This document shows, in pieces, positions 1 to 64,000 of a DNA stretch of 64,000 nt. The first letter of the stretch is position 1, and each line of letters begins with the position of its first letter. The stretch is from the NCBI RefSeq assembly GCF_014876775.1, contig NZ_CP062310.1:1403699-1467698 (forward strand), given 5' to 3'. The notes under the pieces are model-generated. The model saw nothing but the letters and a program-made list of their open reading frames with translations, did not search any database and was not told the DNA's origin. Both the position numbers and the translations under genes were made by a program. The stretch comes from Infirmifilum lucidum (GTDB taxonomy: Archaea > Thermoproteota > Thermoprotei > Thermofilales > Thermofilaceae).

Positions 1-512
1 GGCTGAGCACCAGAAGGTACTTCAGCGATACTCACCGAAAGATCCCCGTTAAGCCTGCTGTAGCGGAGAACAAGGTATTCGCCTGCTCTCTGGATGCTGT
101 CGGGGATGGGCTCCACGCCTAGCAACGCGTAGTTGCTGTGAATGTATAGCTCAAGGCTCTGGTTCCAGGACTCGATGACCAGCTGGGCGGGGTCGCCCGC
201 CGGGAGCCTCGACACGAACGTGATATTCACGGCCTCGCCTTCCCGGGCCATGAACGTCAGAGTGTTGCCAGTAAAGTTGTACAATGGGGCAACTCCCAGG
301 CTACTTGAGACGCTAATGGCTTGAACCTGGCCCGGAAGCATCAAGGTGAATATGCCGTCGCGTGGAGCCGTTGCAGTAATGCTGCCCTCAATGCTCCCTC
401 CTGGGAGTATATACAGTCTTTCGGCCCCTTGTAGCCCCTGGGATAGCACGCTGACGGTACAGAGCAAGAAGCAAAGAGTGAATCCAAGAAGAGCCTTTTC
501 CTTTACGGTCAC
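1..512 (-). CDS. Secreted/surface protein, C-terminus outside window
   Basis: Reading the minus strand from a GTG at 512 gives an open frame of about 170 codons that runs off the left edge. It begins with two basic residues and a hydrophobic stretch (about residues 8-24) that looks like a signal peptide. The rest is beta-rich with several N-x-S/T sequons (YNFT, VNIT, NQS), as expected of a glycosylated archaeal surface protein. No family recognised. The GTG start is supported by a TATA box centred about 26 nt upstream, which predicts a leaderless transcript. It lies downstream of, and in the same orientation as, a secreted Lon-like protease, so both probably act at the cell surface. Confidence 0.6.
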   Translation of the reverse strand, partial: MTVKEKALLGFTLCFLLCTVSVLSQGLQGAERLYILPGGSIEGSITATAPRDGIFTLMLPGQVQAISVSSSLGVAPLYNFTGNTLTFMAREGEAVNITFVSRLPAGDPAQLVIESWNQSLELYIHSNYALLGVEPIPDSIQRAGEYLVLRYSRLNGDLSVSIAEVPSGAQ

Positions 513-532
513 AAAATATCAGCACCGCCCAA

Positions 533-543
533 GGCTTATAAAC
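533..543 (-). promoter_or_regulatory. TATA box for the surface protein starting at 512
   Basis: Minus strand GTTTATAAGCC is centred about 26 nt upstream of the GTG at 512, so transcription should begin at or next to the start codon. The box lies in the 54-bp gap after the stop of the Lon-like gene. Confidence 0.5.
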
Positions 544-566
544 ATTGAGCTGTTTTACGCGCGAGG

Positions 567-2561
567 CTACCGGCCGAAGAGGCCCTTCAAGAATTTTACT
601 AGACCCTCTAGTGCCAGGGCTACCCGCATGTACAAATCGCGTAGCCACTCAGCGATGGTGTCCCATATGCTCTTCGCAGGCTGAGGCTGTGTCGGCTGAG
701 GCGATGGCTGGGGCTGCTGTCCCGGCTGTTGTACCTGGGGCTGCTGAACCGCAACGCTGGACGACTTTGCGAGGTCTAGCACTAGGCTCCCAAGCTCCGA
801 CGCCAGCTTTAGATAGGCCAGTCTATCTGCATCCGACGAGGCGAGCAGGCTCTGGTTGTAGAAGTATATTGCCACGAGGAAGTCTTGCGTTGCAGACGCT
901 ATCTCGAGGGCCCTCCTAGACGAAATATCCAGGTACACTCTAGAGCCACTAGCCCTCTCCTGGAAGTCGAGCATCGCCGCCTCGGCCAGGGCAATACTCC
1001 TCGTAGCTGCTACAGAGGCTAGGAAGTACCTGTTTGAGCTGTAGAGGGAAGTTGCCGCAGTGTAGTACGTTCTTGCATAGTCCAGCAGCACCGAGGGTGA
1101 GCCCGCCTCCGAGAGCACTGAGTACACGTAGGGCCACGTCGACCTCGCTATCGCAACGTAAGTGCTTGCCTGCTGGTAGGCGCTCGCCGGCTTACCCTGG
1201 GGCAGGCCCTCTATCCAGAGCTTTGCCTCCTCGAGGAGCGCGGAGGCATATGCAAGGCTCTGGAGAGCACCTTGAGGATCCGACGACCACATGGAGGCCG
1301 AAGAGTTGAAGAGCCTGGAAGCCCTTATTACGAGATCCCCCGCGATTACCTTGTAGTTCAGTTCCGCGAAGCTTCGGGCTTCCAAGTTCTCTACGAGGGA
1401 CATGTACCTTGAAATATCCTCCCGTATGTTATCAACTTCTGTTTCAAGTTTTCTCCCAGTGGAGTAGTCCACGATGAACTTGATCCACCTCGACGTTGCG
1501 ATACTCGAAGTCAGTAGGAGTATGCTCCCGGCGTTGTTCCTGTACCTTCTCGCCGTATCGAGGTACGAACCAGCATAGGTGTTCAGGTAGTTGAGAAGAG
1601 CGTTCTTGGTGAACGAAGTGAGGGGGGAGCTGTTCACATATGACCTGGCACTGCTCAGCTCGGCGACGGCAATCCTTTCAAGGGTGCTCCAGATGTCGCT
1701 AACTTTCCTCACTACTGCGTCGCTGACAGCAGGGTTGGCGTACGCGCGCGGCTTAAACTGCACGTTGAAGAAATAACGCAGGGCTTCCTCGATCGTCGAA
1801 ACCTCTACGACACGAAGGCCCCAGTTCTTCATAGCGTACTCCGTTAGGTTTACGGTGACAGGCTGAGTCGAATATATCTCGAATGGGCCTATCCTCCGCA
1901 CGACAACCCTGTAGGTTGTCACGATACCCTGTCCCGGCGGGACTAAGAACAGCCTAGCGCCACGAGAAGCCATGGCCTCGGCCTTCTCGTAGACCCCTCC
2001 AACAGGCCCTACAGTGCCGTCGGGAGATATCATGCCCGTAACGGCAACAGACCTGTTCACAGGCAGGCCTGTGAGGGCGGAGTACACTGCGACAGCCATG
2101 GCGACGCCTGCACTGGGGCCGCCCACGATCACTGCGTCCGTCTTCACCTTGAAGTAGAAGTTGTACCTGCTAAAGTCGAGTCCCAGTAGACTGCAGACGA
2201 CCCTTGCCGCCGTTGTGGCCGCGCCCTGGAAGTCCTCTTGGGTCAGGGAGTACGTCGAGACGTAGACGTCGCCCCACCCCTCTGTCACAAAGACGCTAAT
2301 ATTCGTAGCCGAGCCAACGTAGCCGCTCTCCGTCTGAGATACTGCCGGTGCAAGCACCCACGCTGAACCAACAACCCTTAATTGTTGCAACGGGTACGCC
2401 TGCAAGAGGAGGGAGCTGAGTACAATTGCAACAGTAACCAGGGAGGAGATCCTCCTAACCACATGCCCTAGGGGATAAAGCGAGGTATTAAGAGTTTCAT
2501 CCCCCTCTATCGTTATCCGCCTACGTGCTTGTGCCTGCCCGTGCGCCGCCATCTCCCACAC
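567..2561 (-). CDS. Secreted/membrane-anchored Lon-type (S16) serine protease
   Basis: The 664-residue product has an N-terminal hydrophobic segment (about 38-56), then an S16 Lon protease domain (about 85-270). The catalytic serine sits in GGPSAGVAMA (Ser150) and the catalytic lysine in GGVYEKAEAM (Lys193), the Lon Ser-Lys dyad. There is no AAA+ ATPase domain, so the protease is ATP-independent in its own chain. A long helical region (about 285-600) follows, then a Q/P-rich linker (about 605-630) and a short amphipathic helical tail. Extracytoplasmic action at the envelope is inferred. The start is unsure: GTG 2561 adds 33 residues before the hydrophobic segment; ATG 2552 or GTG 2462 are alternatives. 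Confidence 0.85.
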   Translation of the reverse strand: MWEMAAHGQAQARRRITIEGDETLNTSLYPLGHVVRRISSLVTVAIVLSSLLLQAYPLQQLRVVGSAWVLAPAVSQTESGYVGSATNISVFVTEGWGDVYVSTYSLTQEDFQGAATTAARVVCSLLGLDFSRYNFYFKVKTDAVIVGGPSAGVAMAVAVYSALTGLPVNRSVAVTGMISPDGTVGPVGGVYEKAEAMASRGARLFLVPPGQGIVTTYRVVVRRIGPFEIYSTQPVTVNLTEYAMKNWGLRVVEVSTIEEALRYFFNVQFKPRAYANPAVSDAVVRKVSDIWSTLERIAVAELSSARSYVNSSPLTSFTKNALLNYLNTYAGSYLDTARRYRNNAGSILLLTSSIATSRWIKFIVDYSTGRKLETEVDNIREDISRYMSLVENLEARSFAELNYKVIAGDLVIRASRLFNSSASMWSSDPQGALQSLAYASALLEEAKLWIEGLPQGKPASAYQQASTYVAIARSTWPYVYSVLSEAGSPSVLLDYARTYYTAATSLYSSNRYFLASVAATRSIALAEAAMLDFQERASGSRVYLDISSRRALEIASATQDFLVAIYFYNQSLLASSDADRLAYLKLASELGSLVLDLAKSSSVAVQQPQVQQPGQQPQPSPQPTQPQPAKSIWDTIAEWLRDLYMRVALALEGLVKFLKGLFGR

Positions 2562-2590
2562 GTCCTAAATCGGAAAGTTTATGTTGATGA

Positions 2591-2600
2591 ATATATAAAG
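2591..2600. promoter_or_regulatory. Self-complementary TATA box between divergent genes
   Basis: ATATATAAAG lies between the Lon-like protease (minus) and vapB (plus). The core TATATA reads the same on both strands. It is about 23 nt upstream of the vapB ATG and about 34 nt upstream of GTG 2561, so one TBP site could serve both directions. Confidence 0.45.
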
Positions 2601-2616
2601 ATTCTGATGATGGAGT

Positions 2617-2856
2617 ATGTCAGAAGTAATAAGAGTTGGAAGAAGGTATACGATTGTAATACCGAAATTCGCTAGGAGGGAGCTAGGCATAAAGGAAGGG
2701 GATCTACTCCTTCTCAGAGTCGAGGGCCAAAAAATAGTCCTGGAACCCAAGCGTTCAAACCCGTTTAAGGTTCTCGAAGATGTCATTGGAGACGTGTATA
2801 GCGAGGACAGAGATGAGAGGGTAGCCGAAGAGTGGTTGAAGAATGCCAGTAGCTGA
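2617..2856 (+). CDS. vapB: AbrB/SpoVT-type antitoxin (VapB)
   Basis: A 79-residue protein whose N-terminal half is a swapped-hairpin AbrB DNA-binding domain (VGRRYTIVIPKFARRELGI, then EGDLLLLRVEGQKIVLEP). The C-terminal half is charged and probably wraps the toxin. The downstream PIN-domain gene overlaps it by 14 nt, the usual antitoxin-first VapBC order. VapB is expected to neutralise VapC and repress the operon from the adjacent promoter. The ATG is about 23 nt from a TATA box, consistent with leaderless translation. Confidence 0.85.
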   Translation: MSEVIRVGRRYTIVIPKFARRELGIKEGDLLLLRVEGQKIVLEPKRSNPFKVLEDVIGDVYSEDRDERVAEEWLKNASS

Positions 2857-3253
2857 CACGGAGTTACTCTTCGCTCTAAACCCCAAGGACAAAAAGCACG
2901 AATTAGCGCTAGAACTTATTTCAAGGATGAGAGGGATCAAGGTTCCAGACGTCGTCCTCCTCGAATTTGTAGTAGTGTTGAGAGCTAGAGGGAGAAGCCC
3001 CAGGGAAATCCGCGAGGCACTAAACGCTTTCAGAGACATTTTCGAGGCATACAGGATTAGAGAAGTAAAGACGCTCGACGCAAACCTACTAGTTCTCCAG
3101 AGTTCAATCGAAGAGACTTATGGCCTAACATTCTTCGACAGCCTTGTTGCAGCGTCCGCCCTGAGGCTCGACCAGGCAGTAATCTCCGACGACGCGGCTT
3201 TCGCTAAAGTGCCGGGGTTAGCACTAATCCCCATCTCTAAACACCGCCCCTAA
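2843..3253 (+). CDS. vapC: PIN-domain ribonuclease toxin (VapC)
   Basis: A 136-residue PIN-domain protein. The acidic metal-binding set typical of VapC is visible: Asp5 (VADTELLF), Glu41 (LLEFVVV), Asp99 (FFDSLVAA) and Asp116/117 (ISDDAAF). Together they would bind Mg/Mn and cleave RNA. Its start lies inside vapB, so the pair is translationally coupled. The RNA target cannot be read from sequence. Confidence 0.87.
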   Translation: MPVADTELLFALNPKDKKHELALELISRMRGIKVPDVVLLEFVVVLRARGRSPREIREALNAFRDIFEAYRIREVKTLDANLLVLQSSIEETYGLTFFDSLVAASALRLDQAVISDDAAFAKVPGLALIPISKHRP

Positions 3254-3294
3254 GGTTTATCCGGCCGCGGGGGTACTGGTACTACTCGAGAAGC

Positions 3295-3642
3295 ATGATC
3301 GAAGAGTACTCCTTCGGCAGGATTAAGGTTCAGGGGAGAGTCTACACTAGGGACATCATAGTGAGCAATGAAGGCGTCGTCGTGGAGAACTGGTGGAGGA
3401 GGGAGGGGCACATCCTCTCTCTAGACGACATCAGAGGGATCATAGAGCAAGTGAGGCCTAACGTACTCGTCGTCGGTTCCGGCTACTTCGGGGCCATGAA
3501 AGTCGGCGAGGACGTCATGGACTACTGCAGAAGCAGGAGCATTAGAGTCTTTGTGGAAAAGAGCGGGGAAGCAGTAAAAATATTCAACAGGCTTGTCTCT
3601 GAAGGAGAGAAAGTTTTGGGGGCATTCCACCTGACATGCTAG
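3295..3642 (+). CDS. Mth938-like (DUF498) domain protein
   Basis: A 115-residue protein resembling the Mth938/NDUFAF3 fold. Visible hallmarks are the opening IEEYSFGRIKVQGRVY, a central WWRREGH segment and VLVVGSGYFGAMKV, which corresponds to the conserved glycine-rich turn of the family. The biochemical role in archaea is not known; the eukaryotic relative assists complex I assembly. It follows vapC by 41 bp on the same strand with its own ATG and no obvious partner. Confidence 0.7.
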   Translation: MIEEYSFGRIKVQGRVYTRDIIVSNEGVVVENWWRREGHILSLDDIRGIIEQVRPNVLVVGSGYFGAMKVGEDVMDYCRSRSIRVFVEKSGEAVKIFNRLVSEGEKVLGAFHLTC

Positions 3643-3679
3643 CAGGGGAAAAAGTTAATTTTATGCACGCGCTAGGAGT

Positions 3680-3740
3680 ACTGGGATGAAGAAGGGTCAA
3701 AGCGCGGCTGATTGCTGAAGAGACCGCTACAGGCTGACCT
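3680..3740 (+). ncRNA. Candidate C/D box sRNA
   Basis: Between the Mth938-like gene and the convergent ATP-cone gene lie, in order, a C-like box GGGATGA (3683-3689), a CTGA D' box (3708-3711), a C'-like box TGCTGA (3713-3718) and a CTGA D box (3734-3737). The C-to-D span is about 55 nt, usual for archaeal 2'-O-methylation guides. An AT-rich TATA-like stretch (3655-3664) lies about 25 nt upstream. The C box deviates from RTGATGA and no terminal stem is evident, so this is only a candidate. Confidence 0.3.
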
Positions 3741-4027
3741 CACCCTCCGACCTCTTTCTCCGTGGCCCTCCTCTTAACGGCCCTGTCGAATATTATCCAG
3801 TTCCTGTACCACTCCTCGTTCTCCTCCTTTAGGAGCGCGAGAACCTCCTTCATTAACTCCTTTGTAGTTATCTCGGTTACCTTCCTCTTGAGAAGGTCGC
3901 CCTCAACAATCTTCCCAATTCTCCTGGCCGCATCAAGAGGCGCCCCGGCTTTGAGGCAACTCACAACTATTTTCTCAACGGCGAATTCCTCTCTACTCCC
4001 ATCTCTCTTTATAACCGTAATGCCCAT
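3740..4027 (-). CDS. Stand-alone ATP-cone domain protein
   Basis: The 95-residue protein is essentially one ATP-cone: it starts with VIKRDGSREEF, followed by the helical segment VEKIVVSCLKAG and the C-terminal EEWYRNWIIFDRAVK. ATP-cones sense ATP/dATP in ribonucleotide reductases and NrdR; here the cone has neither an enzyme nor an NrdR zinc ribbon. It may regulate in trans or be a nucleotide-binding adaptor. A TTTTAAAA box on the minus strand at 4043-4050 lies about 20 nt upstream. Confidence 0.75.
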   Translation of the reverse strand: MGITVIKRDGSREEFAVEKIVVSCLKAGAPLDAARRIGKIVEGDLLKRKVTEITTKELMKEVLALLKEENEEWYRNWIIFDRAVKRRATEKEVGG

Positions 4028-4143
4028 ACAGTATACTACATTTTAAAACCAAGATAAAGGTTTTACTACCAGCCTAGCTTCGAAAATTTTTACCATATAA
4101 TAGCGTAATGAAATTTCAGCCTTAGAAGGCTGGAAGCTGAGGC

Positions 4144-4153
4144 ATCTTTTTAT
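4144..4153 (+). promoter_or_regulatory. TATA box for the DUF4870 gene
   Basis: TCTTTTTATA is centred about 27 nt before the GTG at 4177, supporting a leaderless GTG start. Confidence 0.5.
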
Positions 4154-4176
4154 AGAGGGGGATCCCTATACCCGGT

Positions 4177-4506
4177 GTGTCGGGAACGACGTTAGGGCTA
4201 GACGAGAAAGTTGAAGCAGCAATATCCTACCTCTTGTTCTTCGTCACAGGAATAGTAATCCTCTTGCTAGAGCAGAAGAGCTACTTCGTGCGATTTCACG
4301 CCGCACAGTCTACAGTCACGTTCATAGCACTCTACGTACTCTACGTGCTCGCAGAGTTTTTCCCAGGAGAACGGCTCTTAAGAGCTCTGATAGCCATTCT
4401 CTATGTGATTTTCTGGGTTGTCGGCATAGTAAAGGCCTATAGTGGCGAGCTGTACAAGTTCCCAGTCTTGGGGGACATTGCAGAGATGCTAGTAGGCAGA
4501 CGCTAA
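4177..4506 (+). CDS. DUF4870-family small membrane protein
   Basis: A 109-residue protein with three or four hydrophobic segments (about 15-30, 45-62, 68-88). The motif YFVRFHAAQS is the family signature of DUF4870/Tic20-like small membrane proteins, in which R-F-H-A-x-Q is conserved. Function unknown. The GTG start fits a TATA box 27 nt upstream. It stands alone before the corrinoid methyltransferase pair, which has its own promoter. Confidence 0.7.
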   Translation: MSGTTLGLDEKVEAAISYLLFFVTGIVILLLEQKSYFVRFHAAQSTVTFIALYVLYVLAEFFPGERLLRALIAILYVIFWVVGIVKAYSGELYKFPVLGDIAEMLVGRR

Positions 4507-4529
4507 TTACTGCTGGTCATCAAGCATAA

Positions 4530-4540
4530 CCTTTTAAAAC
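4530..4540 (+). promoter_or_regulatory. TATA box for the corrinoid protein operon
   Basis: CCTTTTAAAAC is centred about 28 nt upstream of the ATG at 4564. The two-gene unit corrinoid protein-MttB homologue should be transcribed from here, leaderless. Confidence 0.5.
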
Positions 4541-4563
4541 TGAGAAGATAAGCTTTCCCTCAC

Positions 4564-5217
4564 ATGTCAGGGACAGCAGGGGAGACAGCCGCGAAGCTCT
4601 TTAAAGCGATAGTAGATGGCGACGAGGAGCTCTCGAGGGGGGCTACGAGAAAGCTCCTGGAGGAAGGCTTAGACCCCCGGGACATAATCACCCAGATACT
4701 CGTGCCGGCGATGAGAAAAGTGGGGGAACTCTACGAGAAAGGCGAGTACTTCATACCGGAACTCGTGATGTCTGCAGAGGCTTTCAGGGCGTCTATGGAG
4801 ATACTCAGACCCCACTTCAAGGAATCCGGCATGCCGGTGAAGGCGGTCGCGGTATTCGGCACTGTTAGGGGCGACATCCACGAACTCGGCAAGAACCTAG
4901 CCGTCGCCGTCTTCGAGGCAGAGGGTTTCCAAGTAGTGGATCTAGGCGTTGACGTCCCGCCCGAGAAGTTTGCCGAAGCAGTCGTCGAGCACAACGCGAG
5001 GATTGTTGGGATGAGCGCGCTGATGACGACGACTATGCTCGAGCAGAGAAACGTCATTGAGGAGTTGAAGAGGAGGGGCCTACGCGACAAGGTCATCGTC
5101 ATAGCTGGGGGAGCCCCAGTAACGGAAGAGTGGGTCAAAGAGATAGGCGCCGACGTATGGGGGCGCGACGCCTTCGAGGCAGTCAGGATAGTCAAGAAGA
5201 TGCTCGGGGTGGAGTAG
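4564..5217 (+). CDS. Methyltransferase cognate corrinoid protein
   Basis: The 217-residue product has an N-terminal helical B12-binding cap (about 1-88) and a Rossmann-like cobalamin domain (about 90-217). The lower-ligand motif DIHELGKNL supplies the histidine that coordinates cobalt. VVDLGVDVPPEKF and the late IAGGAPVT stretch are typical of the MtbC/MttC/MtgC family. It would shuttle a methyl group between a substrate methyltransferase and an acceptor. The next gene begins immediately after its stop and encodes an MttB-superfamily methyltransferase, its likely partner. No activating ferredoxin (RamA) or corrinoid-to-THF methyltransferase is in the window. Confidence 0.9.
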   Translation: MSGTAGETAAKLFKAIVDGDEELSRGATRKLLEEGLDPRDIITQILVPAMRKVGELYEKGEYFIPELVMSAEAFRASMEILRPHFKESGMPVKAVAVFGTVRGDIHELGKNLAVAVFEAEGFQVVDLGVDVPPEKFAEAVVEHNARIVGMSALMTTTMLEQRNVIEELKRRGLRDKVIVIAGGAPVTEEWVKEIGADVWGRDAFEAVRIVKKMLGVE

Positions 5218-6645
5218 ATGCCCAGACCCGTCCTTACGCTTCTGTCTAGGGATGAGGTCGAAGAAATACACTCGAAAGCCATCAGCCTGCTGGAGAGCGT
5301 CGGGATATTCTTCGAGGACAAGGAGGTTGAGAAGTTTCTGCTAGACAACGGCCTCGAGCTCAAGAACGGCCGCGTCCTCTTCAGGGAGGATGCGGTGAGG
5401 GAGGCTTTGTCGAAGGCTCCGAGGAAAATCCCCCTCTACGACAGAGACGGCAACCTCGTGTCAGTTCTAGGCGAGGGTAAGACCATATTCAACCCGGGCT
5501 CGGCCGCAATCAAGATACTAGACTTTGGATCAAGCGAGCCGCGGAACCCCCAGCTAAAGGACTTGAAAGACCTAGTAGTCCTCGTCGACGCACTGCCGGG
5601 CTTCAAGGCGCAGAGCACGGCGCTCGTCCCCTCAGAAGTGCCGAACGAGGTCAAGGATGCCGAGAGGCTCTATGTCGTGCTTAAGTACTCTGCCAAGCCT
5701 ATAGTCACTGGCGCCTTCACGGTCGAGAATTTACCTCTAATGGTTGACATGCTCAGAGCCGTAAGAGAGGACTACCGCGCGAGGCCATTCGCAATATTCG
5801 ATGTCTGCCCTACTCCGCCTCTAAACTGGAGCAGAGTTACGTCCAGGAACCTCGTAGACCTTGCCAGGCTTGGCGTGCCAGCCGAGATAATATCGATGCC
5901 CGGGCTGGGAGGGACGTCTCCCGTCACCGTCTACGGGGCAATAGTCCAGCACCACGCTGAGGTTCTAAGTGGCATTACTATAAGCCAGCTAGTATCCCCG
6001 GGTGCGCCAGTGATATACGGTGGTTCGCCCACGCAGATACACCCCTACTTCGGCACTGCCGTCATAACCGCCCCCGAAGCCGTCCTAGTGACGCTAGCAT
6101 ACAGGGACATAGCCAGGCACTTCTCGCTCCCAGTACACGGTTACCTCGGCCTCAGCGACGCGAAAGCTGTGGACTACCAGGCCGGGGGCGAAGCCGCGTA
6201 CACAGCCGTACTCGCCGCAGTAGCAGGCTTCGACGTTGCGTCTGGTCCCGGCATGCTGGAGTTCGAGAGCGTACAGTCCCTCGAGAAGCTCGTCCTGGAC
6301 AACGAAGTATGCTTGATGGCTGAGAGGGTAGCGAGGGGCTTTAGCGTAGACGCAGAGGCCCTGCAGGTGATCAGGGAAGTGGTGCTCGAGAAAAAAGGTA
6401 ACTTCTTAGCTCACAAACATACGCGAGCAAAGTATAGGGAGGAGCTTCACTTGCCGAGGGTCTGGGATGTGAGCTCTAGGGGGAAGGAGAAGAAGCCGTC
6501 CCTGCTACACTGGGCTCATGAGGAGGCTCAGAGAATACTTAGGGAGCACAAGCCTCCTATGCTAGACGGCGACAGGCTAGCACTGCTCGACAGTGTTAGG
6601 AAGAGGCTCTGGGAGAGAGTGGGCCAGAGCCCTCCAGCTATCTAA
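5218..6645 (+). CDS. MttB-superfamily (non-pyrrolysine) methyltransferase
   Basis: A 475-residue protein of the trimethylamine methyltransferase superfamily (COG5598): a TIM-barrel-type enzyme moving a methyl group from a quaternary or tertiary amine to the adjacent corrinoid protein. Landmarks include HSKAISLLESVGIFFED near the start, FNPGSAAIKILD, and AGGEAAYTAVLAAVAGFDVASGPG. The frame has no in-frame amber, so it is not a pyrrolysine MttB; characterised non-Pyl relatives demethylate glycine betaine, proline betaine or carnitine. The substrate here is unknown. It starts directly after the corrinoid gene stop and its end overlaps the 3' end of the convergent ATPase remnant by 4 nt. Confidence 0.85.
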   Translation: MPRPVLTLLSRDEVEEIHSKAISLLESVGIFFEDKEVEKFLLDNGLELKNGRVLFREDAVREALSKAPRKIPLYDRDGNLVSVLGEGKTIFNPGSAAIKILDFGSSEPRNPQLKDLKDLVVLVDALPGFKAQSTALVPSEVPNEVKDAERLYVVLKYSAKPIVTGAFTVENLPLMVDMLRAVREDYRARPFAIFDVCPTPPLNWSRVTSRNLVDLARLGVPAEIISMPGLGGTSPVTVYGAIVQHHAEVLSGITISQLVSPGAPVIYGGSPTQIHPYFGTAVITAPEAVLVTLAYRDIARHFSLPVHGYLGLSDAKAVDYQAGGEAAYTAVLAAVAGFDVASGPGMLEFESVQSLEKLVLDNEVCLMAERVARGFSVDAEALQVIREVVLEKKGNFLAHKHTRAKYREELHLPRVWDVSSRGKEKKPSLLHWAHEEAQRILREHKPPMLDGDRLALLDSVRKRLWERVGQSPPAI

Positions 6646-9045
6646 AGGAACCTTTTTGACAAGGCAACCTTAAGTGGGTTGGAGACCAGAACCATAGAGG
6701 AAGCCACGAGTGCGTACGCTACTCCCCTGGGAGTTAGCCTCGTGACTATGAAGCCAGAGAGGGCCATAAGGGTGAATACCAGTGTGGTCAGGGTCATCGA
6801 TATTATCAGCTCCCGGCAGGGCCTAGAGCTCCAGAACCACCTCCTCTCTCTGACCTGGAGAATCCTAAACTGGCTCATATAGACGAGCGATAGGAGGAGC
6901 ATGCTTCTCGAAGTACTCCAGTCCAAGCCTAGGTGGACGTACGCTGTCCACAGCACTATGCTGGATGGAACCAGGTAGAAGAGGGCTAGTGGGAGTGAAA
7001 ATGCCAGGATTCTGCGAATATCCCACCTTGCAGGCTTCAACGACGGGTATTGGTTGTCCGTAGCTATGGACATGGTGAGGAAGTCATTAGCCAGTAGGAG
7101 TAGAGCCATGTCTAGTGGTGTGAGAGCCATTCTCCTGAACCACACCATCGCCAGCAGTACAACTCCTATTGCCTGAGTAGTCTTCACGACCTTGTTCACT
7201 ACCCATGTCAGAGCCCTCTCGTGGGTAACCCGGCTTATCCTCACTGCGTCAACGATGACGGAGAGCCCAGATTTCACGAGGACGATGCTTGCCGCGCTCT
7301 TCGCTGCATCAGTAGCATTCTCGACGGCAATCCCGACCTCAGCTTGGCTCAGGGCAGGCGCGTCGTTGACGCCATCGCCGGTTACAGCTACTACGTGGCC
7401 TCTCTCCTGGAGTTTCTTCACTATATTGAACTTGTCCTCCGGGAAGACCTCCGCGAGGCCGTCAATACTCTCGACGTCCAAATCGGCTCCGGTTCTACGC
7501 GCAGACACGACGTTTTCGCCTAGACCTATTGTCCTAGCAACCTCCCGTGCAGCAGCCTCATTATTGCCAGTAAGCATTACCGGCCTAACTCCAAGCCCCT
7601 TCATCTCCTGTATCATCTCCTTCGCTTCTGGTCGTGGTGGGTCAATCAAGTGGATAAAGCCTATTAGTCTCAGGCTTTTTTCACGCTCTTCGCCTACAGC
7701 TACGGCCAGCGTCCTGAAACCCCTCTTCGACACATCTGCGAGTTTTTCCTCGAAGAACCCCTCCTCGTCTCTACTCCCGCTACACAGCTGGAAAACTGTG
7801 CGAGGCTCTCCCAGGGCAATCCTCAGCACTCTCCCATCTTCCTCTACGAAAGCCTCGCTCCTCTTCAAGGAGGGGTCGAACGGGATAAAGCGCAAAAGCC
7901 TAAGCCCGCTCTTGTCTACTCCAATCTTCTTCGAGTACTCGATAATCGCTAGGTTTAGGGGGTCTAGCGACTCCTCACGGGTAGTGTACAGTGCGTACTC
8001 GACAACTTTACTCTCATCGACACCCAGGGCGTCCACGCGGGCAACCTGGAGCCTATTCAGAGTTATCGTCCCCGTCTTGTCGAAGCAGGCCGTGTCGATT
8101 GAAGCAAGATTCTCGGAGGCACTAAGCCTCGTCACTAAAGCCCCGCGCCTCGAGAGCTCGAGAGCGCCGTAGGCCTGGAGTATCGTGAGAACGGCCGGCA
8201 AAGCGACTGGAACGGACGACATGAGGAACACGACTCCCAGGCTGGCTAGCTCAACAACGCCCCACCCCTCGTATGCGCCTAGCACAAGTGACACAGCTAG
8301 GCTTGCAACACCGAGAAGAACCATGTACCGGGTCACTGCAAGGACAGTCTCTTCCTGTAGAGACCTAGACTTAGCGGCCTTCACGAGCTCTACTGTCTTG
8401 CCGAAGTAGGTTCTGCTACCCGTGTTTACAACGACGCACTTGGCTTCTCCACGCTTGACTATTGATCCCGAGAAAAGGATATCTCCGCTCTTTTTCTCAA
8501 CAGGGAGGCTCTCACCTGTAAGAGCCTACTGATCAACGAGGACATTACCGTCTATAACTTTGGCGTCTGCTGGGACGATACTGCCTAGTCTCAAGAAAAC
8601 TATGTCCCCCGGTACGAGCTCTCTAGCATCTCTCTCAACCCACTCCCCCTCGGAGGACACTCACCCTGATGCTTAGCCTCTTCTTCAACGCCTCAACAGC
8701 CTTCTTGCTAGACCGGGCGTGTAAGTGCCCGAGAGAGGCATTAAGCACGAGCAAGCCTACCATGATAATGGCTTCGATGTATCTACCAGTTACGTACGAC
8801 AGGATGGCCGTGACCTCCATGAGCCAAGGAAGCGGCCCCCAATACCTCTTCAGATACTCTACTAGGGGGTTCTCCTTCTTCTCTACTACCTCGTTGGGGC
8901 CCACCTCTGCCAGCCTCCTCGCGACTTCCTCCTCGCTTAAGCCACTAGGAGAACTCCTAAGAATATTGAGGGCCTCCTCTATGGATAGGCTCTCGAAGTC
9001 CAACGTCCGGTAAGCTGGAGCTGAACTATCCATATTAAGTGACAT
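6642..9045 (-). pseudogene. P3A-type H+-transporting ATPase, broken by frameshift and amber
   Basis: Read on the minus strand from ATG 9045, the product is a plasma-membrane-type P3A ATPase: cation-ATPase N-domain, GPLPWLMEVTAILSY in TM1, CFDKTGTITLN phosphorylation site, TGDGVNDAPAL hinge, about 800 codons overall. Two lesions divide it. The frame shifts near the five-C run at 8645-8649; one base fewer would restore L-R-G-E-W. An in-frame TAG at 8528-8526 replaces the conserved Ser of DQSALTGES. Downstream the frame is open from about 8525 to 6642. Either a recent pseudogene or sequencing error. A TATA-like TTTATTAAAG lies about 26 nt before 9045. Confidence 0.85.
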
Positions 9046-9091
9046 AGAGTTAATGTTCAGAAAAAGTTTCTTTAATAAACTTTTTCTCCTT

Positions 9092-10183
9092 TTACGGCTT
9101 TCCTCTGGCTCTCCTAGCTTTGCAGGCGAACCTGGCCTCGGCGATCAGCTCTCTCAGCTCTTGTGACGTCTGAAGAACTTTAGCCTTGTCTTTGGCCTTT
9201 ACGGCGTCCAGTAGGGTGTTCGCGGCGGAGACTAGCTTGTCTGCGAGTGTTGCGTTGCAGGGCCTTATGATGACTGCTAGTTGTCTGGCTGTCTGGGCGA
9301 GGTTCTCGACGCGTTTCGCTTCCGCTAGGAAAGCAATGTGCTCGTGGTACTCAAACATCGTGGCTCTAAGCTTAGCAAGAGCCTCCAGGGCTCTCCCAGA
9401 GTTTACCAGAGACTCTATCTCTGCAATTCTCTCGTCGGCCCACGCCTTAAACTCACTAGCTACTTGTGGGTTAATCTCCTTCAGCTTCTCGTAGGTGCGG
9501 TTAAAGATGGCCTTGAGCCGTTCAAGCTCGCTGGAGACGTGCCTAGCCCTCAACTGTAGGGCTAGTGAGAACACGAGCCTCTCGGCTTCCTTGACTTTAG
9601 CCCAGGCCTGCCTAACCAGCTCTACGGCAGAGGCAGTATCGTTGGCCTTAAGTTTCTCGGAGGCCTGGTTCAGGAGGCTTGAAGCCTGGCTTAGAAGGGA
9701 GAGCACTTGAGACGCGTCCACCCCCTTCTCCTGCATCCTCTCTGCAAGCCTCTGAATAGCTCTGACCTGGTTGCTCAGCGCCCGTATCTCGGCCTCAACG
9801 CTCCTAGCAACAAACTTCTTCCTAGCCTCCAGGATCTCTGGTACAAGCTGCCTAGCAATAGATACCAGCTCGACTCTAGCCTCACGTAAGAGTGCAAGGC
9901 TCTCGTTGTATTTTTCACTGCTAGCAAGAGCCGATGCGTTCTCTAGTAGTGCCTTTACGAGGCCTAACTGCTCCAGGAGTTCCTGTTGCTTTGTAGCATT
10001 ACTGACTCTATTCTTTACGAATGTCTCGAGCCTTGCCGTCTCGTTCTGCAGAACGGATATTAGCCTCTGGATCTTCTCAGCCTGGGGGCTCTGGGCTTGT
10101 GCCTGGACGAGCGCTAGCGGGTATGCTAGTATCAGCACCAGGAGGGCTGTTGCGACTACTGCTTTTTCCACCCCCTTCACCAC
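9092..10183 (-). CDS. Secreted all-helical (coiled-coil) protein of unknown function
   Basis: The 363-residue protein starts with a clear signal peptide (hydrophobic about 8-28, ending at AQAQS). The mature part is almost entirely alpha-helical heptad-like sequence rich in Ala, Leu, Glu and Lys, with repeated units of the type LINQASEKLKANDTASAVELVRQAWAK. Several N-x-S/T sequons suggest glycosylation. No C-terminal membrane anchor is visible; the tail is short and basic (ACKARRARGKP). The helical region resembles the stalks of other secreted proteins in this window. Start GTG 10183 is chosen because it precedes the signal peptide. Function not recognised. Confidence 0.65.
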   Translation of the reverse strand: MVKGVEKAVVATALLVLILAYPLALVQAQAQSPQAEKIQRLISVLQNETARLETFVKNRVSNATKQQELLEQLGLVKALLENASALASSEKYNESLALLREARVELVSIARQLVPEILEARKKFVARSVEAEIRALSNQVRAIQRLAERMQEKGVDASQVLSLLSQASSLLNQASEKLKANDTASAVELVRQAWAKVKEAERLVFSLALQLRARHVSSELERLKAIFNRTYEKLKEINPQVASEFKAWADERIAEIESLVNSGRALEALAKLRATMFEYHEHIAFLAEAKRVENLAQTARQLAVIIRPCNATLADKLVSAANTLLDAVKAKDKAKVLQTSQELRELIAEARFACKARRARGKP

Positions 10184-10317
10184 TCATGACAGTGCCTTCT
10201 CATTAGATAAGGATTGTAGCGGTTTTAAGTGAAACTATAGTTTTTAGTGAAAAATCAAAATAAAATAGCCGAAAATATTAGGAAAAGAAGAAAAACAGCC
10301 TAAGCCTGTCATTTCTT

Positions 10318-10803
10318 GTGTGCGTAGACCTCCTACTCACCCGGAGGAGTATAAGAGCATTCCAGGATCGCGAAGTCCCGGACGAGCTAGTAGTTAAGGC
10401 GGTCGACATTGCGAGGCACGCGCCCAGCGCCAGGAACAGACAGCCGTGGCGCGTGATAGCCGTGAGAAACCGGGCTACTCTCAGAGAACTCTCGCAGGTA
10501 GCACCTGGGGCTAAGCCCTTAGAATCCGCGCCCCTAGCTCTAGCAGTAGTCGTAAAGCCGGAGCTGAGCCCAGTTTCATTTATGCTCGACGGAGCCATCT
10601 TTACGACGTACCTCTGGCTAGCCCTGCACTCCCTCGGCCTTGGAGCAGTCTGGATACAGACTCTAAGACAGCCGAGGTACGCCGAGATACTGGGGATACC
10701 CCCAGGAGAGGTTCTAATAGCCATCCTAGCCGCAGGGTATCCCGCCGAGTCACCGCCGCCACGCCCCAGGAAAAGCGTAGAAGAGTTATTAACGTGGATG
10801 TAG
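10318..10803 (+). CDS. Nitroreductase-family flavoprotein
   Basis: A compact 161-residue nitroreductase-fold protein. The N-terminal RRSIRAFQDREVP and APSARNRQPWRVIAV are the FMN-phosphate and ring-binding motifs; GLGAVWIQTL and the C-terminal LAAGYPAE complete the fold. Such proteins bind FMN as dimers and reduce nitro, quinone or related substrates with NAD(P)H; the physiological substrate is open. At this length it belongs to the short archaeal subgroup. The GTG start gives MCVDLLLTRRSIR. It is followed after 4 bp by a DNA glycosylase gene, probably in one operon. Confidence 0.85.
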   Translation: MCVDLLLTRRSIRAFQDREVPDELVVKAVDIARHAPSARNRQPWRVIAVRNRATLRELSQVAPGAKPLESAPLALAVVVKPELSPVSFMLDGAIFTTYLWLALHSLGLGAVWIQTLRQPRYAEILGIPPGEVLIAILAAGYPAESPPPRPRKSVEELLTWM

Positions 10804-10807
10804 GGCT

Positions 10808-11365
10808 ATGGAGGCAAGTAGAGTACTGCCCCAGTCTTTCTACGCTAGGAGGCCCGACGTTGTAGCCGCCGAGCTCTTGGGTAAGTTGCTCGTCAGGGTC
10901 ATAGACAGCAACAGGATAGCAGGAGTCATAGTCGAGACAGAAGCCTACTTCGGCCCCGAGGATCCGGCTAGTAGGGCAAGGCACAGGAAGGGGGATCTAG
11001 CGGAGACTATGCGGGGGCCTGTAGGCTACACGCTCATCTACGGCGTCCACAGGCAGTGGCTGCTGAACATTGTAGCCCACGAAGAGGGGGAGTACGGTGC
11101 GGTTCTGATACGCTCGATAAAAGTAAGCGATACGGTGGTGGAGGGGCCTGGGCGTCTGACGCGGTACTTATTAGTCGACAAGAAGCTTCACAAGAAGCCA
11201 GTATACGACCCCTCAAGTGGACTGTGCATCCTAGACTTTAGAACTGCTGGCCCGGATTGTATAGAGAGGAGGAAGAGAGTAGGGGTTAGGAGAGACTTAG
11301 ATGTTCCGCTGAATTTCTCTATAAGGAGTGAGTGTTACCCTGTCTTCTCTACTCATTTCCCCTAG
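10808..11365 (+). CDS. 3-methyladenine DNA glycosylase (AAG/MPG family)
   Basis: A 185-residue member of the AAG family (COG2094), which excises 3-methyladenine, hypoxanthine and related damaged purines. The catalytic segment VIVETEAYFGPEDPASRA contains the glutamate that activates water. The intercalating/recognition region MRGPVGYTLIYGVH corresponds to the family MFGxPGxxYVYxxYG motif, and EGPGRLTR is the C-terminal conserved loop. The length is usual for archaeal enzymes. It follows the nitroreductase by 4 bp. Confidence 0.88.
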   Translation: MEASRVLPQSFYARRPDVVAAELLGKLLVRVIDSNRIAGVIVETEAYFGPEDPASRARHRKGDLAETMRGPVGYTLIYGVHRQWLLNIVAHEEGEYGAVLIRSIKVSDTVVEGPGRLTRYLLVDKKLHKKPVYDPSSGLCILDFRTAGPDCIERRKRVGVRRDLDVPLNFSIRSECYPVFSTHFP

Positions 11366-11512
11366 CGCTTCTCGCTTTGTGGCCCAACTTTAGAGAGTGG
11401 AATCTACTACTTACCATCACGCCGCTCCACCGAGTGGAATATTGCTGGGGCATTATGAACCCCTGTTAGGTCACGTGTAAGGGAAGCTAGTATTCTTGCG
11501 GGAAAATATGTC
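11366..11512. other. Intergenic region with two short hairpins and a direct repeat
   Basis: Between convergent genes. GAGTGGAAT occurs at 11395-11403 and 11432-11440. The second copy forms a TCCAC/GTGGA stem with a 3-nt loop (11426-11438), followed by a GGGG/CCCC hairpin (11447-11463). No ORF or tRNA-like structure is evident. Confidence 0.3.
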
Positions 11513-11992
11513 CTAGATTTTTTCAACAAGCTCTTTTATGAAGAGAGACCTGGTGAGGACGGCTAGCTTGTCTAACCCCCGGTGGATTACGACTCTACCA
11601 CAATCAACTATCCTAAGGACTTTCTCCTCAAATATCCTGGTGTCCACGCTAGGGTCGAAGACTAGCTCGTCGATCCCGAAGAGGAAGAGGGGCCCGGGAG
11701 CCTTCTCGAGGTCTTCGCGCGAGAGCACTAGCCTGCCGACATGCCGTATAAACACCGGCCTGCCCTTCAAAACCCTGCTGGGTATGAGCCTCTTCAGTAT
11801 TTCCGGCGTGTCCTGTGGGATGCCCACGAGTTGCGGGCCCGCGTCGGCTAGTGCTAGCACAAGCTTAAAGGCCTGGGATGCCAGGGCGCCGACGCTGAGG
11901 CCCATCCTCTTGGCTAGTGAGGACATCTCCTCGTAGGCTGACGCGTCAACCCCCCGTATGACGACGTTCTTAACTTTCCCCCGATCAGACAT
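11513..11992 (-). CDS. Conserved protein with ribbon-helix-helix-like N-terminus
   Basis: The 159-residue protein opens with KNVVIRGVDASAYEEMSSLAKRMGLSVGALASQAF, which has the strand-helix-helix pattern of an Arc/MetJ-type DNA-binding domain. The remaining about 100 residues are a mixed alpha/beta region of unknown family containing IRHVGRLVLSREDLE. Its start overlaps the end of the upstream coiled-coil surface protein gene by 8 nt, so the two are co-transcribed and translationally coupled. A regulatory role for the neighbouring exporter locus is possible but unproven. Confidence 0.6.
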   Translation of the reverse strand: MSDRGKVKNVVIRGVDASAYEEMSSLAKRMGLSVGALASQAFKLVLALADAGPQLVGIPQDTPEILKRLIPSRVLKGRPVFIRHVGRLVLSREDLEKAPGPLFLFGIDELVFDPSVDTRIFEEKVLRIVDCGRVVIHRGLDKLAVLTRSLFIKELVEKI

Positions 11993-13757
11993 TACTGCCC
12001 ACCTCTAGCGCCTGCAACTTGTTCTTCAAATCCCCTATACGTCTGCGGAGCTCCGCGACCCTGTCTGACGTAACGTGCCCCTCCCTCCTGCTACTAAGTG
12101 CCAGGTATGCCCCCACGGCGATAACTGCTAGAACTGCAGGCCAGTAGGTCTGTATCCTTTTCGTGGGAGGCTCTAGGCCGATGTTCGAGACCTGCGGCTC
12201 GCTCCTCTTTACCTTGTACGGCGGCAGGGAGACGTAGACAATGTCGCCCATGAGGTCAGTCCTCAAGGCTTTGTCCCCTGAAGTAGCTACCGTCTGCTGG
12301 GAGAGTATAGTGGAGTTGAACTCCTTGAAGCTAGCAGGGTATAGGGGGCTATCGAGTAGGTTTGAGAGCTTGAGGATGCTAGAGTCTACCAGCTCAGCTG
12401 CCTGTCTAAGCCCTCTAGCGAGCTCGCGGAGCTTGGAGGCAGACTCGCGGAGCACGCTGGCCATGAGCCTGAGCTTAGCTGAAGCCGCTCTCATGTTCTC
12501 TGCGCCGGCGTATAGCTGGTGTTTCGCCGCGTTATACTCGCTCACGAGGTCTCTAAAACTCTGTAGCTCGCCCTCGAACTTTGACAGCTGGGCGCTAGCC
12601 TCGTCCAGCAACAAGGTGAGGTTTGCCGTAGTTATGTTGAGACCAGTAGTGTTAAGCCTGTTTAAAATACGTTTAAGCTCTTCTTCCTGGAGTGTCAAAT
12701 TACTCTTGATGCGCGACAAGATGTCCCTTGCCCTGGCGGCGGCCAGCGAAGCGTTGTTTAACTCGCCTGAAATTCTCCCCTCAATAGAGCTCATGACTTC
12801 TACGCCCCTTAGAACCTGCAAAGCCGCGTTGTCCATTGCTGTAGCTGCGTCGTCGGCGAGAGCAGAGGCGTTTTCAAGCATCCTGGCTTCCTCCTCAAAG
12901 CCTATACTAAGGTTGTAGAGCAGGTTCCTTAGGGCGGTGGCGTTCTCCCTGAAAGCCGTGATGTTCCCAATGTTCTCCTCCAGGAGTTTAGCGGTGAAGT
13001 ACCTGTACCTCTCTATGAGGGAAGCCTGCAGCCTCGGGTCGAGGCTTATGGTTATAGTGGGGGGCGGTACTAGAACCTCGCCCCAAGGGTTCTCGCCCCT
13101 CACCTCGAAGACTACAGTAAGTCTATAGCTGCCGTTGAAGAAGGAGGTCCACTGAAACGAGACCTCTGCTCCACTTTCCCTAAGGCTCTGCGGGTTCTCG
13201 CTGTAGCCTATGGGGTATAGGTACATCGGGTCGATGCTCCAGGAGATAGAGATTGGGAGCTGTTGCTTCCTCACCAGCCTGTCGACGGCCTCGATCTCAA
13301 CGGTGTAGTTGATAGTGTGAGCCTTCAGAGCGACGGCGTAGCAGTACCCTCTCGAGCAGTCAGCCTGCAACCTCTTCCCGTCGGCCTCCACGTACACCCT
13401 GACGTCAAAGAGGTTCCTACCCCTCACGCTGTACTTAACGACGTCACCAGGTCGCAAGTCCACGCTACCCCACGAGCACGCAAGTAGGCCGTGAGAATAG
13501 GCCACCCTAGACGGCGTGAGAGTGGCGGAAAGGCCTTCGCCTGTCGCAAATGCAAGGTAGTCCGTGAAACTGCCGCTAAAGCCCCTGTCAAAGACGAGCG
13601 TAACAGCGATCGTCGTGTTCGCGCCGTAGCCTGGGAGGACTTCGAGCTCCCTGATTATCGTCTTCCGCACGTTAGCGACCTCGGCTGGGTAAGCGTACAC
13701 GAGCGGTGGAATAAGCAAGGCGAGGATCAACATGCCATAGAGGTTTCTCCAACGCAT
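11985..13757 (-). CDS. Surface-anchored protein with long extracellular coiled coil
   Basis: A 590-residue protein: signal peptide (about 5-22), beta-rich extracytoplasmic domain (about 25-240), long coiled coil (about 255-475), one C-terminal transmembrane helix (about 533-553, WPAVLAVIAVGAYLAL) and a short cytoplasmic helix with heptads. Many N-x-S/T sequons lie in the outer part. The topology recalls bacterial periplasmic adaptors that work with MacB-type ABC proteins, and a MacB-like ATPase/permease pair lies 88 bp upstream on the same strand. Partnership is inference from context. A strong TATA-like TTTATATATG at about 13786-13797 suggests its own promoter. Confidence 0.7.
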   Translation of the reverse strand: MRWRNLYGMLILALLIPPLVYAYPAEVANVRKTIIRELEVLPGYGANTTIAVTLVFDRGFSGSFTDYLAFATGEGLSATLTPSRVAYSHGLLACSWGSVDLRPGDVVKYSVRGRNLFDVRVYVEADGKRLQADCSRGYCYAVALKAHTINYTVEIEAVDRLVRKQQLPISISWSIDPMYLYPIGYSENPQSLRESGAEVSFQWTSFFNGSYRLTVVFEVRGENPWGEVLVPPPTITISLDPRLQASLIERYRYFTAKLLEENIGNITAFRENATALRNLLYNLSIGFEEEARMLENASALADDAATAMDNAALQVLRGVEVMSSIEGRISGELNNASLAAARARDILSRIKSNLTLQEEELKRILNRLNTTGLNITTANLTLLLDEASAQLSKFEGELQSFRDLVSEYNAAKHQLYAGAENMRAASAKLRLMASVLRESASKLRELARGLRQAAELVDSSILKLSNLLDSPLYPASFKEFNSTILSQQTVATSGDKALRTDLMGDIVYVSLPPYKVKRSEPQVSNIGLEPPTKRIQTYWPAVLAVIAVGAYLALSSRREGHVTSDRVAELRRRIGDLKNKLQALEVGSNV

Positions 13758-13845
13758 TATACTCTGAGAATACGTAAGTATATCACATATATAAAGTTAA
13801 CTCTTTATTATTTGCATTTTTTCGACATTTGTAGAATGCATCTTC

Positions 13846-14736
13846 TCAAGCGTACGCCTCAAGCCTCTCGATACGGCGTTCAAGCGACTTGACCTCGGCT
13901 TCGAGTATACTGGGGTCTACCTTTCCCCCTCTCAGTGCTCTCTCGAGGGCTTCTGCCTTAAGCCTCAGCATGCTGATTTGCGTCTTCCTGATGTCTTCGA
14001 GCGAACCCGCAGCTTTCAGCTCTCTTATCGTGTCGATGAGCATCTTCTTCGGCGGCTCCTCGTATATCATCCCGGCCCTTATGTAGAACGTGCGTGTTGC
14101 CAGCTCAGCTATCTCAGGGTTGTGCGTGACGATTATGATTGTCTGGCCGAGGGCCTGGTTGAGCCACCTCACTAGCGAGAGAACCTTTGCGGCAGTGTCG
14201 ACGTCCAGGGAGCCCGTAGGCTCGTCCATTAACACGACGTCGGGGCTCGGGGCTAGTGCCCTGGCGATGGCTACTCTCTGTTGCTGCCCGCCGCTGAGCT
14301 GGCTGGGGAACTTGTTCTCGTGCCCCTTGAGCCCCACTATTTCGAGCATTTTCCCGGCAATCTCTCTAGCCTCCTTTACATCGAATATGCCGGTGAAGAG
14401 GAGGGGTAGCATGACGTTCTCGAGGGCTGTGTAGTTGCGGATTAAGTTGAAGGACTGGAATACGAAGCCTATTTTCCTCGCCCTTATCTTGGTGAGCTCC
14501 TCTTCTCCCATGTCGGTTATGTCTACGCCACCGACTACCACGCGTCCCGCAGTCGGCTTGTCTAGACCCCCTGCTATTGAGAGTAGCGTGCTCTTCCCGC
14601 TGCCAGACGGCCCCATTATCACGGCGAGCTCGCCCTCGGGTACTGTAAGGTTTATGCCTCTGAGGACTTCAATCTCCTCTGTTGCAGTCCTGTAGACCTT
14701 CCTCACGTCCTTTAACTCGAGTGCAGGCTCACTCAC
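13846..14736 (-). CDS. ABC exporter ATPase (MacB/LolD type) with helical extension
   Basis: A 296-residue ATPase with Walker [12 protein letters not shown], signature [15 protein letters not shown], Walker [10 protein letters not shown] and the H-loop histidine in IVTHNPE. The core matches the MacB/LolD family, which powers mechanotransmission or lipoprotein/peptide export. Residues about 225-296 form an added charged coiled coil ([15 protein letters not shown], then [13 protein letters not shown]), absent from ordinary LolD proteins. The gene overlaps the FtsX-like permease upstream by 8 nt. Confidence 0.9.
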
Positions 14737-15889
14737 TCTTCAACACCTCAACGGGCCTAATAGAAGTAGCACGCCACACGGGGTAGACCGAGGCTAGGAC
14801 GCTGAGAGCAGTAGCTAGGGCCACGCCCAGCACAAGTGTTTGGGCCTCCAGTATCAGCGGCGGGTTTAGAAAGCCGTAAGAGGACACGATTTCTATGCCT
14901 ATACGAGCCCCAGCCACGCCGAAGAGCAGGCCTAGAAGCCCCCCAGACACGCCGTAGAGGAGGGCCTCTAGCATGAAGATCGCGGCGACGCTCGCCCTAC
15001 TAGCCCCCTGCGTTCTCATGATGGCTATCTCGCGCTGGTGCTCGCGGACAGTCGACGTAATCGTGCTCGTGGTTCCGAAGACTGCGACAGCTAGCCCCAC
15101 TAGAGTCGTGGACAGGAGAAGGCCCTCTATCAGCGACATTATCTTGAAGACTACTCCTATGACTTCCTCCCGTAGCATGACCCTCGAGCCAGGGTAGACC
15201 ATGGATATCAGGTTCTTCACAGCCACAGGGTCTACGCCGTCCTCCACCTTCACTACAGCCATGCTAACGTAGCCCGGGCGGCCCAGGAGGTTCTGGGCCT
15301 CGCGTAGCGGCAGGATAATGTACCCCCCAGCGGCGCCTATCTCCTCGATCTTCATAGTAACCTCGGCTATTCCGATGATCTCATACTGCCTGAAGAAGCC
15401 GCCGAAGGGGGGCTTCACCGCGACTCTGTCCCCCACGCTGAGGTTCAGCCTCCTAGCTAAGCCCACATCTGCAACAGCATAGGATCCCGATATAGTCGTG
15501 AAGCCGCTACCAGAGGTGAAGCGGGAGACAACGTTCTTCAAGTCTTGAGGCCTAACGCCTAGCACGAATACAGCGTTCCGCTCAATGTAGCCTGTTACGA
15601 GAATTACAGGGGTTACATCCTTAACGCCTGGCAGCCTCCGGATATCGTTAAGCACGTCTTCCGAGACGTCGTACAGCCCCTGTCCGTACACAATAACCTC
15701 GCCCGGCAGGACTTGCTCGACGATGTTCTGCGCAGCCGTGCGGCTCCCAACGCTCAGTATCCTCAATGAGACGAATGTCGCGACACCACTCGCGATCGCA
15801 AGTATTGTCAGCGCCGCTATGAGCTTCTTGAACAGGATGTCTCTCTTGACAAACTTCAGGGCAATGTACAGCAGGCTAGTTGCAGGCAC
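14729..15889 (-). CDS. ABC exporter permease (MacB/FtsX family)
   Basis: A 386-residue permease. An N-terminal transmembrane helix (about 18-45) is followed by a MacB-type extracytoplasmic core domain (about 55-245) and three C-terminal transmembrane helices (about 260-380) forming the FtsX domain ([10 protein letters not shown], then [19 protein letters not shown], a conserved end). It is first gene of the unit with the ATPase at 13846-14736. Two copies of this four-helix permease would form the exporter with an ATPase dimer. The substrate is unknown. Confidence 0.88.
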
Positions 15890-15909
15890 ACACTAAAAAC
15901 GGCTAGTCT

Positions 15910-16749
15910 TTATTTTAAAGTGCCTCTGAGGATCCTTGCAACCTCCTCTGTAGCCTCTGCGAGAGTCAATGCATTCATTGGGAAGCCTATCTCCCTTAAA
16001 GCGAGTGACAATTGCACTATCTGGGGCGGCTTGATAGCCGCTCTCCTCAGGACATCGACGGCATACAGCACCTCACGTGTTGGGCCGTCGAGGAGGATAC
16101 GGCCATCTGCCATCAGAACAACCCTCTTGGCCACTTCAGCTACAAACCGCATGTCGTGCGTGATGACCACTATGGTGAATCCCTCAGAGTTGAGCTGCCT
16201 CACGAGCTTGGCTAAAACATGCCTACCTGCGTGATCCTGGCCTGTTGTAGGCTCGTCCAGGACAATAACCTTAGGCTTCATTGCGAGGACGGACGCTATG
16301 GTTAGAAGCTTCATCTTGCTGTAATCAAGGTCGTAGGGGTTGTGGTCTTCAAACCCTTCAAGCCCTACAAGGCTGAGAGCCCATCTTACCCTGTTGCGGA
16401 CTTCGTCCTCTGGTAGGCCAAGGTTCCTGGGACCGTAAGCCACCTCCTCCCACACCTTGCTCTCAAATATCTGGTGGCTGGGGTTCTGGAACACGTATCC
16501 CACTCTCCTGACGATCTCGCGCGTAGGCGTGGAACGGGTATCTAGGCCGTCCACGAGCACAACGCCCTTCGTAGGCTTAAGAAGCCCGTTCAAATTCTTC
16601 GCTAGGGTTGTCTTACCCCCACCGTTCTGCCCGATTATAGCCACGAGCTCCCCCGAGCTCAGCGTGAAGTTTACGCCCCTCAAAGCCCAGTCGTCTACAC
16701 CTGGGTACTTGAACCACAGGTCTCTGACTTCAATTACAGTAGCCATCAC
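15910..16749 (-). CDS. ECF transporter ATPase (EcfA)
   Basis: A 279-residue ATPase with Walker A IGQNGGGKTTLAK, Walker B VIVLDEPTTGQDH and switch histidine in VVITHDM. The signature region DLDYSKMKLL is degenerate relative to LSGGQ, a frequent asymmetry between the two EcfA subunits. It overlaps the second EcfA gene by 4 nt and ends the EcfS-T-A-A cluster. ATP hydrolysis by the EcfA pair drives toppling of S components held by EcfT. Confidence 0.87.
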   Translation of the reverse strand: MMATVIEVRDLWFKYPGVDDWALRGVNFTLSSGELVAIIGQNGGGKTTLAKNLNGLLKPTKGVVLVDGLDTRSTPTREIVRRVGYVFQNPSHQIFESKVWEEVAYGPRNLGLPEDEVRNRVRWALSLVGLEGFEDHNPYDLDYSKMKLLTIASVLAMKPKVIVLDEPTTGQDHAGRHVLAKLVRQLNSEGFTIVVITHDMRFVAEVAKRVVLMADGRILLDGPTREVLYAVDVLRRAAIKPPQIVQLSLALREIGFPMNALTLAEATEEVARILRGTLK

Positions 16750-17630
16750 GCAACACCCACTAGCTCGGAGTATATCTTCACTGCTTCCTCCAGTGTAACA
16801 GGGTACTCTAAATCTGCCCCTAGCTCCTTCACAAGGTAATGGGTTAGCTCTGTCACTGAAGGCGGGTCAACTCCAACGCTCTTCAACTTTTCGACGTCTC
16901 TCAGAACGTTACGTAACGGGCCGTAAGCGAGTACTCGCCCGTTGTGCAAGAGTAGTGCTTTATCTGCGAAGTAGGCAACATCTTCTATCTCGTGCTCCGC
17001 GATGATGATTGTTGAACCCTCACGTGCCAGCTTCTCTATGACTGCGAGGACTTCAAACTTCCCAATAGGGTCTAGCTGTGCTGTAGGCTCATCGAGTACT
17101 ACGACCTCCGGCTTTAAGGCTAGTACTGTAGCTATCGCTAAGCGTTGCATCTGCCCCCCGGAGAGTTCGAAAGGCGACCTTTTCTCCAGCCCCTTCAAGC
17201 CAACGTACTCTATTGCCTCCTCAACCCTCCTCACTATCTCTTCTCTGGGGTATCCAAGCATCATTAGCCCAAAGGCAACCTCCTCCCAGACTGTTAGAGC
17301 CAGGCCCGACATCTGATCCTCTGGATCCTGGAAGACAAGCCCAACTTTCGTGGCCAGCTTAGCAACGCTCGACTTAAGCACTTCTTCGCCGCCGACAACC
17401 ACTCTACCCCCATACCTCCCGCCGTAGAAGTGCGGGACAAGGCCGTTGAGAGACTTGCAGAGTGTAGACTTCCCCGAGCCATTCGGTCCCAGCACGGCGA
17501 GAACTTCGCCCCGCTTCACATCGAAGCTAACATCCCTTAACACGAAGTCTTTGCTCGTGGGGTATGCATACGTTAAGTTCTCCACAACGACTACGCTTTC
17601 GCTGGCCACTAGCCACCACCCCAGACCCAT
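16746..17630 (-). CDS. ECF transporter ATPase (EcfA')
   Basis: A 294-residue ATPase with Walker A LGPNGSGKSTLCK, Q-loop FQDPEDQ, canonical signature LSGGQMQRLAIA, Walker B VVVLDEPTAQLD and H-loop IIAEHE. The canonical signature complements the degenerate one of its partner. It overlaps ecfT by 22 nt, so the three genes are tightly coupled. Either GTG/TTG near 17630 or a later codon before SVVVVENLTYAY could be the start. Confidence 0.87.
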   Translation of the reverse strand: MGLGWWLVASESVVVVENLTYAYPTSKDFVLRDVSFDVKRGEVLAVLGPNGSGKSTLCKSLNGLVPHFYGGRYGGRVVVGGEEVLKSSVAKLATKVGLVFQDPEDQMSGLALTVWEEVAFGLMMLGYPREEIVRRVEEAIEYVGLKGLEKRSPFELSGGQMQRLAIATVLALKPEVVVLDEPTAQLDPIGKFEVLAVIEKLAREGSTIIIAEHEIEDVAYFADKALLLHNGRVLAYGPLRNVLRDVEKLKSVGVDPPSVTELTHYLVKELGADLEYPVTLEEAVKIYSELVGVA

Positions 17631-18457
17631 GGGAGCCTAGCAATTGGGGAATACCCTATGTACGTGTAGACTAGTGCTAGGAGGAGTGTAGCAATGAGCA
17701 TGCCAGCGAGGAAGGCGTAGTCTAGGGCAGCCAACCTGGCTTCATAAAGCAGGGTTTTCTTCGCGGGCGAGCTAAAACCCCTGGACTCTAAGGCTATAGC
17801 TCTAGTCTGCACCCTATTTAGAGTACTCAGAGTAAGCGGTATAACCACCGCCAGGTAGTTTTTAACCCTCCCCACGAGACCCACGTCTGTGCGTAACCCC
17901 CTTGCAGTCTGGGCCTGCATTATTACGTCGGCCTCGCGGGCCAGTAGCGGTATAAACTGGAAAGTCGCGACTATCGCGTAGATAGCCTTGAAGGGCACCC
18001 TCATCTCGAAGAGCGTGGCCACGAGCCTAGCTTGATTGGTCGTGAGGAAGAAGAGTAAAGCCGAAGATATGGCGACGGCGATCCTGAGGGGCCACGTAAA
18101 CCCCCAGCCGAAACCCTCCAGGTACACCGGGTACTTGACGCCCATTACCTCGATGTAGCCTATAACTGTCTTGTTCCAGGGGAAACCTAGCGGTAGAGAA
18201 AGTATTGGGACAGCGATCAATATCCATGGCACTACGATTACTAGAAGCGTGGTGAGGATAGGCCGGGCGACCCGCGCGTGGAAAGCCATGAGAAGGGTTA
18301 CAGCCAGGAAAATTAAGTTGATGAACGGGTCGTAGAATACATAGACTAGGGCAGTAGCCCAGATAAAGTAGAGGAACTTGACACGGCCGTCAAGTCTCTG
18401 GACAAAAGTATCTATATCGACAGTAGCCCTCTTCAATAGAGAGACTCCTGCAGACAT
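17609..18457 (-). CDS. ECF transporter transmembrane component (EcfT)
   Basis: A 282-residue protein with five or six transmembrane helices. The two cytoplasmic coupling helices carry the EcfT signatures: QTARGLRTD (an A-R-G motif) and ALESRGFSSP (second A-x-x-R-G motif), which bind grooves in the two ATPases. The gene follows an S-component gene after 47 bp and overlaps the first ATPase by 22 nt. Because ThiW and a QueT-like protein occur elsewhere in the window without their own ATPases, this may be a shared (group II) module. Confidence 0.88.
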   Translation of the reverse strand: MSAGVSLLKRATVDIDTFVQRLDGRVKFLYFIWATALVYVFYDPFINLIFLAVTLLMAFHARVARPILTTLLVIVVPWILIAVPILSLPLGFPWNKTVIGYIEVMGVKYPVYLEGFGWGFTWPLRIAVAISSALLFFLTTNQARLVATLFEMRVPFKAIYAIVATFQFIPLLAREADVIMQAQTARGLRTDVGLVGRVKNYLAVVIPLTLSTLNRVQTRAIALESRGFSSPAKKTLLYEARLAALDYAFLAGMLIATLLLALVYTYIGYSPIARLPWVWGGG

Positions 18458-18504
18458 CTACCTCAACCAACTTATCGGGAAAAAGAGTTTTCATTATATA
18501 GAGT

Positions 18505-19101
18505 TTACTTTGCCAGGATAAACCTCTTTGGAATGCGCTGGGCAATAATTACTGAAATGATGAAGCTAACAGGCTTGTCTATGATCTCTGTGAATGCGTT
18601 CTGGGCATAGTTAGCCAGCCAAAAGTTGTTGGTTGAGCTGAGCACAGCGGTGTAGACAGCAGCGGCGAGAGGCTTCCAGAGGGGTCCTCCGCCGAAGACC
18701 AGAATTGAAACAGCGGTGGTGAATATAGGGTAGAGTATGCCGTAGAGAGCGATCATGGCAACCCAGGTTATAGGCTTCTTGAGATCCATCCAGCCCATCT
18801 TCATCATAAAGTAGGTGATCAGCGCTATTACCACGTTGGCGAAACCCCAGACCCAGCTCGGCAAGCCCCACACCGTCAGGGCCATTATAATGTTGTAGAG
18901 GAAGCCTCCTGCCGCCCCAACCCAGAACCCGCCTATTAGGGTTCCCAGTATGGTGGCCCAAGTATCGCCCCAGATGGGAGCCTTGAGAGCTTCTACTATA
19001 ACTCCGCCAACGTAGTTTAGGGCAGCAATTGTCGGTATGAGAACAGCCGCGATAACCGCTTTACCTGCAGGCGTTATTTCCTTGACTTCTGCTGTTGACA
19101 T
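18505..19101 (-). CDS. ECF transporter S component, substrate unknown
   Basis: A membrane protein of 198 residues with about six hydrophobic segments; the segment IWGDTWATILGTLIGGFWVG resembles the D-x-x-G-T-x-x-A/G signature of a broad S-component family. It precedes ecfT and the ATPases on the same strand. The longer frame starting at ATG 19140 is rejected because that codon lies inside the TATA box (TTATAA, 19131-19136); ATG 19101 (MSTAEVKE) is about 32 nt downstream of the box and is the likely start. The vitamin or metal carried cannot be read from sequence. Confidence 0.8.
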   Translation of the reverse strand: MSTAEVKEITPAGKAVIAAVLIPTIAALNYVGGVIVEALKAPIWGDTWATILGTLIGGFWVGAAGGFLYNIIMALTVWGLPSWVWGFANVVIALITYFMMKMGWMDLKKPITWVAMIALYGILYPIFTTAVSILVFGGGPLWKPLAAAVYTAVLSSTNNFWLANYAQNAFTEIIDKPVSFIISVIIAQRIPKRFILAK

Positions 19102-19130
19102 TTTTATCTTTAATGTTTCGCGTTGAGGAT

Positions 19131-19136
19131 TTATAA
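19131..19136 (-). promoter_or_regulatory. TATA box of the ECF operon
   Basis: Minus strand GCTTATAAATC is centred about 32 nt upstream of ATG 19101 and overlaps an upstream in-frame ATG, which excludes that ATG as start. Confidence 0.5.
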
Positions 19137-19212
19137 GCATTGCTGAAAAACCCTTCGCAGAGTTAAAGTGAAAATATTTTAACTTGAGTGCAGGCGACTT
19201 GGAGGTGTCTGC

Positions 19213-20331
19213 GTGGGGCTTCAGAGGATCCTCGTCCCCGCGTCCTTCGTGTTCATGGTCGGCGTGGGCTCAGTTGTGGCAACTCTACCAGTTGTCTTGA
19301 GGCAGCTCAGCTCCAACGATGTAGAGGTCAGCCTGGCCGTTACAGTCTGGGGGCTAGCCTACCTATTCTCGAACATCCCTGCAGGCGTCCTCGCCGACAA
19401 ACTGGGAGCTAACAGGACAGTCCCCCTAGCGTTCTTCTTCAACATAGCCGTGGGCCTGTACATGTACTCGGCGGCCTCCCCTCTAGGCTTCGCAGTAGCT
19501 AGAGCCATAGAGGGGTTACTTGAAGCCCTTGTCTGGACAGGGGTCTTCGGCCTAGCCGCCAGGAGCGAAAACAGGCTACTAGGGGTGAGCAGTATCTACG
19601 CAGCTATAGCTCTCGGCTTCACCGTAGGGCCACTAGTGGCTAGTTACCTGGCGCCGCTCTCGGCAAGGCTCTCGTTCCTAGTCTACTCCCTATGCTCTTT
19701 AACGTCCCTACTCATCACCCTCCCACTAGCTAGAGAGCAGCCGGTGGGAGTCGGGAGAGTAAGGATTCGTTTCCCGAAAGCACTGGTAGTCCTCCCCCCG
19801 CTCATAGCTGCTCTCACAGTCGGCCTGTCCGAGAGCGTCTTGATCGTATACTCCCCTGTTCTCGCCTCACACGGAGCAGTGGCTGGCCCGCAACAACTTA
19901 TCTCCGCATACTACCTCTCGGGGCTCCTAGGCCAGGTAGCGCTTAGGCTGGCCCCGCAGGCCATAATGAGGGAGGAGTACGTTTTCATGTCTACAGCAAC
20001 AGCCCTGCTGGCACTCAAACTCCTCCCCGAAGGCATAGTGGTGCTAGGCGTAGCAGTCTTGGGCTTCGTTAATGCCCAGCTCGCTAGCAGGTCCCAGGCG
20101 AAAGTCACTGAGGCTATGAAGGGGCTCGAGTCTACAGGCGCGGGGTTGGCTAACCTAGCCTGGGCTCTGGGATACTTTGCAGGCTCCCCGCTCTACAGCC
20201 TCTTCCTCAACTCTAGTGTCAGCCCGAGAACGGGGATAGCCCTGTACCTTCTCGCCTCGCTCGCTGCCCAGCTCTCCATCTTACTCATAGCCAAAGCAGG
20301 GTCTTCCCGGGCACGTAGGAGCCACGAATAG
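19213..20331 (+). CDS. Major facilitator superfamily transporter
   Basis: A 372-residue protein with 12 predicted hydrophobic segments in two halves. The loop between TM2 and TM3 reads GVLADKLGANRTVP, the MFS motif A region (G-x-L-a-D-x-x-G-x-x). The start GTG 19213 follows a Shine-Dalgarno-like GGAGGTG (19200-19206), so this gene is not leaderless. Substrate unknown; low identity to known drug or sugar porters. Its 3' end overlaps the convergent radical SAM gene by 47 nt. Confidence 0.85.
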   Translation: MGLQRILVPASFVFMVGVGSVVATLPVVLRQLSSNDVEVSLAVTVWGLAYLFSNIPAGVLADKLGANRTVPLAFFFNIAVGLYMYSAASPLGFAVARAIEGLLEALVWTGVFGLAARSENRLLGVSSIYAAIALGFTVGPLVASYLAPLSARLSFLVYSLCSLTSLLITLPLAREQPVGVGRVRIRFPKALVVLPPLIAALTVGLSESVLIVYSPVLASHGAVAGPQQLISAYYLSGLLGQVALRLAPQAIMREEYVFMSTATALLALKLLPEGIVVLGVAVLGFVNAQLASRSQAKVTEAMKGLESTGAGLANLAWALGYFAGSPLYSLFLNSSVSPRTGIALYLLASLAAQLSILLIAKAGSSRARRSHE

Positions 20332-21325
20332 GGATCTCGTGTCCGCAGTAAGGGCACTTGTACTTCCCATTCTCCCTGGAGAGCTTGAAGTAAGTAACTC
20401 TGTAGCCCTCCCTCCTGATGAGGGGCCTGCGACACTTGGAGCAATACGTTGTCTCGAGCTCTGGGTCGTGGAGGTTCCCCACGTACACGTACTCGAGCCC
20501 GAGCCTCTCGGCTTTCCTCTTCACCCCGAGGAGCTTCTCCAGAGGCGTAGGGGGCTCTCTCCAAGCGTAGGCTGGAAAGTACCTGTTCACGTGTAGCGGG
20601 ACGCTCGGCCCGAGCACGTCTAGGTGCCTGCTAAGAACCCAGTCTATGCACTCCTCAGAGTCGTTAACGCCCGTGACCACCAGGTACACGATCTCCACGT
20701 GGCCCCCCTCCTCGATGACGAGCCTTGCATTCTTCAGAACTTTCTCGTGATCCACCCCCCTGAGAACCCTCATGCCGGGGCACCCCTTCAAGTCTATACT
20801 CCACCCGTCCACGCCGAGGTCGAGTAGGAGCTTTAGGGCAGCTCTAGTGAGGTAGCCATTCGTCACCATCATGAAGTAGAACCCCTCCTTTACTGCCAGC
20901 TCTGCCAGGTCGGCCACGTAGTCGAAGTTCGTTGTGGGCTCGTTGAAGCTCGCCGAGAACCCCTCGTCTCCACGCGCCCTAGCGAGCTCGACAAGCCTCT
21001 CCGGGGGTACTACCTCATCACTCTCCGAGGGCCTCCTGAAGCTGAGGTGGTAGTTCTGGCACCAGGGGCAGTAGAAGTTGCACCCCCAGTTCGAGAACGT
21101 CAAGGCCGTGCTGTTAGGCCAGTAGTGGAAGAGGGGCTTGATCTCGATAGGCCTGCTCTCGACAGCGCTCAGCCTGCCATACCCGAAGTGGTAGAGCTTC
21201 CCGTCCACGTTGACGTAATTGCCGCAAATGCCGCTACCGCCCGGTTTGATCCTACACCTCCTCTCGCAGACTCCACACTCTACTACGCCGTTTCCAAGCC
21301 CTGTCTGGATTCTCGCGACCCTCAT
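20285..21325 (-). CDS. AmmeMemoRadiSam-system radical SAM enzyme (AmrS-like)
   Basis: A 346-residue radical SAM protein of the PflA-related COG1180 group. The SAM cluster motif is C-x3-C-x2-C at Cys82, Cys86 and Cys89 (GCNFYCPWCQ). Four extra cysteines near the N-terminus (Cys17, 20, 24, 34) and a C-terminal zinc-ribbon-like pair (YCSKC, YKCPYCG) flank the barrel. This arrangement matches the AmmeMemoRadiSam radical SAM component; the Memo and AMMECR1 partners are not in the window. The reaction is not firmly established. Its upstream region holds long direct repeats (21369-21457). Confidence 0.82.
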   Translation of the reverse strand: MRVARIQTGLGNGVVECGVCERRCRIKPGGSGICGNYVNVDGKLYHFGYGRLSAVESRPIEIKPLFHYWPNSTALTFSNWGCNFYCPWCQNYHLSFRRPSESDEVVPPERLVELARARGDEGFSASFNEPTTNFDYVADLAELAVKEGFYFMMVTNGYLTRAALKLLLDLGVDGWSIDLKGCPGMRVLRGVDHEKVLKNARLVIEEGGHVEIVYLVVTGVNDSEECIDWVLSRHLDVLGPSVPLHVNRYFPAYAWREPPTPLEKLLGVKRKAERLGLEYVYVGNLHDPELETTYCSKCRRPLIRREGYRVTYFKLSRENGKYKCPYCGHEIPIRGSYVPGKTLLWL

Positions 21326-21368
21326 TCCTATGTCTATGGCGTGCTGGCATGATTAAGTTTTCGAGTAG

Positions 21369-21457
21369 TATAACATTGTTTTTCTGGATGTAATCAATAG
21401 TATACTTCATGCTAACAATATTTTATTAGATTATAACATTGTTTTGCTGGAAAGTAA
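21369..21457. repeat. Pair of imperfect 25-nt direct repeats with palindromic core
   Basis: TATAACATTGTTTTTCTGG at 21369-21387 recurs as TATAACATTGTTTTGCTGG at 21432-21450, both continuing to GTAA, 63 bp apart. Each contains the palindrome AACA-t-TGTT. They lie between the radical SAM gene start and the SufB stop, upstream of the radical SAM gene, where a regulator could bind. Confidence 0.55.
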
Positions 21458-21462
21458 CTATG

Positions 21463-22677
21463 TTATCCAAGGGCGTGCCGCACTACGTAGTCTACAATCC
21501 TCTCTATTTCAACCCTTACGCTCTCGGGTATCCCCGAAACCTCTGCAGACAGGAACCCCCTGATGAGCAGGGCTCTAGCCTCCTCCTCGCTGAACCCCTT
21601 GGACATCAAGTACTCTATCTTCTCCCCGGCAATCATACCGATAGCCGCCTCGTGGGTGAGCTCAACCTCTTGCGCGCTCGAGGAGAGTGTGGGTATCGCA
21701 TTTATATTGGACGAGTTGTCCATCAGTAGGCCCAGGCACTCAATATGTCCCTTTGTCCCCCCAGTCCTCGCCTCGATGTTTCCCCGGGAGTACACCTTTG
21801 CCCCCCTGCTGGCCAGGACTCTCGAGATAAGCTCGGCGCTCGAGCCCCGATCCTCTAGAACCGCGACACCACCAATATCGTAGACACCGTTGCCTGTACC
21901 AGCGATTACGGAAACCATCTTCGCATGGGCGCCCCTAGCCAGGTACACCTTTGGCTCAGTCTGGATAGAAGCTACTGGGCTGTATATCGCGTAGTAGCTT
22001 ATGTACTGGCCCCCCTCTTCGACTCTGACGACAGTCCTAGGCCTCACGTGGGTTCCCTCGCCCCAGCTGTGAAGCATCGTAAAAACTAGTTTAGCCCCGC
22101 TGGCCACATAGAACTCTGACACTCCAATGTGCAGGCCACCTCTAGTACCGTGGGGGACTAAACAGCCAGTCGTTACGACAACCTCAGCCCCCTCATCCAC
22201 GTAAACAACGTTGTGGGCGTGCTGCACTTCCTCGTACCCCGTGAAGAGGCTGAGGCACGTGTAGACAGGCCAGGGAACTTTTACGCCCGGAGGGACGTAG
22301 ACAAAGTACCCTGCCTCACTGCCATAGAGGTATGTGTGGGCTGTGTACTTGTCTGTCCTCGGGTCTATGAGCCTCCACGAGAGCTCCTGGGCTAGCTTAT
22401 TCTCCTTTAGCGCTCTGTTTAGCGGCTCGACAATCACTCCGATGGATCTGAATTTCTCAGCCATAGCCTTGGCTATTACGGTTTCCCCGACCTGCAGGTA
22501 GCTCAGCCGATCGGGCGTTACCCCAACCTTCTTCTGTATAGACTCCTCGACTCCCACCCCATCCTGTAGCGGGGGTCTAAACGCCTTGTACACTGCGAGG
22601 TCGACGTCCGGTCCCAGAGGTGAAGGCTTGTTAAGGGCCTGCAGGATCTCCTCCCTACTCACTGCACGCGCCATCAA
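21463..22677 (-). CDS. sufB: SufB/SmsB-type Fe-S cluster scaffold protein
   Basis: A 404-residue SufB/SufD-family beta-helix protein, the scaffold on which Fe-S clusters are built with the SufC ATPase. Recognisable segments are HAHNVVYVDEGAEV, the beta-helix core around LHSWGEGTHVRPRT, and the C-terminal LMSKGFSEEEARALLIRGF, which contacts SufC. There is only one scaffold gene and no SufD, SufS or SufE beside it, matching the minimal archaeal SufCB (SMS) arrangement. The start overlaps sufC by 23 nt. Confidence 0.88.
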   Translation of the reverse strand: MMARAVSREEILQALNKPSPLGPDVDLAVYKAFRPPLQDGVGVEESIQKKVGVTPDRLSYLQVGETVIAKAMAEKFRSIGVIVEPLNRALKENKLAQELSWRLIDPRTDKYTAHTYLYGSEAGYFVYVPPGVKVPWPVYTCLSLFTGYEEVQHAHNVVYVDEGAEVVVTTGCLVPHGTRGGLHIGVSEFYVASGAKLVFTMLHSWGEGTHVRPRTVVRVEEGGQYISYYAIYSPVASIQTEPKVYLARGAHAKMVSVIAGTGNGVYDIGGVAVLEDRGSSAELISRVLASRGAKVYSRGNIEARTGGTKGHIECLGLLMDNSSNINAIPTLSSSAQEVELTHEAAIGMIAGEKIEYLMSKGFSEEEARALLIRGFLSAEVSGIPESVRVEIERIVDYVVRHALG

Positions 22678-23374
22678 ACCCCCTCTTCTCGAGCCTGTTT
22701 AGAATTTCGAGCGTGTCGCCTCTGCACTCTATTCTGCCACTGTTGAAGACATAGCCTGTAGCCCCTCCACCGAGGTATTCGGCCAGTAACCTCGTGTGGG
22801 TCACGACGACCACCCCTGCCCCGAGGTCTTGGACGAGGAAGTTTATCGCCCTAGCTATTAACTTGACGCTGTCAACGTCAACACCGCTGTCGGGCTCGTC
22901 TAGTAACGCGAACCTGGGCTTCATCAATGCCGTCAGGAAAACCTCGACGCGTTTCCGCTCCCCGCCGCTAAACCCCCTGAACGCATCCCTTTCAACAAGG
23001 TGCCTGATCTCGAGCATATCGACGAGTCGTTGCAGAAGGCTATGCGTCCCGTAGCGCTCTGCTATCAGGCTCGCGAGCCTCGAGACCCTAACTCCCGTTA
23101 GCTCGGGTGGGATCTGGTAGGCGAGTGCTATACCTCTGCGGGCTCTCTCGAAAGCCGGGAAGGGCGTCACGTCTTCCCCGTCAAGTAGCACTCTGCCGCT
23201 GGCCACGCGAACCCTGGGCAACCCGGCTATAGCCGAGAGGAGTGTAGTCTTGCCGGCTCCGTTCGGGCCGAACAGCAGTACCTTGTCTCCACTCTGCATC
23301 GTGAGGCTGACGCCCCTGACTATCTCGTTACCATCGACTAGTGCTACGAGGCTGTCGACTTCAAGCCTAGACAT
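22655..23374 (-). CDS. sufC: SufC/SmsC Fe-S assembly ATPase
   Basis: A 239-residue ABC-type ATPase with Walker A FGPNGAGKTTLL, signature FSGGERKRVEVF, Walker B FALLDEPDSGVD and H-loop VVVTHTRLL. The ERKR-containing signature and DEPDSGVDVD are diagnostic of SufC rather than transport ATPases. It lies directly upstream of sufB with a 23-nt overlap; a dimer of each subunit would form the SufBC scaffold complex. Confidence 0.9.
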   Translation of the reverse strand: MSRLEVDSLVALVDGNEIVRGVSLTMQSGDKVLLFGPNGAGKTTLLSAIAGLPRVRVASGRVLLDGEDVTPFPAFERARRGIALAYQIPPELTGVRVSRLASLIAERYGTHSLLQRLVDMLEIRHLVERDAFRGFSGGERKRVEVFLTALMKPRFALLDEPDSGVDVDSVKLIARAINFLVQDLGAGVVVVTHTRLLAEYLGGGATGYVFNSGRIECRGDTLEILNRLEKRGFDGACSE

Positions 23375-23424
23375 ACCTAGCTAAAGACATTTAGGCTGCA
23401 TTTAATTAGTTTACCCACTTAACG

Positions 23425-24411
23425 TTACTTGCGAGAGACGCGGTACAGGATCCTCTTGGGGTTTACTGGATCCTCGAGCTTCTCTATGAAGCCCCGCGAG
23501 GAGAGCAGTGCCAGAGCGTGCCTGACGGTTCTCTCGGGGAGGCCTGTCAGATCAATTATCTCGCTGATTCCGAGCTCGCCTTCGTCCTCGAGAACCTTAA
23601 GCACGAACTTAGCACTGGGAGGCAGCTCCCTCAGCTCCTCGTAAGTGAACTTCCTCTTAGCCAGCGCAGTCCCCCTATCCTCGGCTACGACCATGTTGAG
23701 GTAGCCGGCAACCCCTATCCGAACCTCCTCCTCTACTTCAACCCTCTCAACGCCGTCGGCTATGACCTCTACTGATGTCCTGGAAGAAACCCCTCCCACC
23801 CGTATGCTACTCCTCAGGTGCGCGACGACGGGCCGCCTCCCCGGCTCTACGCTATTAACCGAGATTATGACCAGGGCTTCCGCGTCGAGCAGGACTACAG
23901 GCCCCCCAGCGGAGAGGGCGTATGCTGTTGAGCCGAGGGGCGTAGCAACTATCAAACCGTCGGAGGTGTCGTGCCAGAGGAAGTCTCCATTAACCTCGAG
24001 GTCATACTCCAGCAGTGTCGCGCTCCTTCTAGGGAACACGGCGACTTCGTTCACGGCTCTCACAGTCTTCGTGCCGTCGACGAAAGCGGATAAAACGGGG
24101 AGTCTCAGCGGTGTAACTCTGCCTCTCTCCAAGAGCTCTAGTACTTGAGCGCACTTATCCATGGGCGTTAAAGCAATGTAGCCCGTGTAAGACGGGGGAG
24201 CCACTGGCAGAACCGTTGTTTCATAGGGGAGGCTGTGGAGAGCCTGGAGGATTTCCCTGTCAAGCCCCAGGATGACTACGAACTTAGCCTGGGCTTCTTC
24301 GATCCTTTCTAGAACACTTGCAGAGACAGAGTAGCCACGCTTAACCAGTTCGTCGAGGAGCCTCCTAGCATACTTCTCGAGGCGCGAAGGGTAGACTAGC
24401 TGGGCCTCCAC
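23425..24411 (-). CDS. NAD-kinase-like domain fused to a winged-helix DNA-binding domain
   Basis: The 328-residue protein has an NAD kinase fold (about 1-245): VNEVAVF (120-126) matches the NE/D motif and DGLIVATPLGSTAYALSAGG (151-170) the NAD-binding signature. The normally invariant GGDG is G-L-D-R (49-52): the aspartate is kept but both flanking glycines are changed. Residues about 262-328 form a winged helix-turn-helix (ISEIIDLTGLPERTVRHALA, then a basic wing). Divergent from nadA-nadC-nadX across 75 bp. The fusion and position suggest an NAD(P)-responsive regulator; a bona fide NAD kinase with a regulatory tail is the alternative. Confidence 0.8.
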   Translation of the reverse strand: MEAQLVYPSRLEKYARRLLDELVKRGYSVSASVLERIEEAQAKFVVILGLDREILQALHSLPYETTVLPVAPPSYTGYIALTPMDKCAQVLELLERGRVTPLRLPVLSAFVDGTKTVRAVNEVAVFPRRSATLLEYDLEVNGDFLWHDTSDGLIVATPLGSTAYALSAGGPVVLLDAEALVIISVNSVEPGRRPVVAHLRSSIRVGGVSSRTSVEVIADGVERVEVEEEVRIGVAGYLNMVVAEDRGTALAKRKFTYEELRELPPSAKFVLKVLEDEGELGISEIIDLTGLPERTVRHALALLSSRGFIEKLEDPVNPKRILYRVSRK

Positions 24412-24441
24412 TGTAGAGACCTATACACTGAGCTCCCAAGT

Positions 24442-24451
24442 CTTTAAAATA
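24442..24451. promoter_or_regulatory. Palindromic TATA box shared by NAD kinase-like gene and nadA
   Basis: CTTTAAAATA contains the palindrome TTTAAA in the middle of the 75-bp divergent intergenic region. It is about 40 nt upstream of the nadA ATG and about 35 nt upstream of the minus-strand ATG, giving short leaders in both directions. The inverted hexamers AAGTCT (24438-24443) and AGACTT (24479-24484) bracket the nadA start region and could be operator halves. Confidence 0.45.
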
Positions 24452-24486
24452 CGTTTCAGTAATTGCAGAGAATACTCTAGACTTCT

Positions 24487-25458
24487 ATGCAAACATGGCA
24501 GCGAACTGTTATATTGCTAGGGCTCTGTGGGAACTTGATCCACATGATCCTAGAGGAGATAAACAGGCTTAAGAGAGTTAGGAACGCTGTAGTCCTAGCA
24601 CACAACTACCAGCTGCCCGAGGTTCAGGACATAGCCGACTTCGTGGGCGATAGCCTCGAGCTAGCGTTAAAAGCTCAGGAAGTAGACGCCGACGTCGTCG
24701 TAATGGCTGGTGTGAGGTTCATGGCCGAGATGGTCGCCCTCCTAAACCCCGACAAGACAGTCTTACACCCTAGCCCCGACGCGGGGTGCCCCCTGGCCGA
24801 CTTCCTCTCCAAGAGCGTCATAGAGGAATACAGGAGGGAACACCCGGGAGCCCCGCTGGTAGTATACGTCAACTCTCCACTCGAGGCAAAAGCCCTCGCA
24901 GACTACGTTGTAACGAGCTCCTCTGCCGTGAAAGTAATCTCGAAGCTAGACTCAGACACCATCCTGTTCGGCCCAGACAAGAACCTAGCAGACTTCGTAG
25001 CAGAGAAAACCCAGAAGAACGTGATCCCCGTTCCGGTGTCGGGGCACTGCCCCGTCCACGAGTTTCTAATCTCGAGGTACTACGTCGAGAAAGCGCTCAG
25101 AGAGCACCCGGGCTACGAGCTAGTAGTTCACCCAGAAACCCCGAGGGACGTCAGGAGGCTGGCGAACTTCGTCGGTAGCACAAGCCAGATGCTGCGCTAC
25201 ATCCAGGAGACCCAGGCCGACAAGATACTTGTAGGCACGGAGGAGGGCTTGGTCTACCGGGCAAGGAAGCTAGCCCCGGGGAAGGACATCGTCCCAGTCA
25301 ACCCAATAGCTGTCTGCGCGAACATGAAGAAGATAACACCCTACAACATACTAAAGTCTCTTGACAGGCTAGAGCCACGAGTAACTCTCGACAGAGCTCT
25401 CGCCTCAAGAGCGCTGGAGGTCGTGGAGAGGAGCCTCGAGCTGGTGAAGGGCAGGTGA
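24487..25458 (+). CDS. nadA: Quinolinate synthase NadA
   Basis: A 323-residue NadA, which condenses iminoaspartate with dihydroxyacetone phosphate to quinolinate using a [4Fe-4S] cluster. Core motifs: AHNYQLPEVQDIADFVGDS, the three cluster cysteines in DAGCPLAD, SGHCPVHEF and IAVCANMK, and the VGTEEGLVYR segment. The first 19 residues before MILEEINRLKR are unusual, so ATG 24544 may be the real start; ATG 24487 fits the TATA box better. It is first gene of a nadA-nadC-nadX operon. Confidence 0.95.
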   Translation: MQTWQRTVILLGLCGNLIHMILEEINRLKRVRNAVVLAHNYQLPEVQDIADFVGDSLELALKAQEVDADVVVMAGVRFMAEMVALLNPDKTVLHPSPDAGCPLADFLSKSVIEEYRREHPGAPLVVYVNSPLEAKALADYVVTSSSAVKVISKLDSDTILFGPDKNLADFVAEKTQKNVIPVPVSGHCPVHEFLISRYYVEKALREHPGYELVVHPETPRDVRRLANFVGSTSQMLRYIQETQADKILVGTEEGLVYRARKLAPGKDIVPVNPIAVCANMKKITPYNILKSLDRLEPRVTLDRALASRALEVVERSLELVKGR

Positions 25459-26303
25459 GGAGTAGAGTTCTAGCCGAGAAGATACTCAAATGGGTAGAAG
25501 AAGACGCCCCCCTAGGCGATCTAACCAGCGACTTTGTAGTGCCCCGGGGCAGTGTGGCTAGAGCAGTCATCCTGCTCAAGAGCAGTGAAGCTGTCGTCGC
25601 GTGCACCGAGGACATAGCTGAAGCACTGGCGCATCTCGGGATACAAGTAGAGGGGCTCGAGCCAAGTGGGTCTCTAGTGGGGAAGGGTGCCTCGGTCATG
25701 GCCCTAAAGGGGGATGCTAGGGACATACTAGTCCTGGAAAGAACCCTACTCAACCTCCTGAACTACTGTATGGGCGTGGCGACAACTGCCAGAATGTTCG
25801 TCGAGGCTGCCAGGAGGGTGGATCCCAGGGTCAGAGTGGCTGTGACCAGGAAAACTCCACCAGGGCTGAGGGAGATAGCAAAGCAGGCCGCACGTGCGGG
25901 CGGAGCTGACACTCACAGGCTCTCGCTGAGCGACGCGATACTGATCAAGGACAACCACATAACGCTGGCGGGGGGCCTCGAGGAGGCTGTCAGGAGGGCC
26001 CTCGCGAGGAAGAGTTTCATCCACAAGGTCGAGGTAGAGGTTCAGAGCGCCGAGGACGCCCTAAAGGCCGCCAGGCTCGGGGTGGACGTAGTCATGCTGG
26101 ACAACGTGAGCCCAGAAGAAGTCGAGAGGGCCGTAGAGCTCCTCGAGGCCGAAGGGCTTAGGAGTAGAGTTCTCGTCGAGGCCAGCGGTGGCATAACGCT
26201 GGACAACATAGCGGCGTACGTGAAGGCCGGGCCAGACGTTGTTAGCTCCAGCGCCATAACGATGAGGCCACTCCCAGTTGACATAAGCCTCGAGGTGGTC
26301 TAG
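25455..26303 (+). CDS. nadC: Nicotinate-nucleotide pyrophosphorylase NadC
   Basis: A 282-residue quinolinate phosphoribosyltransferase. Visible motifs: EDAPLGDLTSDF at the N-terminus, ARMFVEAAR, TRKTPPGLREIAKQAARAGG, HRLSLSDAILIKDNH and EVEVQSAEDALKA, ending with the ribose-phosphate loop EASGGITLDN. It converts quinolinate and PRPP to nicotinate mononucleotide. The GTG start overlaps the nadA stop by 4 nt. Confidence 0.95.
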   Translation: MRSRVLAEKILKWVEEDAPLGDLTSDFVVPRGSVARAVILLKSSEAVVACTEDIAEALAHLGIQVEGLEPSGSLVGKGASVMALKGDARDILVLERTLLNLLNYCMGVATTARMFVEAARRVDPRVRVAVTRKTPPGLREIAKQAARAGGADTHRLSLSDAILIKDNHITLAGGLEEAVRRALARKSFIHKVEVEVQSAEDALKAARLGVDVVMLDNVSPEEVERAVELLEAEGLRSRVLVEASGGITLDNIAAYVKAGPDVVSSSAITMRPLPVDISLEVV

Positions 26304-27086
26304 TTGAAGAGAGTAGCCATTATCGGCTGTGGGGCTATCGGGGGCGTCATCGCCAGGAGCATAGACAGAGGGGATGTGGACGCGGAGCTCGTATCGCTCA
26401 TGGACACCCAGCCGGAGGCCTGCACCAAGTTGAGGGAAAGCTTCACTAGGCAGAAGCCCTCTGTAGCGACGAGCATAGAGGAGGTTTTAAGCCTGAGGCC
26501 CGACATAGTGGTAGAAGCCGCTAGCCAGGAAGCTGTCGGGCAGTACGCAGAAAGAGTGCTTGAATTCTCAGACTTGGTCGTCCTCAGCGTAGGCGCCCTC
26601 CTGGACGCAGAAGTCTACCAGAAGATAGTCGAAGTAACAGCTAGGACGGGCAAGAGGATATACATACCCTCAGGAGCTATCGGCGGGCTTGACGTCCTCA
26701 GAGCATACGCAAGAGCAGGCGTTTCGAGGCTCAGGCTCACGACGCGGAAGCCTGCCCGCGCCCTCGGCGCAACAGTGACTACTCCTACGGTAGTCTTCAG
26801 AGGCAAGGCTAGCCAGGCAGTTAAAGCCTACCCGAAGAGCCTAAATGTCGCTGCAACAATCTCCCTGGCAGCTGGAGTAGAAGCCGAAGTAGAGCTCATA
26901 GCAGACCCCAACACGGACAGGAACATCCACGAGATCGAGGCAGAGTCCCCTGCGGGCAGGCTCAGGATAGTCCTCGAAAACGTCCCGTCCCCAGAGAACC
27001 CAAGGACAAGCTACCTGGCTGCTCTCTCAGCAGTAACACTATTACAGGAGCTCTGTAGCCCTAAGCGGGCGCTAGCCTTCTACTAA
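26304..27086 (+). CDS. nadX: L-aspartate dehydrogenase NadX
   Basis: A 260-residue aspartate dehydrogenase (COG1712) that oxidises aspartate to iminoaspartate with NAD(P), replacing aspartate oxidase NadB. The Rossmann motif VAIIGCGAIGGVIARSID opens the protein; VEAASQEAVGQYAE, PSGAIGGLDVLRAY and the catalytic-histidine segment DRNIHEIEAES follow. The TTG start lies immediately after the nadC stop. An oxygen-independent enzyme here suits an anaerobe. Confidence 0.93.
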   Translation: MKRVAIIGCGAIGGVIARSIDRGDVDAELVSLMDTQPEACTKLRESFTRQKPSVATSIEEVLSLRPDIVVEAASQEAVGQYAERVLEFSDLVVLSVGALLDAEVYQKIVEVTARTGKRIYIPSGAIGGLDVLRAYARAGVSRLRLTTRKPARALGATVTTPTVVFRGKASQAVKAYPKSLNVAATISLAAGVEAEVELIADPNTDRNIHEIEAESPAGRLRIVLENVPSPENPRTSYLAALSAVTLLQELCSPKRALAFY

Positions 27087-27113
27087 GACTCCTAGCCTCT
27101 TCTCGGAAAGTCT

Positions 27114-27176
27114 TATACCTAGGTTATACTTTTTTATAACCTTAGGTATATAATGAGCCTTAGGTTGTACCTTAGG
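27114..27176 (+). promoter_or_regulatory. AbiE operator-promoter: inverted repeat and CCTTAGG array
   Basis: A near-perfect inverted repeat, TATACCTAGGTTAT (27114-27127) and ATAACCTTAGGTATA (27136-27150), encloses the TATA stretch TTTTTATAAC (27131-27140), which lies about 20 nt before ATG 27153. Related cores recur: CCTAGG 27118, CCTTAGG 27140, 27158 and 27170, the last two inside the coding start. A dimeric repressor bound here would block TBP; the co-encoded AbiEi-like protein is the obvious candidate. Confidence 0.65.
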
Positions 27177-27794
27177 AGGCGCGAGCATAGGGAGATAGCC
27201 GAACTCCAAGATATCATCGTGAGTACTCTATACAGTGTACTAAAGCCGCCCCCTGTCCTGCATGGCGGGACTGTGATTTGGAGGGTATACAAGTCCCCTC
27301 GTTTCTCCGAGGACATTGACCTGTACCACGAGTCAGTAGGCCTATACAGGAGGAGCATCGAGAGCGAGTTATCAGCCCTTAAACTGAACCTGCGTAAGTT
27401 CTGGGAAACACCTAATGCATTTTATATTAGCATAAGTGACGGCCGAGAAGTCAGAGTCGAGGCCACTAAAAGGAACGTGCTGGATGCCTCCGTTGAGGCC
27501 GAGTTCGAACTCATAGACGGGGGCTATATTGTCGTCCGCACCCTTCCTCCAGACTTGCTACTCAAAGAGAAAATTCAAGCATACATCGACAGGAGGAAAG
27601 CCCGCGACCTCTACGACGTGTTCTACCTCTTGAACTACGTAGACCCGGAGACAATGAGAGAAGACGCTAGAAAACTCGTTGAGCTCCTTCACGAACCTCC
27701 GGGAGACTGGGCCGAGCTCAGAGTTCTGATACTGCGGGGACTCCCGCCCAGCTTCGAAACCGTGAAGCAGAGAATCCTGGGGGTGGTGAGATGA
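27153..27794 (+). CDS. AbiEii-like nucleotidyltransferase toxin
   Basis: A 213-residue protein of the AbiEii/AbiGii family (type IV toxin-antitoxin). The signature HGGTVIWRVY followed by RFSEDIDLY contains the DxD metal ligands (Asp54, Asp56). A C-terminal ARDLYDVFYLLN segment is also family-typical. Relatives transfer nucleotides to tRNA or other targets. It is first in a two-gene unit; its stop overlaps the start of the antitoxin-like gene by 4 nt. Confidence 0.85.
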   Translation: MSLRLYLRRREHREIAELQDIIVSTLYSVLKPPPVLHGGTVIWRVYKSPRFSEDIDLYHESVGLYRRSIESELSALKLNLRKFWETPNAFYISISDGREVRVEATKRNVLDASVEAEFELIDGGYIVVRTLPPDLLLKEKIQAYIDRRKARDLYDVFYLLNYVDPETMREDARKLVELLHEPPGDWAELRVLILRGLPPSFETVKQRILGVVR

Positions 27795-28393
27795 AGTATG
27801 TAGGCAAAATCCGGAAGTACTTCAACAGGCCTGATAAACCAGTGTTCTCGTACTATGAGGTTCTAGCTCTAAACATACCCTCGGGCTACGCGAAGCTCCT
27901 ACTCCACAACATGGTGCGCAGGGGAGAGATTATTAGGCTCAGGAAGGGCTGGTACAGCTTTCACAGGGATCCCCTAGCCTTCATATACACCCTACCACCG
28001 CACACAGCCTACTACGGCCTGGGGTTTGCAGCCTACATGCACGGGGCCTGGGTTCAGGTGCCGAACCCCGAAATACTCACCTACGCGGCCCCCAGGAAGA
28101 TCAGAACAGGCATACACGTAGTGCTAGAGACACCCGTCATAGTGCACGGCATCGCCAGGAAGCTCTTCGGCTCGTACACGCTCGTAAGGCACAACCACTG
28201 GCTCCTACCTATCTCAACCCCCGAGAAGACGCTCGCGGACATGCTCTACTTCGACTACCCGTTCCTGGACGAGGTACTCGACGAACTCATCGCCAGGATC
28301 AATGTAGGCGAACTGAGGAAGATAATTGCCGAGTACCCCTACCCCGAGCGCGTCAAGCGAAGGCTCAAAACAGTAATTAAGCAGATTTCATGA
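27791..28393 (+). CDS. AbiEi-like antitoxin/transcriptional repressor
   Basis: A 200-residue protein with an N-terminal winged helix (about 1-60: FSYYEVLALNIPSGYAKLLL, then RRGEIIRLRKGWYSF) and an AbiEi-type C-terminal domain (AYYGLGFAAYMHG, ISTPEKTLADMLYF). In characterised AbiE systems this protein blocks the toxin phenotype and represses the operon by binding inverted repeats. The toxin-first order is the reverse of the lactococcal/streptococcal abiE order. The repeated CCTTAGG elements upstream are the likely binding sites. Confidence 0.83.
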   Translation: MKYVGKIRKYFNRPDKPVFSYYEVLALNIPSGYAKLLLHNMVRRGEIIRLRKGWYSFHRDPLAFIYTLPPHTAYYGLGFAAYMHGAWVQVPNPEILTYAAPRKIRTGIHVVLETPVIVHGIARKLFGSYTLVRHNHWLLPISTPEKTLADMLYFDYPFLDEVLDELIARINVGELRKIIAEYPYPERVKRRLKTVIKQIS

Positions 28394-28396
28394 GCA

Positions 28397-28406
28397 CATT
28401 TATACT
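28397..28406 (+). promoter_or_regulatory. TATA box for the SDR gene
   Basis: CATTTATACT is centred about 28 nt before GTG 28429. It lies in what would be the first codons of a longer frame from ATG 28390, so the GTG is preferred. Confidence 0.45.
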
Positions 28407-28428
28407 CCTCCCGGTTAAATTGTTGAAT

Positions 28429-29223
28429 GTGGGTCTAGAAATAAAGCTGGAGGGTAAGAGAGCGCTAGTCACGGCTGCCTCGAGCGGGATAGGCCTGGGC
28501 GTCGCAAAGGTTCTCTCCCTGGCTGGCGCCGACGTGACTATACTGTCCAGGAACCCTGAGAAGCTGGAGAAAGCCAAGGAGGAGATTTTGGGCTTTTCAG
28601 GGAGGGAGCCGAAGGCTATCCAGGCAGACCTGACAAGAGAGGAAGACCTCGAGAGGACTGCCAGAAAGCTCGAGGAAGAGGGGATGCCTGACATCTTCTT
28701 CTACTCGACGGGTGGGCCCAAGCCTGGGGGTTTCCAGGATCTAACCATGCCAGACTGGCTCGAAGCCTTCAGACTTCTCGTATACCCTGCAATCTACCTC
28801 ACTAGAGCCATACTGCCACACATGGTCTCGCAGAGGTGGGGCCGCATAATATACCTCGCTAGTCTCGCGATAAAAGAGCCTATGCCAAACCTCGCCCTGA
28901 GTAACGTTGTCAGGTTAAGTCTTGCAGGGCTCGTTAGAACGCTAGCACGCGAGGTTGGGAGGTACGGCGTAACGGTGAACGGCATCATGCCGGGCATAAT
29001 ACAGACACAACGCGTCGAAGAGCTAGCACGGGCAACATCACAGAGGGAGGGCATAACATTCGAGGAAGCCCTGAAAAAGCTCACGTCGGACGTACCTGCA
29101 GGACGGCTCGGGAAGCCGGAGGAAATAGGATACCTCGTAGCATTCCTGGCCAGCGACTACGCCTCTTACATCAATGGAGCAATGATACCCGTGGATGGCG
29201 GTAAACAACAATCAGTCTTCTAG
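28429..29223 (+). CDS. Atypical short-chain dehydrogenase/reductase-like protein
   Basis: A Rossmann-fold protein of 264 residues (from GTG 28429) with the cofactor motif TAASSGIGLGVAK and the C-terminal PAGRLGKPEEIGYLVAFLAS of the beta-ketoacyl reductase-like SDRs. The catalytic Y-x-x-x-K is absent: the corresponding stretch is LALSNVVRLSLAG, with Ser and Arg in place of Tyr and Lys. That matches an SDR-like subgroup lacking the normal tetrad, so reductase activity should not be assumed. A longer frame from ATG 28390 overlaps the antitoxin stop but is disfavoured by the TATA position. Confidence 0.8.
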   Translation: MGLEIKLEGKRALVTAASSGIGLGVAKVLSLAGADVTILSRNPEKLEKAKEEILGFSGREPKAIQADLTREEDLERTARKLEEEGMPDIFFYSTGGPKPGGFQDLTMPDWLEAFRLLVYPAIYLTRAILPHMVSQRWGRIIYLASLAIKEPMPNLALSNVVRLSLAGLVRTLAREVGRYGVTVNGIMPGIIQTQRVEELARATSQREGITFEEALKKLTSDVPAGRLGKPEEIGYLVAFLASDYASYINGAMIPVDGGKQQSVF

Positions 29224-29293
29224 GCTTAAAATATTTCGAAGAAGTAAGAATTTTTAGCCCCTTATTTGGCGCAGTAGCTCTGAGGAATCCCCA

Positions 29294-29698
29294 GTGAGCC
29301 ATTCACAGTGGCCTGCTAGGAAGGAGCTAAAGGAGGAGCTTGTCAGGCAGCACTTACAGATTGAGGAAAACGTTGTACAGTACCTCGAGAACGTCTTGAG
29401 TGAGTATAGGGAGAAACCCGGTGCGTACGCCCAATACATGGATAGGCTTATTGCAAGGGTCGAGAACCTACTCCTTCCTCACAACACGTGGGAAGAGGAG
29501 AAAGTTTTCCCGCTTTTCACAGGCCATCCGTTAATCGAGGCACTTGTTAGCCAGCATAGGGAGATTTTCGGTCTTCTCTCTACCGCTAAGCAGGAGAAAA
29601 GCCCCACGAGAAAAGTCCAGACTTTACTAGACTTCCTGGAGATTTTAAAGATGCACTCAAAGTTGGAAAATGAACGGTTAGTACCGATGATATACTAG
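29294..29698 (+). CDS. Hemerythrin HHE-like protein
   Basis: A 134-residue four-helix protein with histidines and acids spaced as in hemerythrin HHE domains: His20 (RQHLQIEE), His63 and Glu67 (LPHNTWEEEKVFP), His88 (SQHREIF), His121 and Glu126 (MHSKLENERLVP). It probably binds a di-iron centre for O2/NO sensing, oxygen scavenging or iron handling. GTG start at 29294. Its stop overlaps by 4 nt the end of the convergent oxidoreductase gene. Confidence 0.78.
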   Translation: MSHSQWPARKELKEELVRQHLQIEENVVQYLENVLSEYREKPGAYAQYMDRLIARVENLLLPHNTWEEEKVFPLFTGHPLIEALVSQHREIFGLLSTAKQEKSPTRKVQTLLDFLEILKMHSKLENERLVPMIY

Positions 29699-31560
29699 GG
29701 TATTTTTATAGAGTCCAAGAGTCTCTCCGCAAAGTCTAGCCCGAGCGATTCTAGTGTTGCCGCTGTTGGTATGCCGTACTCGTCCCACCCCATGAACGCG
29801 AAGTACTCGGCTCGCGCCTTCTCGAGGTCGCTTTTATCTACGACCTTACCCTTGAAGGGCCCCGAGGGTAGGGGCTCGTAGAAACGCGGCGGCAGGTCAT
29901 CGTCCTGCAGAGGCCTCCAGTATAAGTCGGGGCCACTCAGGAGTAGCGCGATGCGCTGGAGCGCCAGTATGCGCTTGGCGTGCTTGTTCATCCACTCCTC
30001 GCGCGTCACGCCGAAACCTGTTATGGCCTCGAGGAACTGGAACATTAGGCCGTCAATAGCGTTGAACGCGCATATCACGGCAGAGTCGGGGAAAGTCATC
30101 CACAGTTCGCTCCAGGGGCTGTCAAATGGCTTGCGGGGTGCAGATGTATGGTCTCCACCCTGCGCGCTGGTCGCGTAGGAGAAGGGGGGCAGGTAGTCCT
30201 TCCCGCTCCTGACTCCGTGGGCGCCTATCCCCACACCCTTGGAGTGTACAACGTATTTGGTCGCGTCGACCCCCTTGAGCCTGCTGACCTCCAGGGCGAA
30301 GCGTAAACTACCCTCAGCCATTAGCCTCCCGATGCCCTCCCGCCTTGCAACCATCTCCATTAGTTTAGCAAAGGCCTCTGCGTTGCCCCATCTAGGCTCT
30401 ATGCCGTGCAAGTCGTCTCTGCTCAGGATACCCTTCTCGTAGAGCTCCGCCACCAAGCCCAGGAGGTTCCCGGTCTGTATCCCACAGAGCCCGAGGTCGT
30501 CTGCTACAGCTGATAGGTAAATGCAGGCACGGGGCTCGAAGACCCCTAGGTTTGGCCCCATGTACGCCTGTAGCTCGTAGTCTGGAGTGTCTGTAAGAGA
30601 ACCTTTCATACTGCCAGACCTGAGGTAGGATATCTTCATGCACGTGCTAGGGCACCCGTAGTCGCCCCAGAACCTCTTAACCCAGTGCGACTCGAAGTAC
30701 TGTTGCCCCATTGAGCGTCTGTCGTGCCACTCCTCCTGCCAGTTCCTGACAGGCTCGCTACTCGTAACTGCACCCACAGAGTAGCCTCCAGCACCAGTAC
30801 CCCACTGCTTGAACGTGACGTTCCTGTTGAGGCGGAGCCATGCCTCTCTGATTAGTAGCTTCACCCAGTCGGGGTGTTTTGCCTGAGGCATAGGCCCGTA
30901 GCCCTTTACGACGAGAGCCTTGAGCCTCTTCGACCCCATAACGGCGCCATAGCCGCCGTAACCCGCAGCGTGCGTGAGTTTAGCCATGACTGCGGCGGTT
31001 CTTACGAGGTTCTCGCCCGCAGGCCCTATATAGACAAAGCTAGGCTCCTTCGTGAGCCCCTCCCTGGCGAGGTGCTTGCGCTTGAGCTCAGACCACACCT
31101 CCCTCATTAGCTTCTCGTAGGTTTCCCGCCCTCTAAGCCCCCATAGGTGCTCCGCGCTCCTTATCTCGACGTTCTCACCCTCAACGTAGACGTAGACTGG
31201 GTCGCGCGCTTTACCCCTGACGACAACACCGTCATACCCAGCTGCTCTAAGCTCTATCGCGACCTCGCTTGACAGGACACTGCCGATTATGCCGTTGCTC
31301 TGCGGAGACTTGCCGGATACGGCTAACTTTACTCCAGGGTAGTAGCCGGTTAGAGGCCCTGTGAGGAATAAGAGGACGTTTTCCTCGCCGAGAGGGTCGA
31401 GAGTTCTCCACCTCTCTCCTAGCTCCCGCATGAGTATGTATACAGCCAGCCCACGCCCGCCTATGTAGTTCCTCAAGACGTCCTCCTCCAGCTCTCTAGT
31501 CCAGATTTTCTCGCGTGAGAGGTCTATCTCCAAGAGCCTGCCGTTATACCCGTAGACCAT
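29695..31560 (-). CDS. Aldehyde:ferredoxin oxidoreductase family tungstoenzyme
   Basis: A 621-residue AOR-family protein. The N-terminal domain has the tungstopterin-binding features NYIGGRGLAVYIL and SGKSPQSNGIIGSV; AAGYGGYGAVMGSKRLKALVV is also characteristic. The cluster-binding region reads D-Y-G-C-P-S-T-C (300-307), so the first cysteine of the usual C-x2-C-x3-C is aspartate; a later cysteine (SAVICAFNA) fits the fourth ligand. It should oxidise aldehydes to acids with reduction of ferredoxin. The four-cluster ferredoxin gene lies 12 bp upstream. Which aldehyde is used is unknown. Confidence 0.88.
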   Translation of the reverse strand: MVYGYNGRLLEIDLSREKIWTRELEEDVLRNYIGGRGLAVYILMRELGERWRTLDPLGEENVLLFLTGPLTGYYPGVKLAVSGKSPQSNGIIGSVLSSEVAIELRAAGYDGVVVRGKARDPVYVYVEGENVEIRSAEHLWGLRGRETYEKLMREVWSELKRKHLAREGLTKEPSFVYIGPAGENLVRTAAVMAKLTHAAGYGGYGAVMGSKRLKALVVKGYGPMPQAKHPDWVKLLIREAWLRLNRNVTFKQWGTGAGGYSVGAVTSSEPVRNWQEEWHDRRSMGQQYFESHWVKRFWGDYGCPSTCMKISYLRSGSMKGSLTDTPDYELQAYMGPNLGVFEPRACIYLSAVADDLGLCGIQTGNLLGLVAELYEKGILSRDDLHGIEPRWGNAEAFAKLMEMVARREGIGRLMAEGSLRFALEVSRLKGVDATKYVVHSKGVGIGAHGVRSGKDYLPPFSYATSAQGGDHTSAPRKPFDSPWSELWMTFPDSAVICAFNAIDGLMFQFLEAITGFGVTREEWMNKHAKRILALQRIALLLSGPDLYWRPLQDDDLPPRFYEPLPSGPFKGKVVDKSDLEKARAEYFAFMGWDEYGIPTAATLESLGLDFAERLLDSIKIP

Positions 31561-31572
31561 ACAGCAACACCC

Positions 31573-32097
31573 TTACTCGCCCCCGAGCATGGTCTCAAAT
31601 AGTCTCCTGGAGACTTCTTCGGGGAAGACGGAGTACACCTTGTATGCTACGCTCTCGTACGGAACAATTCTTAGCGCGAAATACCCTGCGCTCTCGCAAG
31701 CCTTTACGCACTCAGGCTCACCCCCGCATAGGTCGCAGACCATAGCCTTCCTCGTTCTGGGGTGTAGGCGCATGACCTTGCCGGGACACGCGCGGACACA
31801 GGCCCCGCAACTAGTACATTTCTCCTCCTTGACCACTACGGCTCCAGTCTTCTCGTCCACCCTTAGAGCACCCTCCGGGCAGGCTTTAACGCAGGGGTAA
31901 TCCCTGCACTGCGCGCACGTATGCGGGACGTCTACTCCCGGGAAGAGCTCGAAGACTCTAATCCTGCTGGTCTCAGGCCACACAGTACCCTCGTGCTTCA
32001 GGGTACAGGCAACTTCGCATAGCCTGCAGCCAGAACACCTGAGGGGGTCGCGCAGGATAAAGATGCTTTTTGACACAAATTCAGTACCAATTGACAC
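31573..32097 (-). CDS. Polyferredoxin electron-transfer subunit for AOR
   Basis: A 174-residue HycB/DmsB-like protein with four cysteine clusters: RCSGCRLCEVAC, CAQCRDYPCVKAC, CTSCGACVRAC and CDLCGGEPECVKAC, giving up to four [4Fe-4S] clusters. It is first in a unit with the AOR-family gene, indicating that it passes the electrons from aldehyde oxidation onward. Divergent from hypC; the intergenic space is 75-84 bp. Confidence 0.87.
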   Translation of the reverse strand: MSIGTEFVSKSIFILRDPLRCSGCRLCEVACTLKHEGTVWPETSRIRVFELFPGVDVPHTCAQCRDYPCVKACPEGALRVDEKTGAVVVKEEKCTSCGACVRACPGKVMRLHPRTRKAMVCDLCGGEPECVKACESAGYFALRIVPYESVAYKVYSVFPEEVSRRLFETMLGGE

Positions 32098-32181
32098 TAT
32101 TTATGCCTTCTCTGCTTCTGAGGAGGTGTCTTATGCTTAAGTTTTATTAATTATGTCATATCTACTTCAACAGTGGCGAGA

Positions 32182-32475
32182 ATGTGCTGGGGATCGCCTG
32201 CTGTCGTCGTCGAAGTGGAAGGCCCTATAGCTAGGGTGGACTACGGTGACGGCATAATTCGAGAGGTCTTCGTTGGTATCTCTGAGGGGAGGGTGGAACC
32301 GGGAGACCTGGTAATGGTTCACGCAGGCGTTATAATCACTAAACTAACCCCCGAGGGGGTTGCCGAGCAGATAGAGTTCATAAAGAGCGTGGTTGGCGAA
32401 GAAGCTTCAGCCTGGGTAGGCATGTACGAGAACGTCATAAAGCTAGCGGAAGAGCTGAAGAGGAAGAGCGTATGA
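32182..32475 (+). CDS. hypC: Hydrogenase maturation chaperone HypC
   Basis: A HypC/HupF protein of 97 residues. The family needs an N-terminal Met-Cys, and ATG 32182 gives MCWGSPAVVVEV, so it is preferred over GTG 32173, which adds MAR. The body shows ARVDYGDGIIREVFVGI and GDLVMVHAGVIITKL, both family features. HypC carries the Fe(CN)2CO precursor with HypD to [NiFe]-hydrogenase. A TATA-like GTTTTATTAA (32141-32150) is about 26-35 nt upstream. It overlaps hypE by 4 nt. Confidence 0.9.
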   Translation: MCWGSPAVVVEVEGPIARVDYGDGIIREVFVGISEGRVEPGDLVMVHAGVIITKLTPEGVAEQIEFIKSVVGEEASAWVGMYENVIKLAEELKRKSV

Positions 32476-33521
32476 GCCACGAGGAAACTGTTACCCTGGC
32501 ACACGGCCAGGGAGGGTACGAGACGCTCGAGCTCCTGAAAAGACTCCTCTTCATGAAAGTAGAAGACCCCCTGAAGAAGGTTCCCGGGGGGCTCGGCATA
32601 GACAAGCCAGACGATGGATCCCTAATACCTCTGCCAGATGGCCGCTACCTCGTCGCTACAGTCGACTCCTACACAGTGAATCCGCCGTTCTTTCCGGGCG
32701 GGAACATTGGAAGCCTTGCCGCCCACGGGTCGATAAACGACGTGGTCATGATGGGTGGCCGGCCGGTGGCAATGCTTGACTCGATAATAGCCGAGGAGGG
32801 CTTCCCGATGAAGAGCCTGGAGGAGATAGTTAACTCCTTCATCTCTGTCCTGATGAGTGAGGGCATCGCCCTCATAGGCGGAGACTTCAAGGTCATGCCC
32901 AAGGGACAAGTCGACAGAGTGGTGATAACTACAGTGGGGCTGGGCATCGCAGAGCACCCCATCGTAGACGAGCCGAAGCCTGGGGACAAGATAGTTGTCA
33001 CAGACTTCCTAGGGGATCACGGGACAGTCATACTAATGTCACAGCTAGGGCTGGGAGACGTAGAGGAGATAGCAAGCGGGCTACTCAAAAGCGACTCTAG
33101 GCCCTTAACCCCACTCATCCCCGTCCTGGAGAAGTTCCACGGCTTTATCCATGCCGCCCGCGACCCCACGCGGGGCGGCCTAGCAGGCGTGCTCAACGAG
33201 TGGGCGCGGGAAACTGGCCTGGTGCTCGTCGTCGAGGACGCCGAGATACCCGTGAGGGAGCACGTCAGGCGGTACACCGAGATGCTGGGAGTAGACCCCG
33301 TCTACCTGGCGAGCGAGGGCGTGGCTGTCCTAAGCGTCTCCCCCGAGGTCGCTGAAGAGCTTGTTAGAGAGCTCCACGCGAGGGGGTTCGTTAACGCGAG
33401 GGTAATAGGCGAAGTCAAGTCGAGTGAGAAGTACAAGGGCTATGTCCTCTCGAGGACGCCTGTAGGGGGCTTCAGGGTTATTGAGCCTCCAAGGGGAGTT
33501 TTGGTTCCGAGGATATGCTGA
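32472..33521 (+). CDS. hypE: Hydrogenase maturation protein HypE
   Basis: A 349-residue HypE of the PurM-like ATP-binding family. The N-terminal region has LAHGQGGYETLELLK, and the core has ATVDSYTVNPPFFPGGNIG and RDPTRGGLAGVLNEWA. The chain ends in VPRIC; the terminal cysteine receives the carbamoyl group that is dehydrated to cyanide for the [NiFe] site. HypA, B, D and F and any hydrogenase structural genes are not in this window. Confidence 0.95.
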   Translation: MSHEETVTLAHGQGGYETLELLKRLLFMKVEDPLKKVPGGLGIDKPDDGSLIPLPDGRYLVATVDSYTVNPPFFPGGNIGSLAAHGSINDVVMMGGRPVAMLDSIIAEEGFPMKSLEEIVNSFISVLMSEGIALIGGDFKVMPKGQVDRVVITTVGLGIAEHPIVDEPKPGDKIVVTDFLGDHGTVILMSQLGLGDVEEIASGLLKSDSRPLTPLIPVLEKFHGFIHAARDPTRGGLAGVLNEWARETGLVLVVEDAEIPVREHVRRYTEMLGVDPVYLASEGVAVLSVSPEVAEELVRELHARGFVNARVIGEVKSSEKYKGYVLSRTPVGGFRVIEPPRGVLVPRIC

Positions 33522-33524
33522 GAG

Positions 33525-34124
33525 GTGAGGGCCCTGAGGGCGCTAACTTTCAGGGGCGTGAAAATCTCGAGGAGAGGGCTAGCCGGCGCCATCCTCACGT
33601 ACGGCGGAGAATCTATTTGCATAGACTCAGTGGATCCGAGTGGCTGTAGCATAGCGCTTTACACGCACAACCACCCAGGGCACTCTCCCCCCGCTCTACC
33701 GGGTATCCCGGTGTACTCCCCCTTCGCCGGCAGGATAGTAGCCCCCGGCGAGAGGCTCGAGTTAGGCAAAGGCGTGCGGCTCACCGTTGTACACGCCTAC
33801 AACATCAGTCTTGGAGGGGCCGTAGCGCATCCCAGGGGCTCAGGCGTGGGGTTTCTCGTAGAGTTCCCGACTGGACTACGCGTGTACCACGCGGGGGACA
33901 CAGACCTGATAAGCGAGATGGTCGAGCTCAGGGGCCGCGTAGACTTGGCTTTCCTACCTGTCTCCGGACAAAGCGTCATGAACCCGGAGGAGGCGGCAGA
34001 AGCCGTGAGAACCCTCAGGCCGGCTATAGCAGTACCAGTACACGAGGGGGGCATCTCCAGGCTACGTGTGTTCAAGCGACTGGCCCAGCCGTACACCCAA
34101 GTCGTGCTGATGGAGGGCGGGTGA
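33525..34124 (+). CDS. Metallo-beta-lactamase-fold hydrolase
   Basis: A 199-residue protein of the small UPF0173-like beta-lactamase group. Metal ligands are visible in THNHPGH (the H-x-H-x-x-H form), YHAGDTDLI and VPVHEGG. The enzyme class hydrolyses esters, lactones or phosphodiesters; no substrate is assigned. It starts 3 nt after hypE and overlaps the acyl-CoA synthetase-like gene by 4 nt, so all four genes from hypC form one operon. Confidence 0.75.
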   Translation: MRALRALTFRGVKISRRGLAGAILTYGGESICIDSVDPSGCSIALYTHNHPGHSPPALPGIPVYSPFAGRIVAPGERLELGKGVRLTVVHAYNISLGGAVAHPRGSGVGFLVEFPTGLRVYHAGDTDLISEMVELRGRVDLAFLPVSGQSVMNPEEAAEAVRTLRPAIAVPVHEGGISRLRVFKRLAQPYTQVVLMEGG

Positions 34125-35971
34125 GCGTGGAGAGAGTAGTCCCTCCCTCGATGAGGTTCAAGGCAATAACCCTAGGCGAGTACCGCAAGGCGTACTTAGA
34201 GAGCATTAACAGGATCGAGGATTTCTGGAGCCGCGAGGCCAGGAGCCTTGTCTGGGAGCGCGAGTGGACTCTGACACGCGAGGGCTCGGGGCCTAGCACC
34301 AGGTGGTTCGTCGGCGGCGTGTTGAGCCCGTACAAGAACGTCATCCTGCGGCACAGGGACACTAGCGCGTGGTCGAAGACGGCAATACTGTATGTCGACG
34401 AAAACGGCGACGGCACGGCCCTGACATACTCTGACCTAGACGCACTGGCCACGAGAGTCAGCTGTGGCCTGCTCAGGCTAGGCCTGAAGAGGGGTGAGTG
34501 GGTCGCAGTCTACAGCCCACCCAACGTCGAGAGCTTCGCCTTCATGCTCGGGGCAATGCGGGCGGGGCTGCCCTTCGAGCCCATATTCACGGGCTTCTCG
34601 CCCGCCGAGATGGCGCGCAGAGTGGTTAGCAGGGGGGCTAGAGCCCTCTTCGTCTCTCCACGCTACCTCAGGAGAGGCAAGCTCGTAGACCTACTAAGCA
34701 CGGGAAAGGTTTACCTGGAGAGACTCTCGGAGAAGGGCGTAAAAGTCATAGTCGGCGACTCAGGTGGCGGTTACTCTGGTTTTACGGGCTTCTCGGAGCT
34801 CGTCAGCACGGGGTGCGACTCTGCAGTCGAAGCCGTCGAGTCAACGCACCCCCTCTTCGGGCTTCACAGCGGCTACGTAGACGACTTCAAACCCATTACG
34901 CACCCCACTGGAGGCTTCCTCGTGCAGGCGTGGGCTACCTCTAGGTGGATAGGGATGAGGCCCCGGGACACCGTTTTCTGCACGGTCTGGCCGGGTTGGA
35001 TAACCGGCGTCACGTACCAGCTCTTCGGGCCGCTAATGCTGGGCTCTACGTTGCTACTCTACGACGGGGCACCGGACTGGCCTAACTGGGGTAGGTGGCT
35101 AGACATTGTAGACTCATACGCTGTCACCCTGTTCATAACCACGAGTAGCGCCGTAAGGATAATGTCGAGACAGGATCCGGCACTGTTCTACGGGAAAAAC
35201 GACACACTCCGAGGAGTAATCGTCACGGCCGAGCCACTAGAGCCAGAGTACTGGCGTTGGGCATACAACACAATAGGTAGCCTGCCCTACCCCATTATAG
35301 ACTCGAACCCTGGGAGAGGTGGAAGCATACCGGTGCTAAACATGTTTATACAGAGCGAGGTAGGCACGTTCTTCACCGGCAACCTCATCAATTACACCTT
35401 CACCCATATCGAACCAGGCTCTGCCGGCCCACCATTCCCAGGCTTCCACGTTGACATCGTCGACGAGACCGGGAACCCCATTAGAGGCAGGATCGGCAGA
35501 CTCGTGATCAGACAGCCATGGCCCTCCATACCAATAGAAGCCCCGGAGGACTTCCAAAGAGCCTGGAGCAGGGGCTACTACGACACCGGGGATCTTGCTC
35601 TCATAAACTCTGAGGGTTACATCTTCCCTACCGGGAGGGGAGACGCGGTAATGAAAGTTAGCGGCTACAGGCTCAGCCCAGGTGCGCTCGAGAGAGCTGC
35701 AGTGTCCGCCGGCGCGGAGTGGGCCCTAGCGCTACCGCTAAAGGATCCCGAGAGGCTGGAAGCACCAGTACTCTTCTATTACGGCGAGGCGGGGGAGGAG
35801 GTACTCGTAAAGGCGGTACGCGAGGGTGTCGGGCCCATAGCGGCTCCTGTGCGGGTGGTTAGAGTCGCGAGGAAGCCTACGAGTCACGTGCCAAGGGAGG
35901 TGCTTGCCCCGATCTCGAGAAGGGGGGACTTGGACGCTGTCATAGGGTTGCTTGAAAGCCAGAAAAATTAG
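34121..35971 (+). CDS. Acetyl-CoA synthetase-like protein with altered catalytic motifs
   Basis: A 616-residue ANL-superfamily protein whose architecture follows acetyl-/propionyl-CoA synthetase: ACAS N-domain (about 25-80), YSDLDALATRV, GMRPRDTVFCTVWPGWITG, SRGYYDTGDLALI and KVSGYRLSPGALE. Key motifs differ from active enzymes: the P-loop T-S-G-T-T-G-x-P-K-G position reads LHSGYVDDFKPITHPTGG, and the C-terminal P-x-x-x-G-K adenylation lysine is replaced around KPTSHVPREV. It may be a non-adenylating relative or use unusual chemistry. It ends an operon with hypC, hypE and a lactamase-fold gene. Confidence 0.75.
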   Translation: MSVERVVPPSMRFKAITLGEYRKAYLESINRIEDFWSREARSLVWEREWTLTREGSGPSTRWFVGGVLSPYKNVILRHRDTSAWSKTAILYVDENGDGTALTYSDLDALATRVSCGLLRLGLKRGEWVAVYSPPNVESFAFMLGAMRAGLPFEPIFTGFSPAEMARRVVSRGARALFVSPRYLRRGKLVDLLSTGKVYLERLSEKGVKVIVGDSGGGYSGFTGFSELVSTGCDSAVEAVESTHPLFGLHSGYVDDFKPITHPTGGFLVQAWATSRWIGMRPRDTVFCTVWPGWITGVTYQLFGPLMLGSTLLLYDGAPDWPNWGRWLDIVDSYAVTLFITTSSAVRIMSRQDPALFYGKNDTLRGVIVTAEPLEPEYWRWAYNTIGSLPYPIIDSNPGRGGSIPVLNMFIQSEVGTFFTGNLINYTFTHIEPGSAGPPFPGFHVDIVDETGNPIRGRIGRLVIRQPWPSIPIEAPEDFQRAWSRGYYDTGDLALINSEGYIFPTGRGDAVMKVSGYRLSPGALERAAVSAGAEWALALPLKDPERLEAPVLFYYGEAGEEVLVKAVREGVGPIAAPVRVVRVARKPTSHVPREVLAPISRRGDLDAVIGLLESQKN

Positions 35972-36062
35972 TACGCATTCCCAGAGGGATTTGTAAAAAT
36001 TTCTCGAGTTTCCTGGAATTCTATTGTTAAATGTGCAACGTTTTCCGGGATACTGGCAGAAC

Positions 36063-36071
36063 ACTTTTATG
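36063..36071 (+). promoter_or_regulatory. TATA box for the asparagine synthetase gene
   Basis: ACTTTTATG is only about 8 nt before an in-frame ATG (36076) but about 45 nt before ATG 36112. Transcription would start near 36093, so 36112 is the start, with AGGCAGGTGA as a plausible ribosome site. Confidence 0.45.
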
Positions 36072-36111
36072 AACCATGCTCATAGCACTACTTCGCAGGC
36101 AGGTGAAAAAC

Positions 36112-37071
36112 ATGAAGGTGCAAGCCCTCGTTGAGAATATATTGGCTTTAGACGTGTACGAGTCTCTCGCAGGTGTTCAGAAGAAGGCAGTCCTGCACGT
36201 CTTCTCAGAGACGCTACGCGCCCTGACAACGTCATTCCTGGATAGAGGCTTCACATGGCTACTACCGGTGATCACGAGCAAGATCACGGATCCCCTATGG
36301 CCCGACCCCGGAGCCAGCATAGAGCTCAGGCCGGAACTCGAGATATACGGAGAGCACGTGAGGCTCACGCAGAGCATGATACTGCACAAGCAGCTACTCG
36401 TGGCTGCCGGGTACGAGAAAATATTCATCCTCTCGCCCAACATCAGGATCGAGAGGCGCGAGCGCGCGAAGACCGGGAGGCACGCCTACGAGTTCACGCA
36501 GCTGGACTTCGAGGTGAGGGGCGCGAAGCGGGAGGACATCTTCAGGCTCGTGGAAGACGTGATAGTGGAGACCGTGGAGCACCTCGAGGACTGTTGCAGG
36601 AAGGAGTTCTCCCAGCTCGGCGTAGAGCCCGAGAAGCCGAGAACCCCGTTCAAAGTCTACACGAGGAGGGAGCTCGAGGAGAAATACGGGAAGAGATGGG
36701 AGACGCTGGCCCCCCTGGAAGCGGAGGAGCCCTTCTGGGTGACGGACATACCTAGGGAGTTCTACGACTACGAGGATCTCGAAAAAGGCGAGTGGCGCAA
36801 CTACGACCTCTACCTCCCCACTTATGGCGAGGTTCTCTCGGGTGCCGAGCGGGAGTGGCAGTACGACAAGATCTTGTACAAGATCAAGCGGGACGGGGTC
36901 AGCGTGGACGCCTACGCGTACTACCTGGGTCTAGCGAGGAGGGGTCTACTCGTCCCCAGTGCGGGAGCAGGCATAGGAGTTGAGAGGCTTGTCCTGTGGC
37001 TTACAAAACGCTCCCACATAGCAGAAGTCCAACCTTTCCCGCGAGTACCAGGAATAGTACTACCTTTCTGA
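36112..37071 (+). CDS. Archaeal asparagine synthetase related to AsnRS
   Basis: A class II aminoacyl-tRNA synthetase core without anticodon-binding domain, 319 residues from ATG 36112. Motif 2 lies around FILSPNIRIERRERAKTGRHAYEFTQLDFE and motif 3 at GAGIGVERLVLWL. Such AsnRS paralogues make asparagine from aspartate and ammonia by an adenylate intermediate (studied in Pyrococcus abyssi). The longer frame from ATG 36076 would begin before the transcription start predicted from the TATA box, so it is rejected. No flanking genes belong to the pathway. Confidence 0.82.
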   Translation: MKVQALVENILALDVYESLAGVQKKAVLHVFSETLRALTTSFLDRGFTWLLPVITSKITDPLWPDPGASIELRPELEIYGEHVRLTQSMILHKQLLVAAGYEKIFILSPNIRIERRERAKTGRHAYEFTQLDFEVRGAKREDIFRLVEDVIVETVEHLEDCCRKEFSQLGVEPEKPRTPFKVYTRRELEEKYGKRWETLAPLEAEEPFWVTDIPREFYDYEDLEKGEWRNYDLYLPTYGEVLSGAEREWQYDKILYKIKRDGVSVDAYAYYLGLARRGLLVPSAGAGIGVERLVLWLTKRSHIAEVQPFPRVPGIVLPF

Positions 37072-37132
37072 AAGACATTATTCCTCTAAAGCCTTTTTTC
37101 CCCTTTCCCAATGCCAGTAGCAGTACTTTTAT

Positions 37133-37684
37133 TTACAAGTAGTAGACGTCTGCATTTACACGCTCTACGAAGTATTTCAACGCCTCTGATTCTCGCCTTG
37201 TCAGGCCAGAGCCCTTATCGTTGGAGAGCTTTAATCCAGAGTAGGCGTTGGCGAGGAAGGTCTCTGCTAGGAGGGCACACTCTGCAAGCTTGTTCGGGTC
37301 TCCCGCGTGAAAATACATAGTCATGTCGTTCACGACCAAGACTCTTGTGGGGTCTTTCCTGAATAGCTCTAGGAGGGATTCGAGCACATTCCTGTTAAAC
37401 TCTGCCAACTGGATGACTTCTTCGACGCTTCTCCCCTCCAACCTGGGCGCTCTCACCTCCCTAGGTGCTAGGTACCTCACTCTGTGCACCGCACTCGTAT
37501 AATGCGATAACCTGTAGCCGAGACCGGGGATTGTGGTTGGAGCCATATCTATTACTGTTACTTCACTAGCGTCTACAAGTTCTAGCAAGCCTTCCAGAAT
37601 CCTTGCCGTAAGCCTAGTCTTGCCGCTGCCTGTCTCGCCGACTATTACCGTCCTCTTCCCGAGGACTGTCCTGGCCTCGATCAT
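37133..37684 (-). CDS. P-loop NTPase of unknown role in the thiamine operon
   Basis: A 183-residue P-loop protein. Walker A VGETGSGKTRLTARIL is near the N-terminus and a Walker B-like stretch RVLVVNDMTMYF lies about residue 120. ATG 37684 is chosen because it overlaps the thiW stop as ATGA; a longer frame to 37789 would lie inside thiW. It is the last gene of the cytX-thiDN-thiW run, so a role with the salvaged thiazole (for instance as a non-orthologous kinase) or in transport is conceivable, but the Walker A form resembles HerA/FtsK-like ATPases and no function is claimed. Confidence 0.65.
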   Translation of the reverse strand: MIEARTVLGKRTVIVGETGSGKTRLTARILEGLLELVDASEVTVIDMAPTTIPGLGYRLSHYTSAVHRVRYLAPREVRAPRLEGRSVEEVIQLAEFNRNVLESLLELFRKDPTRVLVVNDMTMYFHAGDPNKLAECALLAETFLANAYSGLKLSNDKGSGLTRRESEALKYFVERVNADVYYL

Positions 37685-38220
37685 CCCTTCAATACGTTCA
37701 GCAGCCCCGTTTTGTCCAGCGCGAGAAGGCACAGGGCTCCGAGGACGCATCCCGTAACAGAGCTCAGAGCCCAGCCGCTCAAGAACCATACGATGGCTCC
37801 GAACTTGGCGTGCATAGAGCCCCCGAGTAGGGGGTCCAGTATGTACCAGGAGAACGTCCCGCCTACCAGGATCGTGCCCAGGGGCTCCGAGAGGGATGCT
37901 GCGAGTATTGCTAGCCTGCGCTTCTTAATGAGCCTGGTAGCCAGCCTGTAAACTAATCCCACTACAATCCCGCCAGGGATCCCGCCGGGGTACGCGAAGA
38001 TAGTTCCTGTGCCAAGCGATATTCTGATAGTCCCGACCACTGCGGCGATAAGTGCTGCCCAGAGAGGGCCGAGTATTACCCCTGCCACTGAATTTACCAT
38101 GTGCTGTGCCGGGTAAGCCTTGGTAGGTCCCCACACAAAGTACAGCGGGGACAGCACCACCGCTACTGCTACGAGTACAGAGGAGAGAGCCAACTTAACT
38201 GTCAGCCTCACTACCCTCAC
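37681..38220 (-). CDS. thiW: ThiW: ECF S component for the thiamine thiazole moiety
   Basis: A 179-residue membrane protein with five or six helices. The segment LYFVWGPTKAYPAQHMVNSVAGVILGP is the ThiW signature: P-T-K-x-x-P-x-Q-H-x-x-N-x-x-x-G. ThiW is a substrate-binding subunit for hydroxyethylthiazole that borrows the shared EcfAAT module. It overlaps thiDN by 26 nt and the P-loop gene by 4 nt. Confidence 0.9.
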   Translation of the reverse strand: MRVVRLTVKLALSSVLVAVAVVLSPLYFVWGPTKAYPAQHMVNSVAGVILGPLWAALIAAVVGTIRISLGTGTIFAYPGGIPGGIVVGLVYRLATRLIKKRRLAILAASLSEPLGTILVGGTFSWYILDPLLGGSMHAKFGAIVWFLSGWALSSVTGCVLGALCLLALDKTGLLNVLKG

Positions 38221-39583
38221 CCCCTAGTCTTTTAGCTACTTCGACGACCATGTTCGCCACTTCGACAGCGTCCTTTCCGAAGAGCAGGATCATGGGCTCT
38301 TTCCCCCAATCGCCCGTGTGGTATATGGCTCTTGGAACCCTTCCCCCAGCCCTCCTCACAGCAGTCTCCACCCCCCAGGGTATAGTCGCGCCCTCGACTC
38401 TCTTAACCTCGGGGGGCTCCTCTCTCCTATCGTAGTACGATACCGAGTACGAGAGCTCTTGCAGGATCCTGAGCACCTCCTCGGAAAACCTTATGTTAGC
38501 TGCCGCTCTCACCTCTGGGTCGTACTCCATTATCTTCAGGACTGCCCTTGCCACGTGCCGCGATGCTCCGAACGCAGGAGCGCTTGAAGCTTTGATTGAG
38601 TCGTTGAGCTTTACTATCCTACCGGGAACCCCTGCAACATCTTCTACACCCCTTGCGTAGTGCTTCGGCAGGCTCATCGCAATGTTCATTTGGCACTCGG
38701 GGACGAGCTTCGCGACGCTCTTGCCGTGCTCCTCGAGGATCCTGAGAGCGCTCGAGACGTTGTGTAGCACTCTGTATCTCTCTGCATCGATAGCTAGGGC
38801 GGCTATTGGGTTTACAGGCCCGTGCCCCCTGCCGAGCGGCAAAGAGTACTTTATCGCCATGGTAACAAAATCCTTCGCCTTTTTAACGGCCTCTACTATG
38901 TCCTTGCCTTTAGCGAGCTCGGCTGTTATTGCTGCGGAGAACGTACAGCCGGTTCCGTGAGTGTTCTTTGTCTCTATCCTCTCGGCAGAGAACTCCCAGA
39001 AACTCCCCCTGTAGTACAGGACGTCAATGGCCGTAGCAGAGGCGGAGTGGCCTCCTTTAATCACGACAGCCTCAGCACCATACTCCTCAGCGAGTAGCCT
39101 CGCGACGACCTTCATGTCCTCGACGCCCTCTATCCTCCTGCCGGAGAGCCTTTCAGCCTCGGGTATGTTTGGCGTCACGACTTTAGCCAGTGGCAGCAGC
39201 TCGCTTACGAGGGTGCTTACAGCCTCCTCCTGGAGCAGCGGCGCGCCGCTCTTGGCGACCATTACCGGGTCAACGACTAGGGGGAAGCCATACCTCCTCA
39301 CGGATCTGGCAACAGCCGTGATTATCCCCGAGCTACTCAGCATCCCCGTCTTCGCAGCGTCAACTCCGAGGTCTTCCGCCACAGCTTCGATCTGCTTCTC
39401 TATTAACGCCGTGTCTATCTCCTGCACGCCAGTAACCGAGTACGTGTTCTGGGCTGTTATCGCGGTAATCGCGCAGGTGCCGTGGACGCCCAGAGCGGCG
39501 AAAGTCTTCAGATCAGCCTGTATGCCGGCCCCGCCTCCAGAGTCACTACCGGCTATAGTCAAGGCAACGGGTATCACCTTCAT
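38195..39583 (-). CDS. thiDN: ThiD-ThiN fusion (HMP-P kinase / thiamine-phosphate synthase)
   Basis: A 462-residue bifunctional enzyme. Residues 1-260 are ThiD: TIAGSDSGGGAGIQADLKTF, VKGGHSASA and NTHGTGCTFSAAITA with the catalytic GTGC. Residues about 275-462 are ThiN (MNIAMSLPKHYARGVEDVAG, SAPAFGASRHVARAVL), which replaces ThiE for joining HMP-PP and thiazole-P. It starts 6 nt after the upstream permease gene and overlaps thiW. Confidence 0.95.
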   Translation of the reverse strand: MKVIPVALTIAGSDSGGGAGIQADLKTFAALGVHGTCAITAITAQNTYSVTGVQEIDTALIEKQIEAVAEDLGVDAAKTGMLSSSGIITAVARSVRRYGFPLVVDPVMVAKSGAPLLQEEAVSTLVSELLPLAKVVTPNIPEAERLSGRRIEGVEDMKVVARLLAEEYGAEAVVIKGGHSASATAIDVLYYRGSFWEFSAERIETKNTHGTGCTFSAAITAELAKGKDIVEAVKKAKDFVTMAIKYSLPLGRGHGPVNPIAALAIDAERYRVLHNVSSALRILEEHGKSVAKLVPECQMNIAMSLPKHYARGVEDVAGVPGRIVKLNDSIKASSAPAFGASRHVARAVLKIMEYDPEVRAAANIRFSEEVLRILQELSYSVSYYDRREEPPEVKRVEGATIPWGVETAVRRAGGRVPRAIYHTGDWGKEPMILLFGKDAVEVANMVVEVAKRLGGEGSEADS

Positions 39584-39589
39584 GCCCCC

Positions 39590-40783
39590 TCACCTCTTAA
39601 GAAGCTTCTTGAAGATGATTTGCAAGAGGAAGGCCGTTGCAAACGATGGGAGCGACGCGCCAAGCCAACTACAGTAATTAATGACGAGCAGATACACCGC
39701 AGCTCCCATAGCCCACGAAGCCAACGACTCCCAGCGCACCCTCCTTGAAGGGGCTTCACCGGTTATGTAGTCCGATATGAGTGCACCGGAAAGCGGCACG
39801 AAGAGAGCCCCTATCATCAATAGGAACCACTCGTAAGTTTCAGGCGAGAGGACTAGAGCCAAAGCACCCCCTACCAGCGCGGTAGCCGACGCTAGCAACC
39901 TCCCACTAGCCCGGGGCAGAATATTCTTGAGCGAGATTGCAGCCGAGTATATGTCCGCCCACGTGTTGTCTGTCTCGTCTACGACGAGCGGAAGAAGCGC
40001 GAGCGTGCCAAAGAACATCATTGCTATTGAAGCTGGCGTTAATACCTCTCCTGTAACAATAGCCATCGCCGCGCCGACAGCATAGTACCACGCGTTGCCC
40101 AGCGCGTAGCCTACAAGCGTTCCTAGGATAGCTTCCTTGTTGCTAACAGCGAAGCGGTTGTAGTCTGCTACTAGTGGCCACCAAGATATGGGCATTGCTA
40201 TTACGAGGTCGAGCGCGTAGAGCAGGGGCAAGGCTTCGCTAACACTGCCCTGCGTAGCCCCAACTTTCTTGAGAGTCTGCAGGGTCAACCACGCCGATGC
40301 GGTGATAGCAAGCCACACAACAACCTTCTCTAGGTAGTGCTTTATCACCGAAAGAGGCCCCCACACTGCTAGAAGCCAGCACCACAAAGTGAATACAACA
40401 ATCCAAAGAGCCCTGTCAAAGCCCGTTATCCTGTAAGCAGCCTCACCCATTATGAAGAGCTCGAAAGCCGTCCACCCTACTAACTGAACGACGTTCAGTA
40501 CTGTTGGGAGGTATGAGCCTACGTCACCCAGCAGGAACCTGAGGGAGACCATTGTGGGCACGCCCTTCCGGGTTCCGGGGATGCCTGTGAGTGCGAGTAT
40601 TAGGCTACCGATAACTGACCCCGCTATTGAGACGAGTAGCGCGTTCCAGAAGCCTAGCCCTGCAAGGAGCGCACCGGCCTGGAAGACCAACAGGCCTATG
40701 CTCAAGTCAAACCAGAGAACCCCCACGTCGAACGCTCTCAGCCCGCGCTTGGAGACAGGCTCTATGCTAAACTCTTCTGCCAT
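39590..40783 (-). CDS. cytX: NCS1-family permease, CytX-like (HMP transporter)
   Basis: A 397-residue transporter with about 11-12 helices of the cytosine/allantoin NCS1 family. FDLSIGLLVFQAGALLAG near the N-terminus and PISWWPLVADYNRF mid-chain are typical of CytX/CodB members. Position directly before thiDN and thiW points to hydroxymethylpyrimidine uptake; cytosine or another base cannot be excluded. The promoter region upstream holds an AT-rich AGTTTAAATAG at about 40830-40840 and a GGTGATT just before the ATG. Confidence 0.85.
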   Translation of the reverse strand: MAEEFSIEPVSKRGLRAFDVGVLWFDLSIGLLVFQAGALLAGLGFWNALLVSIAGSVIGSLILALTGIPGTRKGVPTMVSLRFLLGDVGSYLPTVLNVVQLVGWTAFELFIMGEAAYRITGFDRALWIVVFTLWCWLLAVWGPLSVIKHYLEKVVVWLAITASAWLTLQTLKKVGATQGSVSEALPLLYALDLVIAMPISWWPLVADYNRFAVSNKEAILGTLVGYALGNAWYYAVGAAMAIVTGEVLTPASIAMMFFGTLALLPLVVDETDNTWADIYSAAISLKNILPRASGRLLASATALVGGALALVLSPETYEWFLLMIGALFVPLSGALISDYITGEAPSRRVRWESLASWAMGAAVYLLVINYCSWLGASLPSFATAFLLQIIFKKLLKR

Positions 40784-41037
40784 TTTCTAATCACCGGTTA
40801 TGGATTCCTCGTAAAGATAAAATTCCATCTATTTAAACTTTTGTTTTATATTTTATAACTAAGTTATAGATATGTGTTGTTAATAACTGGTCTACTAGAG
40901 CGAGCCGGGACACGCCTGAGAATAGTGACTTGTAGCAGATCCTGTTGAAGCTCGAGAGCTATAGCTAGAAGCCTGAGCAACAAGGAATGGTAGGGGCAGG
41001 CTTTACCCACTGGAAGCAGAGAGCCCGACGCGCGGCT
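40784..41037. other. Intergenic region with promoter for the thiamine operon
   Basis: About 254 bp between the thiamine operon (minus) and the 3' end of the MNT gene. The left part is AT-rich and holds the operon TATA. The rest has no ORF, tRNA or recognisable riboswitch. Confidence 0.5.
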
Positions 41038-41409
41038 TCACGTTTTCTCCCAGGGCTTTAGTTTTCTGGCGAGGTGGAAGTCGTCTCTCACGGGTACGCC
41101 ATAGTTTACTAGCTCGAGTGCTAGTGGGTCTCTTTTCGTAACTCTATCCATGAGCTCCTCCTCTGTAAGTGGTATTAACTCGAAGCCCGGCGGCGCGTCC
41201 AGCTCTCTGAGCCTCTGAAGGGGGTTGCCCTTAAATTCACCCACGACAACCACGTCCACGTCGCTCCACACGTTGAAGTCGCCCCTAGCGTAGGAACCCA
41301 CCAGGAATACTGAGTACCTGCCCCTGAGTGACTCAGCAAACTTCCTAACCTCCTCGATCACTCTCTTCCTCTCCTCTATCCTTCTCCTGATGACCCCAGA
41401 GCCCTCCAC
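41038..41409 (-). CDS. MNT-type nucleotidyltransferase (antitoxin of HEPN-MNT pair)
   Basis: A 123-residue minimal nucleotidyltransferase with motif FLVGSYARGDFNVWSDVDVVVV: the G-S-x-A-R-G...D-x-D metal site. In HEPN-MNT modules this partner typically AMPylates and silences the HEPN RNase. It follows the HEPN gene with a 34-nt overlap. Confidence 0.83.
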   Translation of the reverse strand: MEGSGVIRRRIEERKRVIEEVRKFAESLRGRYSVFLVGSYARGDFNVWSDVDVVVVGEFKGNPLQRLRELDAPPGFELIPLTEEELMDRVTKRDPLALELVNYGVPVRDDFHLARKLKPWEKT

Positions 41410-41783
41410 CTGGCCTCGATATACTCTATTACCTCTTTACATATTTCTATCGCCTCTTCGGCGTCCTTCCTCGTGTAGTACTGGTAGGGGGCACCCTCAC
41501 TCCACGCGTTAGGGTACCTGGTGGGCACGTACATTTTGTCGAGGTATTTAGCCTTGTCGATGAGTTCCTCGGGGGCGCCTACATGACTGAGCAGAAGACT
41601 AACAGCGTGCCCTGCCCTGGGCTGGCCCACGCCGTACAGGTAAGCCTTGACCGCAAACTCTGCGGCCTGTTGCGCCTTGAAGCAGGCCCAGTTATAGTCG
41701 CCACCCTCGATGTCCCTCTTAGCAGACTCTAGCGTCCTCTTAGCCATGTTCAACCATCTGTTAAACTCGTCGTGATCCAACAT
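41376..41783 (-). CDS. HEPN-domain protein (toxin of HEPN-MNT pair)
   Basis: A 135-residue HEPN protein (PF05168 type) from ATG 41783: MLDHDEFNRWLNMAKRTLESA, then WACFKAQQAAEFAVKAYLYG, the core helices, and GHAVSLLLSHVG at the H-x-L region. The canonical R-x4-6-H RNase motif is not obvious (R-A-G-H), so nuclease activity is uncertain. ATG 41783 is chosen over an upstream start because TATA box CTATAAGAA (41807-41814) sits about 27 nt upstream. Confidence 0.8.
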   Translation of the reverse strand: MLDHDEFNRWLNMAKRTLESAKRDIEGGDYNWACFKAQQAAEFAVKAYLYGVGQPRAGHAVSLLLSHVGAPEELIDKAKYLDKMYVPTRYPNAWSEGAPYQYYTRKDAEEAIEICKEVIEYIEARWRALGSSGEG

Positions 41784-41806
41784 GTAACAGAAGTGGCGCC
41801 CACGAC

Positions 41807-41814
41807 CTATAAGA
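41807..41814 (-). promoter_or_regulatory. TATA box for HEPN-MNT
   Basis: Minus strand TTCTTATAG is centred about 27 nt upstream of ATG 41783 and falls inside the upstream extension of the HEPN frame, which argues for the shorter protein. Confidence 0.45.
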
Positions 41815-41828
41815 AGTTTTGTTACCAA

Positions 41829-41979
41829 AGTGGTAACGGCAAAAGCTGGGCGTATTTCTGCGGGTACTCCTGGGCTCCATTCTGTAGCAGGGGAGCAGCT
41901 AGTCGCGCTGCAAAAGAGCCGAACGCGACGCAGGAACCAAACCGGGAGCCTAACTACGGGTGTGTCCTCTGTGCCAGCC
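41829..41979. other. Intergenic gap between toxin-antitoxin loci
   Basis: About 150 bp with no supported gene. It lies between the intact HEPN-MNT pair and the decayed MntA-HepT pair and may itself be decayed sequence. Confidence 0.4.
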
Positions 41980-42406
41980 TTAGGGGTCTAGACCCTTATC
42001 CGAGGCGTGCTTGACTATTGACCTAGCTATGTCCAGCATCTCTCTGTACTTACGCTCAGTGGGCACGTCGATTCCATACTCTCTATTCACCCGCAAGTAC
42101 CCGTGTACTAATACATTCCTGAAGCCTATCGGCCTCCTCATGAGGTCTCCCTCCGCCTGTGATAATACCCCAATCTGAGTTCTAAGGCAACGTCTGAGTA
42201 CCTGCTTGGCGGTTTTCCTCCAAGCGCTATTACTACGTGGGCTCCTAGATCGATTAGTGCTTGGATAGAGAGTTGGAGTAGATGCAGTACTGAGTAGTAG
42301 ATATACTCGTTATCCCATGTTAGTGGCTCTATCTAGTAGCCCTATGTACTCTTTAATAGACTTAGCCAATTCAATGATTCTCGACAAACTTCCTCACCAA
42401 CTTCAT
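41980..42406 (-). pseudogene. hepT: HepT (DUF86) RNase toxin, frameshifted remnant
   Basis: No long ORF survives, but conceptual translation in alternating frames recovers a HepT protein. From ATG 42406: MKLVRKFVE, then IIELAKSIKEYIGLL, then (after a stop and shift) YSVLHLLQLSIQALIDLGAH, then MRRPIGFRNVLVHGYLRVN and ARSIVKHASDKG to a TAA at 41980. GFRNVLVHGY carries the HepT R-x4-H catalytic motif. At least three frame changes are needed, so the gene is inactive unless the assembly is wrong. Confidence 0.75.
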
Positions 42407-42762
42407 CTCATACTTTCTCCGCGAATAGTCTGAAGTCCAAGTACAAGTCCATAGCTCTGACAACAAACTCCAGCCAGGAGGAACTCTCTCGCGTACAATA
42501 GTATGCTTTGAGTAGCAATAGTATACAACAGCGAGTAGGGTATCTCATCATTTACAGTTGGTACGTCGATTCTATCTTCGGGTACGCTCAGGTAGTCGGA
42601 CAAGGCAAGTATGAGGTCTACTAAGTCCACGCCACCCTTAACCGCTATGTCTATATCGCTCAGAGGATCAGAAACACCTCTAGCCTGAGACCCGTAGAAC
42701 ACTGCAAACTCAACGTTATACTTCTCCCAGTTAAACTCCTTCAATGCATCTATGAGATCCAT
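42403..42762 (-). pseudogene. mntA: MntA antitoxin with frameshifted C-terminus
   Basis: The 119-codon frame begins as a good MntA nucleotidyltransferase (FAVFYGSQARGVSDPLSDIDIAV, Gly-Ser...Asp-x-Asp). After about residue 92 (ILLYARE) the frame is wrong: the expected C-terminal helix is in another frame as LEFVVRAMDLYLDFRLFAEKV, followed by a stop. A frameshift near 42480 explains this. The start of the hepT remnant overlaps its end, as in intact mntA-hepT operons. Confidence 0.75.
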
Positions 42763-42831
42763 ACTCGGACACTTATTCTGCTACCCGGAGTATACTTTGA
42801 AAAATTACGCGTCCAGGCCTCACCTTAGAAA

Positions 42832-43518
42832 TTAGCCCTGTCCGGCTAAAGCCCCAGCTTTAGCCGCTATGAGTCGAAGTTTCTCTGGGGCGTCAGTTAT
42901 CAAGTAGTCTACGCCTAGCTCAACGAGCTCAGAAGCCTTTGCTGGGTTATTGACTGTCCAGACTGCAACCTTGAACCCCACCGAGTGTAGCTCTTCTACG
43001 AGCTCTCTGTCCACGAAGTAGTAGTGTACAGAAATTCCGTCGGCAGATGCGAGCTCGACCTCCTTGACAGGGTTTGCCGGCCGGTACTGGACATTGCCGA
43101 GAATAGCGGTGACACTCCCGTCTACCTCCTTGGCACGGCGTATAGTGTTATGGAAACCGCTGCTGACGATAACATCTCTCACACCGAACTTCCTGGCGAG
43201 GGCAACGCTCTCCACCTCTATCCCCCTGGTCTTTAAGTCCAGCCACACGCCGCACTTACTGCCTACGAGGGACAGGTGCTCCTCGAGGGTGCTCGGCCTG
43301 AAAAGCGGGTCACGCCCCTCTATGAGCAAATAGCCATAGTCCATCACAAGCCCCCGCAACCCCCTGACCCCCGTCTCCATCCCGTGCTTGACCACGAGTT
43401 CCCCGTTCCCGTCCCGTGTCACGTCGAACTCGACCACCTCGACGCCTACGCGCAAGTACTTCAGCAGTAAGCTCTTCCTGTTAGCCTTGTGGGCCACTAT
43501 GATGGGCCTGTGGTGCAT
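42832..43518 (-). CDS. Glycerophosphodiester phosphodiesterase family protein
   Basis: A 228-residue GDPD TIM-barrel protein. VEVVEFDVTRDGNGELVVKHG gives the metal-binding Glu-x-Asp and the catalytic His; VWTVNNPAKASELVELGVDYLITDAPE is the family C-terminal motif. The first motif is AHKANRKSLLLKY instead of HRG-x5-P-E-N-T, so one catalytic arginine position is lysine. It would hydrolyse glycerophosphodiesters from lipid turnover; archaeal substrates are uncertain. Confidence 0.85.
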   Translation of the reverse strand: MHHRPIIVAHKANRKSLLLKYLRVGVEVVEFDVTRDGNGELVVKHGMETGVRGLRGLVMDYGYLLIEGRDPLFRPSTLEEHLSLVGSKCGVWLDLKTRGIEVESVALARKFGVRDVIVSSGFHNTIRRAKEVDGSVTAILGNVQYRPANPVKEVELASADGISVHYYFVDRELVEELHSVGFKVAVWTVNNPAKASELVELGVDYLITDAPEKLRLIAAKAGALAGQG

Positions 43519-43555
43519 ACGGGTGGAGTGCTTGCTCAGGAAAATAAATGTTGTG

Positions 43556-44449
43556 TTATGTGAGGTCTAGTATGTCCCGGAGTAGAGTAGCGACACCCTC
43601 AAAGACTTCTACAAGTCTGGGCGATAGGTTGGGCCTCTCCTTCTCCATCACCTCCTCTAGCCTGTTGTAGAGCTCTAACGCCTCCTTGCGCCTGGCATCC
43701 TCGCCTAGAACTACTTCCACGACAGTCCTCTGGAAGCTCTCGAGGAGCCAGTAGATCTCGTGGGGGACTTTCTCCGCTCTAAACTCGCCGCGGAAAAGCC
43801 TCTCGTATAGGTCGCCTATATTCTCGAGGTTGCGCACCACGAGCCTGATGTCGACGAGCCGGGACTTCTCGGAGCTGGGGTAGAGGGGATCCGAAACCCT
43901 GCTCCTGATCACCCTCACGGCGAGGAAGTACAGCCTGTCGACTATGTCGTCCATAGCCAGGACTTTTTCAGCGAGAGCACGGTCTCCAGTCTCCACAGCC
44001 TGGAACACCACCCTAAGCATGGCCAGCGTGATTGTATTTATCCTCTGGACAATGGAGTAGAGGTCGTAGTCCGGCCTCGTGAAGCACTGGAGAACCATGG
44101 AATCTTGCTCCTCGCCCACGATCTCGAGCCCCAGGAGTATCTGCCTGGCCCTCTCGATAACCCTCAGAACCTCCTCCCTGCAGTCGCCGCTAAAAGACAC
44201 CTCGATTACCTCAAACCCCCTTAAGTAGGCAGAAACAATGTTCCTGTAGAGGTTCTCGTCACACGCTATCCTTATACTCTTAACTCCTCCCCCCTTCCCG
44301 CTGAGCCTTAAGGGGCTTAGCTTCAGCGACCCGTCTTCCTCGGCCTCGAGGATAACTACGCCTCTCTCCCCTACACTCTCGAGAACCCAGTCTTTCGGCA
44401 GAGCAACATAGTAACTACCCCCGATCTTCACTACCCTGCGGGTCTCCAC
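43556..44449 (-). CDS. PhoU-domain protein with AbrB-like N-terminus
   Basis: A 297-residue protein. Residues 1-50 (TRRVVKIGGSYYVALPKDWV) form an AbrB/SpoVT-like swapped-hairpin DNA-binding domain. The remaining region is alpha-helical with PhoU-like repeats, each containing the E/D-x-x-x-D metal-type motif (MDDIVDRLYFLAVRV). Archaeal AbrB-PhoU proteins are thought to regulate phosphate uptake. No pst genes are near, but the GDPD gene lies 37 bp downstream on the same strand, a plausible phosphate-related neighbour. Confidence 0.83.
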   Translation of the reverse strand: METRRVVKIGGSYYVALPKDWVLESVGERGVVILEAEEDGSLKLSPLRLSGKGGGVKSIRIACDENLYRNIVSAYLRGFEVIEVSFSGDCREEVLRVIERARQILLGLEIVGEEQDSMVLQCFTRPDYDLYSIVQRINTITLAMLRVVFQAVETGDRALAEKVLAMDDIVDRLYFLAVRVIRSRVSDPLYPSSEKSRLVDIRLVVRNLENIGDLYERLFRGEFRAEKVPHEIYWLLESFQRTVVEVVLGEDARRKEALELYNRLEEVMEKERPNLSPRLVEVFEGVATLLRDILDLT

Positions 44450-44536
44450 GACATAGTTAACATGTTTAGCTTATTAAACATTCACCTAGCCCGAAAGGAA
44501 TATTATCGGATAGCGGCGATATGCAACTGAGGAGCC

Positions 44537-44974
44537 TTGCCGAACACGCTCAGAATGGTACTTCTCATTGCTGGCTATGCACTCTACGTAGTTTTCGTAA
44601 TGCCGCTGAGACTCCTAGCAAGCCTCCTCAAACGTAGTCCTGAAGCCGTACTCCTATTCAAGCCCAGCATGCATGGTATAGCTGTCGAGCATAGAGCGAG
44701 GGGCGAAGCCCTAAGGCTCGTGTACGACTGGGCCTCGGGCATGGGCCTCCTGTTAACCCTTCAAGGCCAGCTAGTGAAGAAGTCGCGGCCTGGCACGCTT
44801 AGAGGCTATGTGCTGAGCATGGCGGCTTCTCTGAAGACCTACATGGAGTCAAGGGGTTACGCCGTAAGAGTAATGTTTAAGGAAGTATTTGGGGGAGAGC
44901 CCTTTGCAGTAGTTGAAGTTAAGAGAAAGAACCTATTACCCAGAATTTCAGAAATCATTAGTAGAGTACTCTAA
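44537..44974 (+). CDS. Small membrane-anchored protein, unknown
   Basis: A 145-residue protein with an N-terminal hydrophobic anchor (about 6-28) followed by a soluble mixed alpha/beta domain with basic tail. No family recognised. The TTG start at 44537 follows a GAGGAGCC ribosome-site-like sequence; ATG 44555 (MVLLIAGY) is the alternative. It is divergent from the PhoU gene. Confidence 0.5.
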   Translation: MPNTLRMVLLIAGYALYVVFVMPLRLLASLLKRSPEAVLLFKPSMHGIAVEHRARGEALRLVYDWASGMGLLLTLQGQLVKKSRPGTLRGYVLSMAASLKTYMESRGYAVRVMFKEVFGGEPFAVVEVKRKNLLPRISEIISRVL

Positions 44975-44994
44975 CAAAACTTACCCGTGTAGGC

Positions 44995-45597
44995 TCATGC
45001 CCTCTTAATGATGTATACTTTCGAGCCGATTAGCTGGTTGTTGGGGATTAAGACTAGAGTGCCGTCGTCTTTCTTCACGACAGTAAAGAGCGTTAAGATG
45101 TCCTCGACTACTCCCTGCTCGCCAGCCACGACTACGTAGTCGCCTATCTTTATGGGCCTGACAATGAGCACGAAGAGGCCTGCTATCGCCTGGCCCAATA
45201 CCTGCTGGGTGGCGAACCCTATCACCATGCCTATAAAGCCCCCGAGTGCTACGCCGGCAGCGCCTCCAGCCGCCCCGCCCGCTATCCCGGCTGCCAGGGC
45301 TCCAATACCGAGTATGGTGAATATACTCCTCACGGCGGCTGCAGTGCTGTGGGGGTGCTTGAGCCTGAGCATCCAGTAGACTAGGTTTGAGACGCTCTTG
45401 ACTATCATGTAGCCGAAGACTAGGGCGAGGCCTATAGCTATGTACAAAGAATACGGATCCAGTACGGGCTTCACCCCGGGGATTAACGTGGGTATAGTTG
45501 TGAAGACCAGGGCGCTGACGATTATATAGATGGCCACCCATGCTACCAGGTTTACTACGCTCCCCCTTATTCTCTCTGGGATGTTTTCGCCTGACAC
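44995..45597 (-). CDS. Small MscS-type mechanosensitive channel
   Basis: A 200-residue protein with three or four transmembrane segments; the pore-lining helix is Gly/Ala-rich (AAGIAGGAAGGAAGVALGG), followed by the MscS beta domain (RPIKIGDYVVVAGEQGVVEDI, VLIPNNQLIGSKV). It lacks the large C-terminal vestibule of E. coli MscS. It probably opens under membrane tension to release solutes. Confidence 0.85.
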   Translation of the reverse strand: MSGENIPERIRGSVVNLVAWVAIYIIVSALVFTTIPTLIPGVKPVLDPYSLYIAIGLALVFGYMIVKSVSNLVYWMLRLKHPHSTAAAVRSIFTILGIGALAAGIAGGAAGGAAGVALGGFIGMVIGFATQQVLGQAIAGLFVLIVRPIKIGDYVVVAGEQGVVEDILTLFTVVKKDDGTLVLIPNNQLIGSKVYIIKRA

Positions 45598-45696
45598 AGT
45601 TTAGAGGCGTCTTAAGCTGTCATATGAAGCTTTTAGTTCAAAGAGCTAAGGCGGATGTAAATAATATTAACCTCTCAAACGCCTGATATATACATC

Positions 45697-46353
45697 ATGA
45701 GGGTGGTGTTGCTCGTACTCGCTGTACTCGTGCTTGTTCCATGCACTTTCCTCGCCCAGTGCCCAGAGCCTCTAGAAGCGAGAGCCTTTGAAGCCGTCAT
45801 AAACACGCCTGGGGCTAGGCTAGACGCTTCCAGGCTAGCCGCTTACGCCGTGAAGGAGGTGGCCTCCGGCGTGTTCGCCTACAGGAGTGGATTCGACGAG
45901 AGGATCGCGGTCACGCTAGGCCTCGAAGCACTGCCGGCAACAGGCAGGCAGTACCCCGTGATACGCCTCCAAGTGTTGCCGGGTGCTAGTGGCGTTACGG
46001 ATGCAGACTTGAGGAGGGCTCTAAAGCTAGAGCTGGACAGGCTCACAAGCGTGGGGGTTATCCAGGGCTTGAGCGAAGAACTAGAGTCTTCTCTTGTCTT
46101 ATCGGCACGCCTAGGGCTAGCCGGGTGGGATAGGAGGCTAGTCTTCGACAACGGCGCCTGGAGGCCCTTCAACGAGTCCTCTATTTACGTGCCCCTGAGG
46201 GGCTGTCCGGCCCCGCTAGCCGTAGACTACTCTTCCTTGCCGGTCTGGAGGACAGGTAGCCAGGACAACTTGCCGTTGATTATTTCTGCCGGCGTGGTAG
46301 CCGTGCTGGCGCTCTTCCTCGCGTGGAGGTTTACTGCTAAGCGGAAAAGTTAA
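45697..46353 (+). CDS. Secreted membrane-anchored protein, unknown
   Basis: A 218-residue protein with a signal peptide (about 2-20, ending at CTFLAQC), an extracellular domain with two cysteines that could pair (Cys22 and the later RGCPAPL), and a C-terminal transmembrane helix (about 193-211) before a basic stop-transfer tail (RFTAKRKS). No homologue recognised. It precedes a membrane protein by 33 bp on the same strand. Confidence 0.6.
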   Translation: MRVVLLVLAVLVLVPCTFLAQCPEPLEARAFEAVINTPGARLDASRLAAYAVKEVASGVFAYRSGFDERIAVTLGLEALPATGRQYPVIRLQVLPGASGVTDADLRRALKLELDRLTSVGVIQGLSEELESSLVLSARLGLAGWDRRLVFDNGAWRPFNESSIYVPLRGCPAPLAVDYSSLPVWRTGSQDNLPLIISAGVVAVLALFLAWRFTAKRKS

Positions 46354-46386
46354 TTTGCTTCTCCAACGGTTACACGGGGGAGGCCG

Positions 46387-46893
46387 ATGTCACCCATAGG
46401 CTTCTGGGACTCCGCTATACTGGTTCTCCTCGGCGTTATTACAGCTTTCTGGGGCGTAAAGTTTGCGAGGCTGCTAGCCTCCCTCGTCTTCGGCCTCGCA
46501 ATGGGCTACGTCTTCTACGCCTACTCGACGCCAGCCCTCAAAGCTACACTACTCCCGCTAGTACTGTTCCTATTAGGCTTCGTGGTCGGCGCAATGATAG
46601 GCTTCTCAGCCTTCAAGCTAGTAGTATCTCTCCTATCCGGATACGTAGTGTCGGAGATCCTCATGTCCACGGGATACGTTGTACACAATGAGACAGCTAT
46701 CCTCGTCTTAACACTAGCCTTTGCAGCTATAATCTACGCGCTGATGGAGAAGATGCTGGCGTTAGGCTTCTCCCTCCTAGGGGCAGGGTTGGTCTACAGG
46801 GGCCTACTAGCCGCCGGCGTCCAGCCAGCATTCTCACTGCTCGTAGCGGTAGCCGTGTTTATCCTGGGCTTTATCGTCCAGACGAGAGGATAA
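46387..46893 (+). CDS. Multi-pass membrane protein, DUF4203/TMEM198-like
   Basis: A 168-residue protein of about six transmembrane helices with glycine-rich repeats (FGLAMGYVFYAYS, FVVGAMIGFSAFKL), resembling the DUF4203-type small membrane proteins. Function unknown. ATG 46387 follows GGGGGAGGCCG. It may be co-transcribed with the secreted protein before it. Confidence 0.55.
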   Translation: MSPIGFWDSAILVLLGVITAFWGVKFARLLASLVFGLAMGYVFYAYSTPALKATLLPLVLFLLGFVVGAMIGFSAFKLVVSLLSGYVVSEILMSTGYVVHNETAILVLTLAFAAIIYALMEKMLALGFSLLGAGLVYRGLLAAGVQPAFSLLVAVAVFILGFIVQTRG

Positions 46894-46967
46894 GCTGTAA
46901 AACCTTGCTAGTTTTTTCCCACCTCTAACTCTGGTAGCTCTAAAATTCTTACGGAAACCCCGCAATA

Positions 46968-46978
46968 ATATTTAAATA
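46968..46978 (+). promoter_or_regulatory. TATA box for the subtilisin gene
   Basis: ATATTTAAATA is centred about 25 nt upstream of GTG 46998, predicting a leaderless GTG-initiated mRNA. Confidence 0.5.
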
Positions 46979-46997
46979 CTAACCCCTGGAAAGTTCG

Positions 46998-48236
46998 GTG
47001 AAAAACATGAGGGCAACAGCCCTGCTACTAGCCCTCCTAGTGATAGTAGCCGGCTTCTCGGCGCTCGTCCAGGCTCCGCCACAGTACAAGCGCCTAGCCG
47101 TAGGATACACAGATCTTTCAACTCTCCACACTATAGCCTCGCAGCACGCCGCAGCGGTCGTGAAGACTATACCCGAGATAAAGGTGGCAGTGCTACTGGT
47201 TCCCGCAGGTGAAGACCTCCGCGGCCACGTAGGGAAGGGCTTGAGGTACGTTGAAGAGGACAAGATTGCCGTTGCGCTGGAGCTGAGCTCCTACTCTGAC
47301 GTCCAGTGGAACATGAAGATGATCAACGCCACTAAAGTGTGGGACACGTACTACCCGTCGCTCAACGGCGCCGCGCTGGGCAAGGGGGTTAAAGTCGCGG
47401 TTCTCGACACGGGCGTCCTGTACACGCACCCAGACCTGAAGGGAAGGGTAGTCTGGTGCGTAAACACCGTCTTGAAGAAAACTTACAAGGGCACGGATCT
47501 CTCAAAGTGCACTGACCGGAACGGCCACGGGACGCACGTAGCGGGCATCATCGCGGCGCTGATAAACAACGCCGGAGTCACAGGCGTAGCCTCTAACGTC
47601 TCAATATACATTATTAAGGTTCTGAACGACGCAGGGTCTGGGACGTACACAGACATAGCAGAGGGGATAATTGAAGCAGTTAAAGGCCCAGACGGCGTAG
47701 TCGGCACCTCCGACGATGCAAAGGTATTGAGCATGTCCCTCGGAGGCTCGAGCGACAGTAACATCCTGTACGACGCGGTGAAGTGGGCCTACCAGAACGG
47801 CGCAGTGCTAGTGGCTGCCGCTGGGAACAGTGGCGACGGTGACCCATCAACGGACAACGTCGCGTACCCAGCCAGATACCCCGAGGTGATAGCTGTAGCA
47901 GCCGTAGACAGCTCCTACAATGTACCGACCTGGAGTAGCGATGGGCCTGAAGTAGACGTAGCCGCGCCCGGTGTGAACATCCTCTCAACGTACCTGAGGA
48001 ACGGCTACGCCACTCTCAGCGGCACTTCAATGGCTACCCCACACGTGTCCGGCGTCGTCGCGCTGATACAGGCCTTAAGGCTCGCCCAGGGCAAGTCACT
48101 GCTCACCCCCAGCCAGGTGTATGACGTACTCACGAGTACAGCTGTAGACATCAACGCTAAAGGCTTCGACGTCTTCACGGGCTACGGCCTCGTAGACGCA
48201 ATAGCAGCGGTCAACAAGGCCCTGGGCCTGCCGTAG
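46998..48236 (+). CDS. Subtilisin-like serine protease (S8)
   Basis: A 412-residue pre-pro-protease: signal peptide (about 4-26), inhibitor-like prodomain (about 30-100), then the S8 catalytic domain. The triad is Asp137 (VAVLDTGV), His177 (GHGTHVAG) and Ser344 (GTSMATPHVSG), with oxyanion Asn277 (AAGNSG). Two cysteines (154, 171) could form a disulfide, and the acidic loop GPDGVVGTSDD suggests calcium binding, as in Tk-subtilisin and pernisine. No C-terminal anchor, so secreted. GTG 46998 fits the TATA spacing; ATG 47007 is the alternative. Confidence 0.92.
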   Translation: MKNMRATALLLALLVIVAGFSALVQAPPQYKRLAVGYTDLSTLHTIASQHAAAVVKTIPEIKVAVLLVPAGEDLRGHVGKGLRYVEEDKIAVALELSSYSDVQWNMKMINATKVWDTYYPSLNGAALGKGVKVAVLDTGVLYTHPDLKGRVVWCVNTVLKKTYKGTDLSKCTDRNGHGTHVAGIIAALINNAGVTGVASNVSIYIIKVLNDAGSGTYTDIAEGIIEAVKGPDGVVGTSDDAKVLSMSLGGSSDSNILYDAVKWAYQNGAVLVAAAGNSGDGDPSTDNVAYPARYPEVIAVAAVDSSYNVPTWSSDGPEVDVAAPGVNILSTYLRNGYATLSGTSMATPHVSGVVALIQALRLAQGKSLLTPSQVYDVLTSTAVDINAKGFDVFTGYGLVDAIAAVNKALGLP

Positions 48237-48282
48237 CGGCCCCAAAAGTATTATTTTCTCGTCATCCTTTCTTTAACCGTCC

Positions 48283-49056
48283 ATGCCAGCAGGTACTGGC
48301 TACAACCCCCTACTCCTCGGCGAGGCCGTAAGGCGCATGGTCTCCCGAGGGGTCGAGAGGAAGTACTACAGGTTCAGGGGTGGGAGGTGGTACGGAGGCA
48401 TATCGACAGCAGACTGCGTCGGCTGCAACTTGAGGTGCGTGTTCTGCTGGAGCAGGGAGCCGAGGGAGAAGCCGTGGCTAGGCAAGTGGAGGTTCTACGC
48501 GCCCGAAGAAGTCTACGGCCGCATCAGGGTGATTGCCCTGAAGAAGGGCTACACCCAGCTGAGGATCTCCGGGAACGAGCCCACACTCGCGTGGGAGCAC
48601 CTCCTACGCGTGCTCGAGCTCGTGGAGGAGGACGGCCTCTTCACGTTCATACTGGAGACTAACGGCATAGAGATAGGCGCCGACAAGAGCAAGGCGCGCG
48701 ATCTCTCGAAGTTCACGCACGTGCACGTGCGGGTCTCGCTGAAGGGAACCTCGCACGAGGAGTTCCACAAGCTAACGGGGGCTAGAGAGGAGTTCTACGA
48801 GTACCAGCTCTCAGCTCTCAAGAACCTAGCCGACTACGGAGTCCCGGCGCACCCCGCAGTCATGCTCTCATTCTCATCAGAGGCGTCCTACAGGAGCCTC
48901 CTCGAAAGGCTTGGAGAGATAGACCCCCGCTACGTGAAGGACTTCGAGGAGGAGTACGTCTTCCTGTACCCCCACGTCGTCGAGAACCTGAGGAAAGCAG
49001 GCCTGTCGCCGAGAGTAGCTTATAGTCCGGACGAGATACCCGACGAACTAGTGTAA
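48283..49056 (+). CDS. Radical SAM protein, unknown function
   Basis: A 257-residue radical SAM enzyme with cluster motif C-x3-C-x2-C at Cys48, Cys52 and Cys55 (GCNLRCVFCWS). The GNEPTL segment and the ETNGI strand fit the SAM-binding barrel half. A conserved N-terminal KYYRFRGGRWYGGISTADC and a C-terminal EEEYVFLYPHVVENLR are characteristic but unassigned. No auxiliary cluster is evident. It stands alone, without neighbours that suggest a substrate. Confidence 0.75.
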   Translation: MPAGTGYNPLLLGEAVRRMVSRGVERKYYRFRGGRWYGGISTADCVGCNLRCVFCWSREPREKPWLGKWRFYAPEEVYGRIRVIALKKGYTQLRISGNEPTLAWEHLLRVLELVEEDGLFTFILETNGIEIGADKSKARDLSKFTHVHVRVSLKGTSHEEFHKLTGAREEFYEYQLSALKNLADYGVPAHPAVMLSFSSEASYRSLLERLGEIDPRYVKDFEEEYVFLYPHVVENLRKAGLSPRVAYSPDEIPDELV

Positions 49057-49111
49057 GTAGATCCTGGTACCCCTCATTAAGCCTAATATACCTGGCGATG
49101 ATGTTTTAGAC

Positions 49112-50592
49112 GTGCAGGAGTACGACGTTACCATAGTAGGAAGTGGTATTGTAGGCCTGATGATCGCTTATAACTTGGCTCACTACAAGGTTAAGGCTCT
49201 AGTCCTGGAGGCAAATCCAGAGCCTGGTTGGGGTGTTTCAAAGGCTCATGCAGCAATAATTCACGTCGTCCAGTTACCCTTTAGATCTCTCAAGAGCAGA
49301 ATGGCTCGCGATGGTAATAAGAAAATATTGCAGGTAGCCGAAAGGCTTGGAGTTAGGTATGTTAGAACGAGTACACTTGTTGTTGCGACGAAAATACATC
49401 ATCTTTTAGCGCTCCCCTTTGTAGCACTTTACCTGAGACTAAACCTCGGCCGGGCGTGATTGGTGGAACTATATGTGAAGGGTGCCTCGTTATAGACGTA
49501 AAGAAAATGAACAGGATTCTTAGCTTCTCGGAAGAAGATTCTCTGGTTTTTGTCGAATCCGGGGTGATGCTGAAGAAATTGGAGGAGTTTTTAAACTCTA
49601 GGGGTTTCACGCTTAGACATATTCCGCAATCTTTTCCTGAAGCAGCTATAGGTGGTCTGATAGCTACAATGAGCACAGGACAGTTTAGCACGAAGTACGG
49701 GGGAATAGAAGAACTCATAGTTGACCTAGAGGCTGTTGCACCAGACGGTGGCATTATCCCCTTAAGGAGGAATATAGTTCCAAGAGCCGCAACAGAACCT
49801 GATTTTAAACGATTGTTCATAGGAAGCGAGGGTCAGCTAGGTATAATAACAAAGGCTGTCTTGAAAGCGTTCCCAATACCACAGCACCAATGGAAGAACT
49901 CCTATTTCTTCCCTGACTTCGAATCGGGATTGAGAGCGATGCGTGAGATAATGCTTACTGAAGCGACACCTGCAGTTGCTAGATTATACGACAAGGAAGA
50001 CTCAACCGTAAGGTTCCACGATGCTAGGGACATTCTCCTACTAATATATGAGGAGAATTCTGAGGGGATTCTAAAAGCAAAAGTTGCCGAGGCTGAAAGG
50101 ATAATAACTAAACACGGGGGGCTGTCGATTGGTACAGATCCCGTAGAAAAGTGGCTTGAGAAACGGTTCGACGTAATATCTGAGCTGAAGAAGCTAGTAG
50201 TCCCACTTAACCTCTGGTTCGACACTATTGAAACCTCGGCCACTTGGAGTAACTTGCCTAGAGTCTATAGAGTATTCAAGGAGAGGCTCAAGAAGGTGAA
50301 AGGAGTCTACGCAGTACTGGCCCATGCCTCCCATTTTTACACTACAGGTGCATGTATATACTTCACATTAACTTACGAAGCTGACGAGCAAACCTACTGG
50401 CACATGTGGGAGGAAGCTATGAGAACTTTACTTGAAACAGGAGCAACAATAAGCCATCACCACGGTATCGGCCTTTTGAGAGCCAAGTGGGTCGGAGAAG
50501 AGCTTAGAGCTGGCCTAGACTACCTTAGGAAGATAAAGAAATGTCTAGACCCCTGGGGTCTTTCGAATCCCGGGAAGTGGATGGGTGTCTGA
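49112..50592 (+). pseudogene. Mosaic remnant: FAD oxidoreductase N-terminus joined to AGPS-like oxidase
   Basis: The first frame (49112-49459) begins as a GlpA/LhgO-type FAD oxidoreductase (VTIVGSGIVGLMIAYNLAHY, EPGWGVSKAHAAIIHVVQLP) but loses homology after about residue 92. A second frame (GTG 49456-50592, 378 codons) is an FAD-linked oxidase of the alkylglycerone-phosphate synthase/GlcD group (AIGGLIATMSTGQFSTKYGG, SEGQLGIITKAVL, ISHHHGIGL) lacking the first about 70 residues. A deletion that removed the end of one gene and the start of the next would explain both. The sequence is more AT-rich than its neighbours. The second ORF might still be expressed. Confidence 0.7.
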
Positions 50593-50594
50593 GT

Positions 50595-51380
50595 GTGGTG
50601 AGTTTGGCAACGCTGAAGGCAGTAAGGCTGACACCAACGCTTGTAGTGAGATTCATGTTACTCCCCTTACATAGAGTCAGGAACCCCTGTCTCTACTGTC
50701 CAGGCATATGTCTAACTGCTTGCCCTACTTTTCTTGCTTCAGGCAACCTTGCGATGAGCCCACTAGGCTATTCTCGCAACATAAATCTCGGGAGGGAGAA
50801 GTGTGTAAAATGTTGGAGGTGCGTGCGAGAGTGTCCTTTAGGTTATCCTCTCCCAGAGACATTTCATGATACGCCCATTAAACTAACTCTCTCGATTGCT
50901 AAGGAGGGAAAACCGACTCTAGTCGTTTCTGAGGGCCTAGAAGAGAGCATAGGAACAAAACTAGCCGAAAAATACGGACTAGGTCTCGCAGTAGTGAGAG
51001 GCATTACAGAGCGTTATACTGAGGGAAGGCGCGTTGAAATCAGCTCTCTAAGGAAAGTGTTGAAGACCCTTAGGCATAGAGACCCGGTTGCTATGTCTCC
51101 TGAAGTTGCCCATAGCCTTGGGATTCCATTTTTACTCGAAATGCCCGAGTTACTCAAACCAGTGAGCTTCACGGGTAGGGTTCACGTTCCCTGTCTAATA
51201 CTTGACAAAGGAGAAAGAGTGCTAAGATCTCTTGAGAAGGTGAACATCAATGTCACTGAGGTCGTCGTGGATAAGTGCATTAAGGTTTCGTCGGTAGAGC
51301 CTGACACCCTGTATTTATGTCCAAGAGCAACTCTGCACAACGCTAAAACAATCTTCGACTTGATGCTCTCAGACGGCTAA
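50595..51380 (+). CDS. GlpC/GlcF-like Fe-S protein
   Basis: A 261-residue protein from GTG 50595 (ORF open further upstream). Two cysteine clusters for [4Fe-4S] centres lie near the N-terminus: CLYCPGICLTACP and CVKCWRCVRECP. The C-terminal part lacks clear CCG heterodisulfide-reductase motifs, so it is shorter than usual GlpC/GlcF. It starts 2 nt after the FAD oxidase stop and probably passed electrons from it. Since the flavin partner is truncated, its function may be lost. Confidence 0.65.
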   Translation: MVSLATLKAVRLTPTLVVRFMLLPLHRVRNPCLYCPGICLTACPTFLASGNLAMSPLGYSRNINLGREKCVKCWRCVRECPLGYPLPETFHDTPIKLTLSIAKEGKPTLVVSEGLEESIGTKLAEKYGLGLAVVRGITERYTEGRRVEISSLRKVLKTLRHRDPVAMSPEVAHSLGIPFLLEMPELLKPVSFTGRVHVPCLILDKGERVLRSLEKVNINVTEVVVDKCIKVSSVEPDTLYLCPRATLHNAKTIFDLMLSDG

Positions 51381-51398
51381 TCGCTGTAATAAAAAAAT

Positions 51399-51411
51399 TC
51401 TTTAATAAATA
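51399..51411 (+). promoter_or_regulatory. TATA box for PEP carboxykinase
   Basis: TTCTTTAATAAAT is centred about 25 nt before the GTG at 51430, giving a leaderless GTG-initiated transcript. Confidence 0.45.
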
Positions 51412-51429
51412 CTTGACGAATAGAAAGAT

Positions 51430-53226
51430 GTGGGTGGGAGCAGTTATAGGGTAATACCCCCGCTCGAGGAGCTTAACCCCCGGGTATTCAGGGAGGCCTT
51501 TAGGCGTATCGTGGAACTGAAGGAGAAGGCCGGCTTGAAGGCCATTCTGGACAACCCTCCCGACCTCCTGGAGAGGGCGAAGCTCTACGCGACTCAGTTC
51601 AGGAACGGTGCATTAGGCTGGGCTAGCAACATATGGAGTAGGTCTGCGGCGAACACTGTTGTAGTCAACAGCGACAGCGAGCTAAGGCAGGAGCACAAGC
51701 TACTCATGCAGAGAGTCCTAGAGCACATACTGGCTCAAGGGCCCCTGATCAAGGTAGACGGGTACTACGGGAGGCCGGGAACTAAAGTCCAGATGCACAC
51801 GACGGTTTACGTTGACCCGCAGTTCCCAGACCTCGCCTACAGGTGGAAGCAACTAGTATTCCCCGCGCCCCCGGACGAGAAACCCGACGCCGAGCTCTTC
51901 GTCATACCCCACTACCTAGGCAACCCACTGATCCCCGGCACTAACAGGCTGATGGCTATACTCGTCTTCCCGCACCACAACCTGACTATAATCACCCTGT
52001 CGAGCTACCAGGGGGAGATAAAGAAGGGGTCGCTGCGCCACTGGATCTACCACGTGTACAGGAAGGGGTGTACAGGGGAGCACGCCGCCCTCAGGGAATT
52101 CACTGTTCAGACAGTTGAAGGCACTTGGAAGAGAGTGACGCTAGTGATATGGGGCCTCACAGGCTCAGGCAAGTCCACACACGGCTTCTACGTGTGGACC
52201 CCGAGTAACGCGAAGGTGTACGTGGAGAAGTTTGCTGTCAACCCGCTAGAGTACGTCCGGGATCAGAAGATAAGGAATGACGACATCATCGCTATTTGCG
52301 AGGACAAGGTCTACGGCTCGGAGCGTGGAGCATGGGTAAAGACCGAAGACTTAACCCCGGAGCAGGAGGCCCTCTGGAACGCCTGCATGAGCCCTAGAGC
52401 CCTACACGAGAACACAGAGTTCTCCGCCGACGGAAACCCCAGCTTCGAGGGAGCGCTCTTCCAGTACTTCGGCATGCCAAACAGGAACGCTAGATCCGTC
52501 ATATACCTCGAAGACACGGGCTACTTCGACGGCCAAATAGACTCGGACGGGCCACTGAACACAGCAGTTTTCCTCTCCCCGGGATACTTCACAGACTACG
52601 CGTGGGTCAAGTTAAACACGCCGGAGTTCATAGCTAAGGCGCTAGCAGACGGGAGAACTGTAGGCCACCCGGCGCAAGCACGGGAACTTGTCGGCAGAGT
52701 GAGGTTTGTCCCCCGCTACTCGGAGTTCACCATAGGCGTAGGGGATGACGCCCACGTTCTAAGGTTCTACGAGTTCCTGAAGAAGTGGCAGGAGAAGGGC
52801 CACAGGGTCGAAGTTTACATGTGGAATACTACCGGGAGAATAGTAGCCCAGTACAAGTGGAGTGAGGTTAAGGTTGGGGACAGAGTAGTGAGAATACCTG
52901 AACCAGTGCTAGAGGTAAGAGATGGAGTCCCCAAGCCTGTCGGCGGCACTCGCCCTACAATAGAGGAGACGGAGCTATTCCTCCTCCAGGCAACGCGGGG
53001 CGCCGTTAAGTGGAAGCCACATCCGGTGTGGGGCGAGCGCGTCCTCGTCCCAGCGGAAGTCCCGGGAATCCCAGGTGATAGGCTGAAGGAGCTAGACCCT
53101 ACAACATACCTCGGTATGAGCGAGTTCAGAGAGCTCTTACAGGCCCAGGTAGAGTACAGCAAGCTAGTTCTACAACAGCTAGGCATGAAGCTACCCGAGG
53201 AGATACTCCGGGCCATGGACTTCTAA
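51430..53226 (+). CDS. Phosphoenolpyruvate carboxykinase (ATP-type family, divergent)
   Basis: A 598-residue protein of the PEPCK superfamily. SSYQGEIKKGSLRHWIY corresponds to the Y-x-G-E-M-K-K segment of ATP-PEPCK, and the kinase-1 P-loop is IWGLTGSGKST (about 240-250). RFVPRYSEFTIG and the large C-terminal lobe also fit. Kinase-2 and adenine-binding motifs are divergent, so nucleotide specificity is left open. It should interconvert oxaloacetate and PEP in gluconeogenesis or anaplerosis. Confidence 0.8.
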   Translation: MGGSSYRVIPPLEELNPRVFREAFRRIVELKEKAGLKAILDNPPDLLERAKLYATQFRNGALGWASNIWSRSAANTVVVNSDSELRQEHKLLMQRVLEHILAQGPLIKVDGYYGRPGTKVQMHTTVYVDPQFPDLAYRWKQLVFPAPPDEKPDAELFVIPHYLGNPLIPGTNRLMAILVFPHHNLTIITLSSYQGEIKKGSLRHWIYHVYRKGCTGEHAALREFTVQTVEGTWKRVTLVIWGLTGSGKSTHGFYVWTPSNAKVYVEKFAVNPLEYVRDQKIRNDDIIAICEDKVYGSERGAWVKTEDLTPEQEALWNACMSPRALHENTEFSADGNPSFEGALFQYFGMPNRNARSVIYLEDTGYFDGQIDSDGPLNTAVFLSPGYFTDYAWVKLNTPEFIAKALADGRTVGHPAQARELVGRVRFVPRYSEFTIGVGDDAHVLRFYEFLKKWQEKGHRVEVYMWNTTGRIVAQYKWSEVKVGDRVVRIPEPVLEVRDGVPKPVGGTRPTIEETELFLLQATRGAVKWKPHPVWGERVLVPAEVPGIPGDRLKELDPTTYLGMSEFRELLQAQVEYSKLVLQQLGMKLPEEILRAMDF

Positions 53227-53267
53227 CCACCAAAAATTATATTCGGTGAGAACAGGAGAGAGAGTGT

Positions 53268-53795
53268 ATGAACTCAAGGGAAATAGCCTTAGCCAGCATC
53301 ATCGCCGCGCTCTACGCTGTACTCGTGTACCTCTTGCCATTCATGTCTTTCCTGCTGTGGCAGGTTAGAGTAGCCGACGCGCTCATAGCGCTAACCACAG
53401 TACTAGGCTACCCGGCTGTGCTAGGCGTCACTGTGGGCTGTTTCATCGGGAATATCCTGGCAGCTCCCTGGGGGAGCGCGGCCCTCAACGCGTTTGACGC
53501 GTTTCTCGGGAGCCTCATGAACCTCGTAGCAGGCTACGCCGGCTACAGGATTGCCAGGAAAGGCGGAGAGCGTAACAGGATCATAGCCCTGGTAGTCCAG
53601 GTTCTCGTGATATCTGTGGGCGTGGGGTCGTACCTTAAGTACTTGTTGCTCTGGGCTTTTGGAACAGACGTCCCAGTACTACTCTCCATAGCCGGGGTTC
53701 TGCCAGGGTCGGTGATATCGATAGTAGTCTTGGGCTACCCGTTATCGCTGGCTGTTGAAAGATCCTTGAAGGGGCTACGGGGCAGGGCTTCCTAG
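53268..53795 (+). CDS. QueT-like ECF S component
   Basis: A 175-residue membrane protein with five or six helices and the QueT-family (PF06177) signature: WQVRVADALIALTTVLGYPAVLG, followed by GNILAAPWGSAALNAFDAFLGS. Bacterial QueT imports queuosine precursors; in archaea the substrate might be a deazaguanine used for archaeosine, but that is inference. No ATPase or EcfT nearby, so it probably uses the module at 15.9-18.5 kb. Confidence 0.78.
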   Translation: MNSREIALASIIAALYAVLVYLLPFMSFLLWQVRVADALIALTTVLGYPAVLGVTVGCFIGNILAAPWGSAALNAFDAFLGSLMNLVAGYAGYRIARKGGERNRIIALVVQVLVISVGVGSYLKYLLLWAFGTDVPVLLSIAGVLPGSVISIVVLGYPLSLAVERSLKGLRGRAS

Positions 53796-53864
53796 AGGCT
53801 TACAGAACACACTGGCATAAAAAGGAATATTATCTAGAGCTTCTCAAGTTCTCTGAGAGTCGTC

Positions 53865-54719
53865 ATGACCACTGCGTTGGCTAGGCCCACGCGCTTGTCG
53901 ATGCTTCAAAGGTACCTGTTCCCGCTCATGGTTCTACTATCGGTGAATGTTAAGGCTTTAGAGGTGCACAGCTGGCTAGCCCCCCTTGTAGTCTACGGCC
54001 TCTACAGCCTGCTAAGACTTGAAGTCGGCTGGAGTGAGAGGTTCTTCACATTCACGCTGTACGCATGCACGCTCGCGCTATACCTGACAGGCTTCTCTAC
54101 TATGGAGGGCTCGATCTTCCTGTCTTTGCTAGTAGTGGCACCCGTCATGCTGGTAGCAATAGAGGTTGAGAGAGCGTTCACGGAATACGTCCTCTCCGAG
54201 GCGGGGGTAAGAATTAGAAGCATAAGGCGTGACTCGCTGTTGCCGCGAATAACCACCCTGGAGGTACCCTACTACATGATCTCGGGTGCAAGAACCCGCT
54301 ACCCCTTGCTCTCCAGGATCTTCAAGAAGAGATATATAGATCTAGTACTGGAGACTAGTTACGGGAGCATAGCCCTTAGAGGCGTCCCTCAGGAGTCAAA
54401 CCTGCCTGCTCTAGTCGAGAAGCTCTCTCACAGGCCTGGTGTGGGCTTCGCGAAATACGGCGAGAGGACAGGCGTGTCGCTGGTAGGAAAGGGGCTTGAA
54501 GTGAGCGGCATATTTAATCCGAGCCTAGCGGGCACTGAGCTTGCTGAACTTCGCCGTCCCCCCGAGTCCTTCTCCGAGAGGCGTAGAGCAGGCTCCAGCA
54601 TGAGTAGCCTGGCAGGCTCTGGGAAAGAGAGCGCTGAAAGAGGAGAGTCGCCAGCCAGGGCGAAGACGGCCTCACCTCCTAGGAGGCGCGTGAGAAACCG
54701 CATCGAGAGGCTACTCTAG
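53865..54719 (+). CDS. Membrane protein with PH-like cytoplasmic domain, BrxL partner
   Basis: A 284-residue protein: two or three hydrophobic segments (about 15-35, 55-75, 80-100), then a cytoplasmic beta-rich domain (about 118-215; RDSLLPRITTLEVPYYMIS, YIDLVLETSYGSIALRGVP) that vaguely resembles a bacterial PH (DUF304-type) domain, then a Ser/Arg-rich low-complexity tail (about 225-284). The BrxL-like ATPase gene begins 12 nt after its stop, with the ribosome site AGGAGGTG overlapping the stop. A membrane scaffold for the ATPase is a reasonable inference. No known family. Confidence 0.6.
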   Translation: MTTALARPTRLSMLQRYLFPLMVLLSVNVKALEVHSWLAPLVVYGLYSLLRLEVGWSERFFTFTLYACTLALYLTGFSTMEGSIFLSLLVVAPVMLVAIEVERAFTEYVLSEAGVRIRSIRRDSLLPRITTLEVPYYMISGARTRYPLLSRIFKKRYIDLVLETSYGSIALRGVPQESNLPALVEKLSHRPGVGFAKYGERTGVSLVGKGLEVSGIFNPSLAGTELAELRRPPESFSERRRAGSSMSSLAGSGKESAERGESPARAKTASPPRRRVRNRIERLL

Positions 54720-54731
54720 GAGGTGGGAGCG

Positions 54732-56141
54732 GTGAGCGCCCTCGACGCGAAGATAAAGAGAGTTTTCGGGGAGTACGCGGTCGACAAGAGGGTGGCCCGG
54801 TCTGGGAGCATCCCCAGGATCCCTACTTTCATCAAGGAGTACCTCATTACGCGGTACTGCCAGGAGGGTGATAGCAGGTGTCTCGAGGATATAGCGCAGA
54901 AAGTAAGCGAGCTCTACCCAGACCCGAGGTCTCGTGAGAGGTTCCTCGGGAGGCTCAAGGAAGAGGGCAGGTTGAAGCTACTGGACGAGTTTAGAGTCGT
55001 GGTGAACCTCAAGAAGAACGCTTTCTTCTTGCAGATACCTTCACTCAACATAACTGACGCGCTCGTCCGCGACGACATCGTACGTGGCAATGAAAGGCTC
55101 TACTCAGGCCTGTGGGGCGTAGGCGTGCTCGTCTACGAGCCCCCGCTCCAGTCAAGACTTCGCGATGTGACGCCCGTAGTGATGGACGACTTTGAACCGT
55201 TCCAGGCGTACGACATAGACTTCGAGCTCTTCAGCGATGCTAGAGGCGAATTTACGCTAGAAGAGTGGCTCAGCATGCTCGTCAGGAGCATGGGGCTAAA
55301 CCCCGAGGCCTACACTCTGAGGCAGAGAGCTCTGCTTGTGGCGAGGCTCATACCCATGGCCGAGTCTAACGTAAACCTCCTCGAGCTAGGCCCGAGAGCC
55401 ACGGGGAAAACTTACACCTATCGAGAGCTCACCTACTACTCGAGGATACACTCTGGAGGTACTGTCTCCCCAGCGAGGCTCTTCTACGACATAAAGAGCA
55501 AGATACCGGGAGACCTGGTAGTGAACGACGTTGTAGTATTCGACGAGATAAACAGGATAAAGTTTGCGAGTGGGGACGAGGTCGTCGCGAAGCTCAAAGA
55601 CTACATGGTTGACGGCTACTTCGAGCGAGGGGGATACCACCCGAAGAGGCCGGCTACGTGCTCCCTGGTTTTCATCGGGAACATTGACATCGGGGAAGCT
55701 TATAGACCGCTCGCTGTAGCGTCCTACCTGCCGGCGTTCATGCACGACACGGCATTCCTCGACAGGATACACGGCTTCCTACACGGGTGGGAGTTGCCGA
55801 AGATAATGAAGAGCGACGAGCACTTGGCTCAAGGCTACGGCATAGCCGCCGACTACCTGGCCGAAGTCTTACACGAGTACAGGAACGTGAGCCTCGAGCA
55901 AGAGGTGGACGAAGTATTCGAGCTAGAGGGGAGGCTGACAATCCGCGACGAGAAGGCTATTAAAAAGCTACTGTCGGGGGCTCTAAAGCTCCTCTTCCCG
56001 AACCGCGAGTACGACAAGAGCGAGCTCGAGAGCATAGCCACAGCACTCGTAGACCTGAGGAACAACGTCTCACAGCTACTCACGGCCATGTCTCCAAGAG
56101 AGTTCCCAGAGAAAAAGATAAAAGTTAGGGTTAGAGGCTAG
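54732..56141 (+). CDS. BrxL-like AAA+ ATPase without the Lon-like C-terminal domain
   Basis: A protein of 469 residues (GTG 54732, 6 nt after GGAGGTG; GTG 54723 is the alternative) that matches BREX BrxL along most of its length: FIKEYLITRYC, EFTLEEWLSMLVRSMGLNPE, Walker A LGPRATGKTYTY, SGGTVSPARLFYD, Walker B VVVFDEINRIKF, VFIGNIDI and HDTAFLDRIHGFLHGWELPK. The Lon-like C-terminal domain of full-length BrxL (about 680 residues) is absent. No pglX, pglZ, brxA/B/C lies in the window. It pairs with a membrane protein instead, so a role outside BREX defence is likely. Confidence 0.82.
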   Translation: MSALDAKIKRVFGEYAVDKRVARSGSIPRIPTFIKEYLITRYCQEGDSRCLEDIAQKVSELYPDPRSRERFLGRLKEEGRLKLLDEFRVVVNLKKNAFFLQIPSLNITDALVRDDIVRGNERLYSGLWGVGVLVYEPPLQSRLRDVTPVVMDDFEPFQAYDIDFELFSDARGEFTLEEWLSMLVRSMGLNPEAYTLRQRALLVARLIPMAESNVNLLELGPRATGKTYTYRELTYYSRIHSGGTVSPARLFYDIKSKIPGDLVVNDVVVFDEINRIKFASGDEVVAKLKDYMVDGYFERGGYHPKRPATCSLVFIGNIDIGEAYRPLAVASYLPAFMHDTAFLDRIHGFLHGWELPKIMKSDEHLAQGYGIAADYLAEVLHEYRNVSLEQEVDEVFELEGRLTIRDEKAIKKLLSGALKLLFPNREYDKSELESIATALVDLRNNVSQLLTAMSPREFPEKKIKVRVRG

Positions 56142-56142
56142 G

Positions 56143-56547
56143 CTACTTGCCCCTCCTGCCCAGGGCCTTCAACAGTTCGACTGCTACGCCGAGCCCCCTC
56201 TGAACCTCTGGGTCGTTTAGGGCTTTGAGGAGGCCTACTAGCCCGATAGGCTTCGGCTCCTTCGGTATAGACTTCAGCGCGTCAACGAGTAGCGGGAGGT
56301 TCTCCTTTAGCGCCTCGTAGTCAACGCTTCCCAACATGTCGAGGAGGTCGTCGAGGTGGTCGAGTAGCCTGAGAGTCCCGGGCGTGAGCAACAGCGAGGA
56401 AAGCCTGCCGATAACCTCTGGGTCGAGGATATCCTTGGCTGCGTCGAGGATGCCGAGCTCGTTCATCCTAGCGAGGACATCAAGCACCTTGTTTACCGAC
56501 TCCACGTGTTCAGGTTTAAGCTCAACCTTCTCGCTCACACTTACCAC
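56143..56547 (-). CDS. DUF1641 protein, SQR partner
   Basis: A 134-residue DUF1641 protein of short amphipathic helices (LDVLARMNELGILDAAKDIL, LLDHLDDLLDMLGSVDYEAL). DUF1641 genes commonly neighbour sulfide:quinone or related FAD oxidoreductases, and this one overlaps such a gene by 7 nt. Probably an accessory subunit that helps membrane or substrate docking; its role is not established. Confidence 0.8.
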   Translation of the reverse strand: MVSVSEKVELKPEHVESVNKVLDVLARMNELGILDAAKDILDPEVIGRLSSLLLTPGTLRLLDHLDDLLDMLGSVDYEALKENLPLLVDALKSIPKEPKPIGLVGLLKALNDPEVQRGLGVAVELLKALGRRGK

Positions 56548-57725
56548 CCCTCGCCCCTCCTGATAAACTCGTCAGTCGCGTCGAAATACGCCTTGAAGAT
56601 AGGGCTCCAGAACTCGGGGTACTTGACTGCGCTCCAGTACGTGGCGACAAAGAGATCCTCCATTAGCCTCTTGAACCTCGACAACCTAACCTTTATGGGC
56701 GGGTGGTCATAGTCGCTTATCACGAAAGTGCCTTTCCCGTCTGTGATTATCGGGCAGTTAGTCCTGCCACTATACCTAGCGTCATAGCCCAGCAAGCGGG
56801 CTGCCACGACCTCAGCCTGCAGGTGCGCTGTCACCCCGCTCTTCGAGGTTGGGGCATTCGTGCAGTCGCCTATCGCGTACGCGTCGTCGAAGCCCTGTAC
56901 GTTGCTCGTGTACTTGTCTATCTTGACGTAGCTAGACTGGTCTTTAACTTCCGCCGGGCTAATGTTGTAGCTCGGCCCCCTGTGCGGTGGGACGACGACG
57001 GCCACGTTGAATTTTATATCCTCCCCTTCGAGGCTCACCAGCCTGTTCTCCCGGTTGTCTACCTCGTTGACGGTGAAGAAGGTGTGTATCTCAACCCCCC
57101 TCTCCTTAAGCTCAGGCTCGAGTATGTCTGCAACGGTCTTCGATGGGTAGGCGTGCGGGACAGGGACAGCGAGGACTACTTTAACCTTACCGGCAAGCCC
57201 CCTACTCCTGAGGAGCTCGCTCGCTAGGAAGGCTCCCTTATGGGGCCCCGGCGGGCACTTGTATATAGGGTCAGCCACTCCAATGACGAAACTGCCCTCC
57301 TTCAACCCTCTAAGCGTGTTCCAGAGCTTCAGGGAGTTCTCCGGGCTCGAGTAGAAGTCCCCAAACCGCTCGAGGAGCTCTCTGTGCCCTGGCACCGCGC
57401 TGTAGTCTAGTTCAGCCCCGCTGGCCAGGACGACGAAGTCGTACTCGTAGCTCCTGCCGCTTCTCGTCGTGACTCTCCTCTCATTCAGGTCTACGCTCAC
57501 GACCTCGTCATTGACGTAGTTTACTCCTTTCTTCAGCAGGCTCGGAATAGGCCTCAGGAACTTCTCCGGGGAGACGCCCTTGAAGGCTATCCAGAGGTTT
57601 CCAGGCTGGAAGAAGTGGCTCGTGCTCTTGTCTATGACTGTCACGTCGAAGCCGTGGGGCTGGAGCAGGTTAGCTAGAATAGCCCCTCCACCGCCCCCTC
57701 CTACAATAATAACCCTATTTGCCAA
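56541..57725 (-). CDS. Sulfide:quinone oxidoreductase-family flavoprotein
   Basis: A 394-residue FAD protein. The N-terminal VIIVGGGGGGAILANLL is the dinucleotide motif, VVLASGAELDYSAVPG the second, and AIGDCTNAPTSKSG binds FAD. Cys157 (IYKCPPGPHKGAFLASELL) matches the catalytic cysteine of SQR; a further Cys lies in TNCPII. It should oxidise sulfide and reduce a membrane quinone or a related acceptor. The C-terminal tail is amphipathic. In an operon with DsrE, TusA and DUF1641. Confidence 0.86.
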   Translation of the reverse strand: MANRVIIVGGGGGGAILANLLQPHGFDVTVIDKSTSHFFQPGNLWIAFKGVSPEKFLRPIPSLLKKGVNYVNDEVVSVDLNERRVTTRSGRSYEYDFVVLASGAELDYSAVPGHRELLERFGDFYSSPENSLKLWNTLRGLKEGSFVIGVADPIYKCPPGPHKGAFLASELLRSRGLAGKVKVVLAVPVPHAYPSKTVADILEPELKERGVEIHTFFTVNEVDNRENRLVSLEGEDIKFNVAVVVPPHRGPSYNISPAEVKDQSSYVKIDKYTSNVQGFDDAYAIGDCTNAPTSKSGVTAHLQAEVVAARLLGYDARYSGRTNCPIITDGKGTFVISDYDHPPIKVRLSRFKRLMEDLFVATYWSAVKYPEFWSPIFKAYFDATDEFIRRGEGW

Positions 57726-57750
57726 AAAACACCACCAGGAGAAAAAGGGA

Positions 57751-57984
57751 TTATTTTTTAGCCGTGACTTTAATCACTGCTTTTATGACTCCTCCCTCCT
57801 CTGTCAGGGAAACGAGTTCATTCCTAGTTTTCTCGATCCAAGCCTGCACGTCAGGCTTAAAGCCAGGGTCTGTCGCCAGGACGATTATAATGTCTCCATT
57901 CTGGGCGTTACGGTAGGCCCTTGTGAGGGCAGAGATAGGCCCGGGGCACGCCATCCCGCGGGCGTCAACCGTGATCTCCGGCAT
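57751..57984 (-). CDS. tusA: TusA-family sulfur carrier protein
   Basis: A 77-residue TusA/SirA-like protein. DARGMACPGPISALTRAY contains the invariant C-P-x-P, whose cysteine holds persulfide sulfur. The context (DsrE upstream, SQR downstream) points to sulfur relay in sulfide or thiosulfate metabolism rather than, or as well as, tRNA thiolation. Confidence 0.92.
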   Translation of the reverse strand: MPEITVDARGMACPGPISALTRAYRNAQNGDIIIVLATDPGFKPDVQAWIEKTRNELVSLTEEGGVIKAVIKVTAKK

Positions 57985-57993
57985 GCTACCCGC

Positions 57994-58413
57994 CTAGACG
58001 AATATTACCTCGTACTCCGCCGTCTCCTTCATGAAGAAGGTTGCGCCTACAATGTCGTCTACGATGGGGTCTAGATCCTCCTTCTTGAGGCCCATGGCTT
58101 CTGCTATGAGCGAGCACACGTACACTTTGACGTCACCAACCTCCTTTGCCTCCTTTATCATGTCGTACCAGCTGGGCGCCTTCATCTTCTCCAGGCCCTT
58201 GAGAAGGCCCGGAACCATGTCTTCAAACTCCTTTGGGAAGCGCGGGCTCGGCTTGTTCTTCGTAAAGTACGGTGTAGCGAACCCTGTCACAAAGATCCTG
58301 ACGGGTACACCCAGGTTTGCGGCAGTCTGCGTGAGAACACCGAGGGGTATGAACTTGTCTGCTGTGCCCGAGAACATTATTATTGCTAAACCTTTTGACA
58401 TTGGTCTCAGCAT
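57994..58413 (-). CDS. DsrE-family sulfur relay protein
   Basis: A 139-residue DsrE/F-type protein. KGLAIIMFSGTADKFIPLGVLTQTAANLG is the DsrE fold opening; VKVYVCSLIAEAMGL contains the conserved cysteine that carries sulfur. First gene of the dsrE-tusA-sqr-DUF1641 unit. ATG 58413 lies about 25 nt after CATATAAAC (58434-58442, read on the minus strand), so it is preferred over ATG 58401. Confidence 0.87.
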   Translation of the reverse strand: MLRPMSKGLAIIMFSGTADKFIPLGVLTQTAANLGVPVRIFVTGFATPYFTKNKPSPRFPKEFEDMVPGLLKGLEKMKAPSWYDMIKEAKEVGDVKVYVCSLIAEAMGLKKEDLDPIVDDIVGATFFMKETAEYEVIFV

Positions 58414-58433
58414 GATATTATCAACAAAAGCTA

Positions 58434-58442
58434 CATATAAAC
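58434..58442 (-). promoter_or_regulatory. TATA box of the dsrE-tusA-sqr operon
   Basis: Minus strand GTTTATATG is centred about 25 nt before ATG 58413. Confidence 0.5.
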
Positions 58443-58500
58443 ATATATGTCAATAAATGAATAAATGTTATTTTTTATTAAGGATTACGTGGAGAAAAGG

Positions 58501-58592
58501 AAATCAGTATTGCCGGTTCTCCTCATCCCTTCTAGGGGTTAGGAGACCCTCTTTTCATCACCACGGAGAAACCGGCGTGGGAGTATTTTAGC
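58501..58592 (-). ncRNA. Candidate C/D box sRNA inside an inverted repeat
   Basis: Between dsrE and ctaB, GCCGGTTCTCC (58512-58522) pairs with GGAGAAACCGGC (58565-58576) around a 42-nt insert with internal GC-rich complementarity. On the minus strand the insert begins with a perfect C box GTGATGA (58561-58555), then a D'-like CTAA, a C'-like GGATGA and a CTGA D box (58507-58504), a 58-nt span. GCTAAAATA (58592-58584) lies about 27 nt upstream of the C box. The inverted repeat could instead be a structured RNA or terminator. Confidence 0.35.
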
Positions 58593-58595
58593 TTT

Positions 58596-59438
58596 CTAGA
58601 AGAAAAGCAAGAGGAAGGCTAGTGCGATGTAGGCTGTGGCCAGCTTCCAGGCTACATAGGAACTCCTCTTATACTCGCTGCTTGCCAAACCCCTCAACAG
58701 GACAGCCATGATGACTGATGCCATGACGGTTAGGACGGCGATTGAGGGAGCTGAGTACACGTGATAGAAATGCAGTAGGAACGCGTCGGCGAGGACGAGT
58801 AACAGCACGACAGAAGAGGCCGTCACTCCAGCTCTCTCGCCCATCACTACCGGAAGCATTGGGACACCAGCTCTCCTGTAGTCGTCTGAGTAGTAGGTCG
58901 CCGCCGTCCAGATGTGGAGGTAGCTCCAGAGGACAACTAAGGCACCGAGTAGTACAGCCTCTACAGACGGCTTGCCCGTCGCTGCCGCCCACCCGCCGAG
59001 GACAGGCATCGCGCCCGCACTACCGCAAACAATAACGCTCCACGGTGTCCTCCTCTTCATAACCTTCGTGTACAGGAAGCTGAATATAAGGAACCCTAAA
59101 ACCCCAAAGAGTAAAACCCAGAGTTTCACTAAGGCGGCTAAGAGTAAGCCGAGAAGTACTGTTGCTGTGGAGAGCGATAGGGCCTGGAACTGTGTCATCC
59201 TGCCAGAGGGAAGGGGCCTGTGTTTTGTCCTGGACATGATGCTGTCGATATCCATGTCGAACAGCATGTTGAAGCCCGTAGACCCGGCTACAGTGAGAAA
59301 CAGAGACGCTGTCACAAGCATAAACACTAGTGGGTCAATGTTCAGGTTGGAGGCCTTAGCGTAGGCAATTACACCAGTTAGAACAGCCATTAACGTCTGC
59401 CTAACCTTGATAAAGTCTGCAAAGTCTCTTATATTCAC
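58596..59438 (-). CDS. ctaB: UbiA-family prenyltransferase, CtaB (heme O synthase)-like
   Basis: A 280-residue protein with about eight or nine transmembrane helices. NMLFDMDIDSIMSRTKHRPLPSGR is the CtaB version of the Asp-rich prenyl diphosphate site, and TWSVIVCGSAGAMPVLGGW and TYYSDDYRRAGVPMLP match heme O synthase. It farnesylates protoheme to heme O. A different prenyl acceptor cannot be excluded in an organism that appears anaerobic. Confidence 0.85.
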   Translation of the reverse strand: MNIRDFADFIKVRQTLMAVLTGVIAYAKASNLNIDPLVFMLVTASLFLTVAGSTGFNMLFDMDIDSIMSRTKHRPLPSGRMTQFQALSLSTATVLLGLLLAALVKLWVLLFGVLGFLIFSFLYTKVMKRRTPWSVIVCGSAGAMPVLGGWAAATGKPSVEAVLLGALVVLWSYLHIWTAATYYSDDYRRAGVPMLPVVMGERAGVTASSVVLLLVLADAFLLHFYHVYSAPSIAVLTVMASVIMAVLLRGLASSEYKRSSYVAWKLATAYIALAFLLLFF

Positions 59439-59477
59439 GGATAGACTGAGAGCTCGCGCGGTCTTAAACGCTTATGT

Positions 59478-60242
59478 TTAGTGCTTTACATATCCTAGTG
59501 CCTGCCTCAACTTGCTGTATATGCCCGCTATCTCCTCGACTATCGCGTCAAGATATTCTGCCGCTCTCGAAGTGTCGAAGGAAACGTCACCCTCGCCTGG
59601 AGTGTAGTTTATAATCGTCCCAGGGAGCGGGTAGCCCTGTACGCCAGAAGAGGCTACGAATATCTCGCTAGAGCTGTAGAGGTTCTTCTTCACCAGCCCG
59701 GGGCTCGCGAGAGCTACGAGTACAGTCTCGTCCGTAGCGGCATGCCCTCCCTCCTTGCCTAGGATTCTCTGCGTCAGCCCTCTCTCACGGGCGAGCCTCC
59801 ACCAGTCCACGAGCAAGGTTGCGAGTCTATGATCCAGCCATGCCCTCCTAGCCGCGCTGTCAAGTGGGGCAGTGTTGCCCCCGTGCCCGTTGAGGATTAC
59901 GGCTAGCTCGAAGCCTTGAGACGCAAGGCTGGAGAGTATCTCGTAGACTAAGCTCTCGAAAGTCTCTGGCTTTATCCTGATAGAGCCTGGGTAGCCGTAG
60001 AGGCTGTTTGTTACTCCGTAGTTCACTGTTGGTAGTACAACTCCACCTATTCTCTCGGCGAGCCTCTCGGCTATGAGCTCCGGGATGATGTTGTCCGTCC
60101 CGAGCGGCAGGTGCGGCCCGTGGGGCTCGACAGTCCCTACGGGTAGAATTGCCGTGTCCACGCCTCTCTGCAGGAGCTCTCTAACTTCAACGTACGACAG
60201 CTCGGCAAGCCTGTGGGGCGACACAAAGACTGGATCAAGCAA
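59478..60242 (-). CDS. Creatininase-family amidohydrolase
   Basis: A 254-residue creatininase/MftE-type protein. The metal and substrate residues lie in PVGTVEPHGPHLPLGTDN, ILNGHGGNTAPLD and GKEGGHAATDETV. Members open cyclic amides, cleave formamides or trim peptides; the substrate here is unknown. It follows the surface metallophosphoesterase gene by 13 bp on the same strand. Confidence 0.85.
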   Translation of the reverse strand: MLDPVFVSPHRLAELSYVEVRELLQRGVDTAILPVGTVEPHGPHLPLGTDNIIPELIAERLAERIGGVVLPTVNYGVTNSLYGYPGSIRIKPETFESLVYEILSSLASQGFELAVILNGHGGNTAPLDSAARRAWLDHRLATLLVDWWRLARERGLTQRILGKEGGHAATDETVLVALASPGLVKKNLYSSSEIFVASSGVQGYPLPGTIINYTPGEGDVSFDTSRAAEYLDAIVEEIAGIYSKLRQALGYVKH

Positions 60243-60255
60243 CCGGGAAAAATTT

Positions 60256-62205
60256 TTATCGCCTCCTTCTCGCCGCCTCCACGAGAGCCAGGGCTACTGC
60301 TACCCCGACGGCTCCAGCTACGAGAGCGGCTACGAGCGGCGTGTAATCCAGCCTTGCTGTCGTAGCAGGAGGAGCTGGAGCAGTAGTTAGTGGCGTTTGG
60401 TTTTGTTGCTGTGTCTGCTGTGGTGCTTGGTACGGTGGCTGTTGCGTCTGGCTCTGCTGGGGCGGGGGCTGCTGTGGTGGGGGTTGCGGGGGCTGTGGGA
60501 CAGCGTAGGTTATCTTCGCCTCTACCTGAGACGTGTGCCCGGCTACGTCTACTGCTACGGCCCTGACGTAGAGCTCCTTTGTGAATAGAGGAGGTATGTC
60601 GGCCTTGTAAATGTTGCCCTGAACTGGGGTAGCGGTCACATAGTCGCTGGATGTCCCAGTAGAGTAGTAGACGACTACTCTCGCCATGCCCCAGCCCCTG
60701 TCTACGGCTCTTACGAATATCGTGAGCGGCTGTCTGCCCGAGACAGGCGTCTCGGGCGTCCACCCTACTATCTCGATTGTCGGGTTGTCGTTGTCCACGT
60801 AGGAGGCCACAGTCATTGTAGCGTTCAGGTTAGGCCTGAGCGGTGCCCTGACCTCTGCTAGGAGCCCTCCCCGGAACGGGGCTATTCTGGCCAGGGAGGC
60901 GTCTATACCGCTCGCGTAGAGGCTGTAGCCGGGCCCCGGTGCCAGCCAGAAGTAGAAGGAGGCAGTAGCCAGGTTGACCTCGAACCTCCCCGTGGTGTAT
61001 ACAAGGTAGCTGGACGCCGTACCCCTCCCGTCTGAGACCCAGCTCACAGAGGCCTGCATGAGGTTGTAGCTACTCCCCCTGTCGAACGGCCTCTTTCCAG
61101 GGGCTGTCAGCTCCAGGACTTCACCCTTAGAGGATATTGTAACGAGGCGGAAGCCCGGGTACAGCTGCGTCCAGGCGCACGCGGCAGTCGTCGTTACGAA
61201 GTATATCTTGTTCTTGTAGATCGCAACGGTGTCTCGGTGTATGTGCCCGGCGAGAACCAAGCAGGCGTTGTACTTGTCGAGCAAGTAGAGTAGCCTGGAG
61301 CTGGGGTCGCTTGCTACGTCGTAGGAGGTCGACGAGATTACGCCTGAAGAGCTAAAGAGCGGGTGATGGATAAACACTACCGTAGTCTTGCCGGCATACC
61401 TCGAGAGAACGGACTCAAGCCAGTCAAGCTGTTGCGAATCTAGGAAGCCTTCAAGCCCGCTGTCCAGGCCAATTATCAAGTAGTCACCGAAAGCCCTGTA
61501 CCAGTAGGCGGGCCCTATGTACCTACCGTAGAAGTATTTCTCGAAGCTCTCCTCGGCCGCTCCGAAGTAGTCGTGGTTTCCTGGGATTATGAACGTCGGC
61601 TTCCTGAGATAGTCTAGCAGGCTCGAAAGCGTTTCGAGGCTTCTAGTATCATCACCGTACTCGACGTCGTCTCCAGTAATTACTACAACGTCGACTGGTA
61701 GAGCGTTAGCCAGTACTATCGCCTTCTTGAAGCAGTCTGCGGCTGGTGCTCCGAAGGCCGCTGCCCCGATGTGAACGTCTGTGAGGTGCATTATCCGGAG
61801 TGTCCTCGGCCACTTGCTCAAGACCCATAGGCTCCTGTAAGCTGAGACTGCCTGCGAACTGCTCCCGAACGAGACCTTCACGTAGAGGTCGTACAGCTCT
61901 GGCCTGGTGCTAGAAGGCACGCCAACCGTTATAACATAGCTATGCCCCACTTGCACCGGGGGTAGAGTGAGCGAGAGGTTTACCACGTAGCCTGGGGCCT
62001 CCGCCCACACGCCGAGTATTCCGGCGATTTTGCTGGCCGAGTATAGTGTTATATTGAAGACGCCGCCCGGCGAAACGGGCATGGGCACGGCTTGCGAGGG
62101 GTCTGCAATGTAGAGGTTCAAGGCCTCCTTGTAGGGTTTAGCCGAAGCCAGTGCTAGAGCGGCTACTGTTACAAACGTTAAGGCGAGCAGTAGCTCCTTG
62201 TCCAT
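60256..62205 (-). CDS. Surface-anchored metallophosphoesterase
   Basis: A 649-residue protein with signal peptide (about 3-20), an Ig/beta-like domain (about 25-130), a calcineurin-type metallophosphoesterase domain (MHLTDVHIG, VVITGDDVEYG, IIPGNHDYFG, VFIHHPLFSS, LVLAGHIHRD), further beta domains (about 390-570), a P/Q-rich low-complexity linker (about 572-615) and a C-terminal transmembrane helix with basic tail (ARRRR). It probably hydrolyses phosphoesters outside the cell. The linker resembles that of the secreted Lon-like protease. Confidence 0.88.
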   Translation of the reverse strand: MDKELLLALTFVTVAALALASAKPYKEALNLYIADPSQAVPMPVSPGGVFNITLYSASKIAGILGVWAEAPGYVVNLSLTLPPVQVGHSYVITVGVPSSTRPELYDLYVKVSFGSSSQAVSAYRSLWVLSKWPRTLRIMHLTDVHIGAAAFGAPAADCFKKAIVLANALPVDVVVITGDDVEYGDDTRSLETLSSLLDYLRKPTFIIPGNHDYFGAAEESFEKYFYGRYIGPAYWYRAFGDYLIIGLDSGLEGFLDSQQLDWLESVLSRYAGKTTVVFIHHPLFSSSGVISSTSYDVASDPSSRLLYLLDKYNACLVLAGHIHRDTVAIYKNKIYFVTTTAACAWTQLYPGFRLVTISSKGEVLELTAPGKRPFDRGSSYNLMQASVSWVSDGRGTASSYLVYTTGRFEVNLATASFYFWLAPGPGYSLYASGIDASLARIAPFRGGLLAEVRAPLRPNLNATMTVASYVDNDNPTIEIVGWTPETPVSGRQPLTIFVRAVDRGWGMARVVVYYSTGTSSDYVTATPVQGNIYKADIPPLFTKELYVRAVAVDVAGHTSQVEAKITYAVPQPPQPPPQQPPPQQSQTQQPPYQAPQQTQQQNQTPLTTAPAPPATTARLDYTPLVAALVAGAVGVAVALALVEAARRRR

Positions 62206-62322
62206 CAGTATAGGCGGCCAGAAAAGCCCAGATATTAAATTCTACCCACTTCCCTGCTGGGCTCTCAGAGCCGGCAGGACCTTGGGAAAAACCTGAGTTA
62301 GAACTAGCCCCTCGGGCAACGA

Positions 62323-63417
62323 CTAGGTGAACTCCTCCTCTTCCCAGCCTGTAGATGGGTAGATGTTCACGTCAGACGCCCTGATGTAGAGTTTAACCCT
62401 GGAGCCTGGTTGCAACTCTATCCCCGGGTCAGTGTAGGCCACTATTTTCTGGCCCCCTACGTCGATCCTCAACTGGTTGAACATGCCGATGAACATAGCG
62501 AGCTCGACAGTACCCTCTATCACGTTATCGAGGGGCTCCGTTACACTGAAGTCCTCGGGGCGCATTATGGCGACGACGCTATCGCCTTCTCTCATGCTGT
62601 AGCCGTGCGCCACGTTGCCCTCTATTACTGTCCCATCGACTCTAATCTTCGCCTTTGAGCCTGTAACCTCCAAGACCCTGCCCCTCAGTAGGGTGCTCCG
62701 CCCTATGAACGTGGCTACGAATAGGTCCCTGGGCCTCGAGTACACCTCCTTGGGCGGGCCGACCTGGTGGACGCGGCCCCTGTTCATGACAGCGATCCTG
62801 TCGGCAAGGCTCATTGCCTCCTCCTGGTCGTGCGTGACGTAGAGGGCCGTGATCTTAAGCTCAGTCTGGATCCTCCTAATCTCCTCCCTCATCTGGAGCC
62901 TGAGCTTCGCGTCTAGGTTGCTTAGAGGTTCGTCGAGCAGGAGCACCCTGGGCTCCACGACCAACGCCCTGGCAAGAGCAACCCTCTGCTGCTGGCCCCC
63001 GCTTAGCTGGAGCGGGTAGCGGTCTTCCATCCCCTCCAGCCGCACTAGCCTCAAGGCCTCCCGCACTTTCCTCTCGATATCCTCGTCGGTGAGCTTGAGC
63101 TGCTTGCGCCTGACCTTTAGGCCGTATGCCACGTTCTCGAACACTGTCATGTGGGGCCAGAGCGCGTAGTTCTGGAAGACCATAGCAGTCCCTCTCGCGT
63201 AGGGCTTCACGAAGGTTACGTCTTCCTCGCCGAAGTACACCCTGCCCTCCTCCGGAACCTCGAAGCCCGCCACTATCCTGAGCAGGGTCGTTTTCCCGCA
63301 CCCGCTGGGGCCTAGGATCGTGAATAGCTCCCCGTCCCTCACTTCCAGCGTGACGTGATCTACTGCCCTGACGCGGCCGTAGACCTTGCTAACCTCGACC
63401 AGCCGGATCCCGACCAT
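62323..63417 (-). CDS. ABC importer ATPase (MalK/FbpC type) with TOBE domain
   Basis: A 364-residue ATPase: Walker A GPSGCGKTTLLR, Q-loop FQNYALWPHMTVFENV, signature [15 protein letters not shown], Walker B VLLLDEPLSNLD, H-loop YVTHDQEEAM, then C-terminal TOBE (about 240-350). This is the carbohydrate/iron/polyamine importer class. The adjacent permease resembles FbpB-type subunits, so iron, thiamine or phosphonate import are possible; sugars cannot be ruled out. It starts 3 nt after the permease gene. Confidence 0.9.
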   Translation of the reverse strand: MVGIRLVEVSKVYGRVRAVDHVTLEVRDGELFTILGPSGCGKTTLLRIVAGFEVPEEGRVYFGEEDVTFVKPYARGTAMVFQNYALWPHMTVFENVAYGLKVRRKQLKLTDEDIERKVREALRLVRLEGMEDRYPLQLSGGQQQRVALARALVVEPRVLLLDEPLSNLDAKLRLQMREEIRRIQTELKITALYVTHDQEEAMSLADRIAVMNRGRVHQVGPPKEVYSRPRDLFVATFIGRSTLLRGRVLEVTGSKAKIRVDGTVIEGNVAHGYSMREGDSVVAIMRPEDFSVTEPLDNVIEGTVELAMFIGMFNQLRIDVGGQKIVAYTDPGIELQPGSRVKLYIRASDVNIYPSTGWEEEEFT

Positions 63418-63420
63418 ACC

Positions 63421-64000
63421 CTACACCCCTATAAACGCGTACCTCTGCTTTAATACTCTTACTACGATTAGTATAGCCACCAGCTGTATGAGTATCAGCA
63501 ATACGCCCATCGCCGCTGCTATCTGCACTCCTATGGGCGACCCGCCCTTGTAGACGTTCATCATGTAGTACGTCATAGGCGCCTGGGAGGGGTTGAAGTT
63601 GCCGATAGTTATGCTCGTGCTAACCTCAGTCGCCATGTATATGAACCCCAGAACGGCGCCGCTGAAGATGTACGAGATGATGTAGGGCAACACGACGCCG
63701 AAGACGACCCTGGCGCGTGTGGCCCCGAGGTTCATAGCGGCCTCCTCGAGGCCGACGTGAACCTGCTGGAAGCCGGCGTAGACCGAGCGCACGACGTAGG
63801 GTAGCTTCCGCACACTGTAGGACACGACCAGCACGACCCAAGCCTGGAAAGCCCCGATAGACGCAGGGTCGAGAGGTGTCCCGGCGAAGAAAGTCGTGAA
63901 GAAGTAGTAGTAGCCGAGGGCTATCACCAGCCCCGGGATGGCCAGAGGCACTGTAGCCAGAGTGTCCAGCAGGTTTGAGAGCCATGCGACACGTATCCTG
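63421..64000 (-). CDS. ABC importer permease, N-terminus outside window
   Basis: Open frame continuing beyond the right edge (sequence upstream of 63951 remains in frame: R-I-R-V-A-W-L-S-N). The visible 193 residues form about five transmembrane helices and the EAA loop (VGLEEAAMNLGATRARVVFG) that contacts the ATPase. The spacing of the EAA loop from the C-terminus and the MalF/FbpB-like sequence place it in the binding-protein-dependent permease superfamily; a fused double-length permease of the FbpB type is possible because the front part is missing. Confidence 0.85.
   Translation of the reverse strand, partial: RIRVAWLSNLLDTLATVPLAIPGLVIALGYYYFFTTFFAGTPLDPASIGAFQAWVVLVVSYSVRKLPYVVRSVYAGFQQVHVGLEEAAMNLGATRARVVFGVVLPYIISYIFSGAVLGFIYMATEVSTSITIGNFNPSQAPMTYYMMNVYKGGSPIGVQIAAAMGVLLILIQLVAILIVVRVLKQRYAFIGV

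Follow-up and report, generated by a model that had tools for sequence, protein, structure and literature searches.

A protein that joins the fold of NAD kinase to a DNA-binding domain, and whose gene faces an operon for NAD synthesis, raises the question of whether it acts as an enzyme or as a regulator of that operon. One such gene lies in the 64,000-nucleotide stretch of Infirmifilum lucidum DNA analyzed here (the window). The initial annotation of this stretch had proposed that the kinase domain has become an NAD(P)-binding sensor that controls the quinolinate-pathway genes. From comparative sequence analysis, we consider it highly likely that the fused protein acts as a transcription factor for NAD supply, that is, a fusion of NAD kinase and winged helix-turn-helix (HTH) of single origin that binds a palindrome, responds to NAD(P), activates nadA-nadC-nadX, and regulates its own gene. 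The gene and the parts of its product are as follows.

23425–24411, minus strand: fused gene, NAD-kinase fold plus C-terminal winged HTH, 328 amino acids, GTG start, proposed regulator of NAD supply (open reading frame, Pfam, AlphaFold, Foldseek)
23437–23619, minus strand: winged HTH of the fused protein, residues 265–325 (Pfam, alignment A1, AlphaFold)
23752–24267, minus strand: motifs of the NAD-binding core, GLDR (residues 49–52), NE (121–122), DGLIVATPLGSTAYALSAGG (151–170), and ADG (218–220) (alignment; residue roles from PMC8553519)

Pfam, AlphaFold, and Foldseek together confirmed the fusion of an NAD-kinase fold to a winged HTH in this gene. The Pfam family NAD_kinase_C matches residues 121–234 with 72.4 bits, and HTH_IclR matches residues 270–311 with 28.5 bits, above its cut-off. 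In the AlphaFold model (mean pLDDT 87.6), a helical linker connects a complete NAD-kinase fold to a typical winged HTH (residues 265–325), and the C-terminal domain is thus present in the structure prediction as first described. By its HTH_IclR match and modeled fold this domain is IclR/MarR/TrmB-like and has a DNA-recognition helix, and its PPSAK and RTVR sequences are invariant in alignment A1. When the model was compared with solved structures using Foldseek, the closest were NAD kinases (top match 1yt5, E 2e-24). None of the NCBIfam NAD-kinase models reached its equivalog cut-off on the fused protein (best 89.6 bits versus 316).

The host is an archaeon, which the initial annotation did not note. 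Its genome (complete, 1.63 Mb) encodes a canonical NAD kinase with a GGDG motif elsewhere (C1:915645), which makes the fused protein a second copy. A search for homologs with the same domain order, which had been suggested as a check, found the fusion in 12 of the 27 genomes of the order and in 148 of 397 genomes sampled from the phylum (full or near-full matches to the fused protein); a further NAD-kinase match is present in all but two of these 148. Named carriers are Thermofilaceae, Desulfurococcales, Brockarchaeota, Nitrosopumilus, Nitrososphaeraceae, Nitrosocaldus, and Caldivirga, together with a Njordarchaeon, an Asgard archaeon, and Jingweiarchaeum. The fusion is kept in 101 distinct sequences, which is far beyond chance. 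In a tree, the canonical enzymes group as one set, and the fused proteins are compatible with having arisen once, the placement of a few long branches being uncertain. Both the fold and the fusion are supported by these comparisons, and we propose that a winged HTH was joined once, in archaea, to a duplicated NAD kinase.

The NAD-kinase motifs reported earlier were found where they had been placed (GLDR at residues 49–52, NE at 121–122, and TPLGSTAYALSAGG at 157–170). The replacement of GGDG by GLDR also stands, but the motif is not wholly lost, since the catalytic Asp is retained and the change touches only the two glycines. In NAD kinase, the Asp of GGDG activates the 2'-OH of NAD; in Ppnk of M. 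tuberculosis, Asp, Asn, Glu, Thr, and Tyr residues are required for activity, and the dimer contact forms the NAD site (PMC8553519). The window protein keeps the catalytic Asp and N(E/D) and lacks an intact GGDG. Among the 101 distinct fused proteins, N(E/D) is present in all and the motif Asp in 99, and the Thr and Tyr alongside them are conserved in nearly all. The fourth motif position is R or K in 89 of the 101, a G-x-D-R/K sequence that marks the family, and GGDG is present in 14 of 14 canonical relatives aligned with them. Absence of the PH histidine was dropped as a sign of lost catalysis because canonical archaeal NAD kinases lack this histidine too. Based on these features, the NAD site of the fused proteins looks intact and their phosphate-donor loop altered, which therefore indicates a sensor role and is not proof that catalysis was lost. 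Conservation of the NAD-site residues, alteration of the donor loop, and the existence of a separate canonical kinase all agree with an NAD(P)-binding sensor, and we infer both that NAD(P) is the ligand and that kinase activity has been lost.

The features that face the fused gene, including those in the spacer, are as follows.

24442–24449, minus strand: probable TATA box of the fused gene, TTTTAAAG, read from the sequence
24455–24467, no strand: operator-like site A, TTCAGTAATTGCA, immediately upstream of the fused-gene TATA box; as partner site at -33 it scores 9.5 bits; conservation in L032 is partial
24488–24500, no strand: operator-like site B, TGCAAACATGGCA, immediately upstream of the nadA BRE/TATA region, 33 bp from A; 14.5 bits, p=0.003 versus shuffles
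24509–24514, plus strand: probable TATA box of nadA, TTATAT, likewise read from the sequence
24544–25458, plus strand: nadA, quinolinate synthase, 304 amino acids with the corrected start (longest open reading frame from 24487) (profile matches, orthologs, TATA position)
25455–26303, plus strand: nadC, quinolinate phosphoribosyltransferase (TIGR00078 above cut-off)
26304–27086, plus strand: nadX, L-aspartate dehydrogenase (TIGR03855 above cut-off)

The divergence of the fused gene from nadA-nadC-nadX was borne out, but the 75-bp spacer first given for it was not; nadA probably starts at 24544, which makes the spacer 132 bp. The start at ATG 24487, and the 75-bp spacer with it, was rejected because it overlaps the conserved palindrome at 24488–24500; the ortholog in L032 and all relatives start later. 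The ATG at 24544 is 30 bp past the TATA box, and the automatic annotation of this start is likely wrong here. Two gene pairs flank the divergent unit and are kept in both L032 and L033: an AbiEii/AbiEi-type toxin-antitoxin-like pair (27153–28393) directly 3' of nadX, kept with the nad operon, and a SufC/SufB-D-like pair (21463–23374) that shares the strand of the fused gene and lies just 3' of it.

The predicted operator is the inverted repeat TGCAA-N3-TTGCA, which occurs upstream of nadA in divergent loci, usually in tandem and beside the BRE/TATA region. When a motif was trained by EM on the 110-bp regions preceding nadA at 15 divergent loci, the palindrome GCAA-N3-TTGC was found ab initio, with a log-likelihood ratio of 55.6 versus 19.3 (sd 2.8) in dinucleotide shuffles. 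The two sites of a tandem are 30–33 bp apart, or three helical turns, and at this spacing the mean best partner score is 3.65 versus -6.5 (sd 1.1) with shuffled flanks. Comparison among loci thus supports both the operator and its spacing. About 8–14 bp separate the end of the nadA-proximal palindrome from the TATA box, and at several Thermofilaceae loci the fused gene's start codon falls within the distal site. In ammonia-oxidizing archaea (AOA), the best site is about 43–45 bp upstream of the nadA TATA box.

Loci outside the training set also contain this palindrome. With the motif matrix, sites were found at held-out loci with other divergent neighbors, namely a major facilitator superfamily (MFS) gene (L135, GGCAATAATTGCC) and a sodium:solute symporter gene (L139, TGCAATAATTGCA), and four held-out Sulfolobaceae loci carry the palindrome GGCAAAAAATGCC. 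The most stringent test was in trans: a site of at least 8 bits is present at the nadA promoter in 19 of 19 AOA whose fused gene lies elsewhere, the best of them a perfect GGCAATAATTGCC, versus 0 of 36 such promoters in genomes that lack the fused gene (Fisher p 4e-15, a statistic that ignores kinship and counts close relatives as if they were independent). The comparison of genomes with and without the fused protein therefore shows that occurrence of the operator depends on its presence. Among the Thermoproteales-type families f8 and f9, 5 of 10 nadA promoters have a site of at least 8 bits and about half have no clear site; one of the five, a 12.5-bit site in L225, is probably due to chance because it appears within the upstream coding region. 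The motif matrix found no site in the fused gene's own promoter in AOA, f9, purB-linked, and co-directional f8 loci, or upstream of the fused gene in L093 and L116. The sequence GGCAANNNTTGCC has a single occurrence in each of two complete genomes (G143 and G167), at nadA in both; its one occurrence in G264 is at the fused gene. When the host genome was scanned with TGCAANNNTKGCM, only one of the 12 matches, the one at nadA, was clearly in an NAD promoter. Most of the others lie inside open reading frames, and we therefore claim no wider regulon. The predicted operator would be bound by the fused protein itself.

The arrangement seen in the window recurs across archaea. The fused gene is divergent from nadA in 9 of 9 nadA-bearing genomes of the order, and the homolog search found the same pairing again in Brockarchaeota and Desulfurococcales records. 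In one genome (G022, L033 9043–10410), a deletion removed nadA, nadC, and the N termini of the fused gene and of nadX, and the remnants are still open frames. In another (G051, L170), the fused gene has an internal TAA and nadA is only a remnant elsewhere in the genome, an apparent joint decay of the two genes. Pyrobaculum-type genomes can have the fused gene preceding nadA in the same direction, and in some of them nadC and nadX occupy one frame of ∼510 amino acids (L168:7725–9248, with domains scanned in this locus, and L162, L165, and L169).

Other fused genes have different neighbors. A nicotinate phosphoribosyltransferase gene follows the fused gene downstream in L093 and L106 and lies close to it in L116, there with NadM. 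The last of these is a Jingweiarchaeum NAD cluster (L116:113–3595) comprising the fused regulator, an odd second NAD-kinase-like protein (with GGDG but GLTAY), NadM, and nicotinate phosphoribosyltransferase. Further loci have divergent transporter genes (MFS, sodium:solute symporter, amino-acid permease); the assignment of the MFS transporters as NiaP is unproven, as they match only a broad aromatic-acid/H+ symporter subfamily, below its cut-off. In a Sulfolobaceae genus that lacks nadA (L140–L142, L171, and L172), the fused gene is divergent from a transporter of the amino-acid-permease family, a candidate vitamin or precursor transporter, and a palindrome lies near the transporter start. The fused gene is present without nadA in several genomes and therefore has other targets or roles there. 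In AOA, Caldivirga-type genomes (f9), and some other lineages, it is flanked by unrelated genes (for a PfkB kinase, PyrG, and ribosomal proteins); in ammonia oxidizers it is far from nadA, between the PfkB-kinase gene and pyrG. The PfkB-family kinase just upstream of it there (L152:4996–5865 and the AOA loci) may or may not have a substrate linked to NAD, perhaps nicotinate riboside.

Based on the conserved divergence from nadA, the palindrome in cis and in trans, its absence where the fused protein is absent, and the independent NAD-salvage neighbors, control of the quinolinate-pathway genes, as first proposed, is strongly supported. The same holds for the conclusion that the fused proteins are a new archaeal family of transcription factors that control NAD supply and are built from NAD kinase.

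In the mechanism that we propose, the kinase core of the regulator has very likely kept its ability to bind NAD or NADP. Since the NAD kinases known so far are homo-multimers with the NAD site at the dimer contact, ligand binding can be coupled to the positioning of two HTHs. A regulator dimer would bind TGCAA-N3-TTGCA, and the two sites three helical turns apart would accommodate two dimers, or one tetramer, in the spacer that divides the fused gene from nadA. At low NAD(P), the regulator would promote transcription of nadA-nadC-nadX, and at high NAD(P) it would bind the ligand and cease to do so. It would also control its own gene, because the second site adjoins that gene's TATA box or covers its start codon.

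The sign of regulation is the part of this mechanism with the closest rival. Activation in archaea is associated with binding sites located upstream of the BRE/TATA region, and repression with sites located downstream of it (PMC4158304). The palindrome is upstream of the nadA BRE/TATA region, and activation of nadA with autorepression is therefore slightly favored. An appreciable possibility, short of an even chance, is that a protein with the same operator and targets is a classical repressor, with the NAD(P)-bound form beside the BRE blocking TFB/TBP by a logic like that of NrtR and NiaR. The bacterial NAD regulators NrtR, NiaR, and NadR do repress, site A touches the fused gene's BRE, and the distal site over that gene's own start codon at several Thermofilaceae loci is in a repressing position. 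However, the nadA-proximal palindrome, 8–14 bp before the TATA box, is outside the usual repressor position, as is the still more distant best site in AOA. The ligand itself could instead be an NAD precursor or breakdown product (nicotinate mononucleotide, quinolinate, or ADP-ribose), as NrtR responds to ADP-ribose and NiaR to nicotinate instead of NAD, and the donor-loop R/K could bind a phosphate; we regard this as unlikely, given that the residues that form the NAD site in NAD kinases are conserved.

Two further explanations keep the protein an enzyme. It is quite unlikely that it both phosphorylates NAD and regulates, like NadR with its retained enzyme activities: the Asp, N(E/D), Thr, and Tyr needed in Ppnk (PMC8553519) are conserved in nearly all fused proteins, but the donor loop differs from that of the canonical enzymes as described above and a separate canonical kinase is also present. 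A simple second NAD kinase with an uninvolved HTH-like tail, linked to nadA only as an operon neighbor and with the palindrome belonging to another factor, would agree with the fused gene not being beside NAD genes in AOA and several other lineages. This account was rejected as the main reading on the operator evidence, and we hold it to be very improbable, since the palindrome tracks the fused gene to unrelated transporter promoters in cis and to nadA in trans, is absent where the fused gene is absent, and is accompanied by an HTH invariant in PPSAK and RTVR. We thus retain the NAD(P)-responsive transcription factor as the preferred reading.

The claim that the fused protein is built differently from NrtR, NiaR, and NadR is borne out by the domain scans. 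It resembles NAD kinase (PpnK/NadK, PF01513/PF20143) in its whole fold, NE/D motif, region II, and catalytic Asp, but differs in having G-x-D-R/K for GGDG, an added C-terminal winged HTH, and a canonical kinase alongside. NrtR, the bacterial Nudix-related regulator, likewise joins an enzyme fold of NAD metabolism to a winged HTH, controls nad genes, and can be autoregulated, and the fused protein shares its C-terminal placement of the winged HTH and, by prediction, its NAD-gene targets. NrtR, however, has a Nudix fold and senses ADP-ribose, whereas the fused protein is archaeal, has an NAD-kinase fold and its own operator, and gave no Nudix match in Pfam. NadR of enterobacteria also combines enzyme domains of NAD metabolism with an HTH that controls NAD synthesis genes, but its HTH is N-terminal and it has no NAD-kinase fold; its NMN adenylyltransferase and ribosylnicotinamide kinase domains were not found in the fused protein with Pfam or NCBIfam. 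NiaR of the Bacillus/Clostridium group controls nad genes and also niacin transport, but it is niacin-responsive and consists of an HTH and a 3H domain with no enzyme fold, and Pfam found no 3H domain in the fused protein. In ROK repressors (NagC, Mlc), a sugar-kinase fold is re-used as a ligand sensor with an HTH; there the kinase fold is a different one and the ligands are sugars. The control of NAD genes by an enzyme fold plus HTH in NrtR and NadR follows the same logic as that proposed here (PMC6800001). The nearest match in the literature is a Nudix gene deletion in Sulfolobus acidocaldarius that induces nadA/nadB, an indirect effect. The open-access literature that we searched describes no dedicated transcription factor for archaeal NAD synthesis, and we claim no priority.

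In this case protein, operator, and target are predicted together, and the family provides a clean case of a kinase turned transcriptional sensor, with the signature visible in the donor loop. Databases probably list the fused proteins as NAD kinases, and many annotations may therefore be wrong. On balance, we lean toward an ancient archaeal NAD(P) sensor, a duplicate of NAD kinase with a G-x-D-R/K donor loop whose dimer would read NAD(P) and switch NAD synthesis through the same operator from hyperthermophiles to ammonia oxidizers, and which may have been re-used for nicotinate salvage or vitamin uptake in some lineages. The family spans a phylum, from hot-spring species to the globally abundant ammonia-oxidizing archaea.
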